Virus record (IMG/VR): IMGVR_UViG_3300042503_000290
Location: 1 to 39,158 of that record
Length of the DNA: 39,158 nt
Direction: 5' to 3' (one strand)
Origin: a virus
The translations under genes were made by a program, and so were the position numbers. Under the pieces are notes generated by a model. That model was not told the origin of the DNA. It did not search any database and saw only the letters and a list, made by a program, of their open reading frames with translations. Numbering within the stretch: the first letter of the stretch is position 1; each line of letters begins with the position of its first letter. Shown in pieces: positions 1 to 39,158 of the stretch.

Positions 1-127
1 GGGGCCAAGTCGGGCGTATACTCAGGAAGCCACACATGCTTTAGCATTTGATTGGCGATAGCAATCGCCATTACAAGGTCGTCATGCGGTGAACCGTGCA
101 TTTTCCCATTCTCGTCACGAACGAATG
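1..127. repeat. Terminal direct repeat, left copy (circular assembly overlap)
   Basis: Bases 1-127 are identical to 39032-39158. The repeat lies inside the terminase large-subunit gene, and joining the ends keeps that gene open, so the molecule is circular or circularly permuted with a unit of about 39,031 bp. A length of exactly 127 equals a common largest k-mer setting in short-read assemblers, so I read it as an assembly overlap and not a physical terminal repeat. Confidence 0.95.
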
Positions 128-1484
128 TTCGCAACTCAGCTAAAGTATGCTCATCAAAGATAATAAGTTCAGCATCACGAATTGCTTTAGCCAGTTCGTC
201 AATAGCCAACGGCTTAGAAGCAGCGGTAGTACGCCAACCAAGAATCTCTGTAGCCTGAGGAGCACGATTAGCTAGCCTACGCTGTCTGTATATGTTTCTA
301 TATCCCACACGTTGCAACGCCTTCAGCGTTGTCAACCCATGGTTGTTGTTCTCCACACCAATCAAGGCGTGGTTATACCAGTCCCCCAAGTCAAACAACA
401 CGTCAGACCCAAACAGGTCCGGGTCAACATGCCCACGCCACCGAGCGACAACCTCAAGAGTCTCGGCATTGATAACTTGGGCTACACTGTAGTCTCCATG
501 CTGTAAGCCTTCAGCAACGTCAGCCCCTATGCAATACACTTGACCAGCCTCGGGCTCAGCCCACACAGTCAGGGCGCCACCATCAGCTTTAAAATAATAG
601 TCCCCATCGATAAGCAATGTACCCTTGATTCCGTCTACGGGAACAATAGCACGAATAATATCAATATCGAACACAGGACGACCAGACCGGACAAACGCTT
701 CATCAGGGTCAGACGGGTATTCCTGGGCAAGCTGCCAGTCAGGAAGCTGCGCTTTTTTGACTGCATACCATGAGTCGTCACGGTCACCAGCTGACCACGG
801 AAAGAAAATACCTTTGAAATCATTCGTCCCATTCTGTGACCCGACCCAAAGCTTATGAAATATATTGCCCTCACCTCTAGCGGTGGATAAACACACAATA
901 CGACCACCCACATCGGCAATCGGCTCAATAGACGCCCATGCTTCCTCCGAGTTCGGAAGGAAGGCCATCTCATCAATAAAGACACGATACACGGATTCAC
1001 CACGAGCAGGGTCATTACCACTAGGAAGAGACTCAAGAGCAGATTCATTACTAAACACCATCTTTAGTTGGTTGTCGGAAACCAGTCCAGGCCCCCGGGC
1101 TTTCATCCAATCAGGCAACATTTTAAATCCATACTTAGACTTCTGTAGAAGCTTGGCGGCTTCACGCTCGGTACGGCTAAGCATAACCTCAAAACGGTCT
1201 GACCAAAAGAAAACCTCCCAAAAAGCAAACGCAGCAGCTAGGGTTGAGAATCCAATCTGACGAGCTTTGAGAACGATACTGTTGCGGTTTGATATCCAAG
1301 CGTACGCAGTTTCCTTCTGCGCATCACGCATAGGAAATAAAATACGCCCACGTTCAGGATGGCGAATAAACCAATAGTTAGAGCAGAAATACTCAAAAGC
1401 ATCCGCAAGGTCCGAATCACTCGCATCTTCAGGTCCTTTACATAAGCGCCACTCACGCTCATTAATAAGTTCAGTTAATTCCAT
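1..1484 (-). CDS. terL: Terminase large subunit (N-terminal and central part; continues across the circle join)
   Basis: ATP-driven packaging motor and headful/cos nuclease. Joined with 38941-39031 it gives 524 residues, a normal length for TerL. The ATPase has a Walker A variant KARQIGFST (residues 73-81), a Walker B ending in VFIDE (D171, E172) and a coupling motif STA (200-202). The RNase H-like nuclease has D322 (GADVAEG), E378 (GVENNNHG) and D468/D469 (PHDDLVMA, beyond the join). The start at 1484 is preceded by a GAGG ribosome-binding site and overlaps the upstream small zinc-ribbon gene by 10 nt. It is cut here only because the circular genome was opened inside it. The residues that remain in this part reach about position 494. 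Confidence 0.95.
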   Translation of the reverse strand, partial: MELTELINEREWRLCKGPEDASDSDLADAFEYFCSNYWFIRHPERGRILFPMRDAQKETAYAWISNRNSIVLKARQIGFSTLAAAFAFWEVFFWSDRFEVMLSRTEREAAKLLQKSKYGFKMLPDWMKARGPGLVSDNQLKMVFSNESALESLPSGNDPARGESVYRVFIDEMAFLPNSEEAWASIEPIADVGGRIVCLSTARGEGNIFHKLWVGSQNGTNDFKGIFFPWSAGDRDDSWYAVKKAQLPDWQLAQEYPSDPDEAFVRSGRPVFDIDIIRAIVPVDGIKGTLLIDGDYYFKADGGALTVWAEPEAGQVYCIGADVAEGLQHGDYSVAQVINAETLEVVARWRGHVDPDLFGSDVLFDLGDWYNHALIGVENNNHGLTTLKALQRVGYRNIYRQRRLANRAPQATEILGWRTTAASKPLAIDELAKAIRDAELIIFDEHTLAELRTFVRDENGKMHGSPHDDLVMAIAIANQMLKHVWLPEYTPDLA

Positions 1485-1594
1485 TCATCCTCGGCATGAC
1501 GCCCATCGTGTTTACGTTCAGCAGCACAAAACGGACATTCAGCCCATCCATCGGGGTAATCCTCCCCGCACCGCTTGCACTCTATAATGTCCAT
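1475..1594 (-). CDS. Small zinc-ribbon protein, 39 aa
   Basis: A 39-residue reading frame beginning MDIIECKRCGEDYPDG. It has two CxxC pairs (C6/C9 and C20/C23), the spacing of a minimal zinc ribbon. Its start overlaps the terS stop in TAATG, and its end overlaps the terL start by 10 nt, so it is translationally coupled between the two terminase subunits. Function is unknown; a packaging cofactor or DNA-contacting zinc knuckle would fit the position. The tight overlaps and Cys pattern are the main reasons to call it real. Confidence 0.7.
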   Translation of the reverse strand: MDIIECKRCGEDYPDGWAECPFCAAERKHDGRHAEDEWN

Positions 1595-2028
1595 TAGACA
1601 ACCTTAAGAGTACGGGTCTCCTTCTCCCTAGAAGCCACAGACGCAATCAAAGCGTCCAGCTCGGCATCAGACATCTCACTCATCTTACGGTCAGTCTTAA
1701 CCTCCACCGTAGGCGGAGCCATACGGTTCGTGGCCTGGAGGTATAGTTGCGCAGACTTAACATCGTTGTCCTGTGTGGCTTTGTTGTACAACATGTCTAG
1801 CACAGCCTGTGTACGCTCGGGGGACCCCTGGATGTCGTCAACCTTGTCCTGCCACTGCTGACGGAAATTAGGCTTCTTCTCCCACCGGCGGAGGGTAGTA
1901 ATATCCACACCCAAATGAGCAGCCATCTTGTTCTTGGAAGGTGGGGTGCGTTCGGATGGTGCAGTGCAAAGCCAGTCCAAATACTCGGTCTGTGTCTGCG
2001 TAAGAACTAATTCTTCTTTCATACCCAT
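1594..2028 (-). CDS. terS: Terminase small subunit-like HTH protein
   Basis: A 144-residue protein directly upstream of terL. Residues about 30-55 form a helix-turn-helix (KNKMAAHLGVDITTLRRW) of the kind found in phage terminase small subunits that recognise packaging sites. The rest is mostly helical and ends in an acidic-to-basic tail. Two starts are possible, the ATG at 2028 (MGMKEE) or the ATG at 2022 (MKEE). The 18-bp start-associated motif at 2028-2045 touches the first and lies 5 nt before the second. Other copies of the motif lie 3-5 nt before their ATG, which favours 2022. Assignment rests on HTH plus gene order. Confidence 0.8.
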   Translation of the reverse strand: MGMKEELVLTQTQTEYLDWLCTAPSERTPPSKNKMAAHLGVDITTLRRWEKKPNFRQQWQDKVDDIQGSPERTQAVLDMLYNKATQDNDVKSAQLYLQATNRMAPPTVEVKTDRKMSEMSDAELDALIASVASREKETRTLKVV

Positions 2029-2045
2029 ATAGGTAACTTCGTCAC
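2028..2045 (-). promoter_or_regulatory. Start-associated 18-bp motif, copy at terS
   Basis: On the minus strand this reads GTGACGAAGTTACCTATA, matching the consensus GTAACGAA-N4-CCTATA shared with sites at 24098, 33878, 36443 and (weaker) 38927. It ends 5 nt before the second in-frame ATG of terS. It is also an imperfect palindrome when extended (AGGTAAC/GTCACCT). No strong Shine-Dalgarno is present between motif and ATG, so it may act in transcription or translation initiation. Confidence 0.5.
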
Positions 2046-2052
2046 CTAGGAC

Positions 2053-2064
2053 GCCGTAAACGGC
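2053..2064. promoter_or_regulatory. Palindrome GCCGT-AA-ACGGC in the divergent control region
   Basis: Perfect 5-bp inverted repeat with a 2-nt centre, flanked by CCTA and TAGG arms that extend the symmetry with an internal loop. It lies upstream of both arms of the genome, so an operator is a reasonable inference. No regulator gene adjacent to it is recognised. Confidence 0.4.
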
Positions 2065-2073
2065 TAGGTAAAA

Positions 2074-2088
2074 TGAGAATGATTCTCA
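2074..2088. promoter_or_regulatory. 7-1-7 palindrome TGAGAATGATTCTCA, Fur/Zur-box-like
   Basis: Perfect 7-1-7 inverted repeat between the divergent arms. It matches the Fur-superfamily core TGATAATNATTATCA at 13 of 15 positions, with the two differences being symmetric. It also resembles actinobacterial Zur sites (TGAAAATNATTTTCA type). It is therefore a candidate operator for a host metalloregulator or an unidentified phage repressor. This is inference from pattern only. Confidence 0.4.
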
Positions 2089-2089
2089 G

Positions 2090-2113
2090 GTAACGAATGG
2101 GGGGGACTATAGG
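2090..2113 (+). promoter_or_regulatory. Plus-strand half-match to the start-associated motif
   Basis: GTAACGAA followed after a G-run by CTATAGG. The two halves resemble the minus-strand 18-bp motif but the spacer is longer, and there is no ATG right after it. It points towards the plus-strand early arm and lies 100 nt upstream of its first gene. It may be a degenerate or promoter-type version of the motif. Confidence 0.3.
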
Positions 2114-2127
2114 GGGGGTAGCAAGAA

Positions 2128-2146
2128 AACTGCCCTAAAGGCAGTT
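2128..2146. promoter_or_regulatory. Hairpin AACTGCC-CTAAA-GGCAGTT
   Basis: Perfect 7-bp stem with a 5-nt loop in the divergent region, with no following T-run on either strand. It may be an operator or part of the early leader RNA. Confidence 0.35.
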
Positions 2147-2169
2147 CTAGACAGGTATAGCGGATACAT

Positions 2170-2195
2170 CGGGGCAAGCCATAAGCGAAGCCCCG
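2170..2195 (+). promoter_or_regulatory. Leader hairpin CGGGGC...GCCCCG upstream of the first early gene
   Basis: Six-bp GC-rich stem closing a 14-nt loop, ending 17 nt before the ATG at 2213. It could form in the 5' leader of the early transcript and affect translation or stability. No known riboswitch class is recognised. Confidence 0.3.
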
Positions 2196-2212
2196 TTCAT
2201 GAAAGATAGGTT

Positions 2213-2515
2213 ATGAGTCCCGAACAGATTAAGCATATACAGCCTTGGACAGAACTACGGGTTCGATGGCGTGACGCTTATGCGCCACATTCCGGTTGGC
2301 ATGAGGTGGACGACTATGAACCTGAGGATGCTGTAGCTGTGACGACAGGACGGTTTTGGCCGGACTGTCAAGAACACTATCTGACCCTAGCAGGAACCGT
2401 CTTTGAATATGAGGGGGACTCCCCCAAAACTGTAGGCGACATCAACCATATCCCCTTCGGGTGGATACTATCAATCGAGGTAATCAATGCCATCCAAACC
2501 TACCCCCAAGCGTGA
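2213..2515 (+). CDS. Hypothetical protein, 100 aa, first gene of the early arm
   Basis: A 100-residue acidic protein (MSPEQIKHIQPWTEL start), rich in Trp, Tyr and His, with no recognised domain, signal peptide or membrane segment. The start has AGATAGG as a possible ribosome-binding site. Its end overlaps the next gene by 29 nt. First-gene position suggests early expression, possibly a host-takeover protein, but that is inference. Confidence 0.7.
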   Translation: MSPEQIKHIQPWTELRVRWRDAYAPHSGWHEVDDYEPEDAVAVTTGRFWPDCQEHYLTLAGTVFEYEGDSPKTVGDINHIPFGWILSIEVINAIQTYPQA

Positions 2516-2786
2516 CCCACGTTTAGCCCGTGCAGGTGTTAGCGGATACAACAAACCTAAGGCCACACCTGACCATCCCAAGAAGTCACACATCGTAGTA
2601 GCCAAGTCCGGTGGTCAAGTAAAGACCATTCGTTTCGGACAGCAGGGTGTAAAAGGTTCACCGAAGAAAACAGGGGAATCCGCAGCCTATGCAAAACGCC
2701 GGAAAGCCTTTCAGGACAGGCATGCCAGCAACATCAGCAAAGGACCCATGTCGGCAGCATACTGGGCCAACAAGGTAAAATGGTAA
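2487..2786 (+). CDS. Small basic conserved phage protein (KSHxVVAKxG / IRFGQQG / SAAYWANKVKW)
   Basis: A 99-residue, strongly basic protein. The order of blocks KKSHIVVAKSGG, IRFGQQGVKGSPKKTGES, then a Lys/Arg/His-rich stretch ending ISKGPMSAAYWANKVKW matches a small protein family I recognise from many aquatic tailed phages. Its biochemical role is not established to my knowledge. The basic charge suggests nucleic-acid contact. The start overlaps the preceding gene, consistent with coupling. Confidence 0.75.
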   Translation: MPSKPTPKRDPRLARAGVSGYNKPKATPDHPKKSHIVVAKSGGQVKTIRFGQQGVKGSPKKTGESAAYAKRRKAFQDRHASNISKGPMSAAYWANKVKW

Positions 2787-3069
2787 AATAAACCCTCAGT
2801 CTAGGGGGTATCCAATAATCAACGCTCTCGCCCTGCGTCAGGAGAGTCCCTTTCACATGTCGGGGCACGGGTGGCCGTACTCCCAGGGGGGTCTGTGTCT
2901 GCTAGAAACCCCAACAAGCACAAGGCGAACGAATGCGTGTAAAGCACACAGAACAATAGGTGGAGGGCGCATCTGCTGGCTGGTATCCAATACTGGCTGG
3001 TTGGTGGGCTATCCGAATCAAACAAACAAACTCCCCACGCTTGGGGAGTTCCTAACAAAAGGAAATACA
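2787..3069 (+). ncRNA. Non-coding leader region with several hairpins, unclassified
   Basis: This 283-nt stretch holds no convincing gene. It can fold into a CUCU/AGAG-CCUG/CAGG hairpin near 2825-2846, a GGGG-ACGG/CCGU-CUCC hairpin near 2862-2890, and a long-range CTGTGT/ACACAG pairing (about 2893 with 2946). An 11-bp direct repeat GGTATCCAATA occurs at 2807-2817 and 2982-2992. It ends in the first CTCCCCA hairpin. An open frame from ATG 2857 runs through it into the next gene, but its composition looks non-coding. It could be a structured RNA or an origin; I cannot assign it to a known class. Confidence 0.35.
3029..3050 (+). repeat. CTCCCCA/TGGGGAG hairpin repeat, copy 1
   Basis: Nine-bp stem (AACTCCCCA/TGGGGAGTT) with loop CGCT. 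It lies 19 nt upstream of the TTG start at 3070. It has no following T-run, so it is unlikely to be a standard terminator. Four more copies lie on the plus arm at 3548, 4341, 5358 and 8614. Confidence 0.8.
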
Positions 3070-3546
3070 TTGGCTACTAACAAGGCAAGCGGACTCACCG
3101 CATGGAATACATCACGCAAGGCAGACTTGCTCAACAAGAAAGGTAACGAGCACTTTTGGGAAGAGTGGTGCTTGCGTCATGGCGACATGGTGAAGCGTGG
3201 CGACTCGCCAGCGAAGTATCACAAGTTCTACGCAAGTGACACGAAGCGCATCACCGATTACAAACTCAAGTCTTTTGAGAACACGCTCGGCGCAATCACT
3301 CGTGCTGTTCGCAAGTACGGCTCGTACGAGGCTGCGAAGCAAGCGTTCCTCAAGGACACTCGTTACGAGTATGTGACTATCGGAGCGTTCATTACTTGGG
3401 CTCCTGCTGGTCAGCGTGCGAAGAGCGATAGCAAGCCTGTGCCTGCAACGGCTATCACGATTACTGCATCAGAGGCTCGCAAGCGTCTCGCTAAGTATTC
3501 GCCAGCCGTTCGTGATGAAATCATCAAGGCGCTTGGTCTCAAGTAA
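3070..3546 (+). CDS. Hypothetical protein, 158 aa (TTG start)
   Basis: The start is set at TTG 3070 because AAAAGGAAA lies just upstream and the preceding frame runs through a hairpin repeat. The mature sequence begins MATNKASGLTAWNTSR. It is helical, with basic N- and C-termini (ASEARKRLAKYSP, then DEIIKALGLK). No family recognised. It is followed directly by hairpin copy 2 and hammerhead ribozyme 1, so its mRNA 3' end may be made by ribozyme cleavage. Confidence 0.65.
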   Translation: MATNKASGLTAWNTSRKADLLNKKGNEHFWEEWCLRHGDMVKRGDSPAKYHKFYASDTKRITDYKLKSFENTLGAITRAVRKYGSYEAAKQAFLKDTRYEYVTIGAFITWAPAGQRAKSDSKPVPATAITITASEARKRLAKYSPAVRDEIIKALGLK

Positions 3547-3547
3547 T

Positions 3548-3565
3548 CTCCCCATGCTTGGGGAG
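3548..3565 (+). repeat. CTCCCCA/TGGGGAG hairpin repeat, copy 2
   Basis: Stem CTCCCCA/TGGGGAG, loop TGCT, starting one base after the stop codon of the 158-aa gene and ending 10 nt before the hammerhead at 3576. It would lie at the 3' end of the RNA released upstream of the ribozyme, where it could protect against 3' exonucleases. Confidence 0.8.
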
Positions 3566-3575
3566 TTGTCCTGAC

Positions 3576-3628
3576 ATGACGAAACGCCGTGAGGCGTCCA
3601 CGAGTAAGTGCTCGTGCTGATGAGTCAT
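3576..3628 (+). ncRNA. Hammerhead ribozyme, type II (copy 1)
   Basis: All hammerhead core elements are present in type II order. Stem II 5' strand ATGAC (3576-3580) is followed by GAAA (3581-3584). Stem III is CGCC/GGCG with a GTGA tetraloop (3585-3596). The cleavage triplet G-U-C ends at 3598. Stem I is CACGAG/CTCGTG with loop TAAGTG (3599-3616). CTGATGA follows (3617-3623), then stem II 3' strand GTCAT (3624-3628). Predicted self-cleavage after C3598 leaves a 5'-OH RNA starting 51 nt before the GTG at 3650. Helices covary with copy 2 while the core is invariant. Confidence 0.93.
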
Positions 3629-3649
3629 CAGTTAGTGGAAGGAACCACT

Positions 3650-3832
3650 GTGGCTATTAAAACTGATACCCAAACTTGGGAAGATATGAAAGCGTTGCTT
3701 GATGTGACTGTTCGTGAGTTGCAGAAGTGGCGTGACTATGAGGAGGAAGTTGGTTACGACTCTCCGAATGTTGACCGCATGACTGATGCGATTGATGCAA
3801 ACCTGGCTCTTATCGTTAGTGAGGTGAAGTAA
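3650..3832 (+). CDS. Hypothetical protein, 60 aa (GTG start)
   Basis: Begins MAIKTDTQTWEDMKALLDVT from GTG 3650, with GGAAGGAAC as ribosome-binding site. The protein is acidic and predicted helical (ELQKWRDYEEEVGY), with no known domain. It is the first gene after hammerhead 1, so after cleavage it would head its own RNA. Two bases separate it from the next gene, which suggests coupling. Confidence 0.6.
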   Translation: MAIKTDTQTWEDMKALLDVTVRELQKWRDYEEEVGYDSPNVDRMTDAIDANLALIVSEVK

Positions 3833-3834
3833 TC

Positions 3835-4056
3835 ATGGAAATCAACGGCGAAAAAGTAATCGGTTACGACCGTGTTGCAGACCGTGGCATTGTTGTGTCC
3901 ACACAATCTGTCAATCATGCAATGGGTGACTGCACGCAAGTGTTTATGACCTTTGACAACAAGGCTGATGCTGACATTTATCAGGCAGTTGTGCATGCTG
4001 TGTGGAATAAGCACATCAAGTCTTTGCGTGAGGGTTACATCACAATTGTTAAATGA
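3835..4056 (+). CDS. Hypothetical protein, 73 aa; stop codon lies inside hammerhead 2
   Basis: A 73-residue protein (MEINGEKVIGYDRVADRG), probably alpha/beta, with no recognised motif. GAGGTG upstream serves as ribosome-binding site. Its TGA stop (4054-4056) forms the first bases of stem II of the second hammerhead, so terminating ribosomes would cover the ribozyme. That gives a possible link between translation and RNA cleavage. Confidence 0.65.
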   Translation: MEINGEKVIGYDRVADRGIVVSTQSVNHAMGDCTQVFMTFDNKADADIYQAVVHAVWNKHIKSLREGYITIVK

Positions 4057-4104
4057 CGAAACGCCTTCGGGCGTCTACGGATAAATGTCCGTACTGACGA
4101 GTCA
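4054..4104 (+). ncRNA. Hammerhead ribozyme, type II (copy 2)
   Basis: Same architecture as copy 1. Stem II is TGAC (4054-4057) with GTCA (4101-4104), followed by GAAA (4058-4061). Stem III is CGCC/GGCG with a TTCG tetraloop (4062-4073), and UC ends at 4075 (cleavage site). Stem I is TACGGA/TCCGTA with loop TAAATG (4076-4093), then CTGACGA (4094-4100). Stem I base pairs differ from copy 1 yet remain paired, the stem III loop changed from GNRA to UUCG type, and the stem I loop is conserved (TAARTG). This is strong covariation evidence for a working ribozyme. Confidence 0.93.
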
Positions 4105-4124
4105 GAAAACAAAAGGAAATAATC

Positions 4125-4301
4125 ATGACTACATCTGAAATGCTTGAGCAAATTGAAATTGAATTGTTTGGTTTCAACAAGAAGCCTTCACGACATGTGG
4201 AGAACATCTGCCTTGAGCAAGAGTTGCTTGCTAACCAAGCGGAGTACGAGCGTTCTTTGCTCAACAATCGCAACGGCATCAAGGCTGACCGTATTGCCTA
4301 G
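4125..4301 (+). CDS. Hypothetical protein, 58 aa
   Basis: Begins MTTSEMLEQIEIELFGF and ends GIKADRIA. AAAAGGAAAT is 6-7 nt upstream, a good ribosome-binding site. The middle is a likely helical segment (CLEQELLANQAEYERSLLNN). No family recognised. It directly follows hammerhead 2 by 20 nt. Confidence 0.6.
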   Translation: MTTSEMLEQIEIELFGFNKKPSRHVENICLEQELLANQAEYERSLLNNRNGIKADRIA

Positions 4302-4320
4302 TTACTAGATAGTTCCTGTC

Positions 4321-4379
4321 GGGTACAAGTGCATCAGCATCTCCCCATGCTTGGGGAGTTGTTGGTGCCCTTGCTACTC
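4321..4379 (+). ncRNA. Extended RNA stem-loop containing hairpin repeat copy 3
   Basis: The hairpin repeat at 4341-4358 is the tip of a much longer stem. GGGTA pairs with TACTC, CAAG with CTTG, GCATCAGCA with TGTTGGTGC (9 bp with two G-U pairs) and CTCCCCA with TGGGGAG. The helices are separated only by single mismatches or a bulged C. About 25 base pairs form in 59 nt. It ends 34 nt before the ATG at 4414, so it is in that gene's leader. A second small hairpin (ACTCAA/TTGAGT) overlaps its 3' edge. Confidence 0.7.
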
Positions 4380-4413
4380 AATAGAAATGTTGAGTTCACA
4401 GAAAGGGCTAACC

Positions 4414-4659
4414 ATGCCTACTACATCATTATCCATCAACGGTGTTCCGTACACTGATACTCAGAACTTCCTTGCGGAGTTCAAGAGCGTCATTGCTCGT
4501 GATACCGACAACATTGAATCAACCTTGCTTGACTGGGCTGAACTTGAAGAAGCAGGCACAGATGAGTATCAGACTTATCTCCATTGGGAGGCTGTGCGTG
4601 TTCCTAAGTATGGTTCTACTCATGTTGTTGAGCGTCGTATCTCTAAGGAGGTGAAGTAA
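4414..4659 (+). CDS. Hypothetical protein, 81 aa
   Basis: Start chosen at ATG 4414 (MPTTSLSINGVPYTDTQNF), preceded by AAAGGG; a longer frame from 4351 would run through the structured leader. Acidic protein, no recognised domain. The stop overlaps the next start as TAATG. Confidence 0.65.
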   Translation: MPTTSLSINGVPYTDTQNFLAEFKSVIARDTDNIESTLLDWAELEEAGTDEYQTYLHWEAVRVPKYGSTHVVERRISKEVK

Positions 4660-4925
4660 TGCCGTACTCACTTGACCACAACGAACGCATTGCGTTAGCC
4701 AGTGCTATGAAACTTGTGTTGTCTGTTTATGACACGACAGCGCCACCTGAAATTGTTGTTGAGGACATCTTCGCAAAAGATACTGACATCATTGTGTGGC
4801 GACCATTTGAGGAGTACAGCAATACTGATGTGTACAACATCGTTTGGCAATTCCAAGAAACCATCTACGAGGCAATGTGTGCAAGCGATTTCACACAAGG
4901 CATCAGAAGTGAGTTTGCAAAATAA
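4659..4925 (+). CDS. Hypothetical protein, 88 aa
   Basis: An 88-residue acidic protein (MPYSLDHNERIALASAM), rich in aromatic residues, with no domain recognised. It is coupled to both neighbours through TAATG overlaps. GGAGGTG sits upstream of its start, inside the previous gene. Confidence 0.65.
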   Translation: MPYSLDHNERIALASAMKLVLSVYDTTAPPEIVVEDIFAKDTDIIVWRPFEEYSNTDVYNIVWQFQETIYEAMCASDFTQGIRSEFAK

Positions 4926-5137
4926 TGGATAAGCGCACTGAACTCTATCTGCGTTATGTCGTGCCAGCGAAGCATCGTCTGCGTAGGCGTGTGACATGGT
5001 GGCTTGAGAACGCCATTGACCGTCTTGACATTGACAAGTGTCACCGTTACGACAACGCAGTCACATTCCGTGAGTTCATTACTGATGATGGACTTTTTAC
5101 TTTCAACGACGACAACGATTTCTTTGAGGAGAACTAA
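4925..5137 (+). CDS. Hypothetical protein, 70 aa
   Basis: Begins MDKRTELYLRYVVPAKHRLRR. The N-terminal half is basic and the C-terminal half very acidic (FTFNDDNDFFEEN), a charge split often seen in small phage inhibitors or DNA mimics, though nothing specific is recognised. Overlaps the previous stop in TAATG. Confidence 0.6.
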   Translation: MDKRTELYLRYVVPAKHRLRRRVTWWLENAIDRLDIDKCHRYDNAVTFREFITDDGLFTFNDDNDFFEEN

Positions 5138-5359
5138 ATGAAACCCGACAACAACATTGACCGTGTAGCAACCAAGGCACGCAACGCTGGTGCGTTGCTG
5201 TATTGGCAAGCAATCAACACGGCCACCAATCACCGCACATTCGTAGACGAGGTAGACTTGCCTATGTTTGAGCGTGAGAACAATGTCGGCATGACATGGT
5301 TATTGACACCCGTCCTTGACCTAAGTGTCGTAGATGTGAATGGCAACAGCCGTTCATAA
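5138..5359 (+). CDS. Hypothetical protein, 73 aa
   Basis: Begins MKPDNNIDRVATKARNAGAL, directly after the previous stop, with GAGGAG as ribosome-binding site. No domain recognised. Its TAA overlaps the start of hairpin repeat copy 4, so this gene closes the small-gene cassette. Confidence 0.65.
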   Translation: MKPDNNIDRVATKARNAGALLYWQAINTATNHRTFVDEVDLPMFERENNVGMTWLLTPVLDLSVVDVNGNSRS

Positions 5360-5379
5360 CTCCCCATGCTTGGGGAGTT
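5358..5379 (+). repeat. CTCCCCA/TGGGGAG hairpin repeat, copy 4
   Basis: Nine-bp stem AACTCCCCA/TGGGGAGTT with loop TGCT, overlapping the stop codon of the 73-aa gene and lying 33 nt before the amidoligase start. It marks the boundary between the small-gene cassette and the amidoligase operon. Confidence 0.8.
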
Positions 5380-5412
5380 CCAACAAACAACAACAAAACA
5401 AAGGAGTCAGCA

Positions 5413-6567
5413 ATGACAAACATCAATGAAAACCCAGTCAACGACGAGGACGCAGTACCTGATACTCAGGACTGTTCGTGGTGTGACGAGACATACCCCA
5501 CAGATGAACTCAACATTCATGAGTTCTATCAGGGCTATTGGAACCGTCGCAACGGCAACCTCACAACGATTCATCTTTGTGATGACTGTGACGAACACCG
5601 AGAGACATGCAATGACTGCGACTCGATGTATCACTCATACTCAGACGAAGCAATCGTTGTTAATCACAACACAATTTGTCCAGAGTGTTCACAGAACTAT
5701 TCCTACTGTGACAGTCATGACGAGTATTACAACGGCGATGTCTGTGACGAATGCAGCGAGGAGCAAAACGGTTTGATTCACGACTACAGTTTCCGACCTG
5801 AACCACAGTTCTTTATCGTTCGCAAGGACGGCAGTACCACCAGCACATCATTCGGTTTCGGTCATCAGACTGTGACTGGCTTTGAGTTAGAGATGGAAGC
5901 GACAGAGTGTGAGCGTTACGAAGGTGCAGAACTTGCATCATCCATTTACGACAAGTGGTGCTACCTCAAGCATGACGGCTCACTTAATGACGGCTTTGAG
6001 ATGGTCTCACATCCGTTGTCTCGTGAGTTTGTTGCTGAGCACTTCCCATGGCAACGACTCAGTGAGTTGTCTAAGCTGGGTATGCGTTCCGCTAACACTC
6101 GTACATGTGGTTTGCATATTCACATCAACAAGGATTTCTTTCAGAAGAATCCAACGACTATGTACCGCTTCATGTCAATGTTCTACCGCAACGCAGAACA
6201 ATGGAAGAAGATTGCTGGTCGTTCTGAGTCCTCATACGCATCATGGTCTGACTATGAGTTAGAGCGCATGCTTGACTACACCAAGGGCATGGCTGTTGGT
6301 GCTCATGTGCGCAACAACGACCGCTATGTGGCACTGAATTTGCAGAACCGCAACACGATTGAGTTGCGTTTCTTTAAGGGTACATTGCGACCACAAACAT
6401 TCATTGCTCGTATCGAGGCTGCTCACGCTGTCGCTGAGTACGCCTACGCCACACGCAATGCCGTATCCATCAAGTCCGCCCACGACTGGGACAGATTCCG
6501 TGAGTGGACTATCCAACAAAAAACATACACAAACTTCAATACATATGCAGAAAGCAAGGGGGTCTAA
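5413..6567 (+). CDS. Amidoligase-family protein with N-terminal zinc-knuckle region
   Basis: A 384-residue protein. Residues about 20-117 hold many CxxC pairs (C21/C24, C56/C59, C66/C69, C89/C92, C111/C114), a likely multi-zinc module. Residues about 150-350 match the glutamine-synthetase-like COOH-NH2 ligase fold (amidoligase_2 type): GFELE (156-160), KHDGS (186-190), EMVSHPL (196-202), CGLHIHIN (232-239) and NTIELRFF (314-321). Such enzymes use ATP to make amide bonds on peptides or small acids. AAAGGAG precedes the start. The next gene is a class II glutaminase that could supply ammonia or trim amides. The substrate is unknown; a host peptide or cell-wall precursor is possible. Confidence 0.85.
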   Translation: MTNINENPVNDEDAVPDTQDCSWCDETYPTDELNIHEFYQGYWNRRNGNLTTIHLCDDCDEHRETCNDCDSMYHSYSDEAIVVNHNTICPECSQNYSYCDSHDEYYNGDVCDECSEEQNGLIHDYSFRPEPQFFIVRKDGSTTSTSFGFGHQTVTGFELEMEATECERYEGAELASSIYDKWCYLKHDGSLNDGFEMVSHPLSREFVAEHFPWQRLSELSKLGMRSANTRTCGLHIHINKDFFQKNPTTMYRFMSMFYRNAEQWKKIAGRSESSYASWSDYELERMLDYTKGMAVGAHVRNNDRYVALNLQNRNTIELRFFKGTLRPQTFIARIEAAHAVAEYAYATRNAVSIKSAHDWDRFREWTIQQKTYTNFNTYAESKGV

Positions 6568-6570
6568 GCA

Positions 6571-7518
6571 ATGTGTTTGCTGACTTTTATTCCTGAATAC
6601 ACCACACCATCAATTGATGACTTGACCAATGGCGCCTCCAACAACCCTGACGGCTTCGGCTTTGCAGTGCATGCCGGCACCAGCATTATCCATAACAGCG
6701 GTCTCGACTTTGACAAAATCCTTGACGAGTTCTTGACTGTGCGTGCTAAGCACAGTGGGCCTGCATTGTTCCACTCTAGGATTACTACCCATGGTGGTAC
6801 AACTGTAGACAACTGTCATCCATTCCAAGTTGGTCGTGACACTCAAACTGTTATGGCACACAACGGCATGCTCCCTATCAAGGAGCGTGATGGCAAGTCT
6901 GACACCCGTATCTATGCAGAGGAAATGATTCCACAGATGGGTGGCTCTCCAATCCTCAACAGCAAGAAGATGCGCAAGAAGATGAGCAAGTTTGCTGCTG
7001 GTTCTAAACTTGTGTTCCTGTCTGCTAATCCTGATGTGCAGAATGATTACACAATCATCAACGAGAACCTAGGTGCTTACGACGCTGATGGTGTGTGGTG
7101 GTCTAACACGAGTTACAAGTATGCTCGCTACACCTACAGCGGTTCAGGTATGTACACCAGCGGTTGGACTAAGAAGTCTGAGTCACCTATCTATGTGCCT
7201 AAGGAATACGCTGACGCTGACCGTGGTATTGTTGATTGTTCATATCGTGAAGCCAACGGCGAATGGGTGTGGGCAGAGATGTGGACATGTTCACATTGCG
7301 ACTTCCAGCACTACTTTGACGAGGACAACATTGACACCGCCGACCTGTGTCCGCAGTGTGACGCATGCTGGTTCTGTGAGTCAGAGCGTCTCATGTGCTC
7401 ATGCTATGAGCGTCAGTCAGACCTTGTTGAGGAATACCGTGCAGAGATGGACGACAGAGAGTACGCCGAATCTCTCGCTATCGGCAACTACGACCAAGGA
7501 GTGATTGACTTTTTCTAA
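6571..7518 (+). CDS. Class II glutamine amidotransferase (Ntn hydrolase) with C-terminal zinc ribbon
   Basis: A 315-residue protein starting MCLLTF. Cys2 would become the N-terminal nucleophile after Met removal. Other GATase II hallmarks are NPDGFGFA (25-32), HSRITTHG (68-75), CHPF (82-85) and MAHNGML (95-101). Residues about 238-282 add Cys pairs (CSHC, CPQC, CWFC, CSC) that look zinc-binding, echoing the module at the N-terminus of the amidoligase 3 nt upstream. Amidoligase plus GAT-II pairing is a known gene-neighbourhood theme. The start is preceded by AAGGGGG inside the amidoligase end. Confidence 0.87.
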   Translation: MCLLTFIPEYTTPSIDDLTNGASNNPDGFGFAVHAGTSIIHNSGLDFDKILDEFLTVRAKHSGPALFHSRITTHGGTTVDNCHPFQVGRDTQTVMAHNGMLPIKERDGKSDTRIYAEEMIPQMGGSPILNSKKMRKKMSKFAAGSKLVFLSANPDVQNDYTIINENLGAYDADGVWWSNTSYKYARYTYSGSGMYTSGWTKKSESPIYVPKEYADADRGIVDCSYREANGEWVWAEMWTCSHCDFQHYFDEDNIDTADLCPQCDACWFCESERLMCSCYERQSDLVEEYRAEMDDREYAESLAIGNYDQGVIDFF

Positions 7519-8291
7519 TGCCACTACAACATCGAGCACCATTGCAATACGACTCCGATGGTTTACCCATCGTCGTCAACACACTAGAAGATTACATGTA
7601 CACACTCACTGCCCGAGCACGGGCAATGCGTGAACGCAACATCGACTGGTACAACATCTTTCAAATACCAACACAACCAACACAACAGGAGACAACAATG
7701 CCTACACCAAACCCAATCAGCAAGCACGAAACATTCATCATCACACATGTCCGCTTTGACATGAACACACCTGACGCATGGTGTGCACAGAACGCAACCG
7801 AACGCATTGCTAGCGTCATCAGTCACGCCATTCAGACTGCACCGTCCATGAATGTTGACCTGACAGGTGAGAACATCAGCATCAGTGACATGAAGCAGAC
7901 ATGGGTCAACCATGTCCAATCCAAAACTGTGCTCGCTAGTGAGAACCGTCGCCGTCCCAATCTGTGGCTGACAGGACAGATTCAATCCGTGATGGACACA
8001 ATCACCAACTGGAATGACAACTGGCGTTCAATCCGCAAGACCGACAAACTTGCCAGCACCTGCACACACCTAAATACCGTGTCCCCGGATGCCTCGTTCA
8101 TTCAGTTGCCAACACTTCCAATCCAGTTGATGACACAGATTGTTGACGAGGCTCGTCGCAACCACGATGTTCTGCACACAGACCGCTGGGTGACCAGCGT
8201 CCGTGAGGCTGTCATCACCCGTCTCGACGGTCTGTTTGAGGACTGTGTGCCTGTTGATTCGCAGTCTGCAACCAGGGTAGAACCATTCTAA
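7518..8291 (+). CDS. Hypothetical protein, 257 aa, possible dual start
   Basis: Starts at ATG 7518 overlapping the previous stop (TAATG). A second in-frame ATG at 7698 (MPTPNPISKHETF) has a strong AGGAG ribosome-binding site, so a 197-residue product may be the main or an additional form. The first 60 residues differ in character (Arg/Tyr-rich) from the rest. No domain recognised. It follows the amidoligase-glutaminase pair and may belong to the same operon. Confidence 0.65.
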   Translation: MPLQHRAPLQYDSDGLPIVVNTLEDYMYTLTARARAMRERNIDWYNIFQIPTQPTQQETTMPTPNPISKHETFIITHVRFDMNTPDAWCAQNATERIASVISHAIQTAPSMNVDLTGENISISDMKQTWVNHVQSKTVLASENRRRPNLWLTGQIQSVMDTITNWNDNWRSIRKTDKLASTCTHLNTVSPDASFIQLPTLPIQLMTQIVDEARRNHDVLHTDRWVTSVREAVITRLDGLFEDCVPVDSQSATRVEPF

Positions 8292-8334
8292 CAAGTCCAA
8301 TCAAATCCCAGTCAACACACAGTAAGGTAAAACA

Positions 8335-8553
8335 ATGACCCCACAAATCTATACAGAATTATCCTTTGACGAACTTCGTGCCGTCATGAAGTCACTCAGC
8401 ATCGGCTGTGACCAACTATCAAAGAAGCTTGATAGACTTACATCTACCAAATACCACACCGACGTTCAGGAGGAACTCATGATTCTTATGTCAGCCAACA
8501 ACAAGTTTGGACACTCTATGTCTAGGGCATTAAGTGAGATGCCGGATGCTTAG
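8335..8553 (+). CDS. Hypothetical protein, 72 aa
   Basis: Begins MTPQIYTELSFDELRAVMKS; mostly helical with a Lys-rich centre. AAGGT upstream is the ribosome-binding site. Its end overlaps the start of the Rpf-like gene by 8 nt, so the two are probably coupled. No family recognised. Confidence 0.6.
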   Translation: MTPQIYTELSFDELRAVMKSLSIGCDQLSKKLDRLTSTKYHTDVQEELMILMSANNKFGHSMSRALSEMPDA

Positions 8554-9100
8554 AATACTTCTATCATCCCTCGCTCTTATCAGCGTACACCCATCCATAG
8601 TCAGCCAACCAATGAACTCCCCAAGCGTGGGGAGTTCCACAACAACCGAGGTATCAAATGCCGAAACACCTACTGACATACTTGCCATTGAATCAACGAC
8701 AAGCACTACCACTTCCACAGTACCACCGCAGACCGAGCCAAATGCGTGGCCGATGGAGTGGCTCGCTACGCTACGAACTCCAAAGGATTCATATTGGGAT
8801 GCTGTTGCTCAGTGTGAGACTGGAAGCAATTGGCAAGACCTTGGCATGTGGGGTGGCGGACTTGGCATCTACGTACCCACTTGGAGGGCGTTCGGTGGCA
8901 GACAGTTCGCAGGACGGCCTCAAGGCGCTACACGAGAAGAGCAAATTCATGTAGCCAACCGCATCGCCCTACATGGATACCTCAGACAAGACGGGGTGTT
9001 CCAACAGCCAGTCGGGTTCAACGGCTGGGGCTGTATCTATAACAACAAACCACTACAACCTAAAGTGCCGACACCTTGGTCGGCTTGGAGAAACAAATGA
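8546..9100 (+). CDS. Secreted Rpf-like transglycosylase (lysin)
   Basis: 184 residues. Residues 1-20 are a signal-peptide-like hydrophobic segment (MLRILLSSLALISVHPSIVS). A Ser/Thr-rich linker spans about 28-62. Residues 83-165 match the resuscitation-promoting-factor/transglycosylase-like domain: YWDAVAQCETGSNW (E91 the expected catalytic acid), WGGGLGIYVPTW, GATREEQIHVANRI, and a second Cys (C163) able to pair with C90. Rpf domains are typical of actinobacteria and their phages and cleave peptidoglycan glycan strands. The linker-coding DNA contains hairpin repeat copy 5. Its early-arm position suggests lysis or reactivation of a dormant host wall, not a virion role. Confidence 0.87.
   Translation: MLRILLSSLALISVHPSIVSQPMNSPSVGSSTTTEVSNAETPTDILAIESTTSTTTSTVPPQTEPNAWPMEWLATLRTPKDSYWDAVAQCETGSNWQDLGMWGGGLGIYVPTWRAFGGRQFAGRPQGATREEQIHVANRIALHGYLRQDGVFQQPVGFNGWGCIYNNKPLQPKVPTPWSAWRNK
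8614..8637 (+). repeat. CTCCCCA/TGGGGAG hairpin repeat, copy 5 (inside a CDS)
   Basis: Ten-bp stem GAACTCCCCA/TGGGGAGTTC with loop AGCG, located within the Rpf-like gene where it encodes part of the low-complexity linker (MNSPSVGSS). The loop is inverted relative to copy 1 (CGCT to AGCG). A copy tolerated inside a linker suggests the element inserts or is selected as RNA. Confidence 0.75.
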
Positions 9101-9294
9101 CAAACGAAGTACATGTAAGCAAAATCATTGAGACCGCACTCACAGTCAGCAACCTGCTGGGCGTGATGATGGATGTGTATGAGCACAACACAGAGAACGG
9201 TGAAGAAATGTATGACGCAATGGACGCACTGTGGTACGCCATTGAGGAGTACAAGAAGTCAATGGCTACCAGCAGGCTGACAGCCAATGCCTAA
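9097..9294 (+). CDS. Hypothetical protein, 65 aa
   Basis: ATG 9097 overlaps the Rpf gene's TGA (ATGA), with GGAG 7 nt upstream. Begins MTNEVHVSKIIETALTVSNL; acidic and helical. No recognised domain. Confidence 0.6.
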   Translation: MTNEVHVSKIIETALTVSNLLGVMMDVYEHNTENGEEMYDAMDALWYAIEEYKKSMATSRLTANA

Positions 9295-9415
9295 GGCGAG
9301 GAACCGTTGGGTCTGCCCCAAATGCGGTAACGCCTTTGAGACCGACATAGAACTGAAGGAGCCACCAACCTGTTACGCTCACAATGGTAAGACCTACAAG
9401 ATGGTCAAGCGTTGA
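9287..9415 (+). CDS. Small zinc-ribbon protein, 42 aa
   Basis: Begins MPKARNRWVCPKCGNAFETD and ends MVKR. CPKC (10-13) with C29 and H32 forms a probable zinc ribbon. Overlaps the previous gene by 8 nt, with AGCAGG as a weak ribosome-binding site. Short but well organised. Role unknown, probably nucleic-acid contact. Confidence 0.6.
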   Translation: MPKARNRWVCPKCGNAFETDIELKEPPTCYAHNGKTYKMVKR

Positions 9416-9442
9416 CAGGTTCCCGACACCCTTTGCTAGTCT
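9412..9442 (+). promoter_or_regulatory. Candidate sigma-70-type promoter for the replication genes
   Basis: A perfect -35 hexamer TTGACA (9412-9417) is followed after 17 nt by GCTAGT, or after 19 nt by TAGTCT, as a weak -10. It sits at the start of a 139-nt gap before the replication block. The -35 is strong, the -10 poor; the call is tentative. Confidence 0.4.
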
Positions 9443-9493
9443 TCCGACCACGGGGGAGGGGGACAACAGGGGGTGGGGGCACCAGACCAGTTA

Positions 9494-9519
9494 GCGCACC
9501 GCCCAAAGGGGCGGAGCGC
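9494..9519 (+). other. GC-rich hairpin before the replication block
   Basis: GCGC-A-CCGCCC, loop AAAG, GGGCGG-A-GCGC: ten base pairs with a single A-A mismatch. No T-run follows on the plus strand, so it is more likely a leader structure or attenuator than a simple terminator. The whole gap 9416-9554 otherwise shows G-rich low-complexity sequence and a possible promoter. Confidence 0.5.
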
Positions 9520-9554
9520 ACAAGTACTAGTAAGCAGATACATGTTAGGAGACC

Positions 9555-9989
9555 ATGACAGCAAGCCCTGAAGGATGTGGCGTGACTGAACACCCACCGG
9601 AATGTTTATGTGATGTCATCATCACGAAACCAACAACAACCAAACTAGCTATACCGCACGAGATGCACAACGGTGAAGCAATCGCTTACTTCGGTAAGTG
9701 GAACGGCACCCTTCTCAACTGGTTTGAACTAGCCGACATAGCGTGGCAGGCAATCCACAAGTACAGAGAGGAACTAGAGAACCCGCCTGTATCCGCTAAC
9801 CCGTCGTACGCCACACGATACAAACGCACCATGCCTGACGATGCCTACCACTATTTAGTGGAAGGTATCCGAGAGGGTAAACAACCAACGCCACTACGAC
9901 AGGAACTGATTGACATCTTTGGTGTCACCATCCACAAGTCGTATGTGACAAAACTTCGACAACGATTAGAAAGACGAGGCGAACTATGA
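9555..9989 (+). CDS. Hypothetical protein, 144 aa, possible C-terminal HTH
   Basis: AGGAGACC lies before the ATG. The N-terminus has a Cys cluster (C8, C17, C19). The C-terminal 45 residues (PTPLRQELIDIFGVTIHKSY then VTKLRQRLERRGEL) look like a helix-turn-helix. Its ATGA overlap with the nuclease gene puts it first in the replication operon, where a regulator or origin-binding protein would fit. No family match is claimed. Confidence 0.6.
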   Translation: MTASPEGCGVTEHPPECLCDVIITKPTTTKLAIPHEMHNGEAIAYFGKWNGTLLNWFELADIAWQAIHKYREELENPPVSANPSYATRYKRTMPDDAYHYLVEGIREGKQPTPLRQELIDIFGVTIHKSYVTKLRQRLERRGEL

Positions 9990-10843
9990 GAGTAGCCGAC
10001 GACGGAAAAGTATGGGTACGCCAATCCTGGCTGAATGACATCATGATATGCCCCGAGCGTTCGCGACTGGCAGTAACAATGCCGGAGTGGCGCATGGGGT
10101 CAGACGCAACACACATCGGTACGGCAGTACACGCAGGCATTGAGCATTATCTGACGCACGACGAAGTGGAGAAATCCTACTGGGTTGCCAACGCAGAACT
10201 TGAGCGTCTCGTTGAGGAAGAACCATTCCGCATTAACTCAACCAACGGCATCGCCCACATGGGGGAGTATGTCATCACCTTGATGAACACCTTCCACAGC
10301 GACGTCGCACCATCCGTCACCAAGGGCGGTGTGTGTGAGCAGAAGTTCGGTGTCAAACTGTACGACCTGCCCGAAGACACAAGCCTGCCATTCGACGCAC
10401 AGCCGTCCGTATGGCTGGGTGGCACCATCGACTACATCGACCCTGACGGTATTATTTGGGACTGGAAAACAGCAGGCCGTAAATACTATCAAGGCGAGAA
10501 GCAACGCCAATCCATCCAAGCCTCAGCGTACGCTTATGCATGCGTAGAGAACGGATGGTCACCCGGATATCCCGTACGCTTCAACTATGGTGTGATGACA
10601 CGCACATCAAAGAGCGTCGGACAAATCGTTCCAGTCATCAGGACGCAACACCACGTTGACTGGTTCAAACATCAAGTACAATCTGTACTGCAATCATGTT
10701 TATCACTAGGAGTGGAGACACCGTGGATGGCAAATGACCAACACGGACTGTGTTCAGAAAAGTGGTGCCCATACTGGTCAATCTGTAAGGGCTCACGACT
10801 TAGCGATATCGACAACAACCTATTGGAGGTTAACAATGGATAA
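9986..10843 (+). CDS. PD-(D/E)XK nuclease, Cas4/RecB-like with putative Fe-S cysteines
   Basis: 285 residues. The N-terminal WLNDIMICPERSRL and GTAVHAGIEHYL (H49) blocks are typical of RecB/Cas4-family nucleases. The active site is D149 (GGTIDYID) and D159-x-K161 (IWDWKTAG), followed by the QxxxYAYA motif (QASAYAYA, 178-185). Cysteines C22, C256, C261 and C267 match the four-Cys iron-sulfur layout of Cas4/AddB-type exonucleases. A role in recombination or end-processing of replicating DNA fits the neighbouring helicase and primase. It overlaps the next gene by 8 nt. Confidence 0.88.
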   Translation: MRVADDGKVWVRQSWLNDIMICPERSRLAVTMPEWRMGSDATHIGTAVHAGIEHYLTHDEVEKSYWVANAELERLVEEEPFRINSTNGIAHMGEYVITLMNTFHSDVAPSVTKGGVCEQKFGVKLYDLPEDTSLPFDAQPSVWLGGTIDYIDPDGIIWDWKTAGRKYYQGEKQRQSIQASAYAYACVENGWSPGYPVRFNYGVMTRTSKSVGQIVPVIRTQHHVDWFKHQVQSVLQSCLSLGVETPWMANDQHGLCSEKWCPYWSICKGSRLSDIDNNLLEVNNG

Positions 10844-11237
10844 GGACAAATCAATCATTACGCAGGTCGCTGCAAAAATTGCTAGCGAACTTGCAACAAG
10901 CGACCGTGACGTGAACACAGCAATTACCGCATTTGCTGACGCATTTGATGCAGTAACCGAACTGCTTATGAACGCAATCTACGGTGGCGCAGGCGCACCA
11001 TCCGACGAGGCAATCATCGCCACAGCATTCCCACAGGCAACCTCAACAGACTTCTCTGTGCGAATCAAGAACGACCAGCAAGGACCAATCCCAGCGTGGC
11101 TTGTATCCGCTTGTCAGCGTGACGGCGTAACCGAAGTGTACGACAACCGTGCAGACCTCGCAGCCAATCCAAAGCGTCCATGGTTCAAAGCCGTGAACGA
11201 CAAGGAAAAGGCATACTGGCCACCAAAGGGAGCCTGA
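10836..11237 (+). CDS. Hypothetical replication-operon protein, 133 aa
   Basis: Start at ATG 10836 (MDKDKSIITQVAAKIASEL), preceded by GGAGG. The N-terminal half is helical; the C-terminal half (RIKNDQQGPIPAWLVSACQ, then NPKRPWFKA) is basic and aromatic. The position between nuclease and helicase suggests a DNA-binding accessory such as a single-strand binding or loader protein, but no family is confidently recognised. Confidence 0.65.
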   Translation: MDKDKSIITQVAAKIASELATSDRDVNTAITAFADAFDAVTELLMNAIYGGAGAPSDEAIIATAFPQATSTDFSVRIKNDQQGPIPAWLVSACQRDGVTEVYDNRADLAANPKRPWFKAVNDKEKAYWPPKGA

Positions 11238-11238
11238 T

Positions 11239-12294
11239 TTGAGACTCTCGCTTGAAGACATCAAAGCGGGATGGGACAACGTGGGGGTCAACGCAACAGC
11301 GTTGGCCCCTGCTTCGTCTATACCCCGTGAATACAAACATTATGTGCCACTCACAGAAGCAGCCCACTCGTTCGTGCGCTGGGCACAGTCACCCGAAGAA
11401 CGAGTCTATCTAGGTATTGAACCAATCGATAACGAGATGCGTGGCATCGCCCCAGGCGAACTAGCCATGATGCTCGGCTACTCACACGGTGGTAAAACCC
11501 TAGTGCTGTTGCATACGTTGCGGAACAACCGTGACAAGAAGGTCGCCCTGTTTATTCCGGACGAACCCAAAACACTCGTGCTCACCAAACTTGTGTGCAT
11601 GCATCACAACATCGACGCTCGTATCTTGGAACAGCGTGTAGCAGAAGACGACAAGGAAGCGATTGACTTGCTCAGACAAACAGCAGAGGAAGACTTTCCT
11701 AACCTTGCTGTGTTTGACCAGCCTCTCGTACCTGCAGACATGGAACGAGCCTACGGCGAAGTGTCCGATGTTTGGGGGTCTAAGCCTGACCTTATGGTTG
11801 TGGACTATCTTGAACTTGTCGAAGCAGGAGAGATGGTGCCTGAGAAGGCTGGCTACCTCAAAGGCTTCGGACGTCGCCACGACATCCCAATGCTAGTGTT
11901 GCATCAAACTTCACGCTCCAGTGGTGCAGAGGGACGCAAACTCACCATGTCATCAGGTGCCTACGGTGGCGAACAACAAGCCACCTCAATCATCGGCGTA
12001 CGACGCAAGAAGTACGAAATCATGGCAGAGATAAACGACCTCAAAGAAAAGCTAGATAGAAACCACAGCGAGAAAGCGCAGGAGCGTATGGAGTCGCTCG
12101 TGTATGACCAGCGCATCCACGAGTACACAGTCACACTCAGTTTGTTAAAGAACAAACGTCCGGGTGGAACCCTAGTTGATGATGTTGACTTCGAACTAGA
12201 CATCAAGACAGGACGACTGTGGGAATTGAAGCATGGCGAACTACCTGACCAGTACCTACGGAGGGCCCAATGGCAACAGCCCGAGTTGGGATAA
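11239..12294 (+). CDS. DnaB/RecA-type replicative helicase
   Basis: 351 residues from TTG 11239, with AAAGGGAG upstream. RecA-fold ATPase: Walker A GYSHGGKT (80-87), the Glu of IPDEP (106-110), Walker B LMVVDYLEL (D189), and a sensor-like HQTSRS block. It lacks the long N-terminal primase-interacting domain of bacterial DnaB, so it is a compact phage form. It probably unwinds the fork together with the AEP primase encoded next; the two genes overlap by 25 nt. Confidence 0.87.
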   Translation: MRLSLEDIKAGWDNVGVNATALAPASSIPREYKHYVPLTEAAHSFVRWAQSPEERVYLGIEPIDNEMRGIAPGELAMMLGYSHGGKTLVLLHTLRNNRDKKVALFIPDEPKTLVLTKLVCMHHNIDARILEQRVAEDDKEAIDLLRQTAEEDFPNLAVFDQPLVPADMERAYGEVSDVWGSKPDLMVVDYLELVEAGEMVPEKAGYLKGFGRRHDIPMLVLHQTSRSSGAEGRKLTMSSGAYGGEQQATSIIGVRRKKYEIMAEINDLKEKLDRNHSEKAQERMESLVYDQRIHEYTVTLSLLKNKRPGGTLVDDVDFELDIKTGRLWELKHGELPDQYLRRAQWQQPELG

Positions 12295-13202
12295 CCCCAT
12301 ACCTAGTTGACTCATTCACCACACTCTTTCGTGGACGTGCCGACGTGTACGGAGCATGGGCTGGTGGCTGTGTCCGCAAACCATTAACACCCGATACCTT
12401 CATGGGTCACCTGCAAGGTGACGAACTGATTGGTGTGTACCCACTGGTGCCATACAAGTCCAGTTGGTTCTGCGTGTGGGGATGCACAGACATTGATGTC
12501 GACGACCTAGACGCTGCACGCAATCTGCAGATGGCGTTCGCCGTCAAAGATATCAAGGCATGGGTTGAGAAGACACGCAAGGGCTACCACATTTGGGTGT
12601 TCGCAGACAGCCTCGTGCCAGCAGCGACAATGCGACGAGCATTCCTCGCAGCCCATCAAGCAATCAACTATCCAGCAAAAGAAGTAAACCCAAAGCAGGA
12701 GTCAGCCGGTACTGGATACGGCAACTATGTGCGCCTGCCATATCCAAACGCATACGAAGGAAGATTAGATGAAAGAATCATACTGGACGAAGAAGACAAG
12801 CCAATGGGGTTGCACAGCTTCTTGTCCGAAGCATTGCAACACAGAACAACCCTCGAGCACCTCGAAGGAATCGCCACACTCTATGTACCCCCACAAAGGG
12901 TCCACGCCGTTCAAGAAGGAGTCACAGAAGACGTCCGTGTCCTACTCAGAAGGGCAGGAGCAATCCCCTACGTCATCTGGAGAGACGGACCCCTTGAAGG
13001 GACAGACCGTTCTTCAACTCTCTTTAGACTTGCATGTAAACTCAGGGACAACAGCCTTACTGCTGGAGAAGCTCTTTCTATTCTTAGGTCTGCAGACGGG
13101 CGTTGGGGTAAGTTCTATCTCCGTTCGGACGGTGAACAAGAACTAATCAAAATCATTGAACGGTCATACAACATAGTATTCGGAGCACAACCTAATGACT
13201 AG
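12270..13202 (+). CDS. Archaeo-eukaryotic-type (AEP) primase
   Basis: 310 residues. AEP motif I is DIDVDD (D74, D76), motif II is GYHIWVFAD (105-113, the sxH-type histidine H107), and motif III lies in GNYVRLPYPNAY (151-162). These three together are the signature of AEP (PriS-like) primases, some of which also act as polymerases or translesion enzymes. The C-terminal region is helical and may bind the helicase. It is the only nucleotidyl-polymerising enzyme visible in the genome. Confidence 0.85.
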   Translation: MATARVGITPYLVDSFTTLFRGRADVYGAWAGGCVRKPLTPDTFMGHLQGDELIGVYPLVPYKSSWFCVWGCTDIDVDDLDAARNLQMAFAVKDIKAWVEKTRKGYHIWVFADSLVPAATMRRAFLAAHQAINYPAKEVNPKQESAGTGYGNYVRLPYPNAYEGRLDERIILDEEDKPMGLHSFLSEALQHRTTLEHLEGIATLYVPPQRVHAVQEGVTEDVRVLLRRAGAIPYVIWRDGPLEGTDRSSTLFRLACKLRDNSLTAGEALSILRSADGRWGKFYLRSDGEQELIKIIERSYNIVFGAQPND

Positions 13203-13536
13203 GAAACACAACCAAACCTTTAGGTTCAAACCGAAAGTAAAACAACGACCACGACTTGGCAGGAGAGGACGGGTATTCACGCCCGTCCAAACCCTGGAGT
13301 TTGAACGCATGGTACGTGAAGCGTGGGACGGCTTCTGCGCAGAGAAGCCGGTCTCGCTTGTCATCAGTCTATACAAAGACAAGTTTACGGTGACCGTCAC
13401 AGAGTATGATACTATGGAGCCTAGCCCACTACGGGGCGACATTGACAACTATGCGAAGTCAATCCTAGACGGGCTTAACGGTGTGGCATACACAGACGAC
13501 AAGCTTGTATATAAACTACAGGTAACCAAACGATGA
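13195..13536 (+). CDS. rusA: RusA-family Holliday junction resolvase
   Basis: 113 residues. The layout KQRPRLGRRGRVFTP, then GDIDNYAKSILDGLNG and YTDDKLV, is characteristic of RusA, whose catalytic aspartates map to the GDIDN (81-85), LDG (91-93) and DD (101-102) blocks. Basic residues near the N-terminus would contact branched DNA. It resolves recombination intermediates before packaging. Overlaps the primase by 8 nt and the next gene by 4 nt. Confidence 0.9.
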   Translation: MTRKHNQTFRFKPKVKQRPRLGRRGRVFTPVQTLEFERMVREAWDGFCAEKPVSLVISLYKDKFTVTVTEYDTMEPSPLRGDIDNYAKSILDGLNGVAYTDDKLVYKLQVTKR

Positions 13537-13994
13537 CAAAGAACTCAGACTGGGATATCCCAGCATCCAAATTTAATTTTCAAAAGGATTTAGCATATGG
13601 CCAACAGGGAGAAAAACTCGTACAATCGTTTCTTGACTCGCTCAGCGACGGAGCGTTTGAAGTCAAAACAGACCGCTACAGGAATGGCAGGATGGCAGTC
13701 GAGGTTGAACAAAACCCTTTCCGCAAAACAGACGAAGAAGGAAACCAAGTTTGGAACCCCTCCGGAATAAATGTAACTAAAGCAAAATGGTGGGTATATG
13801 TATACACACTAGATGGTACGGGCGGTGCATTCATTGTCGTATCGGTAAAGCGCCTCAAGAAGTACATCCGAAAGAACAAAAAGAATCTAAAGATGATGGA
13901 CTTTGCCCGACGCTCAAACAACCCAGCACGAGGATGGATTATAGAACCCGACCAAGTGATGAGTATGATGTACAGTGAACTATATGATGAATGA
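13533..13994 (+). CDS. Candidate PD-(D/E)XK-fold nuclease, 153 aa
   Basis: The pattern YGQQGEKLVQSFLDSL, then FEVKTDRYRNGRMAVEVEQN, resembles the E...ExK core of restriction-endonuclease-like enzymes (E27 in GQQGE, EVKTD near 43-47). Residues about 75-112 (KAKWWVYVYT, FIVVSVKRLKKYI) fit the trailing beta strands. It is next to RusA, so a recombination or host-DNA-degrading nuclease is plausible. The call is by motif, without a family name. Confidence 0.6.
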   Translation: MTKNSDWDIPASKFNFQKDLAYGQQGEKLVQSFLDSLSDGAFEVKTDRYRNGRMAVEVEQNPFRKTDEEGNQVWNPSGINVTKAKWWVYVYTLDGTGGAFIVVSVKRLKKYIRKNKKNLKMMDFARRSNNPARGWIIEPDQVMSMMYSELYDE

Positions 13995-14817
13995 GTTCAG
14001 ACCCATCAGGTCAACCGCTGACCGAAGTCCCGACACGGACATTGAAGCGCTCATGCAGACCAAACCCTTTGAGGAACCACCAACCTCCAACGAGGAACTA
14101 CTGGTGCTACGGGAAGCCGTAGCATCAATAGTAGACGATTTAGAACCACGAGACCTGTGGATAATCAACGCATGTATAAGCGAGGGCAAATCTTTACAGA
14201 AGATTGCCGACGAACTCAACATGACCAAAACACACGTATGGCGCCTGCGTAATCAGGCGTTTGAAAAGCTAAAGGTAGCAATGTCAACAAACACAACAAT
14301 CCGCAAATCAATCCGTCTAGCAGACACATGGGAACAATCAGCCATGCAATGGGTGATGTACATCGCAGGGCTAGGAAGCACAGAAGATTCCGAACCGCTG
14401 GACATTGAACGCATGCGCTCATACATCACAGCGCTAGAGGCTGTGTACCGAACCGACCGGGAGGTCATGGTCAGGCAGGAAACGTTTACCGACATCGCAG
14501 TGTCAGCCATTAACGAGATGCGCTTTGCAGAGACATGGGACACAGGAGAAATGGTGGCCACCCTGTGCCGTAAACAGCACGACTATGGTCATGGCAACAT
14601 CAACCGCTTCGGAATGTACGGAGTGGTTGTCCGCCTCAGTGACAAGATTGAACGACTAGACAACTTAAAAAACAAAGACAGAAAAGCATTCCACGAGTCA
14701 ACCAATGATACACTTATGGATATCGTTGGATACTGCGTGATTGCTCTGATGATACTAGACGATACTTTCAATCTTGAATTAGGAGACTACGATGGAAACA
14801 CCGAACCCCACGAATAA
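13975..14817 (+). CDS. Sigma region 4-like HTH fused to DUF1599/Nmad-type domain
   Basis: 280 residues. Residues 45-102 (LREAVASIVDDLEPRDLWII, KSLQKIADELNMTKTHVWRL, RNQAFEKLK) look like sigma-70 region 4. Residues about 190-268 (KQHDYGHGN, GVVVRLSDKIERLDNLKNKD, DTLMDIVGYCVIAL) match the all-alpha DUF1599 (nucleotide-modification-associated domain 1) type, with the acidic ED/D residues of that fold. The start may be GTG 13975 or ATG 13984/13987; none has a strong ribosome-binding site. The fusion suggests a DNA-binding regulator with a nucleotide-sensing or nucleotide-processing module. Confidence 0.75.
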   Translation: MNYMMNEFRPIRSTADRSPDTDIEALMQTKPFEEPPTSNEELLVLREAVASIVDDLEPRDLWIINACISEGKSLQKIADELNMTKTHVWRLRNQAFEKLKVAMSTNTTIRKSIRLADTWEQSAMQWVMYIAGLGSTEDSEPLDIERMRSYITALEAVYRTDREVMVRQETFTDIAVSAINEMRFAETWDTGEMVATLCRKQHDYGHGNINRFGMYGVVVRLSDKIERLDNLKNKDRKAFHESTNDTLMDIVGYCVIALMILDDTFNLELGDYDGNTEPHE

Positions 14818-14977
14818 CGAACAACAACCAATCGACCAATACTGGGTCGTATCAAACATCTTCGCTTTAATTGCATTCCTTGAAGATAAGTTCGGACCAA
14901 CATCTGTAGAGCAGATTGTTGCAGCAGCCACAACTATTGAAGAGGCAATGCGTAAGGAGTCCGAAGGTACCGAATGA
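14792..14977 (+). CDS. Hypothetical protein, 61 aa
   Basis: Begins METPNPTNNEQQPIDQYWVV with AGGAGACT upstream; overlaps the previous gene by 26 nt. A helical segment (VEQIVAAATTIEEAMRKE) follows. No family recognised. Confidence 0.6.
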   Translation: METPNPTNNEQQPIDQYWVVSNIFALIAFLEDKFGPTSVEQIVAAATTIEEAMRKESEGTE

Positions 14978-15153
14978 TATCCACCCAGTTCACGGTCGCC
15001 TTTCACCTACCGGTAAGCGTCCAAGAACTGTATGACATCTTGGCCCGACACTATGGAATGCCACTCGTAGAGTTGGGTCAAGGCGTCTTGGTAAATGGAT
15101 TACCGCAAGATTGGATTGTGATAGCAAATGAGCGACGAACCCGATTGGATTAA
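14974..15153 (+). CDS. Hypothetical protein, 59 aa
   Basis: Starts at ATG 14974 in an ATGA overlap with the previous stop. Begins MISTQFTVAFHLPVSVQELY and ends ANERRTRLD. Short alpha/beta protein, no recognised domain. Its end overlaps the next gene by 26 nt. Confidence 0.55.
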   Translation: MISTQFTVAFHLPVSVQELYDILARHYGMPLVELGQGVLVNGLPQDWIVIANERRTRLD

Positions 15154-15406
15154 AAACTTTCTACCACCTGAAGACGTGGCAGACATTGAATCCAAAGCAA
15201 AACGAATAGTAGAACAACACGGAACATTCTATGAGATGAGCGTAATGATGAGTCAAGAAGATATGATTGACGCAGTACGAGCAGGATACGGAATGAGACT
15301 AGCCGACAGAGAATCATGGATAGTCGGCATCGGAGTTCTAATGAGTCTCCTAGGTACTATGGAGATGGCCTTAAAGAATGACAAGATAAACATTTGGGAG
15401 GAATAA
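15128..15406 (+). CDS. Hypothetical protein, 92 aa
   Basis: Begins MSDEPDWIKNFLPPEDVADI; acidic, with a hydrophobic helix near the C-terminus (WIVGIGVLMSLLGTMEMAL) that might be membrane-associated. No known family. The TAA overlaps the next ATG (TAATG). Confidence 0.6.
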   Translation: MSDEPDWIKNFLPPEDVADIESKAKRIVEQHGTFYEMSVMMSQEDMIDAVRAGYGMRLADRESWIVGIGVLMSLLGTMEMALKNDKINIWEE

Positions 15407-15564
15407 TGGGACGGAGCATACGGCCCACCAAGCGCAGAAAGCTTAGAGCGTGCAGGCCACGCTCACCATATACAAGTTCGCACCCTCGACCTGTAAAGAT
15501 AACTTACATGGAAGGGTTTGGACCTGAAGGTAAAATTAAAGAACAGACAGAAGGCCACCCTTAG
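15406..15564 (+). CDS. Hypothetical basic protein, 52 aa, last gene of the plus arm
   Basis: Begins MGRSIRPTKRRKLRACRP, with a perfect GGGAGG ribosome-binding site and TAATG coupling. Very Arg/Lys-rich, so nucleic-acid binding is likely. Its stop lies inside the loop of the bidirectional terminator. Confidence 0.6.
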   Translation: MGRSIRPTKRRKLRACRPRSPYTSSHPRPVKITYMEGFGPEGKIKEQTEGHP

Positions 15565-15574
15565 GGGTGGCTTT
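15551..15574. terminator. Bidirectional rho-independent terminator at the convergence point
   Basis: Stem AAGGCCACCC/GGGTGGCTTT (10 bp including one G-U pair) with loop TTAG. T-rich sequence follows on the plus strand (TTTCGTCGTTTC) and the complementary run follows on the minus strand (CTTCTGTCTGTTCTTT). It ends the plus arm and the minus arm at their meeting point. Confidence 0.85.
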
Positions 15575-15581
15575 CGTCGTT

Positions 15582-16103
15582 TCAGGCATCAACTTTTTGC
15601 CAGTGCCACGCCTCAAACTCAGGATTCTTCTTACCATTCGGCAACGTCGGCTTACCCTGCAAATAAAAACCATACGCCGGAGCGTGCATGTCCAACCATG
15701 CGTACACCTTCGGGTTCGTAACATCAAGGTCAATAGCTAAACCATAACCATGATTGGAAGCACCAGGAGTCGCAGCCGGCGACATCCCCTTCTTTAGGTA
15801 CCAAATACGACCATCAAACTTACGTGTCACCTGAGGAACACGACCCTCATCCTTTAGGCTGTATCTGCTAATAAACAAATCATACTGCTTCTCATACGAA
15901 CGATAAGAACCAATAGACTTAAGCTTGATACCACAAGACAACGCATGCTTATACATCTCGTTGAATGACTTAGCAGCCGGACGGTACAACCATCCACCAG
16001 CCTTGCACTTGCCCATCAAGCCAGCAGGGAGCTTCCCACTAGGGATGCGACCCAGCGCCTCAGGCACCACGAGTCGTTTAGTTGGATATGTCAACTTAGC
16101 CAT
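15582..16103 (-). CDS. M15-family D-Ala-D-Ala carboxypeptidase (VanY-like endolysin)
   Basis: 173 residues. The zinc site of M15 peptidases is visible as SNHGYGLAIDLD (H118, D125) and EAWHW (E164 as base, H167 as ligand), with the supporting SYRSYEKQ block (66-73). There is no signal peptide. It cleaves the peptide part of peptidoglycan, complementing the Rpf-like glycan-cleaving enzyme in the other arm. It is last in the virion arm and coupled by TAATG to the giant gene, so it may be the endolysin or a virion-carried lysin. Confidence 0.87.
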   Translation of the reverse strand: MAKLTYPTKRLVVPEALGRIPSGKLPAGLMGKCKAGGWLYRPAAKSFNEMYKHALSCGIKLKSIGSYRSYEKQYDLFISRYSLKDEGRVPQVTRKFDGRIWYLKKGMSPAATPGASNHGYGLAIDLDVTNPKVYAWLDMHAPAYGFYLQGKPTLPNGKKNPEFEAWHWQKVDA

Positions 16104-19100
16104 TACTTGGCCTCCTCAATATTTTTTTGTCGTTGTTGCATGCGCTGAAGTTCAGCCAAACGGCGGAACCTTTCAGCATCCTGCATTTCGGGTGAAACAC
16201 TAGAGACAGGCACACCCATAAATCCAGCAAAAGCATTCTGAACCTTGCTTGGGTCACCCTCTCCTGAAGGGAACATACGTTCAGCACGACCCAGCAGTGG
16301 GTTCATAGATGTAAGCGCATACAGAGCCTTCTTACGAATTACGGCATTGCCGTTGGAGTCACGTTCTATTTGACCGGCCGCTTCAAGAGCAGGAATCAAC
16401 GGCTTAAGCATACCTCCAACAGGAACCCACTCGTCCTTGAACTGCTGTCCCGTGTAGGCGTTTGTATTCATAACCATTTCCAAAGGAACACGGATACCTG
16501 GGTTAACCATCGCAAGAAGCTTGCGAGGGTTTTGCAAGTCTTGCCACTGCTGGTCAACACGAGTGAACGGAAGGTCAGGGCTCAGGTAGTTGCCACCACC
16601 AAGATTAAGTGCATCAATCTGAAGCATAGACAGAGGAGTTACCTCTCCCTCCTCGTTCGGTGTAGTAAAGTTGTTCTTGAACTTCATGTACATCAAATAA
16701 GGCTTAGGGTTAGCCCAGCGATTCACAACCTGCAAAGGCATGTTTCGACTCATCCAAGTCCAAAACGGAATTATGTCACGCATTGACTCGTCAAGAATAG
16801 ACTTCTCTGAATAATCAATCAAGTAACGACGTGTCCTGTTGAAAGCCTCATCCTCTGTGAAACCCTTAGCAAGAGAGTCATACGCCAGCATGAAACGTGC
16901 AGAGCCCTCAACCTTTTGACCGGTCTTACGTGAGATTCTAATACCAGCATTGTCGGTAATCATATTGCCTTGACGTGCAAAACCAGCAAGCGCATCGTCA
17001 GCCTGAGTGTTTCCAAGACCAACAACCGTCTGAGCAGCGATACGTGCATTAGCCTGCTGTGCCTGCGGAAGAGTGTTAACCCATTCTTCAATGGTTTTGC
17101 CATTCTTAAAAGCGTCATCCATCAAGCGCCACAAACGGAAACCCTCTTGCATGTTTCCAATGTCTGCACCGGCAGAGAACATCGCAAAGATGTTGCTTAT
17201 ACTGTTACGGACATGGAACCCAGGGCTGAGCGTAGCATACGAACGGAAGAAGCCCGTGTAACCCCTCATCATCTTGGACAGGTCTGTTATGACTCCAGGT
17301 TCATTCATACGGGAAAGACTCTGAATCAAATCAATAGCCTCTTTGTTGCCGTAAAGACCAGGCAGACCTTCGGACTTCAGGCTCTTCTTTCCGTCAAGAA
17401 GTCCAGCCTGCTTAGCTGCCTTCTTCCACTCCTTAGCCATTGGTTCAATAACCGCAGACTGCCACTCTCCTGCGCTAGCAAGAATCATGCGGTCCATGGT
17501 TTCACGCTTAGCAAAGTCAAGATAAATTAAGTCAGCATCAGCTTGTGCTGCTGCTGCCCAAGCCTTATAGACAGGATTGTCAGGCTCCTGCCCGAGCTTT
17601 GTAAAGACAGGCTTGTTAGCCCTCATCCACTCACGATAAGCATCACGTGTGCGAGAAATTTCCTCAGGGGTGGCCTTGCCACCACGCATCTTCTTCAATA
17701 CCTTGTCGCCAACGTCCTGAGGCATGTCGTTAATGAGTGCATCAATCTCGTTAAGCTGTGATTCAAAGTCATCAATAATTCCACGGCGATTATAAATCTC
17801 ATTCCAGAAACCATCAACATCACCAAAGCGTGTCATTATCTGTGTCTGCAAATCATCACGCTTTGTTCTAACAGCGTCAACAACAACCTCGACACTTTCC
17901 TTGTACCTGATACGGCTCTCCCAGGCGTTCACAGCCTCCTTGACACGACCGGCCTTGCCCTTAGCCCATTCGGCAGACTCGGCTTTGGCACGGTCACGTG
18001 CAATCTTTGCTGCGTTGTAATCACCACGAATGTTTACAGCGTCTGTATAAGATTCTTCCAGCGCATTGTTTCCATCGCCCTTGACAACAAACGGACCGTC
18101 AGGTACGGATTGTTTTTCAAGCTGGTCAGCAAACGTACGAGCCTGTTCAGGTGTTCTAGGAATCGGAAGCTCGGCTTCCGTTCCATCAGCCATTGTAGCG
18201 AGCACACGCTTGCCGGTGTTCTTCTCAAGTTCGTCGGCACCATCACGAGCAATAGACGCAACATTATCACGTTGTGCGAGAACATCAGCGACTGCCCCGG
18301 TACGCTCATCAGAAAGCTGACGAATCTGATTAAGAATGTCCTCATGGTGCTTGGTCATTAATTCAACAGACTCATTCAAATGTCCATGAAGCTGTACGAA
18401 AACATTGTTCTCAAGCTGTTGCATGCGCTTAAGATGCAAAGCTTCAGGACTCTTGTTCCAAACACTCATCAACCCAGCACGACGAGAAGCAACATCATCT
18501 GCACGTGCAATAATAGGAGGTTTGGAATCACGTGGCTGATAAGACCTGAGACCTTCAGCAAAAGGACCAGCCTTGCTCTCAACATAGTATCTAAAGCTAG
18601 GATGCGTTCCATCAGAGACACGAGCAATACCATCAGCGTCAAACACGGGCTTAGAACCAGGACGTGCCCAGCGACCAGTGCGGGCCTCAATGCCATGAAC
18701 AAGAACACGCATCTTTTCAAGAGCTGCATTATTAACAGCAGGGTCAAGAGCATCACGCCTTAACATTAACTCATCCATAGAGCGACGTGTTGTTTCAATC
18801 TCGGCAATAATGTCGTCAACCATCGCCTGTGAACGCTCAACGTTCAATTCCATTGGAGCGTTGGATGCCTGCTCAACCCTACGCAACCATTCAGCCTTAA
18901 GGCGTCCAAGTCGCATCAAGTCGGTGCGATGCTGGCGAATCTCGATGTTGACATCATTAATCAAATCAGGAGCAGTATTGCGTGTCGTGTTCTCCAAGAA
19001 CAACGACTTCCACTCAGCCTCAGAGAAAGTAATCTTCTCACCATTGGCAAGAGTCGCAAACGTAACACCATCTTTTGTGAATCCCTCACTAAACATATGA

Positions 19101-22100
19101 AGGTCATACTGCGCCAGGCGATGAATAGCATCCACAATCTCTTTGTCAGCCTGGGCCTTAACATGGATAGGGAGAAGCATACCCTCGTTGTATCTGTCCA
19201 CAACACGACGTGCCTCTTCAATGGTTCGTGCATCGGGAGGAGCTTTATCGAGAACTGCTTGTGCCTTCTTTGGAAGATTAGGAATAGTGTTAATCTGACT
19301 TAACTGTCCTTCCTTCTCCTTTAGCGTTCCAGCAAGAACAACCTTCTTTTCAAGAAGACGCTGTGAAGCCTTGGGGTTGGTTTCAATACTTGCAATCTCT
19401 GCCTTGATAGCTGCAATATCTTTTTCAAGTTGAATAACATCACCAGAGACAGCGCCAGTCAAACGGCTAGCCTGGGTCTCATATCCAGCTGCCGTCTCCA
19501 AAGCAGAACGAGCCTTACCGACACGCTCAACAATAGCCTCATTAACACCGAGCTTCGCAGTAATGCGACGCTCGAGTCTGTCTGCATGGTCCTGCAACAA
19601 CGACGCATACCAGGTACCGGTGCGTTGAAGATTGCCCGGGTCGTTAAAGAACTCAGCAATATTAACGTCAGGTGCAAGCATCGTCTTAAAGCGCATACGT
19701 GCAGTACGCAAAGCTTTCATCTTGGTTACAAGCTCAGCCTCACCGCCGACAATTGTGCTACGTGTACCGGCGATTTCTGAACGACCAATCAAACCCTCAA
19801 ACCAACGCTTAACAACAATAGAGTCGGCGTCGTCAGCAAACGGACTCATTGAACCACGGTTTCCTTTAGCAGCTGAAGGAACATTTTCCTTCAAAGCAGC
19901 CTTCATGTTTTCTTTGCTTGCTGTTTTATTCGGATAGGCTGTTTCAAACCAAGGCTTTACATACTCATCATAAAAAGCGTTCTCTGCTTTTGTTCTTTCA
20001 CTAACCTGCATGATGGGTTTCTTTGACTTGTTGCGGACAATGTTTCCAGCCTCATCAAGAACAGGACCAGGAGACTTCTTAGACTTTCCAGCAAGTGCAG
20101 ACTTCATACGGCGCTTTAATGTATAAGGGTCACCAGCCCAGTTAACCTTGTGGCCAATAACTTCCGTCAAAACATCACGCTGTGCCTGGGGCAAAGTATC
20201 AAGAGCGTTCTTAAACACTTCGGAAATAGATACGCCTTCCTTGCCTGCAATAGCACGAGCAACCTTCTTGTCAAGCTCCTCAAGAATCATATGTGCATGC
20301 GTGATATTGGAAAGCTTGGATTCAATGCCGGGGATAAACTTATTTCCAACAGAACGTGTAACTTCAGCAAACATTCTTTGAGTAGGAACAAAACCAAAAG
20401 AAGAAGTCAACTCAGCCAATGCATTAAACCGTGAGTGAACCTCAGAAGCCATAGTGTAGTTAATCAAGGCGTTGCTCAGCGCATCACGCTGTGCAGGCAG
20501 ACCAACCCAGTTTGCAGGACGAACAGTTGTACCACCACCGCTTATGCTGCGAACAGCATCAAGCGTCTTTGTGTACTGGTCACCGAACATCTCAGTAATA
20601 TCAGGCATGCGCTTCGGCTGCCCCTTCGCATCATAAACAACATTGCCATAGATGTCTGTTTCAATATCGCCTTGGCGAACAAACACACGCTTCTGATTAG
20701 CCTTGGTTGTGGCTTCTTCCTTAATCGCTGCACGACGAGCCTTTGCTTCAATGGCAATCTGCTCATTGGCTGCTTTCTCTGATTTTGCTGTAGCACGAAT
20801 CTTCTCTACACGTGCCAATGGAATAATCTCGTCATCAGGGAGGTCAAACCCAAGAGACTTCTGAATTGTTTCTACTTCCTTTGCACGAGTAGCACGCATC
20901 CTTGTAAGACGACCACTAAGAGACTTGTACTCTTCAAACATTTCAAGAAGTTCTCGACCCGTATAAGTCTTTTCGTTAAAGCCCGTCTTGCCGAAAGCAA
21001 AGAAAGGACCGTTCATCATCTCTTCAAGCTTAGACTTGTGAGACTTAGCTGCTGTCACAAGTTCACCATAAGTCATTGCATCCTTAGATGCTTCACGAGC
21101 AAGCTGCACATCAGCAACTGTTTCTCCACCAAGACTAAAACGCTCACCAGTAACAAAGTCAGAGTTGCCACGAGGATTCATGGGCACAGACATGTTGACA
21201 CCCATCAGGTCCTCGTAGAAGTCAAAACCTGTTTGCTGTGGAACTATCTCACCAAGCCAAGGATGGTCACGCAACAAAGGCTGAATAGCATCATAGGTAA
21301 CAGGCATATCAGCAAGCCCTGGATTTTCAGCAATAGTCTTTTCAAGCTTAGGGATGTATACGTCAATACCTTCAATAGCATTAACATAGTTTGTCGCACG
21401 GTCATAAGCAGGGGTTACTTCAGACTCGAAAATCTTGCCAAGAGTTTGCTTGCCCTTGCTTGTTTCGCTCCGAACTGTCTGAGCGTTGAACGCAACAGCC
21501 TCGTCTGCAAGACGGAGCTGTTCAATAACTTGAGCACGTAAACCCTGGAGAGTTTCAGGAATCTGGTCAGCATACAAACGATTGTCTGAAATCAAAGAAA
21601 ATAATGCAAGTTCACGAACACGGTTGATGCTCATCTCTCCACCAAACAACCTTGGGAGAGATTCATAGAAATCAGAAACCTTCATCTTAGATACAGCGGT
21701 CTTCTTAAGACCTGAGTGCATTGTCACCTGGCTAAAGATACTTCCATCTTCTTTAATGGCTTTGTTAATAAACGTCTGCAACTCGCCTGAAAGATTAAAT
21801 TGCTTCTGAATAATTTCACGAACAGTGTCGCTGCCGATTTGGCCATCACGAGCAATAATACCAATAGCGTGAGCTACCTCAATTGGTATGTCGCCAACAT
21901 CGGTACCCTTAGCCATCGCATCAAGAGTAGACTCAAGAATGTTGCCAAACTCCGTAACCATCTTAATACGGTCATGCGCATCCTGAAGGCGTGTACGCAA
22001 CAAGCCAACACGGTTCTCCATGGTCTGATGATGCTGTGCAAGCTCCTTACCAACCATGTCACGTTCAAGAGGACCAATCTCCAAACGCAAAGCAAGAATG

Positions 22101-24094
22101 TCATTCTCAAGATTATCAAGATACCCAAGAAGACCATCCGCTACAAGTGGGGTGTTGTCAACAGAGTCGCCAGCTTCCTTCATAACAAGCTTGCCCTTTT
22201 CAAAAGTTGCATTAAACATAGCAGCAAACTTCTGCTTCATGCCACCAAGGTTGTCTGCAACAATCTGCAGCTCATCAGCCGTCAAAGTAAGAGAACCATT
22301 AAGAACATCATCAAGGGCACGCTCATTAATGACAATATCTTCAAGCTCACCCAAAGAAGCTCTAGCTTCGCTGACGTTCTTTACAAGCATATCCCTATGT
22401 TCAGCAAGCGCATTTTGTAAACCAATATGAGACTTCGCAAACTGCCTTTGCAGTTGGCGCATGTCATCATCAAGAGACCTTACAGTCTTCTTAAACCCAT
22501 CAATGAGTTCCTTGTCAATGAACTCGCCCGAAACCTCGATAGCACTCGCACGTTCCCAAAATCCAGTATCATGAAGATGCTTATGACGAGCAAGCACACC
22601 GACCTCTTTGGCATACTCCTCAATGTAACGTGGAACAACCTTGGTTACATCTGTCTCAAAAAACTTTCCTACAAAACCAGCGTCGTTAGCAATCTTGTTT
22701 AACTTGTCGACGCTCTTCAAATCTTCTGCTGTTAACTTCTGTCCAAAGAAATCATCTCCAACTTCCATTGTGCGACTCTTAAAGTTTTTACCACCGGCCA
22801 TAGGGTCACGGTCAAAAATTTCATTCAAAGACTTAGAGTGAGGATTAGACCTATCTGTGCGATAAGCAATTGCCTCATCGGTTTGCATACGTGGGAAATA
22901 GTTCTCAACCCAGCCAGGAGTTGCAGTCGGGTCAATCTCGGCATAACGCTTAGAGATGTCGTCCTCATAACGCTTAAACAAATCAATCCAAACCTGTGCC
23001 CGCTGCTGCAGTTCAGGTGTGGCACGAGCAAAAGCATCGGCGTCTTCAATGATGTTAGCAAGTTGGTCCTTTACGCCTTCAAGTCCAGCAGCACGCTCAT
23101 TGGTAAGAATCTTTAAAACATTAACATTCTCTTTTTGCAGTGCTTCTCCAGCTGCACGACGTGCAACAGGTGATGCAGTAAAATAAGCAATAGATGTAGC
23201 AGCAGCTTCGTCTCCCATCTCTCCTTGAAGAAGGGCTTGGCGAGCAGCCAAACCTTCTGCCGGGAGAGTGATACGCTGAAGGAACTTACCACCACGAGTA
23301 CCCATCATTCCAACACGCATCTTTGAAAGAGCAGCGTCACCAAGCATACCAATAGCACCTGAACCAGGAAGACGAACACCCTGACCCTTGTATCCAACCT
23401 TGACACGCTTACCAAGGAAATAGACACCATGCCTGTTAGCACCTAAGCGTTCAAGAAGGTCAGAGTCTTTAATCGCTGCACGACCATATCTTTGAATGTT
23501 GTTTGCAAGTGCTTGGTCACCAGTAAGTCGAAGCGCACTCTTGGCAAGGTCAAGACGCCCTGCATACCCGGCAAACTTACCAGCACCAAAAGTAGCATAA
23601 GTAAGAGGGTCGGTAAAGATATCACCAACAAGACCGATTCCTCGGTCAACCCAAATATTGCCAGTGTCAATATGGAATGCTTTACCAAAACCAAAAGTAG
23701 GGTCTTTTACGTTCTTGGTGAAATCGCCAAACGAAGCCCTTGTATCCGACTTGCCATCAACGGCGTCAACAGCCTCCCTGATGGTTGCGTTAACAGCACG
23801 ACCAGGAACAGCAAGAAGGTTGAGACCATTCAGGGCTGTCTTCGCTATCGGGTTATTGAACAACCCACCAACAACTCCGCTAGAGTTGTTTGTCTTACCA
23901 CCGGCGTTAATGTTGTCAATAGCTTGACGCAACGAAGGATTGGCTGAAACCATGTTGGTAGTCATACGCCCAAGTTGAACAGATGCTTTGCTTGGAGCTG
24001 GACCTAAAGCCGGAGCACCTGAAGATGCTGCCGAACCACTGCCAGCCATCATTCGGGCCATAGCGTATCTAGGGTCGGTATAAGGATTCACCAT
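16103..24094 (-). CDS. Giant virion/internal (ejection) protein, 2,663 aa
   Basis: One-fifth of the genome. The N-terminus is Ala/Ser/Gly-rich. Most of the chain is charged and helical, with long coiled-coil segments (DRAKAESAEWAKGKAGRVKE type) and Ala/Lys-rich repeats. Near the C-terminus, FHVRNSISNIFAMF (from 2293) and IPFWTWMSRNMPLQ (from 2442) are blocks I associate with giant proteins of podovirus-like aquatic phages (large polyvalent protein-associated domains). The position between internal proteins and a lysin suggests an ejected core protein like T7 gp16. No enzymatic motif is identified with confidence. The start at 24094 lies 3 nt after a start-associated motif. Confidence 0.75.
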   Translation of the reverse strand: MVNPYTDPRYAMARMMAGSGSAASSGAPALGPAPSKASVQLGRMTTNMVSANPSLRQAIDNINAGGKTNNSSGVVGGLFNNPIAKTALNGLNLLAVPGRAVNATIREAVDAVDGKSDTRASFGDFTKNVKDPTFGFGKAFHIDTGNIWVDRGIGLVGDIFTDPLTYATFGAGKFAGYAGRLDLAKSALRLTGDQALANNIQRYGRAAIKDSDLLERLGANRHGVYFLGKRVKVGYKGQGVRLPGSGAIGMLGDAALSKMRVGMMGTRGGKFLQRITLPAEGLAARQALLQGEMGDEAAATSIAYFTASPVARRAAGEALQKENVNVLKILTNERAAGLEGVKDQLANIIEDADAFARATPELQQRAQVWIDLFKRYEDDISKRYAEIDPTATPGWVENYFPRMQTDEAIAYRTDRSNPHSKSLNEIFDRDPMAGGKNFKSRTMEVGDDFFGQKLTAEDLKSVDKLNKIANDAGFVGKFFETDVTKVVPRYIEEYAKEVGVLARHKHLHDTGFWERASAIEVSGEFIDKELIDGFKKTVRSLDDDMRQLQRQFAKSHIGLQNALAEHRDMLVKNVSEARASLGELEDIVINERALDDVLNGSLTLTADELQIVADNLGGMKQKFAAMFNATFEKGKLVMKEAGDSVDNTPLVADGLLGYLDNLENDILALRLEIGPLERDMVGKELAQHHQTMENRVGLLRTRLQDAHDRIKMVTEFGNILESTLDAMAKGTDVGDIPIEVAHAIGIIARDGQIGSDTVREIIQKQFNLSGELQTFINKAIKEDGSIFSQVTMHSGLKKTAVSKMKVSDFYESLPRLFGGEMSINRVRELALFSLISDNRLYADQIPETLQGLRAQVIEQLRLADEAVAFNAQTVRSETSKGKQTLGKIFESEVTPAYDRATNYVNAIEGIDVYIPKLEKTIAENPGLADMPVTYDAIQPLLRDHPWLGEIVPQQTGFDFYEDLMGVNMSVPMNPRGNSDFVTGERFSLGGETVADVQLAREASKDAMTYGELVTAAKSHKSKLEEMMNGPFFAFGKTGFNEKTYTGRELLEMFEEYKSLSGRLTRMRATRAKEVETIQKSLGFDLPDDEIIPLARVEKIRATAKSEKAANEQIAIEAKARRAAIKEEATTKANQKRVFVRQGDIETDIYGNVVYDAKGQPKRMPDITEMFGDQYTKTLDAVRSISGGGTTVRPANWVGLPAQRDALSNALINYTMASEVHSRFNALAELTSSFGFVPTQRMFAEVTRSVGNKFIPGIESKLSNITHAHMILEELDKKVARAIAGKEGVSISEVFKNALDTLPQAQRDVLTEVIGHKVNWAGDPYTLKRRMKSALAGKSKKSPGPVLDEAGNIVRNKSKKPIMQVSERTKAENAFYDEYVKPWFETAYPNKTASKENMKAALKENVPSAAKGNRGSMSPFADDADSIVVKRWFEGLIGRSEIAGTRSTIVGGEAELVTKMKALRTARMRFKTMLAPDVNIAEFFNDPGNLQRTGTWYASLLQDHADRLERRITAKLGVNEAIVERVGKARSALETAAGYETQASRLTGAVSGDVIQLEKDIAAIKAEIASIETNPKASQRLLEKKVVLAGTLKEKEGQLSQINTIPNLPKKAQAVLDKAPPDARTIEEARRVVDRYNEGMLLPIHVKAQADKEIVDAIHRLAQYDLHMFSEGFTKDGVTFATLANGEKITFSEAEWKSLFLENTTRNTAPDLINDVNIEIRQHRTDLMRLGRLKAEWLRRVEQASNAPMELNVERSQAMVDDIIAEIETTRRSMDELMLRRDALDPAVNNAALEKMRVLVHGIEARTGRWARPGSKPVFDADGIARVSDGTHPSFRYYVESKAGPFAEGLRSYQPRDSKPPIIARADDVASRRAGLMSVWNKSPEALHLKRMQQLENNVFVQLHGHLNESVELMTKHHEDILNQIRQLSDERTGAVADVLAQRDNVASIARDGADELEKNTGKRVLATMADGTEAELPIPRTPEQARTFADQLEKQSVPDGPFVVKGDGNNALEESYTDAVNIRGDYNAAKIARDRAKAESAEWAKGKAGRVKEAVNAWESRIRYKESVEVVVDAVRTKRDDLQTQIMTRFGDVDGFWNEIYNRRGIIDDFESQLNEIDALINDMPQDVGDKVLKKMRGGKATPEEISRTRDAYREWMRANKPVFTKLGQEPDNPVYKAWAAAAQADADLIYLDFAKRETMDRMILASAGEWQSAVIEPMAKEWKKAAKQAGLLDGKKSLKSEGLPGLYGNKEAIDLIQSLSRMNEPGVITDLSKMMRGYTGFFRSYATLSPGFHVRNSISNIFAMFSAGADIGNMQEGFRLWRLMDDAFKNGKTIEEWVNTLPQAQQANARIAAQTVVGLGNTQADDALAGFARQGNMITDNAGIRISRKTGQKVEGSARFMLAYDSLAKGFTEDEAFNRTRRYLIDYSEKSILDESMRDIIPFWTWMSRNMPLQVVNRWANPKPYLMYMKFKNNFTTPNEEGEVTPLSMLQIDALNLGGGNYLSPDLPFTRVDQQWQDLQNPRKLLAMVNPGIRVPLEMVMNTNAYTGQQFKDEWVPVGGMLKPLIPALEAAGQIERDSNGNAVIRKKALYALTSMNPLLGRAERMFPSGEGDPSKVQNAFAGFMGVPVSSVSPEMQDAERFRRLAELQRMQQRQKNIEEAK

Positions 24095-24097
24095 ACT

Positions 24098-24115
24098 AAT
24101 AGGTATATTCGTTAC
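24098..24115 (-). promoter_or_regulatory. Start-associated 18-bp motif, copy at the giant gene
   Basis: Minus strand GTAACGAATATACCTATT, ending 3 nt before the ATG at 24094. Its TAA is also the stop codon of the upstream gene. No Shine-Dalgarno is visible between motif and ATG. Confidence 0.55.
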
Positions 24116-25185
24116 GTATTCTTTAGGAACTTGAGTACCGTACTCATTTGGTCACGAGTAGGTGTGCGTCCAGCCTCCGTAAAGGCCCTGAGGGCTCCAC
24201 GGCGTGTCGCCTCATCAAGTTTAGCTGACTTCTTTTGCTGGTCGCCCAAAGCTTCCTGGTCCAATTTGGCTTGGTCATAAGCATACACATCATAGGGGTT
24301 TTCCTTAGACTTGAAGCCCACCTTCTCTTCAATGTACTTTGGTTTCCCACCCATGATATTTTCTTTACCAATGATTTCCGCAGTACGAGAAATCTCCCTA
24401 GTAGCCGTACCTGCGGCATTCAGCACAAGACTAAGTGGGTCCCACCATCCGTTGTTTGTATTAGCAGATTGGTCCCATCCATAAATTCGACCAGTTTTTG
24501 AATCAACCTTTTTCCAGTCAATGTTGTTCTTCTTAGCAATCTTTTGACCCTCCGGGTCATTCTTCAACCATTCAACAAGCTGTTCACTGTCAAAATCCTT
24601 GCCATACATGGGGCTCAATTTCTTGCGAGCTTTTTCTACAGCAGAATCAGCCTTTGATTTCTGTTCACTAATGTTGGTAGACTTACGCTGTTGTTCGACC
24701 ATCATCTTGCGGATGTCCGCATTAAGCGGAACATCAGCAGTCGTATAAACATCTGTAGGATTTCGGAAGCCAGCCTTAGCCCACCAGTTAGCATTGTTGC
24801 CACCACCCTTTGATGAACCACCAGATTTGCCGGTGTACTCGTTATACAGCCCCTTGGCAAGTCCCTTGAGGTCTGCATCTTGGAAACCATTCAAGTCAGT
24901 ACCATTAGCAACTAAACCATCAATATATGAACTGATGTAGTATGGGTCTGCACCACCTTGGATTTTCTGAATAATATCCTGCACAACAGGATATTCGGGA
25001 TTGCCAGCATAGTTGGACCACAAAGTACCAGCACCACCGGCTTGTTGACTCATTGGGTCATAAGCGCCAGCAAGATAAGTAAGCCAAGGATTGTTGAGAG
25101 AATTCAAAAAGGAAGTGTCGCTCTTTCCACCTTTTGCCTGAAGATAGAGATTCATAATCTCCGGGTCCATACCTAAATCACTCAT
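24112..25185 (-). CDS. Putative internal virion protein, 357 aa
   Basis: Begins MSDLGMDPEIMNLYLQAKGG. A Gly/Ser/Asn-rich middle is followed by a helical Lys/Glu-rich half with coiled-coil potential (SKADSAVEKARKKLSP). No known domain. Placed directly upstream of the giant gene in the order of transcription, among other helical, low-complexity proteins, as with podoviral core proteins. Function is inferred from position. Confidence 0.55.
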   Translation of the reverse strand: MSDLGMDPEIMNLYLQAKGGKSDTSFLNSLNNPWLTYLAGAYDPMSQQAGGAGTLWSNYAGNPEYPVVQDIIQKIQGGADPYYISSYIDGLVANGTDLNGFQDADLKGLAKGLYNEYTGKSGGSSKGGGNNANWWAKAGFRNPTDVYTTADVPLNADIRKMMVEQQRKSTNISEQKSKADSAVEKARKKLSPMYGKDFDSEQLVEWLKNDPEGQKIAKKNNIDWKKVDSKTGRIYGWDQSANTNNGWWDPLSLVLNAAGTATREISRTAEIIGKENIMGGKPKYIEEKVGFKSKENPYDVYAYDQAKLDQEALGDQQKKSAKLDEATRRGALRAFTEAGRTPTRDQMSTVLKFLKNT

Positions 25186-25187
25186 GA

Positions 25188-25928
25188 TTACCTCTGAACT
25201 TTCATGGCTTCAAGAATCATCTGCAAAACAGCATTACGGTCAGGAGCTTTCTTTCCCATCAAAGAAGCACCGGTACCAAATACGTTACCCTGAAGTTGAT
25301 TTAACAAACCAGCACGCTGCTGAGCAACATCACCAATAGAACCAGCTTGATTGGCACCATAAATCTTACTCATAATGTCAGCTTGATTTTGAAAAGCGGT
25401 AGCTTGGTTTTGGTTTTGAGCATTCATGGCAGTAGCAAACTGTTGTAAAGGGTCCTGAGAAACACCTTGGGACTGAAGAAGCTGAGAAAGTTCGGGGGTT
25501 GTCTGTGTCTGTTGTGCTTTGAAATCAGAATAAGGATTAGATTGACCCTGTAGCATGGTGGAAAGATTATCCATGCTTGAGTTAATATTTCCAGCAGCAT
25601 AATCACCAAGACCACGCAAAGTGCTTAAAAGATTTCCATAACCACCAGCAGTGCCACCGCCAGTGCTACCGCCTCTAATCTGAGCTAAAGCTTTATTGTA
25701 GGCATCTGTTTCTGCCTTATCAATTCCAGCTTGGTCTACCCCACCAAGCTTGACGCCACGACGTTCACGCAAGATAGCGTTAGCGGTGCGAGAGTCAATA
25801 TTTCCTGTAGCCGACACACCAAAACGCTTACGTTCTTGGGGGGTCCAATCATCGGTGGCCCTGGTTGTCCACTTACCAGTTTTTTGGTCATACGTAGTGG
25901 ACTGATTAGTCTTTTTGCTTGCAGCCAT
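25188..25928 (-). CDS. Putative internal virion protein, Gln/Asn-rich, 246 aa
   Basis: Begins MAASKKTNQSTTYDQKTGKW. Residues about 110-200 are very rich in Gln, Asn and Ala (QQFATAMNAQNQNQATAF). A Gly-rich hinge sits near residue 90. Helical and probably multimeric. GGAGATT lies before the start. Assigned by composition and neighbourhood only. Confidence 0.55.
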   Translation of the reverse strand: MAASKKTNQSTTYDQKTGKWTTRATDDWTPQERKRFGVSATGNIDSRTANAILRERRGVKLGGVDQAGIDKAETDAYNKALAQIRGGSTGGGTAGGYGNLLSTLRGLGDYAAGNINSSMDNLSTMLQGQSNPYSDFKAQQTQTTPELSQLLQSQGVSQDPLQQFATAMNAQNQNQATAFQNQADIMSKIYGANQAGSIGDVAQQRAGLLNQLQGNVFGTGASLMGKKAPDRNAVLQMILEAMKVQR

Positions 25929-25937
25929 TTTAATCTC

Positions 25938-26375
25938 CTAACTTAAAAACGGCTTGAATGCCGATAATGTTGCAGCAGCCTGAGCAATGCTCGCCTGCTT
26001 CTGTGCCTCTAACTCTGCAATCTGCTGGTCATACTCGGCAGTGTTTTGTTTTTCTTCAAACTGTAAACGCTGAGCTTCCTGGTCAGTTTCACTCTGTGCA
26101 TCCGACAAATCACGAAAGTTCTGCTGAGCGAAATCAGTCAAACCCTTCTGATAAATACCGGACTGAACGCCAGGCCCAGCCAAACCACGCTTCGTAAAAC
26201 TACCCACAATCTTGGGGGTCTGCTTCTCATACCCCTGCTGAATATCAAACTTTTTACGGGCACCACGTTGCTGAGACAAAAACTGGGCATACGTGTTTGC
26301 AGCCTGCTTCGAGGCGTAGCCCGAACCAGCTGCACGCTTCTTTTGGTTGTACCCCATATAATCGAAATCTGCCAT
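25938..26375 (-). CDS. Putative internal virion protein, 145 aa
   Basis: Begins MADFDYMGYNQKKRAAGSGY. The C-terminal half is a strong coiled coil (DAQSETDQEAQRLQFEEKQN, QIAELEAQKQASIAQ). One-base spacing to the preceding gene. A GTAACGAA element sits 13 nt before the ATG (26389-26396), matching part of the start-associated motif at the same distance. No family recognised. Confidence 0.55.
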   Translation of the reverse strand: MADFDYMGYNQKKRAAGSGYASKQAANTYAQFLSQQRGARKKFDIQQGYEKQTPKIVGSFTKRGLAGPGVQSGIYQKGLTDFAQQNFRDLSDAQSETDQEAQRLQFEEKQNTAEYDQQIAELEAQKQASIAQAAATLSAFKPFLS

Positions 26376-26376
26376 A

Positions 26377-27480
26377 TTAAACCTCTGTTTCGTTACCTTT
26401 TAATAATTGCTCAAGAATTAAAGACTTGTTCCTAAAGAGCCTTAGCTGGTTGTGCACGTAAGGCCCAACCGTATCGTGGATGTAAATCTCACAATGTTTA
26501 ATGATTCTTTCCGTTTCGGTTATTTCCCAATCTTCAGGAATACCGTAGTATTCCCGGAAGCGTTCAATACCAGCTTTAAGCTCAGAAATTTCCAACTCAA
26601 GAACTTCCTGAAAATTAAACAATCCTGGATAAAGCGAGCACAGAAGGGCAACAGAACTAGATGCCATGCGCTTTTTTACAAACTCAACAAGCTCTGGCTT
26701 GTTTGGAACAACACCGGTAGGGCGAAGACGAGCCTGTTCACTGCCCCTGAGGTAGTTGACAACCTGCATGTCTCTTTGGTTGTCAACCAAGTCTGATGTA
26801 AATCCAAAAACATCTAAAAACTGTGACGCCTTTATAGCAATATCTTGCGTGCTGTTAAACGGCTCTTTAGTGACTTCCGACCATTCATGTAAAAGTTTAA
26901 ATGCTTCTGAAAGAGTAAGCCCAACACATGGAACTTCTGAGTTGTTTTTATATTTTTCACGGACTTCTTCATCATCATGTAAATGAAGGTAAATTAAATA
27001 CCCAACACCGTGTACAGACATTATTGTTTCATATGCTCGTATCTTGTTAATCGTTGGAACAATGCGACCATCCTCCCGTACAAAAGTATGTGGACCGTAC
27101 AACGTATTGTCGCAACGCCATTCTACACTTGGGTCAAAAAGGGCTTGAGAATCACAAAAAGCAAAAAATCCCTGGTCTGTATTATCAATGTCTGTATCAT
27201 AAAAATCTACAAGACGCTCCCACGCCACAAGATTAACAACCTCTTCGATGTCTTCTTGCTTGGCAATCAAACAGCTATTTGCAGAATATTTAAATGGATG
27301 GTTAATCGCTACAAGCAAATGACCGTCCTGCATTGTAAACACTTCAGCATCTGTGAACGGGTCGTCACCAGCGGGGGTACGCCTGTACAGTTCTACAATG
27401 TTTCCAGTTATGTAATCCAACACATAAAATAATTTATGTGTTTTAATAACGTTAATATCAAATGGTTTTGCCGTAATCAT
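26377..27480 (-). CDS. Hypothetical protein, 367 aa
   Basis: Start chosen at the ATG 27480 (MITAKPFDINVIKTHKLFYV), which has AGGAAATT upstream and overlaps the tail-fibre gene less; an upstream ATG at 27498 would add six residues. Acidic, rich in aromatic residues and His, probably globular alpha/beta; no motif recognised. It separates the tail-fibre genes from the internal proteins. A base-plate or fibre-assembly role is possible but unsupported. Confidence 0.6.
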   Translation of the reverse strand: MITAKPFDINVIKTHKLFYVLDYITGNIVELYRRTPAGDDPFTDAEVFTMQDGHLLVAINHPFKYSANSCLIAKQEDIEEVVNLVAWERLVDFYDTDIDNTDQGFFAFCDSQALFDPSVEWRCDNTLYGPHTFVREDGRIVPTINKIRAYETIMSVHGVGYLIYLHLHDDEEVREKYKNNSEVPCVGLTLSEAFKLLHEWSEVTKEPFNSTQDIAIKASQFLDVFGFTSDLVDNQRDMQVVNYLRGSEQARLRPTGVVPNKPELVEFVKKRMASSSVALLCSLYPGLFNFQEVLELEISELKAGIERFREYYGIPEDWEITETERIIKHCEIYIHDTVGPYVHNQLRLFRNKSLILEQLLKGNETEV

Positions 27481-27487
27481 AATTTCC

Positions 27488-28669
27488 TCATGGTCCATAG
27501 TATTTAAATGTTACACCACCAGCGACACCGGAACCAAACCAGCCCTGTCCACCAGTTCCTACAATTGGTCCCGAACCTGCTGGGACAGAGCCGTTTGCTC
27601 CAACACCCTGCGTTCCACGACCACCGCCACCGTTGCCACCACGAAGACCGTAGGCTCCACCGCCGGCACCGCCTGCACCACCAACATGAGAGGTGCTATT
27701 TTGTGTTGAGGCAGAGGCGCCACCCGAGTCTGTGCCCGCACCGCCACCACCTGCGTAATAGTTGCAGTCGTAGGCGTAGCAGGTCTGATAGCAGGTTTGA
27801 TAGCAGGTTTCATAGCAGGTTTGAGTACAGTTACCGAATTTATCAGTAGCACAGCAGTACGGGTTGCAAGCATAAGGGTTGCAGCTATAGGGGTTACATG
27901 CGTAACTATAGTAGTAGCCGTAGGTGTTGTTCCCACCGCTTCGTGCTGAATTGTTTCCCGAGCCAACGGAACCACCAGTTCCGTTTGGTGCACCACAATT
28001 TCCTGGGTGTGCACCAGTTCCTCCACCGCCAGCAGTCCATGTTGTAGAGCCAACAGTTAAAGTTGTGTTCCCGCCTGTGCCAGCTCCACCAGCGCCAGTT
28101 CCACCATTTCCACCTGCACCACCTGCGCCAACAGTTCCGCTAACTGTTTGCGTACCGGCAACTGATGATACATGACTAGCAGCAAGACGGTACCCACCGC
28201 CACCTCCGCCAGCATAGTTTGCGCCACCACCACCGCCATATGCAATCATTTCAAATATAGAAGGAGAAACTCCAGGTATTGAAGGGACACTAACAGAAAA
28301 AGAGCCAGCAGTCGTGTTGGTGTATGTCTTTACTGACCAAGTAGTAAATAGCGTATTTCCTGAAGTGACCGAACCTACTGCGTTAACAGCGCGCACACGA
28401 ACATAATATACCGTACCTATTGACAGCCCTGTAACAGTAAAAGGGACTGATTGATTTTGGCCAGTAAGTCCCGTTGTTGCTGTTACTGTTGCAAAAGAAG
28501 AAAAAGACGAACTGGTAGAATAGTCGTAATAAACAGTAGTAGTTGCAGCGTTGGCACTAACCGTAGCATTAAATGTTGCTTGATTCTGATTGAAGTTAGT
28601 TACAGAGTTAATACTTGCAGACGGCAGTTCATTAACACTTGAAGCAAACGTTCCTCTACGGATTGGCAT
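27488..28669 (-). CDS. Tail-fibre protein: fibronectin III domain, Gly-rich body, Cys-repeat insert
   Basis: 393 residues from ATG 28669 ([11 protein letters not shown]), coupled by TAATG to the collagen-like gene. Residues about 20-110 look like a fibronectin type III domain (YYDYSTSSSF, TGLSIGTVYYVRVRAVN). The remainder is Gly-rich, as in phage adhesins. Residues about 255-305 carry repeats of CNPY and CYQT (CNPYSCNPYACNPYCC; CYETCYQTCYQTCY), with more than a dozen Cys. This is probably an exposed receptor-binding protein, with Cys crosslinked by disulfides or metal. Confidence 0.8.
   Translation of the reverse strand: MPIRRGTFASSVNELPSASINSVTNFNQNQATFNATVSANAATTTVYYDYSTSSSFSSFATVTATTGLTGQNQSVPFTVTGLSIGTVYYVRVRAVNAVGSVTSGNTLFTTWSVKTYTNTTAGSFSVSVPSIPGVSPSIFEMIAYGGGGGANYAGGGGGGYRLAASHVSSVAGTQTVSGTVGAGGAGGNGGTGAGGAGTGGNTTLTVGSTTWTAGGGGTGAHPGNCGAPNGTGGSVGSGNNSARSGGNNTYGYYYSYACNPYSCNPYACNPYCCATDKFGNCTQTCYETCYQTCYQTCYAYDCNYYAGGGGAGTDSGGASASTQNSTSHVGGAGGAGGGAYGLRGGNGGGGRGTQGVGANGSVPAGSGPIVGTGGQGWFGSGVAGGVTFKYYGP
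27760..27905 (-). repeat. 15-bp tandem repeats encoding Cys-rich motifs
   Basis: Two runs of 15-bp units, one encoding CNPYx and one encoding CYQTx pentapeptides, within the Gly-rich tail-fibre gene. Units differ by a few bases. Length variation by slippage is expected. Confidence 0.7.
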
Positions 28670-29682
28670 TATGCACTCAAGTCGCCAATTAAAACGTACT
28701 CGTCTGTTGCCGTGCAAAACAATGTTGCAGAAGAATGTTTTGCTCTAAATTTTAAACCAGGAGTACCGTGAACTGTAGCCGTTCCAGGATTTATGGTTAC
28801 CTGACCATTGCCCATTTGAAGAAAATCAATAGACTGTCCAGGCACTAAACCCAAGCCTGAGTTGACAGTTATTGTTACGGCACTTCCATGACTTGTTGTA
28901 ATCATCTTTCCAAGGTCTGAAAGAACCAAAGAATAAGTTGCGTTATGTTGAGCGTTAATGATTTGTGTTGAATTAAAACCACCGGCAGGACCAGTAGCGC
29001 CAGTGGCGCCTGTAGCCCCCGTAGCACCAGTTGGTCCAGCAGGACCAGTTGGTCCAGCAGGACCGGTAGGACCAGTAGGCCCAGGGACAGTAGAGTCAGC
29101 ACCGGTTGCTCCAGTGGCTCCAGTCAGACCAATGGGTCCCTGAGGACCAGTATCGCCAGTATCACCCTTGGGACCTTGTGCGCCTGTAGCTCCAGTCGCT
29201 CCAGTAGCCCCTGTAAGGCCCTGTAAGCCTTGAGGACCCGTGTCCCCTGTGTCGCCCTTCAAACCCTGCGGTCCGGTCGCTCCAGTGGCTCCTGTGGCGC
29301 CCGTGTCGCCCTTTAAACCTTGGATGCCTTGAGGACCAGTATCCCCCGTGTCTCCCTTTAGACCCTGAATACCCTGAGGTCCAGTAGCACCAGTAGCTCC
29401 CGTCAATCCAGTAGGTCCAGTAGCACCAGTTAAACCAATAGGCCCAACAGCACCCTGAGGACCCACAGGACCAATAGGTCCAGCAGGTCCAGCAGGACCA
29501 GCAGGACCAACAGGACCAATAGGACCACTAGCATACGGCAAAACATTCCAAGTATCTACACCATTGCCGACCTTGAACTTGCCTGTGTTGTATTCGTAGC
29601 CAGGTTCACCCTGGGCAAGCACAGGGTTAACGCTAGTCCATTGAGAAGCGGTACCACGACGATATTGAATTTGAACAGCCAT
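28669..29682 (-). CDS. Collagen-like tail-fibre protein
   Basis: 337 residues. N-terminal ~50 residues ([20 protein letters not shown], then [10 protein letters not shown]) form a common phage fibre-attachment domain. Residues about 53-235 are uninterrupted Gly-X-Y triplets ([21 protein letters not shown]) predicted to make a trimeric collagen helix. The C-terminal ~100 residues are a beta-rich head ([17 protein letters not shown]). Probable trimeric side fibre. TAATG coupling to both neighbours. Confidence 0.87.
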
Positions 29683-30062
29683 TAGATATTACCCGAATCA
29701 ATCAAAGGTAAACCACCATACACAGAATCAGGCTGTCCACCATCAAGGTTTAAAGTTGAGAAACCACCAGGACCCTGTGGGCCAGCAGGACCAGTAGGTC
29801 CTGTGGCGCCCTGAGGTAAACTAAGATTTAAAGTTTGGCTAGGGAATGTGCCCGTAATGCTTGCACCGGCAACACCTTGAGAAACAGAACCAATAACAAG
29901 GTTGTAGTAGTTACTGGAGATGGTTGCGTCAATCCCTTTAAGATATTCTTTAAGACTGGTAAAAATATGTTGTAGGGTGCGTGAATCTGCTCCCCGTAAT
30001 GTTTCCATTAGAGGGGCAGTCCATATTTGTTCAGGAGGATTGTTGCGTGGTGTCTCTGTCAT
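29682..30062 (-). CDS. Small virion protein with short collagen-like segment
   Basis: 126 residues from ATG 30062 ([20 protein letters not shown]), chosen because it overlaps the preceding stop as TAATG; an ATG two codons upstream is also open. Helical N-terminal half, then a short [16 protein letters not shown] stretch. Probably a fibre adaptor that pairs with the collagen-like fibre. Confidence 0.65.
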
Positions 30063-30304
30063 TACCATTTACCTAGCGGGCATGAAGCATGAAGTAGCTT
30101 TGACTTTAGAGGCATAAAACAACCGCATTGTTTACATTGTTTTGTAGCCATGTATTCGGGGCATTCAGAACAGACAGCAAGACGGGAGTCGGCAACGTCC
30201 CCGGACACTTCAGGTGTGTCGGGGTTCAACAACGCAGCAGGGGTTACCCTGCCTGCTTGTTGCGCTTCTAGATTGCGTTTTTTCCATTCCTGCCAAGGAC
30301 TCAT
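30062..30304 (-). CDS. Small zinc-binding phage protein (CxxC...CxxCGCFM...CPxGKW)
   Basis: 80 residues from ATG 30304 (MSPWQEWKKRNLEAQQ), which overlaps the previous TGA as ATGA. The C-terminal half CSECPEYM, KQCKQCGCFMPLKSKL, SCPLGKW is a recognisable conserved phage zinc-ribbon family (I believe annotated DUF6171). Role unknown; located with tail genes. Confidence 0.7.
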   Translation of the reverse strand: MSPWQEWKKRNLEAQQAGRVTPAALLNPDTPEVSGDVADSRLAVCSECPEYMATKQCKQCGCFMPLKSKLLHASCPLGKW

Positions 30305-30498
30305 GGTGTTATATACTCCACTCCATTCCAAATACTTCCGACTTTAGCACTGTCTACAAGTCTCAATACGGGGTTGCTTTCCAATGCAGCTTCAATCATT
30401 TCAAATCTTCCACCATCACTGAGCGAAGGAATTTGAAACAAAGTCACTACCTCCCCATCAACTTCAACAACCAAATACTTAATCAATACTTCATCCAT
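30301..30498 (-). CDS. Hypothetical protein, 65 aa
   Basis: Begins MDEVLIKYLVVEVDGEVVTL with TAGGAG upstream. Small beta-rich acidic protein in the tail module; no family recognised. Confidence 0.6.
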   Translation of the reverse strand: MDEVLIKYLVVEVDGEVVTLFQIPSLSDGGRFEMIEAALESNPVLRLVDSAKVGSIWNGVEYITP

Positions 30499-30507
30499 TT
30501 TTTACTC

Positions 30508-31092
30508 CTAACATGGTTCACCAAAAATGTTGGCACAAATACTACAGCTCAATGGGGATGTTTGTCCACGATAACCACCGAGGTTGCACACCTCTATGAA
30601 GTAACTGCCTTCTCTGTAGCAGCCTGTAGGACACGAACCACATCCTGGCACCGACGGGTTTCCAATTCCATACACAGAGTAATAACCGGCAGGACCGACA
30701 TAGGTGTATTCAACCCCATCAAAAGTAAGAGTGCTAGAGGACACAGCGCTCCAAGAACCGGTACAGCCGGTACAGCCGGTCTCAGAAGCACGGGTATAAA
30801 CAGGGCAACCCTCTTTTGTGTATGTCACAGTAGTGACAACTTTTGTGTTAGTTCCGCAACCACCACAACCACCACAAGAAACAGTTGAGGAAGAAGACGA
30901 CGAACCCCAGTCACGACCACCAGCATCATGCTGACGGCAGTCAGTCCATGCACGTGTCCATGTACCATTGTTGTTTGCCCAAACGCTTTTAGCGTAAAGC
31001 CAATCATTGCCTAGTTTTCCATATACGGTAGTTCCTTGGGATTGGTCATCACCGCCAACCCAGCTGCCGTTTTTATTGGCCCTAAAAGTCAT
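30508..31092 (-). CDS. Cys-rich tail-associated protein, 194 aa
   Basis: Residues 1-50 contain two GSWV/GTWTRAW-type repeats common in tail-fibre proteins. From about residue 70 it is Ser- then Cys-rich, with CGGCGGCG, CTGCTG, CGSCPTGC and SCSICA clusters, about 17 cysteines in all. Likely an exposed, disulfide- or metal-stabilised fibre component, similar in spirit to the Cys-repeat fibre encoded downstream. Three bases separate it from the preceding gene. Confidence 0.65.
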   Translation of the reverse strand: MTFRANKNGSWVGGDDQSQGTTVYGKLGNDWLYAKSVWANNNGTWTRAWTDCRQHDAGGRDWGSSSSSSTVSCGGCGGCGTNTKVVTTVTYTKEGCPVYTRASETGCTGCTGSWSAVSSSTLTFDGVEYTYVGPAGYYSVYGIGNPSVPGCGSCPTGCYREGSYFIEVCNLGGYRGQTSPLSCSICANIFGEPC

Positions 31093-31095
31093 GTC

Positions 31096-31359
31096 TTAAA
31101 CTACAATCCAAACATCGCCAGCTTTGCCACCTGTGGCTGCACTAGTAGAAACAGTTAAACGAGGAACAGTAGTGTAATCAATCTTTGCATTAGTAATGGC
31201 CAAATCAGCAATAGCAGAAGAACTAGCCTTAACAGAACCATCGGTACGAACAACCTCTGTATTCGTAAAGTCCCTGATAGCGTTAAGGTCGGCCATAACA
31301 TGGTTTGCATCAGCAACCGTGTTATTGCTTAAAGTGTGTGGAAAATTTAAACTAGGCAT
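31096..31359 (-). CDS. Small tail-fibre/tip protein, 87 aa
   Basis: Begins MPSLNFPHTLSNNTVADANH. The N-terminal layout (NNTVADANHVMADLNAIRDF) is common in phage tail-fibre connector proteins that trimerise. TAATG overlap with the nozzle gene. Confidence 0.6.
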   Translation of the reverse strand: MPSLNFPHTLSNNTVADANHVMADLNAIRDFTNTEVVRTDGSVKASSSAIADLAITNAKIDYTTVPRLTVSTSAATGGKAGDVWIVV

Positions 31360-32960
31360 TATTTAGTCACCTTTCGTGGATTGTATTTTAAAGTAAAACT
31401 ATTAATACCCCAAGGCACGCCCGGGGTTCCTGAAAACTCAACCTGAATAGCTTTAGCTAAACCAATAGAACGAGCGTTAATGATTTGAGAACCAACATTG
31501 TTTGCTCCCCAATTAGATTCAAGCCATCTATTAACGCCCCAAATCATGCCGGCACTGGCGCTGGGGATAAAAACACTATAGTTTTTAACAACGCTCGCTT
31601 CTTCATAGTCAGAGAAAATATCAAAATTTAAACTAGCATTAAAGCTTGCTTGTTTAACAACAACATCAGGACGACGCCACATTTTACGTTGACTGTAGGA
31701 ACCAGCGTCAACCCAGCGTGTTCTGTACCTAGAAAAGAACGGCTGATTGGAGCCAGCAGTGTTATCAAATCCACTGGTGTACTGGTCAACCTCCAGTACA
31801 TTCGGAGAAGTCGAATGGGCAGCAAGATGCAGCGTGTCACCATTCTTCTGAACAAAAGTACACCCACCCGAAACACCCCTAGAATCCCAGGTGCTAAACA
31901 TTAACCAAGCACCACGCTGAGAAACGCTAGGGTCATAAACAAAAACAGCGGTTGTATATGTGGGGGTGGATGTTTCACTATATGGAACAGAGACCCAAAC
32001 ACGACGGTTTATATAGTTAACACAAACACTATTAATTGCTGCAACCTTGATGTTACCATCAATAATTGCCGGACGAATAGGTTCAAAAATATCAACAACA
32101 TTTGTGCCGTTGTAAAGCATTAAACCATCGGGATATGAAAAGAAGTAAACACCACGTTCTGTGGTGCAAATCGCCTGTGGCGTTGCTGCACCAACATTGC
32201 GAGAAATCTCAACAACTTGGAAAGTATCGGAGTCGTAACCAAAGATAGCGTATACAGCATTGTTCTTGAATACAAGAAGATGTCCACCAAATGAAGCAAG
32301 GCCTGTAATCTCTTGACCACCGTCATTGATTTCAATAAAGTCCTGCTCAGCCCAGTTGGTTGGATTGTTTGGATGTGACCAGCGAAGAACGTTTGGTCGG
32401 GGCACGCCGTTCTCTCTTGTGTTAGCAACAAATATTTTACCGGCATGAGTGATTGAGTGTGCAGCCTGGGGGAAATACTCAGGAGTAATGGTTGGAGTTG
32501 CGTAGCTGTTCTGCCATACGGGACCACTCGCAGTTAAGGCAGTTTTAGTTGTGCCATTCCATTTATGAGAAACTTTTGTTGGACCACCCGTAATAAACAA
32601 CGTTTTACCCCACGGCGCAAAAGAAGCTCCATGTTCGTATCCGACAGGAATAGACAAGTTGCTAAAATCTGAACCAGTTGAATAATAAACACTACCATCT
32701 ACACCGCCTGAGTTTCCGGTACTCATCATGGCATAATATACTTCACCGTAAAAAGGAAACATATTTTTAGGAAACCAGTGAGCAGCTATACTAGAGTCGT
32801 TAATACGACGCATAGCGCCACGAGAGAACACGCCACCACGGGGGTCAATCTCGACATTCAACATCCTGGGAGACTCATTGGGTCCCAACTGAAACTGGTC
32901 GGCTCTAAGATTCAAACCACCAGTAAAATCATCCTGGCGAACAACTTGCAAACTAGCCAT
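31359..32960 (-). CDS. Tail nozzle/stabilisation protein (T7 gp12-like beta-propeller)
   Basis: 533 residues. The N-terminus (DFTGGLNLRADQFQLGPNES, then PRGGVFSRGAMRRI) is the classic opening of podoviral nozzle or stabilisation proteins. Repeating blade-like segments follow (YEHGASFAPWGKTLFITGG, GHLLVFKNNAVYAIFG). It would form the distal tube of a short tail. Coupled to the adaptor gene by TAATG, as expected. Confidence 0.8.
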   Translation of the reverse strand: MASLQVVRQDDFTGGLNLRADQFQLGPNESPRMLNVEIDPRGGVFSRGAMRRINDSSIAAHWFPKNMFPFYGEVYYAMMSTGNSGGVDGSVYYSTGSDFSNLSIPVGYEHGASFAPWGKTLFITGGPTKVSHKWNGTTKTALTASGPVWQNSYATPTITPEYFPQAAHSITHAGKIFVANTRENGVPRPNVLRWSHPNNPTNWAEQDFIEINDGGQEITGLASFGGHLLVFKNNAVYAIFGYDSDTFQVVEISRNVGAATPQAICTTERGVYFFSYPDGLMLYNGTNVVDIFEPIRPAIIDGNIKVAAINSVCVNYINRRVWVSVPYSETSTPTYTTAVFVYDPSVSQRGAWLMFSTWDSRGVSGGCTFVQKNGDTLHLAAHSTSPNVLEVDQYTSGFDNTAGSNQPFFSRYRTRWVDAGSYSQRKMWRRPDVVVKQASFNASLNFDIFSDYEEASVVKNYSVFIPSASAGMIWGVNRWLESNWGANNVGSQIINARSIGLAKAIQVEFSGTPGVPWGINSFTLKYNPRKVTK

Positions 32961-33658
32961 TACTGTCCCAGCGTACGTCCCATAGATTCAAGCCAATACT
33001 TAGAAGACGGACGAACATAACCACGCGACATAATCATAGGACGATGAGAAGGAGGACGCATAATCTCCAACTTAGCCAACTGCACAGCCTCGTCAAAAGA
33101 CTGCTTATATTGATTGGTCATCTCAGTGTCTTCCTGGCGCTTATAAGCTTGAGAAATAGCATAGTAAGCCAACGCAGTATGGAAACGATAATCCAAATCA
33201 GGTTGCAACGTAGTGTCAGTCACCCACGTATAGCTAGGCTTGCGGTATCCACGAACAGACAAAGGATACACAGTATCAGGCTTAGGATAAAGCTTGATAG
33301 TTTCGCCCCACTCAGTGTAAAACAAAGGACGAGTAGGAACGTCAAACGAGCCATGCCACAAAGCCTCGGCATCGTCAATAGAGGTAATCGTTAAACGATT
33401 ACCGGCAGAACTATTATCAAGAATGGAAACTACTTCTCGTAAGTCTCCAGCACCAATAGACCCAATAGGATAATCACGCTGACTAGGGGTTGTATTAAGA
33501 GTGTATGACGACTCATAAAAAGGCCAACGGCGTTCAAGATTAACAATACGGTCAAAGCCATCACGCATAAACTGACGCACAAGTGCGCCCGGAAGGTCCA
33601 CTTCTTCAAGGTCCATCACATCCCATACAAATTGTGTAAGCTCAGCCGTAGTAGCCAT
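32960..33658 (-). CDS. Head-tail adaptor (tail tubular protein A/gp4-like)
   Basis: 232 residues, beginning MATTAELTQFVWDVMDLEEV. A helical N-terminus, a Trp-Pro motif (ERRWPFYESSYTLNT), a beta barrel (YPLSVRGYRKPSYTWV) and a helical C-terminus (DYRFHTALAYYAISQAYKR) match adaptors that dock under the portal. Position between head and nozzle genes agrees. Confidence 0.8.
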   Translation of the reverse strand: MATTAELTQFVWDVMDLEEVDLPGALVRQFMRDGFDRIVNLERRWPFYESSYTLNTTPSQRDYPIGSIGAGDLREVVSILDNSSAGNRLTITSIDDAEALWHGSFDVPTRPLFYTEWGETIKLYPKPDTVYPLSVRGYRKPSYTWVTDTTLQPDLDYRFHTALAYYAISQAYKRQEDTEMTNQYKQSFDEAVQLAKLEIMRPPSHRPMIMSRGYVRPSSKYWLESMGRTLGQ

Positions 33659-33873
33659 TAAACTTCCTTTTTAGCCATCGAACGCAGATGACCTGCGCAA
33701 TAATCAGTTCCCTTAGCTTTAGGGCCTTCACAGGTGTCCTCATTAGCAACGCAACGGTTACGCCCAATATAGGGCGCACCCGCTGGCGCTAGACGACTGC
33801 CAGGCGCTTCGCCGGCAGGTCGGATTCCTTTAACTGGTTCGCCATATAGGGTGTGTGCAAGTTGTTTACTCAT
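33658..33873 (-). CDS. Small zinc-binding protein, 71 aa
   Basis: Begins MSKQLAHTLYGEPVKGIRPA. A Pro/Gly-rich centre is followed by NRCVANEDTCEGPKAKGTDY CAGHL-type spacing (three Cys and one His), a probable zinc site also seen in small proteins of aquatic phages. TAATG overlap with the adaptor. Its ATG lies 4 nt after a start-associated motif. Confidence 0.65.
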   Translation of the reverse strand: MSKQLAHTLYGEPVKGIRPAGEAPGSRLAPAGAPYIGRNRCVANEDTCEGPKAKGTDYCAGHLRSMAKKEV

Positions 33874-33877
33874 ACCC

Positions 33878-33895
33878 TATAGGCGACTTCGTTAC
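33878..33895 (-). promoter_or_regulatory. Start-associated 18-bp motif, copy at the 71-aa zinc protein
   Basis: Minus strand GTAACGAAGTCGCCTATA followed by GGGT and the ATG at 33873. It is the best match to the consensus. Confidence 0.55.
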
Positions 33896-34576
33896 TTAGT
33901 ATTTACCCGGACGCTTCTTCTTGTATTCGTATGCAGCCATTGACTGGTTGGAACGAGGTGTAACTTGTGCGCTACCGCCACGCTTACCCTTTCCAAAACG
34001 CTGTGCACGGAAAGAAGAAGGCGCAGTACCATTAGCTTTAGCCTTTGCCCCAGCAGCACGAATTGACTGAGGGTAAGAAGACTTGCCAAGCTTTGGTGTT
34101 GTCGTATTAGGACCCTTGATTCCACCCTTTTCTACACCACGAGAACGCAATGTTCCCATGCGAGGTGTAGCCTTCTTGGACTCTGCACCAGCAGCACGAG
34201 CTGAACCTGGAGAAGTCTTGTTAGCCTTTGCTCTTGCACCAGCAGCACGGATAGACTGTGCATTAGTGGTTACCTTGCGTGCAGGCATCTTTTCTGCGCC
34301 ACTTGAACGAGCAGTTGTCATAGTCTTTGAACCACGAACACCAGCAGTGTTGCCCTTTTCAATACCACGAGCACGAAGAGACGAACCCGAACGTGAACCC
34401 GAAGTCTTGTCTTTGCCGGTAGCACGAATAGACTGTGCATTGCTAGTAACCTTGCGTGGCATTTCTACTTTATTGCCAAACTCGTCCTCTGAAGTGGACT
34501 TCTTCTTTGATGCCATCATGGCCTCCTTCTTTCCCTTTGCGGTGTAAGGAAATTCTTTATTTCCAACTTTGGGCAT
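33896..34576 (-). CDS. Basic repeat-rich head-associated protein, 226 aa
   Basis: Begins MPKVGNKEFPYTAKGKKEAM, an opening common to small phage head proteins. It then carries repeated blocks of NAQSIRAAGARAKAN, SLRARGIEKG and TLRSRGVEKGG types, extremely rich in Lys, Arg, Ala, Gly and Ser with almost no hydrophobic core. Probably disordered and DNA-binding, packaged in the head or on its surface. It is encoded just after the capsid protein's terminator. Confidence 0.65.
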   Translation of the reverse strand: MPKVGNKEFPYTAKGKKEAMMASKKKSTSEDEFGNKVEMPRKVTSNAQSIRATGKDKTSGSRSGSSLRARGIEKGNTAGVRGSKTMTTARSSGAEKMPARKVTTNAQSIRAAGARAKANKTSPGSARAAGAESKKATPRMGTLRSRGVEKGGIKGPNTTTPKLGKSSYPQSIRAAGAKAKANGTAPSSFRAQRFGKGKRGGSAQVTPRSNQSMAAYEYKKKRPGKY

Positions 34577-34611
34577 TACTGCTCCTTTAAATATAAACTA
34601 ATTGAACGAAA

Positions 34612-34629
34612 GGGGGGCTTGCGCCCCCC
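34612..34629 (-). terminator. Rho-independent terminator after the major capsid gene
   Basis: On the minus strand, GGGGGGC-GCAA-GCCCCCC followed by TTTCGTTC. Seven GC pairs with a GNRA loop. It lies 17 nt after the capsid stop and would raise capsid transcript relative to downstream genes. Confidence 0.82.
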
Positions 34630-34645
34630 AATCAAACTAGCAAAC

Positions 34646-35605
34646 TTAAGCTGTCTTAGCTGTGAGCTTGCCTTGCTTTGCACGGTTAGAACAAACAAGG
34701 TTACCGTAGCACATGATGAGAGCGAAGCGTGCGTCCTGGTTTTCAGGGCGAACGAAATCGGTCTGTGCAAACCACTTGTCTGAGTGACCAACAAGCTTGA
34801 GGTACTTCGAGTTGATGAAGAACATCGTTCCGGCAGGAGCGTGCACATCATACATAATCGGAGCGCCCTTGAACAACAGGTTCTGGAATCCAGCTTCTGC
34901 AGTCTTGGTGTCGGTGTAGCGAAGCTGTGGTTGAAGCAGCGACTCATACTTTTCAAACAATGTTTGTGTTGTGAGGATAAGGTCAGGATGGTCGTTACCA
35001 ACAGACACGCTGTTGTATGCGGTTGCCATCTGAAGAAGTGTCAACGCACCAGCGGTGTTCTCTTCGTATGAGTTCCAAAACTCGTTGCCAACAACGCTTC
35101 CAGGAACTGTAACAACTGACGAGTCAATTCCACCAACCGTGTTGCCACGCTCAATGAGGTTGCCAAGGCCGTTCCAGTTCTTGCCTGAGTTGCCTGTACC
35201 GTTGCCAAAGAACATTTGGTTGAAACCTTCACGCAATGACTCTTCAGCCTGCATAATCTTAGCTTCAAGCAAGTCAATGATGGCATGCTCGCCATTGTTC
35301 TTTGCTTCTTCGATACCGCTGATAGCGATAGAAGCACCATACTGCTTCCAATCGTATTCAGCAGCTGTGATGCCTTCCTGAGGGGTAAGGCTGAGTGTCT
35401 CATAGCCTGAGTACGACTTAACAGTGTCGTTCTGACCATAAATCAATTGCTCAACAATCTTGGTACCGCCGGACTCGGTGCGAATGCGACCCTTGTCTGA
35501 AAGCCAGTATGTGAGAGGACGTGCGGTGAACACGTTGTCGGTAAGCTTGTCACGGTAGTTGGCAAGCGTAGTTGAAAGTAGTGCGTCAAAATTTGCGTTC
35601 GGCAT
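34646..35605 (-). CDS. Major capsid protein
   Basis: 319 residues, HK97-like in layout. The opening MPNANFDALLSTTLANYRDK, the sequence YDWKQYGASIAISGIEEAKN, an E-loop/spine-like helix (IIDLLEAKIMQAEESLREGF), and late beta strands (FKGAPIMYDVHAPAGTMFFI) are typical of phage major capsid proteins. AAGGAG precedes the ATG. It sits between scaffold and head-associated genes and has a dedicated terminator, consistent with high expression. Confidence 0.88.
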   Translation of the reverse strand: MPNANFDALLSTTLANYRDKLTDNVFTARPLTYWLSDKGRIRTESGGTKIVEQLIYGQNDTVKSYSGYETLSLTPQEGITAAEYDWKQYGASIAISGIEEAKNNGEHAIIDLLEAKIMQAEESLREGFNQMFFGNGTGNSGKNWNGLGNLIERGNTVGGIDSSVVTVPGSVVGNEFWNSYEENTAGALTLLQMATAYNSVSVGNDHPDLILTTQTLFEKYESLLQPQLRYTDTKTAEAGFQNLLFKGAPIMYDVHAPAGTMFFINSKYLKLVGHSDKWFAQTDFVRPENQDARFALIMCYGNLVCSNRAKQGKLTAKTA

Positions 35606-35623
35606 TTTAACTCCTTATGATAA

Positions 35624-36409
35624 TTAGTTTGAGATACCCAACTGCTGTTTAGCAGCAGAGAAAGCATCCCTTAGTGAAGTGATAGGTGCTGAGTCTGCAG
35701 ATGAACCCTGAGCTGACGAACCTCCAGCAACAATCCCACTAGACCGCTTAGCCTGAACAATTTTCTGTTCCTGCTGAGTCTTGCGTGACTGCAACTCTCG
35801 TTGTGCCTGCTCTCTGCTATAAAGTCTATCGAAAGCCATTTGCTTGTACACCGCCTCTAAATTGCTGGTGCCCTGAGCAAGAGCTGTCGAAACAACTTCA
35901 TTTGCGTCAAAGTCATCTCCATACTTTTGCTGAAGTCCACCAATAGTTCGCTCAAGCTCGTTCATCGCTTGCTGTTCCTCAAAGGAAGCCAAACGCTTTT
36001 CAAGCTGCTTATATTGTTTCTCCATCGGGTCTGCCCACAAATCATCTTCCTCAAAGGACTGTTCTTGTGTTAAACCGTAATGGTTCTTAAGAAGTTCAAC
36101 TGTAGCTGCAGGGTCATTGTCCAACGCTTGTTGGATTGCCTGAGCAAATTGTACGTTCTTACGTTCTTCTGCTAGTTGCTGCGTCTTGCGGGTATAATCC
36201 GCCTGACGCTGATATCCGGAAACCGCCTCCTTGAGTGGTACTTCAAGTTCCTCGCCATCCAACGTTACCTTGACATACTTGTCGGCAAAATTATCGTAGT
36301 CGAGATACTCGGGAGTATACTCTTCAGTAGTAGCTTCTTCTCCACCATCAACTTGTCCATCATACTCAATGGGGTCTACGGCTTCAGATTCAAAATTTTC
36401 AATTTCCAT
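35624..36409 (-). CDS. Scaffolding protein
   Basis: 261 residues. An acidic N-terminus (EEATTEEYTPEYLDYDNFAD), the motif VSGYQRQADYTRKTQQLAEE, and a long helical, Gln/Glu-rich body ending in a basic/Ser-rich tail with a final short helix (LRDAFSAAKQQLG) are typical of podoviral scaffolds. Located between portal and capsid genes. CTGGAG is the ribosome-binding site. Confidence 0.87.
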   Translation of the reverse strand: MEIENFESEAVDPIEYDGQVDGGEEATTEEYTPEYLDYDNFADKYVKVTLDGEELEVPLKEAVSGYQRQADYTRKTQQLAEERKNVQFAQAIQQALDNDPAATVELLKNHYGLTQEQSFEEDDLWADPMEKQYKQLEKRLASFEEQQAMNELERTIGGLQQKYGDDFDANEVVSTALAQGTSNLEAVYKQMAFDRLYSREQAQRELQSRKTQQEQKIVQAKRSSGIVAGGSSAQGSSADSAPITSLRDAFSAAKQQLGISN

Positions 36410-36442
36410 GTGTCTCCAGAGTCCTAAAAGGTTGCTCTAAAT

Positions 36443-36460
36443 AGTAGGTGAATTCGTTAC
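36443..36460 (-). promoter_or_regulatory. Start-associated-type motif upstream of the scaffold gene
   Basis: Minus strand GTAACGAATTCACCTACT; its TAA is the portal stop codon. Unlike the others it lies 33 nt before the scaffold ATG, which has its own Shine-Dalgarno. A site far from the ATG suggests the motif works in transcription, with the start point near the CCTAY end. Confidence 0.5.
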
Positions 36461-38328
36461 ATTGTATTTGGTAAACCACCCGTTGCGTTCTCAATCATAG
36501 AGAGAACTTGCGGTGGAATATTGCTTGGCATTGGCATTCCTCCGGTAGGAGGAGCACCTTGCATCATTTCCTCAGGGTTGATACCTGCGGGGGCTCCACC
36601 TATTTGGGGTGGGCCTTCAGGTGCCATTGGCTGACCATCGGGACCAACCGGACCTTGTTGCTGAGGTGCAGCAAGGAAAGCTTCAGGTGTTTTAACACCA
36701 AAGCCAAACTGAAGTACGTGACGAGCCAAAGCACTCATGTCAATAATACCGGCACCAACAAACGGCGCCATCGCATCAACCATCTGCAAAGCCATCTGAC
36801 GACGGAACGATTCGTTTACTGGCTGTGTAGAACCAGCTTCAACCTCGAAGTCAAACTCACCAAGAATATAATCACGGTCGAAGTTGACCCAAATAGGCAT
36901 AGCCGAAGAACCAACAACACGAGCAACATGTTCGCCGGTAAGGAACTGCTGTGCCAAACCAATAAGACGCTTAGCAGAAGATGCAATAGCACGTTCAACC
37001 TCAGCAAGCTTATCGGATGTGCGTGCGTTCATAGCGTCCTGCATCATCGCAGCTTCAGTAGCGGTACGGTTAATTTCCGAAGCACCACCACGCATAAACT
37101 CTGCAACACCTGAAACACGGTCCATATCCTGCATAATCTGATTGGTCAGATTATACATGTCAGGAGGGTTGACAATGGCTGGCATAGCTTGCACAACGGA
37201 CTGCAACGGCTCATCACTGATGACAGGAACCATTACGTTATCTTCATCCGACTCTAGGGCGTCACGGCCTGGGGTGTCGAAGGCATTCTCCTTGTACAGC
37301 CACTTGCGTGAGAAACGCTTGCGGTGGTTCATCATTTGTGTACGTGTAGCGTTAAGCTCGTACTGCAAAGGCTCAATAGCTTCAAGTTCACCCATTGGGT
37401 AGAAGTGTTCCGGAATGTCGTAGTTGCGCATCATCACAAAAGGATGACCAAAAGCGTACGGCATTGGTGTTGGGTTTACTAGGAAGCCGTCACAACCGTT
37501 GCAGAATACAGACATTGTTCCACGCTTGATGTCATAAAATTCCCACACGTCAACATAGGCGTCACGGTCGTCTTTGGATGCGCGAGGACGTTCTTCATCG
37601 CCGGCCCATTTGTTGTACTGGGTAGCCTGTGCATCATTTCGTGCCTGACGGTTGTAGCGCTGGTCGCTACGAACGTCCAACAGTCCACGACGTATGCGCT
37701 GAGCAATCCACTTGGCATCCTCAAGAGAGGTTGCGTCAGGGTCTACAAAAACGTCAAAAGGAGAAACACGCTCAACGAATGGACGGTCCTCGGTAACGAC
37801 AATTTCTGTTTCCATTGGTGAATCTTCTGCAACTGAATCAAGGTCGGAAGATTCGTCTTCCATTTCTTGTCCGGGAGCAGGTGCATCAGACATTGGAAGC
37901 GGAGCAGCCTTAGGCTTTTTGCGCTCCTCTTCAACAAACTTATATCCAACCTTTAACCAGCTGTGTCCGATAATCAGATAGTCGTCAACTGCTCGACGCA
38001 GTTGCTTCTGACAATCAAAGTGACGCCACCAGTAGTTAATGATGGCTTCTGTAATGATGGCTTTATCGCCATCTTCGGGTTTCCTAGCGCCGACAGTAAT
38101 TTTGGGGTGGTTTACTGCGACGCTGGGTGCGATAACGTTGATAGTAGAGAATGCAGCATTAATAAGCATTTGGTCTTCACTGGATACGTGGTCGAAATGC
38201 TTGCCTCGGTAGAGGTCAATCATTCGACGCCAAAGCTTATCGTATTTTTCTTCTTTGCGCCACTTACGGGAGTTTTCAATCTTTCCCCGGTAGTTAGCGA
38301 GTGTACTGCGATGAGTAGGACGGGCCAT
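36457..38328 (-). CDS. Portal protein
   Basis: 623 residues. The opening (KYDKLWRRMIDLYRGKHFDH), the clip/stem-like central region (VSPFDVFVDPDATSLEDAKW, EHFYPMGELEAIEPLQYELN) and helical late region (SEINRTATEAAMMQDAMNAR) match podoviral-type portal proteins. The C-terminus is Pro/Gly/Met-rich and probably flexible. Coupled by TAATG to the small gene upstream; acts as the DNA channel with TerL. Confidence 0.88.
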   Translation of the reverse strand: MARPTHRSTLANYRGKIENSRKWRKEEKYDKLWRRMIDLYRGKHFDHVSSEDQMLINAAFSTINVIAPSVAVNHPKITVGARKPEDGDKAIITEAIINYWWRHFDCQKQLRRAVDDYLIIGHSWLKVGYKFVEEERKKPKAAPLPMSDAPAPGQEMEDESSDLDSVAEDSPMETEIVVTEDRPFVERVSPFDVFVDPDATSLEDAKWIAQRIRRGLLDVRSDQRYNRQARNDAQATQYNKWAGDEERPRASKDDRDAYVDVWEFYDIKRGTMSVFCNGCDGFLVNPTPMPYAFGHPFVMMRNYDIPEHFYPMGELEAIEPLQYELNATRTQMMNHRKRFSRKWLYKENAFDTPGRDALESDEDNVMVPVISDEPLQSVVQAMPAIVNPPDMYNLTNQIMQDMDRVSGVAEFMRGGASEINRTATEAAMMQDAMNARTSDKLAEVERAIASSAKRLIGLAQQFLTGEHVARVVGSSAMPIWVNFDRDYILGEFDFEVEAGSTQPVNESFRRQMALQMVDAMAPFVGAGIIDMSALARHVLQFGFGVKTPEAFLAAPQQQGPVGPDGQPMAPEGPPQIGGAPAGINPEEMMQGAPPTGGMPMPSNIPPQVLSMIENATGGLPNTM

Positions 38329-38486
38329 TAGGCTTCTTTCTTAACATACACAAGACGCAGAGCTGATTCAACTACGAGCTGAATTGCTGCGACTTGTTCT
38401 CCACTAAGGTCTAAACCGAATGCGGTTACCAAAACTGTGAGTGAGCGCACAAGCGCACGAACATTACCACTGGTAAATTTTGTCAT
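38328..38486 (-). CDS. Hypothetical protein, 52 aa
   Basis: Begins MTKFTSGNVRALVRSLTVLV and ends VYVKKEA. Amphipathic helices with one moderately hydrophobic segment; GGAAATCC precedes the start. TAATG overlap with portal and ATGA overlap with the upstream membrane-protein gene. No family recognised with certainty. Confidence 0.6.
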   Translation of the reverse strand: MTKFTSGNVRALVRSLTVLVTAFGLDLSGEQVAAIQLVVESALRLVYVKKEA

Positions 38487-38692
38487 TGGATTTCCTTTCG
38501 GGTATGGGGTGTAGGGTCTGCAATATGCTCATCAAGTTTGTCATCAATGTTATCAATTTTGATAACAAGATGCTCAAGCAAACCACGAGACTCGGCATGC
38601 TGGCTAGTATTTTCGCTGCGTAGCTTCTGAAGTAGCACCACCACCGGACCTGTGAGTACGGCAACGATAATGGGTACAAGCCACGCTTCCAC
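38483..38692 (-). CDS. Small membrane protein, holin candidate, 69 aa
   Basis: Residues 3-22 (AWLVPIIVAVLTGPVVVLLQ) form one transmembrane helix, followed by a charged helical tail (VIKIDNIDDKLDEHIAD) with coiled-coil character. This layout matches small actinophage membrane proteins sometimes called holin-like. No lysin is adjacent, so the holin role is only a possibility. Confidence 0.6.
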   Translation of the reverse strand: MEAWLVPIIVAVLTGPVVVLLQKLRSENTSQHAESRGLLEHLVIKIDNIDDKLDEHIADPTPHTRKEIQ

Positions 38693-38695
38693 GTC

Positions 38696-38923
38696 TTACA
38701 CCCAACGGCTTCCAGCAGGTTCAATGGTACGACCTTCTTTAGCTGCAGCAGCAATAGTTTGACGCTGACGCTCACCAATAGTAGGACCACTAAACTCTGA
38801 TTTGCCATGAGTAAAGCCAATACGGATAGATTTAAGGTGGCAAGCAAAGCAAATTTCTCCACGGCGAGGCAAAGTATCCTCAATCCATGTAGATTCACAT
38901 CGCTCACATTTAAATTCAGCCAT
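38696..38923 (-). CDS. Zinc-ribbon protein, 75 aa
   Basis: Begins MAEFKCERCESTWIEDTLPR. CERC (6-9) and CFACH (25-29) form a zinc ribbon. The rest (GPTIGERQRQTIAAAAKEGR) is a basic helix. Located directly after terL. A DNA-contacting helper of packaging is possible. The ATG lies 3 nt after a weak start-associated motif. Confidence 0.65.
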   Translation of the reverse strand: MAEFKCERCESTWIEDTLPRRGEICFACHLKSIRIGFTHGKSEFSGPTIGERQRQTIAAAAKEGRTIEPAGSRWV

Positions 38924-38926
38924 AAC

Positions 38927-38944
38927 CTATGTGAAAATCGTTAC
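38927..38944 (-). promoter_or_regulatory. Start-associated motif, weak copy
   Basis: Minus strand GTAACGATTTTCACATAG, ending 3 nt before the ATG at 38923. The first half fits well, the second half poorly. Its TAA is the terL stop codon. Confidence 0.4.
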
Positions 38945-39158
38945 TTACGAGCGTTAAAGGAACCCAAAACAAACTTTTCTTTCTTTTCGGGTTCAATTTG
39001 GTTAGCAAACCAATCAAAAGAGAACTTGGGTGGGGCCAAGTCGGGCGTATACTCAGGAAGCCACACATGCTTTAGCATTTGATTGGCGATAGCAATCGCC
39101 ATTACAAGGTCGTCATGCGGTGAACCGTGCATTTTCCCATTCTCGTCACGAACGAATG
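38941..39158 (-). CDS. terL: Terminase large subunit (C-terminal part; joins the left end)
   Basis: The last residues of TerL, including the nuclease motif PHDDLVMAIAIANQML with D468/D469, and the tail FVLGSFNARK. Bases 39032-39158 duplicate 1-127. The reading frame is continuous with the gene at 1-1484 when the ends are joined at the repeat. Confidence 0.93.
   Translation of the reverse strand, partial: FVRDENGKMHGSPHDDLVMAIAIANQMLKHVWLPEYTPDLAPPKFSFDWFANQIEPEKKEKFVLGSFNARK
39032..39158. repeat. Terminal direct repeat, right copy
   Basis: Identical to 1-127. See the left copy for interpretation as circular overlap. Confidence 0.95.

Follow-up and report, generated by a model that had tools for sequence, protein, structure and literature searches.

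The role of hammerhead ribozymes in phages and bacteria, according to a 2017 review (PMC6155905), has been an open question ever since these RNAs were discovered, and the locus studied here poses it in concrete form: what could a self-cleaving RNA do between two small phage genes, and what does it mean when the tail that follows the ribozyme is complementary to its own catalytic core? The window, by which we mean the whole stretch of 39,158 bases that was analysed, is a viral record with an exact 127-base direct terminal repeat (1-127 and 39032-39158), from which we take it that the record is probably a complete genome. The plus-strand half carries many small genes of unassigned function followed by genes for an amidoligase, an exonuclease, a DnaB-like helicase, a primase and a sigma-like protein, and the minus-strand half carries the virion genes. 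Because genes for a DnaB-like helicase, a primase and an exonuclease lie downstream on the plus strand, the placing of the ribozymes in an 'early operon' by the original prediction is plausible. The features of the locus are as follows.

3070..3546, plus strand: gene upstream of copy 1, 158 aa, TTG start, without a family match
3548..3565, plus strand: hairpin CTCCCCATGCTTGGGGAG, after the upstream stop codon and before copy 1; it occurs five times in the window
3576..3628, plus strand: type II hammerhead ribozyme, copy 1 (sequence, structural scan, covariance model, shuffles)
3576-3580, plus strand: 5' strand of stem II, AUGAC
3581-3584, plus strand: GAAA
3585-3596, plus strand: stem III, CGCC-GUGA-GGCG
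3596-3598, plus strand: cleavage triplet G3596-U3597-C3598
3598..3599, plus strand: expected cleavage site C3598/C3599, from the hammerhead NUH rule
3599-3616, plus strand: stem I, CACGAGU-AAGU-GCUCGUG
3617-3623, plus strand: core CUGAUGA
3624-3628, plus strand: 3' strand of stem II, GUCAU
3633..3650, plus strand: predicted hairpin UAGUGG-AAGGAA-CCACUG, whose loop contains the ribosome-binding site AAGGA; adjoins the GTG start
3650..3832, plus strand: gene downstream of copy 1, 60 aa, GTG start
3835..4056, plus strand: gene separating copies 1 and 2, 73 aa; the TGA that ends it (4054-4056) falls within stem II of copy 2
4054..4104, plus strand: type II hammerhead ribozyme, copy 2 (structural scan, covariance model, relatives)
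4125..4301, plus strand: gene downstream of copy 2, 58 aa

In both copies the CUGANGA core, the GAAA and the NUH triplet at the junction of stems III and I (GUC each time) are exact. Of the three helices, stems I and III end in loops and stem II is left open; they measure 4-5 bp (stem II), 4 bp (stem III) and 6-7 bp (stem I) and hold no mismatch. Paired changes distinguish stem I of copy 1 from that of copy 2 (CACGAG/CUCGUG vs UACGGA/UCCGUA). The core residues, GUC triplet and helices that the original prediction had described for copy 1 were all found where it had placed them, and its reading of the element as a type II hammerhead with a predicted cleavage site, lying between two small genes, is supported. 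Its numbering of the element as copy 1 implied another, and the structural scan of the window returned exactly one more, at 4054-4104, where cleavage is predicted between C4075 and U4076; a ribosome site and then the ATG at 4125 follow. The GTG start proposed at 3650 agrees with homologues, which use ATG at the same position.

Our own covariance model (R1), built from 38 viral sequences with the window and its relatives left out, scored copy 1 at 55.8 bits (E 8.5e-15) and copy 2 at 56.7 bits (E 4.9e-15), the next-best match in the window being a non-hammerhead at 10.8 bits. An element as good appeared in 0 of 4004 dinucleotide shuffles of the window, with a single loose match in all. The search with Rfam type II models that had been proposed as a check gave a divided answer: RF02276 (Hammerhead_II) was the best-matching family, and both scores, 22.7 bits for copy 1 and 30.7 bits for copy 2, lie under its gathering cut-off of 37 bits, so that by the Rfam rule neither copy is a member and a routine Rfam scan lists neither. 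Indeed, no hammerhead was listed when the whole window was scanned at the gathering threshold or 3.6 kb at E 10, and RF02276 surfaced solely when short stretches were scanned. The cut-off is a curation rule rather than a structural feature. The sub-threshold RF02276 scores are what speaks for a chance resemblance to a hammerhead, a reading to which we give next to no credence, as it is refuted by the shuffles, by the E values near 1e-14 that the independent model gives for both copies, and by the conservation of the ribozymes among relatives.

DNA patterns fixing only the core and stem II matched hundreds of viral loci, and they leave the other two stems free to be counted. Stems I and III were also present in 266 of 288 distinct viral matches, against 34 of 66,600 shuffled interiors; the same patterns matched 50 bacterial or archaeal stretches, and 23 of 48 matches in bacterial or archaeal genomes had both stems. 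This 288-sequence comparison is the fair test, since the sequences of our alignment A1 were selected for pairing and its compensatory-pair counts are thus not independent evidence.

Nine IMG/VR contigs that share the upstream gene were compared and show how the locus changes among relatives. Copy 2 is 100% identical in five of them and copy 1 is 96-98% identical in six, the changes in copy 1 falling in loop I, in the outermost pair of stem II and, once, in the triplet, where GUC has become GUA, which remains compatible with NUH. The genes between and beside the two ribozymes are 73-97% identical, replaced or missing. Compared with L123-L129, the interval 3576-4301 has the appearance of a cassette exchange bounded by the ribozymes, with genes swapped and ribozymes nearly unchanged. 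In L125 the counterpart of copy 1 retains stems I and III, has U-U at the first stem II pair and may be dead. Two contigs whose upstream gene is 72% identical in DNA (L130 and L131) carry a related element at the copy 1 site (25.9 bits) with stem I rewritten and one extra A before GAAA. No isolate phage with DNA like that of L283, L155, L186 or L141 was found; L267 is Xanthomonas phage Xp15, a cultured phage whose sequence fits the type II pattern.

The same placement recurs far beyond these relatives, as most of about 320 viral copies begin at the stop codon of one gene and finish just before the next ribosome site. Among 285 clustered copies whose flanks were long enough, 259 are preceded by a sense gene of at least 40 codons that ends between -45 and +3 of GAAA (antisense, 107), most often at -6/-7, that is, as UAGGAC or UAAGGAC. 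For 241, a start codon that has a ribosome site follows the core within 60 nt (median 27 nt). All copies lie on one strand in 76 of 78 multi-copy loci, with a median spacing of 555 nt and up to 11 copies in a single locus; L158, L155, L164 and L149 each carry 7 to 11 type II hammerheads in one phage locus, at one gene boundary after another. This context fits a polycistronic mRNA that would be cut between genes. The original prediction regarded such punctuation of a phage gene cluster as the unusual part, and here it was anticipated: passages of Perreault et al. (2011, PMC3088659) already describe clustered type II hammerheads flanking phage genes, put forward the cutting of long phage transcripts into operon- or gene-length mRNAs, and report that some bacterial arrangements cleave in vitro and in E. 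coli, so that operon punctuation as such is not new.

Two further hairpins accompany the ribozymes. The intergenic hairpin CTCCCCANGCNTGGGGAG occurs five times in the window (3031-3048, 3548-3565, 4341-4358, 5360-5377 and 8617-8634) with no T run after it, and close relatives also carry copies; it lies at gene-block boundaries, as the ribozymes do, and may be a terminator or an mRNA 3' stabiliser. The hairpin at 3633-3650 is not conserved among the relatives compared. In phage L283 the ribosome-binding site likewise lies in a small hairpin after each ribozyme (GACCUGAGGAGGUC-like).

What the original prediction had missed is the complementarity, read from the bases, between the tail of copy 1 and its core, which is the unusual feature of the locus. 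The tail runs on as GUCAUCAG, and CUGAUG-AGU-CAUCAG forms a 6-bp hairpin that takes up the catalytic core together with the 3' strand of stem II and therefore cannot coexist with the active fold. Copy 2 offers a weaker pairing of 4 bp that may be a coincidence.

3617..3631, plus strand: anti-core hairpin of copy 1, CUGAUG-AGU-CAUCAG, excludes stem II (covariation, energies)
4094..4105, plus strand: 4-bp anti-core pairing of copy 2, CUGA-CGAG-UCAG (weak)

An anti-core hairpin follows about 18% of viral type II hammerheads, most being without one. A Watson-Crick helix of at least 6 bp starting from core C3 was found in 41 of 331 clusters; the mean was 1.7 after the tails had been shuffled and 22.9 after they had been swapped between ribozymes. 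The only free base of the core is N7, and it allows a test conditional on UCAG at offset 2-7. The base before UCAG is A for U7 in 42 of 43 cases and G for C7 in 29 of 32, which makes 71 matches between N7 and the tail base among 75 (95%; Fisher 2e-18). Metagenomic contigs are not independent lineages, a dependence that is reduced, not removed, by taking cluster representatives (46/49 matches, with 28/29 for U7 and 18/20 for C7; Fisher 4e-12) or one count per locus (U7-A 32, U7-U 1, C7-G 21, C7-A 1, C7-C 1). UCAG tails follow 75 of 423 ribozymes (17.7%) vs 29 of 1249 other CTGAYGA sites on the same contigs (2.3%), and at those 29 sites the N7-tail match drops to 12 (about 40%), while 10 of 11 further hammerhead-like sites missed by the scan match. 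Across IMG/VR the fixed geometry GGAC...CUGAYGAGUCC-N-UCAG, a set that overlaps the discovery set, gave U7-A 44, U7-G 1, C7-G 9 and no other combination (C7-A 0) among distinct sequences.

Phage L283 carries the covariation within one genome. Each of its seven paralogous copies has U-A or C-G at the N7/tail pair, and in six of the seven the tail base is also paired in stem II (U-A-U or C-G-C), these six reading AUGAC...U7...GUCAUCAG or ACGAC...C7...GUCGUCAG. Between these two forms a single tail base changes together with two partners, which belong to mutually exclusive helices; copy 1 of the window has the first form. Column-wise mutual information between N7 and the tail positions over all copies showed hardly any signal, if any, since the hairpin is present in only about 18% of them and at varying offsets. 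As a shared tertiary contact of the anti-core class, a loop I-tail pseudoknot was considered and is not supported: pairings of at least 4 pairs occur in 4 of 66 sequences, the mean for shuffled ones being 5.5.

Nearest-neighbour energies, which leave out tertiary contacts and salt, favour the anti-core fold over stem II closure in 77 of 90 cases, and for copy 1 the predicted values are -21.5 vs -18.7 kcal/mol. In modelled nascent chains of copy 1 starting at 3540, stem II has a probability of about 0.7 when the chain ends at 3628-3629; at end 3631 it has 0.08 and the anti-core helix 0.89. For the downstream product on its own, the model gives the anti-core helix a mean probability of only 0.54. 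The uncut RNA also folds into the anti-core form (probability about 0.9, chains from 3540), and the computations thus do not place refolding after rather than before cleavage.

We favour a model, with a probability of roughly 0.55, whereby both copies cleave the mRNA in cis at gene boundaries and the tail of copy 1 then captures the core. According to this model, copies 1 and 2 would act as cis-cleaving type II hammerheads on the polycistronic phage mRNA, and each cut would leave an upstream RNA with stem III at its 3' terminus and a downstream RNA whose 5'-OH terminus carries stem I; as stem II is the open helix, each product would retain one hairpin at its new end. That only type II gives one hairpin per product is a matter of topology; a purpose behind it, like cleavage in the cell and the timing and purpose of the refolding, is something we infer. 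In copy 1, and likewise in roughly a sixth of viral type II hammerheads, the tail would pair with the freed core (CUGAYG with CRUCAG), its CAG binding CUG as a toehold and taking over the strand that had held stem II. This pairing would displace the upstream RNA from the short stem II, block religation and so seal the cut, and the downstream mRNA would be left with two adjacent 5' hairpins as a cap.

The same hairpin could act earlier. If it competes with stem II in the intact transcript, it would be an off-switch that limits or gates cleavage, leaving only some transcripts, or only those in a particular state, to be cut. In most viral copies the stop codon touches the 5' strand of stem II or runs into it, so that a ribosome terminating on the upstream gene could set the state. 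The N7-tail covariation serves this reading equally, and both the loss of stem II in nascent chains once 3631 has been made and the clustering of stop codons at -6/-7 from GAAA are in line with it. Against it, the upstream stop of copy 1 lies 37 nt off, without overlap, the stop position shows no link to the hairpin (medians -9 with and -7 without it, p 0.16), and no ligand site is evident. We regard the off-switch as the chief alternative, though a less likely one, and prefer capture of the core after the cut because the cores are intact and stem II is the sole tie between the products. The broader statement that many phage type II hammerheads, copy 1 included, are bistable, whether by self-sealing product ejection or by translational gating before cleavage, seems to us rather probable.

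Two readings dispense with a function of the RNA switch altogether, and we hold both to be improbable. The inverted repeat might be a product of events at the DNA level, either template-switch copying or a protein-binding palindrome, without any role in RNA. Template switching can make the arms of a repeat match without selection, and the repeat of copy 1 is a near-perfect palindrome; but such repeats directly follow stem II in many phage contigs and at a far higher rate than at CTGAYGA sites elsewhere, N7 and tail match much more often than at those sites, and G-U pairs occur too. Alternatively, the ribozymes might mainly be short conserved joints for the exchange of gene cassettes, their self-cleavage being incidental, as the replaced genes and nearly identical ribozymes of the relatives would suggest. 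Across phages, however, stem sequences vary freely while fold and core stay, and a joint working by sequence homology would not need a conserved fold; the single orientation of the copies in nearly all multi-copy loci also speaks against such joints, which we consider just as doubtful as the DNA-level origin.

Hammerheads of viroids and satellite RNAs are known to have an alternative fold in which the core of the mature strand is hidden. In those RNAs the switch is used for rolling-circle replication, whereas copy 1 has a short local hairpin in a DNA-phage mRNA, formed with a tail just 3' of stem II. The window copies resemble the type II hammerheads in the relevant passages of Perreault et al. 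2011 (RF02276, PMC3088659) in their core, three helices, open stem II and NUH triplet, and also in lying among phage genes, with several copies flanking single genes and a proposed role in processing long transcripts. They differ from RF02276 in scoring below its gathering cut-off and in having stems shorter than the consensus. They also differ from the pseudoknotted type II examples in those passages: those have at least 4 pairs between loop I and the tail, the sequence of copy 2 shows no such complementarity at all, and in copy 1 UAA-UUA is followed by a mismatch, falls short of 4 pairs and is not convincing. The pairing of the copy 1 tail with the catalytic core is not mentioned in the searched passages of that paper. 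It was not found in the open-access literature searched either, which is weak evidence of novelty, and the anti-core hairpin is apparently a recurrent and undescribed feature. The theta ribozymes of gut phages (PMC10879173) are likewise small and self-cleaving, and are widely distributed among phages yet seldom seen in bacterial genomes, but have an HDV-like fold and often lie at tRNA 3' ends, not between protein genes.

The anti-core hairpin is a specific, mutable feature that would be expected to influence the extent of cleavage, its reversibility or mRNA stability, and it may make the cut permanent or turn cutting off. As N7 is free to vary, changing it should not harm catalysis. If true, the model would provide a natural design for a self-sealing ribozyme and would in part explain how phages could split a long transcript without a dedicated nuclease.

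Several observations elsewhere in the window and among its relatives are worth recording. At 5413-7515 an amidoligase gene (PF12224) adjoins a gene for a class-II glutamine amidotransferase-like protein (PF13230), a pair that looks unusual for a phage of such size. A transglycosylase-like domain (PF06737) is encoded at 8534-9097; this domain is typical of Actinobacteria, suggesting an actinobacterial host. One protein (13975-14814) combines a part resembling sigma-70 region 4, below the Pfam cut-off, with a DUF1599 nucleotide-modification domain. Finally, L139 (MW202803.1), a relative by its portal protein, has an annotated RNA ligase at 20387-21487, which is of interest because hammerhead cutting yields 5'-OH and cyclic-phosphate ends.
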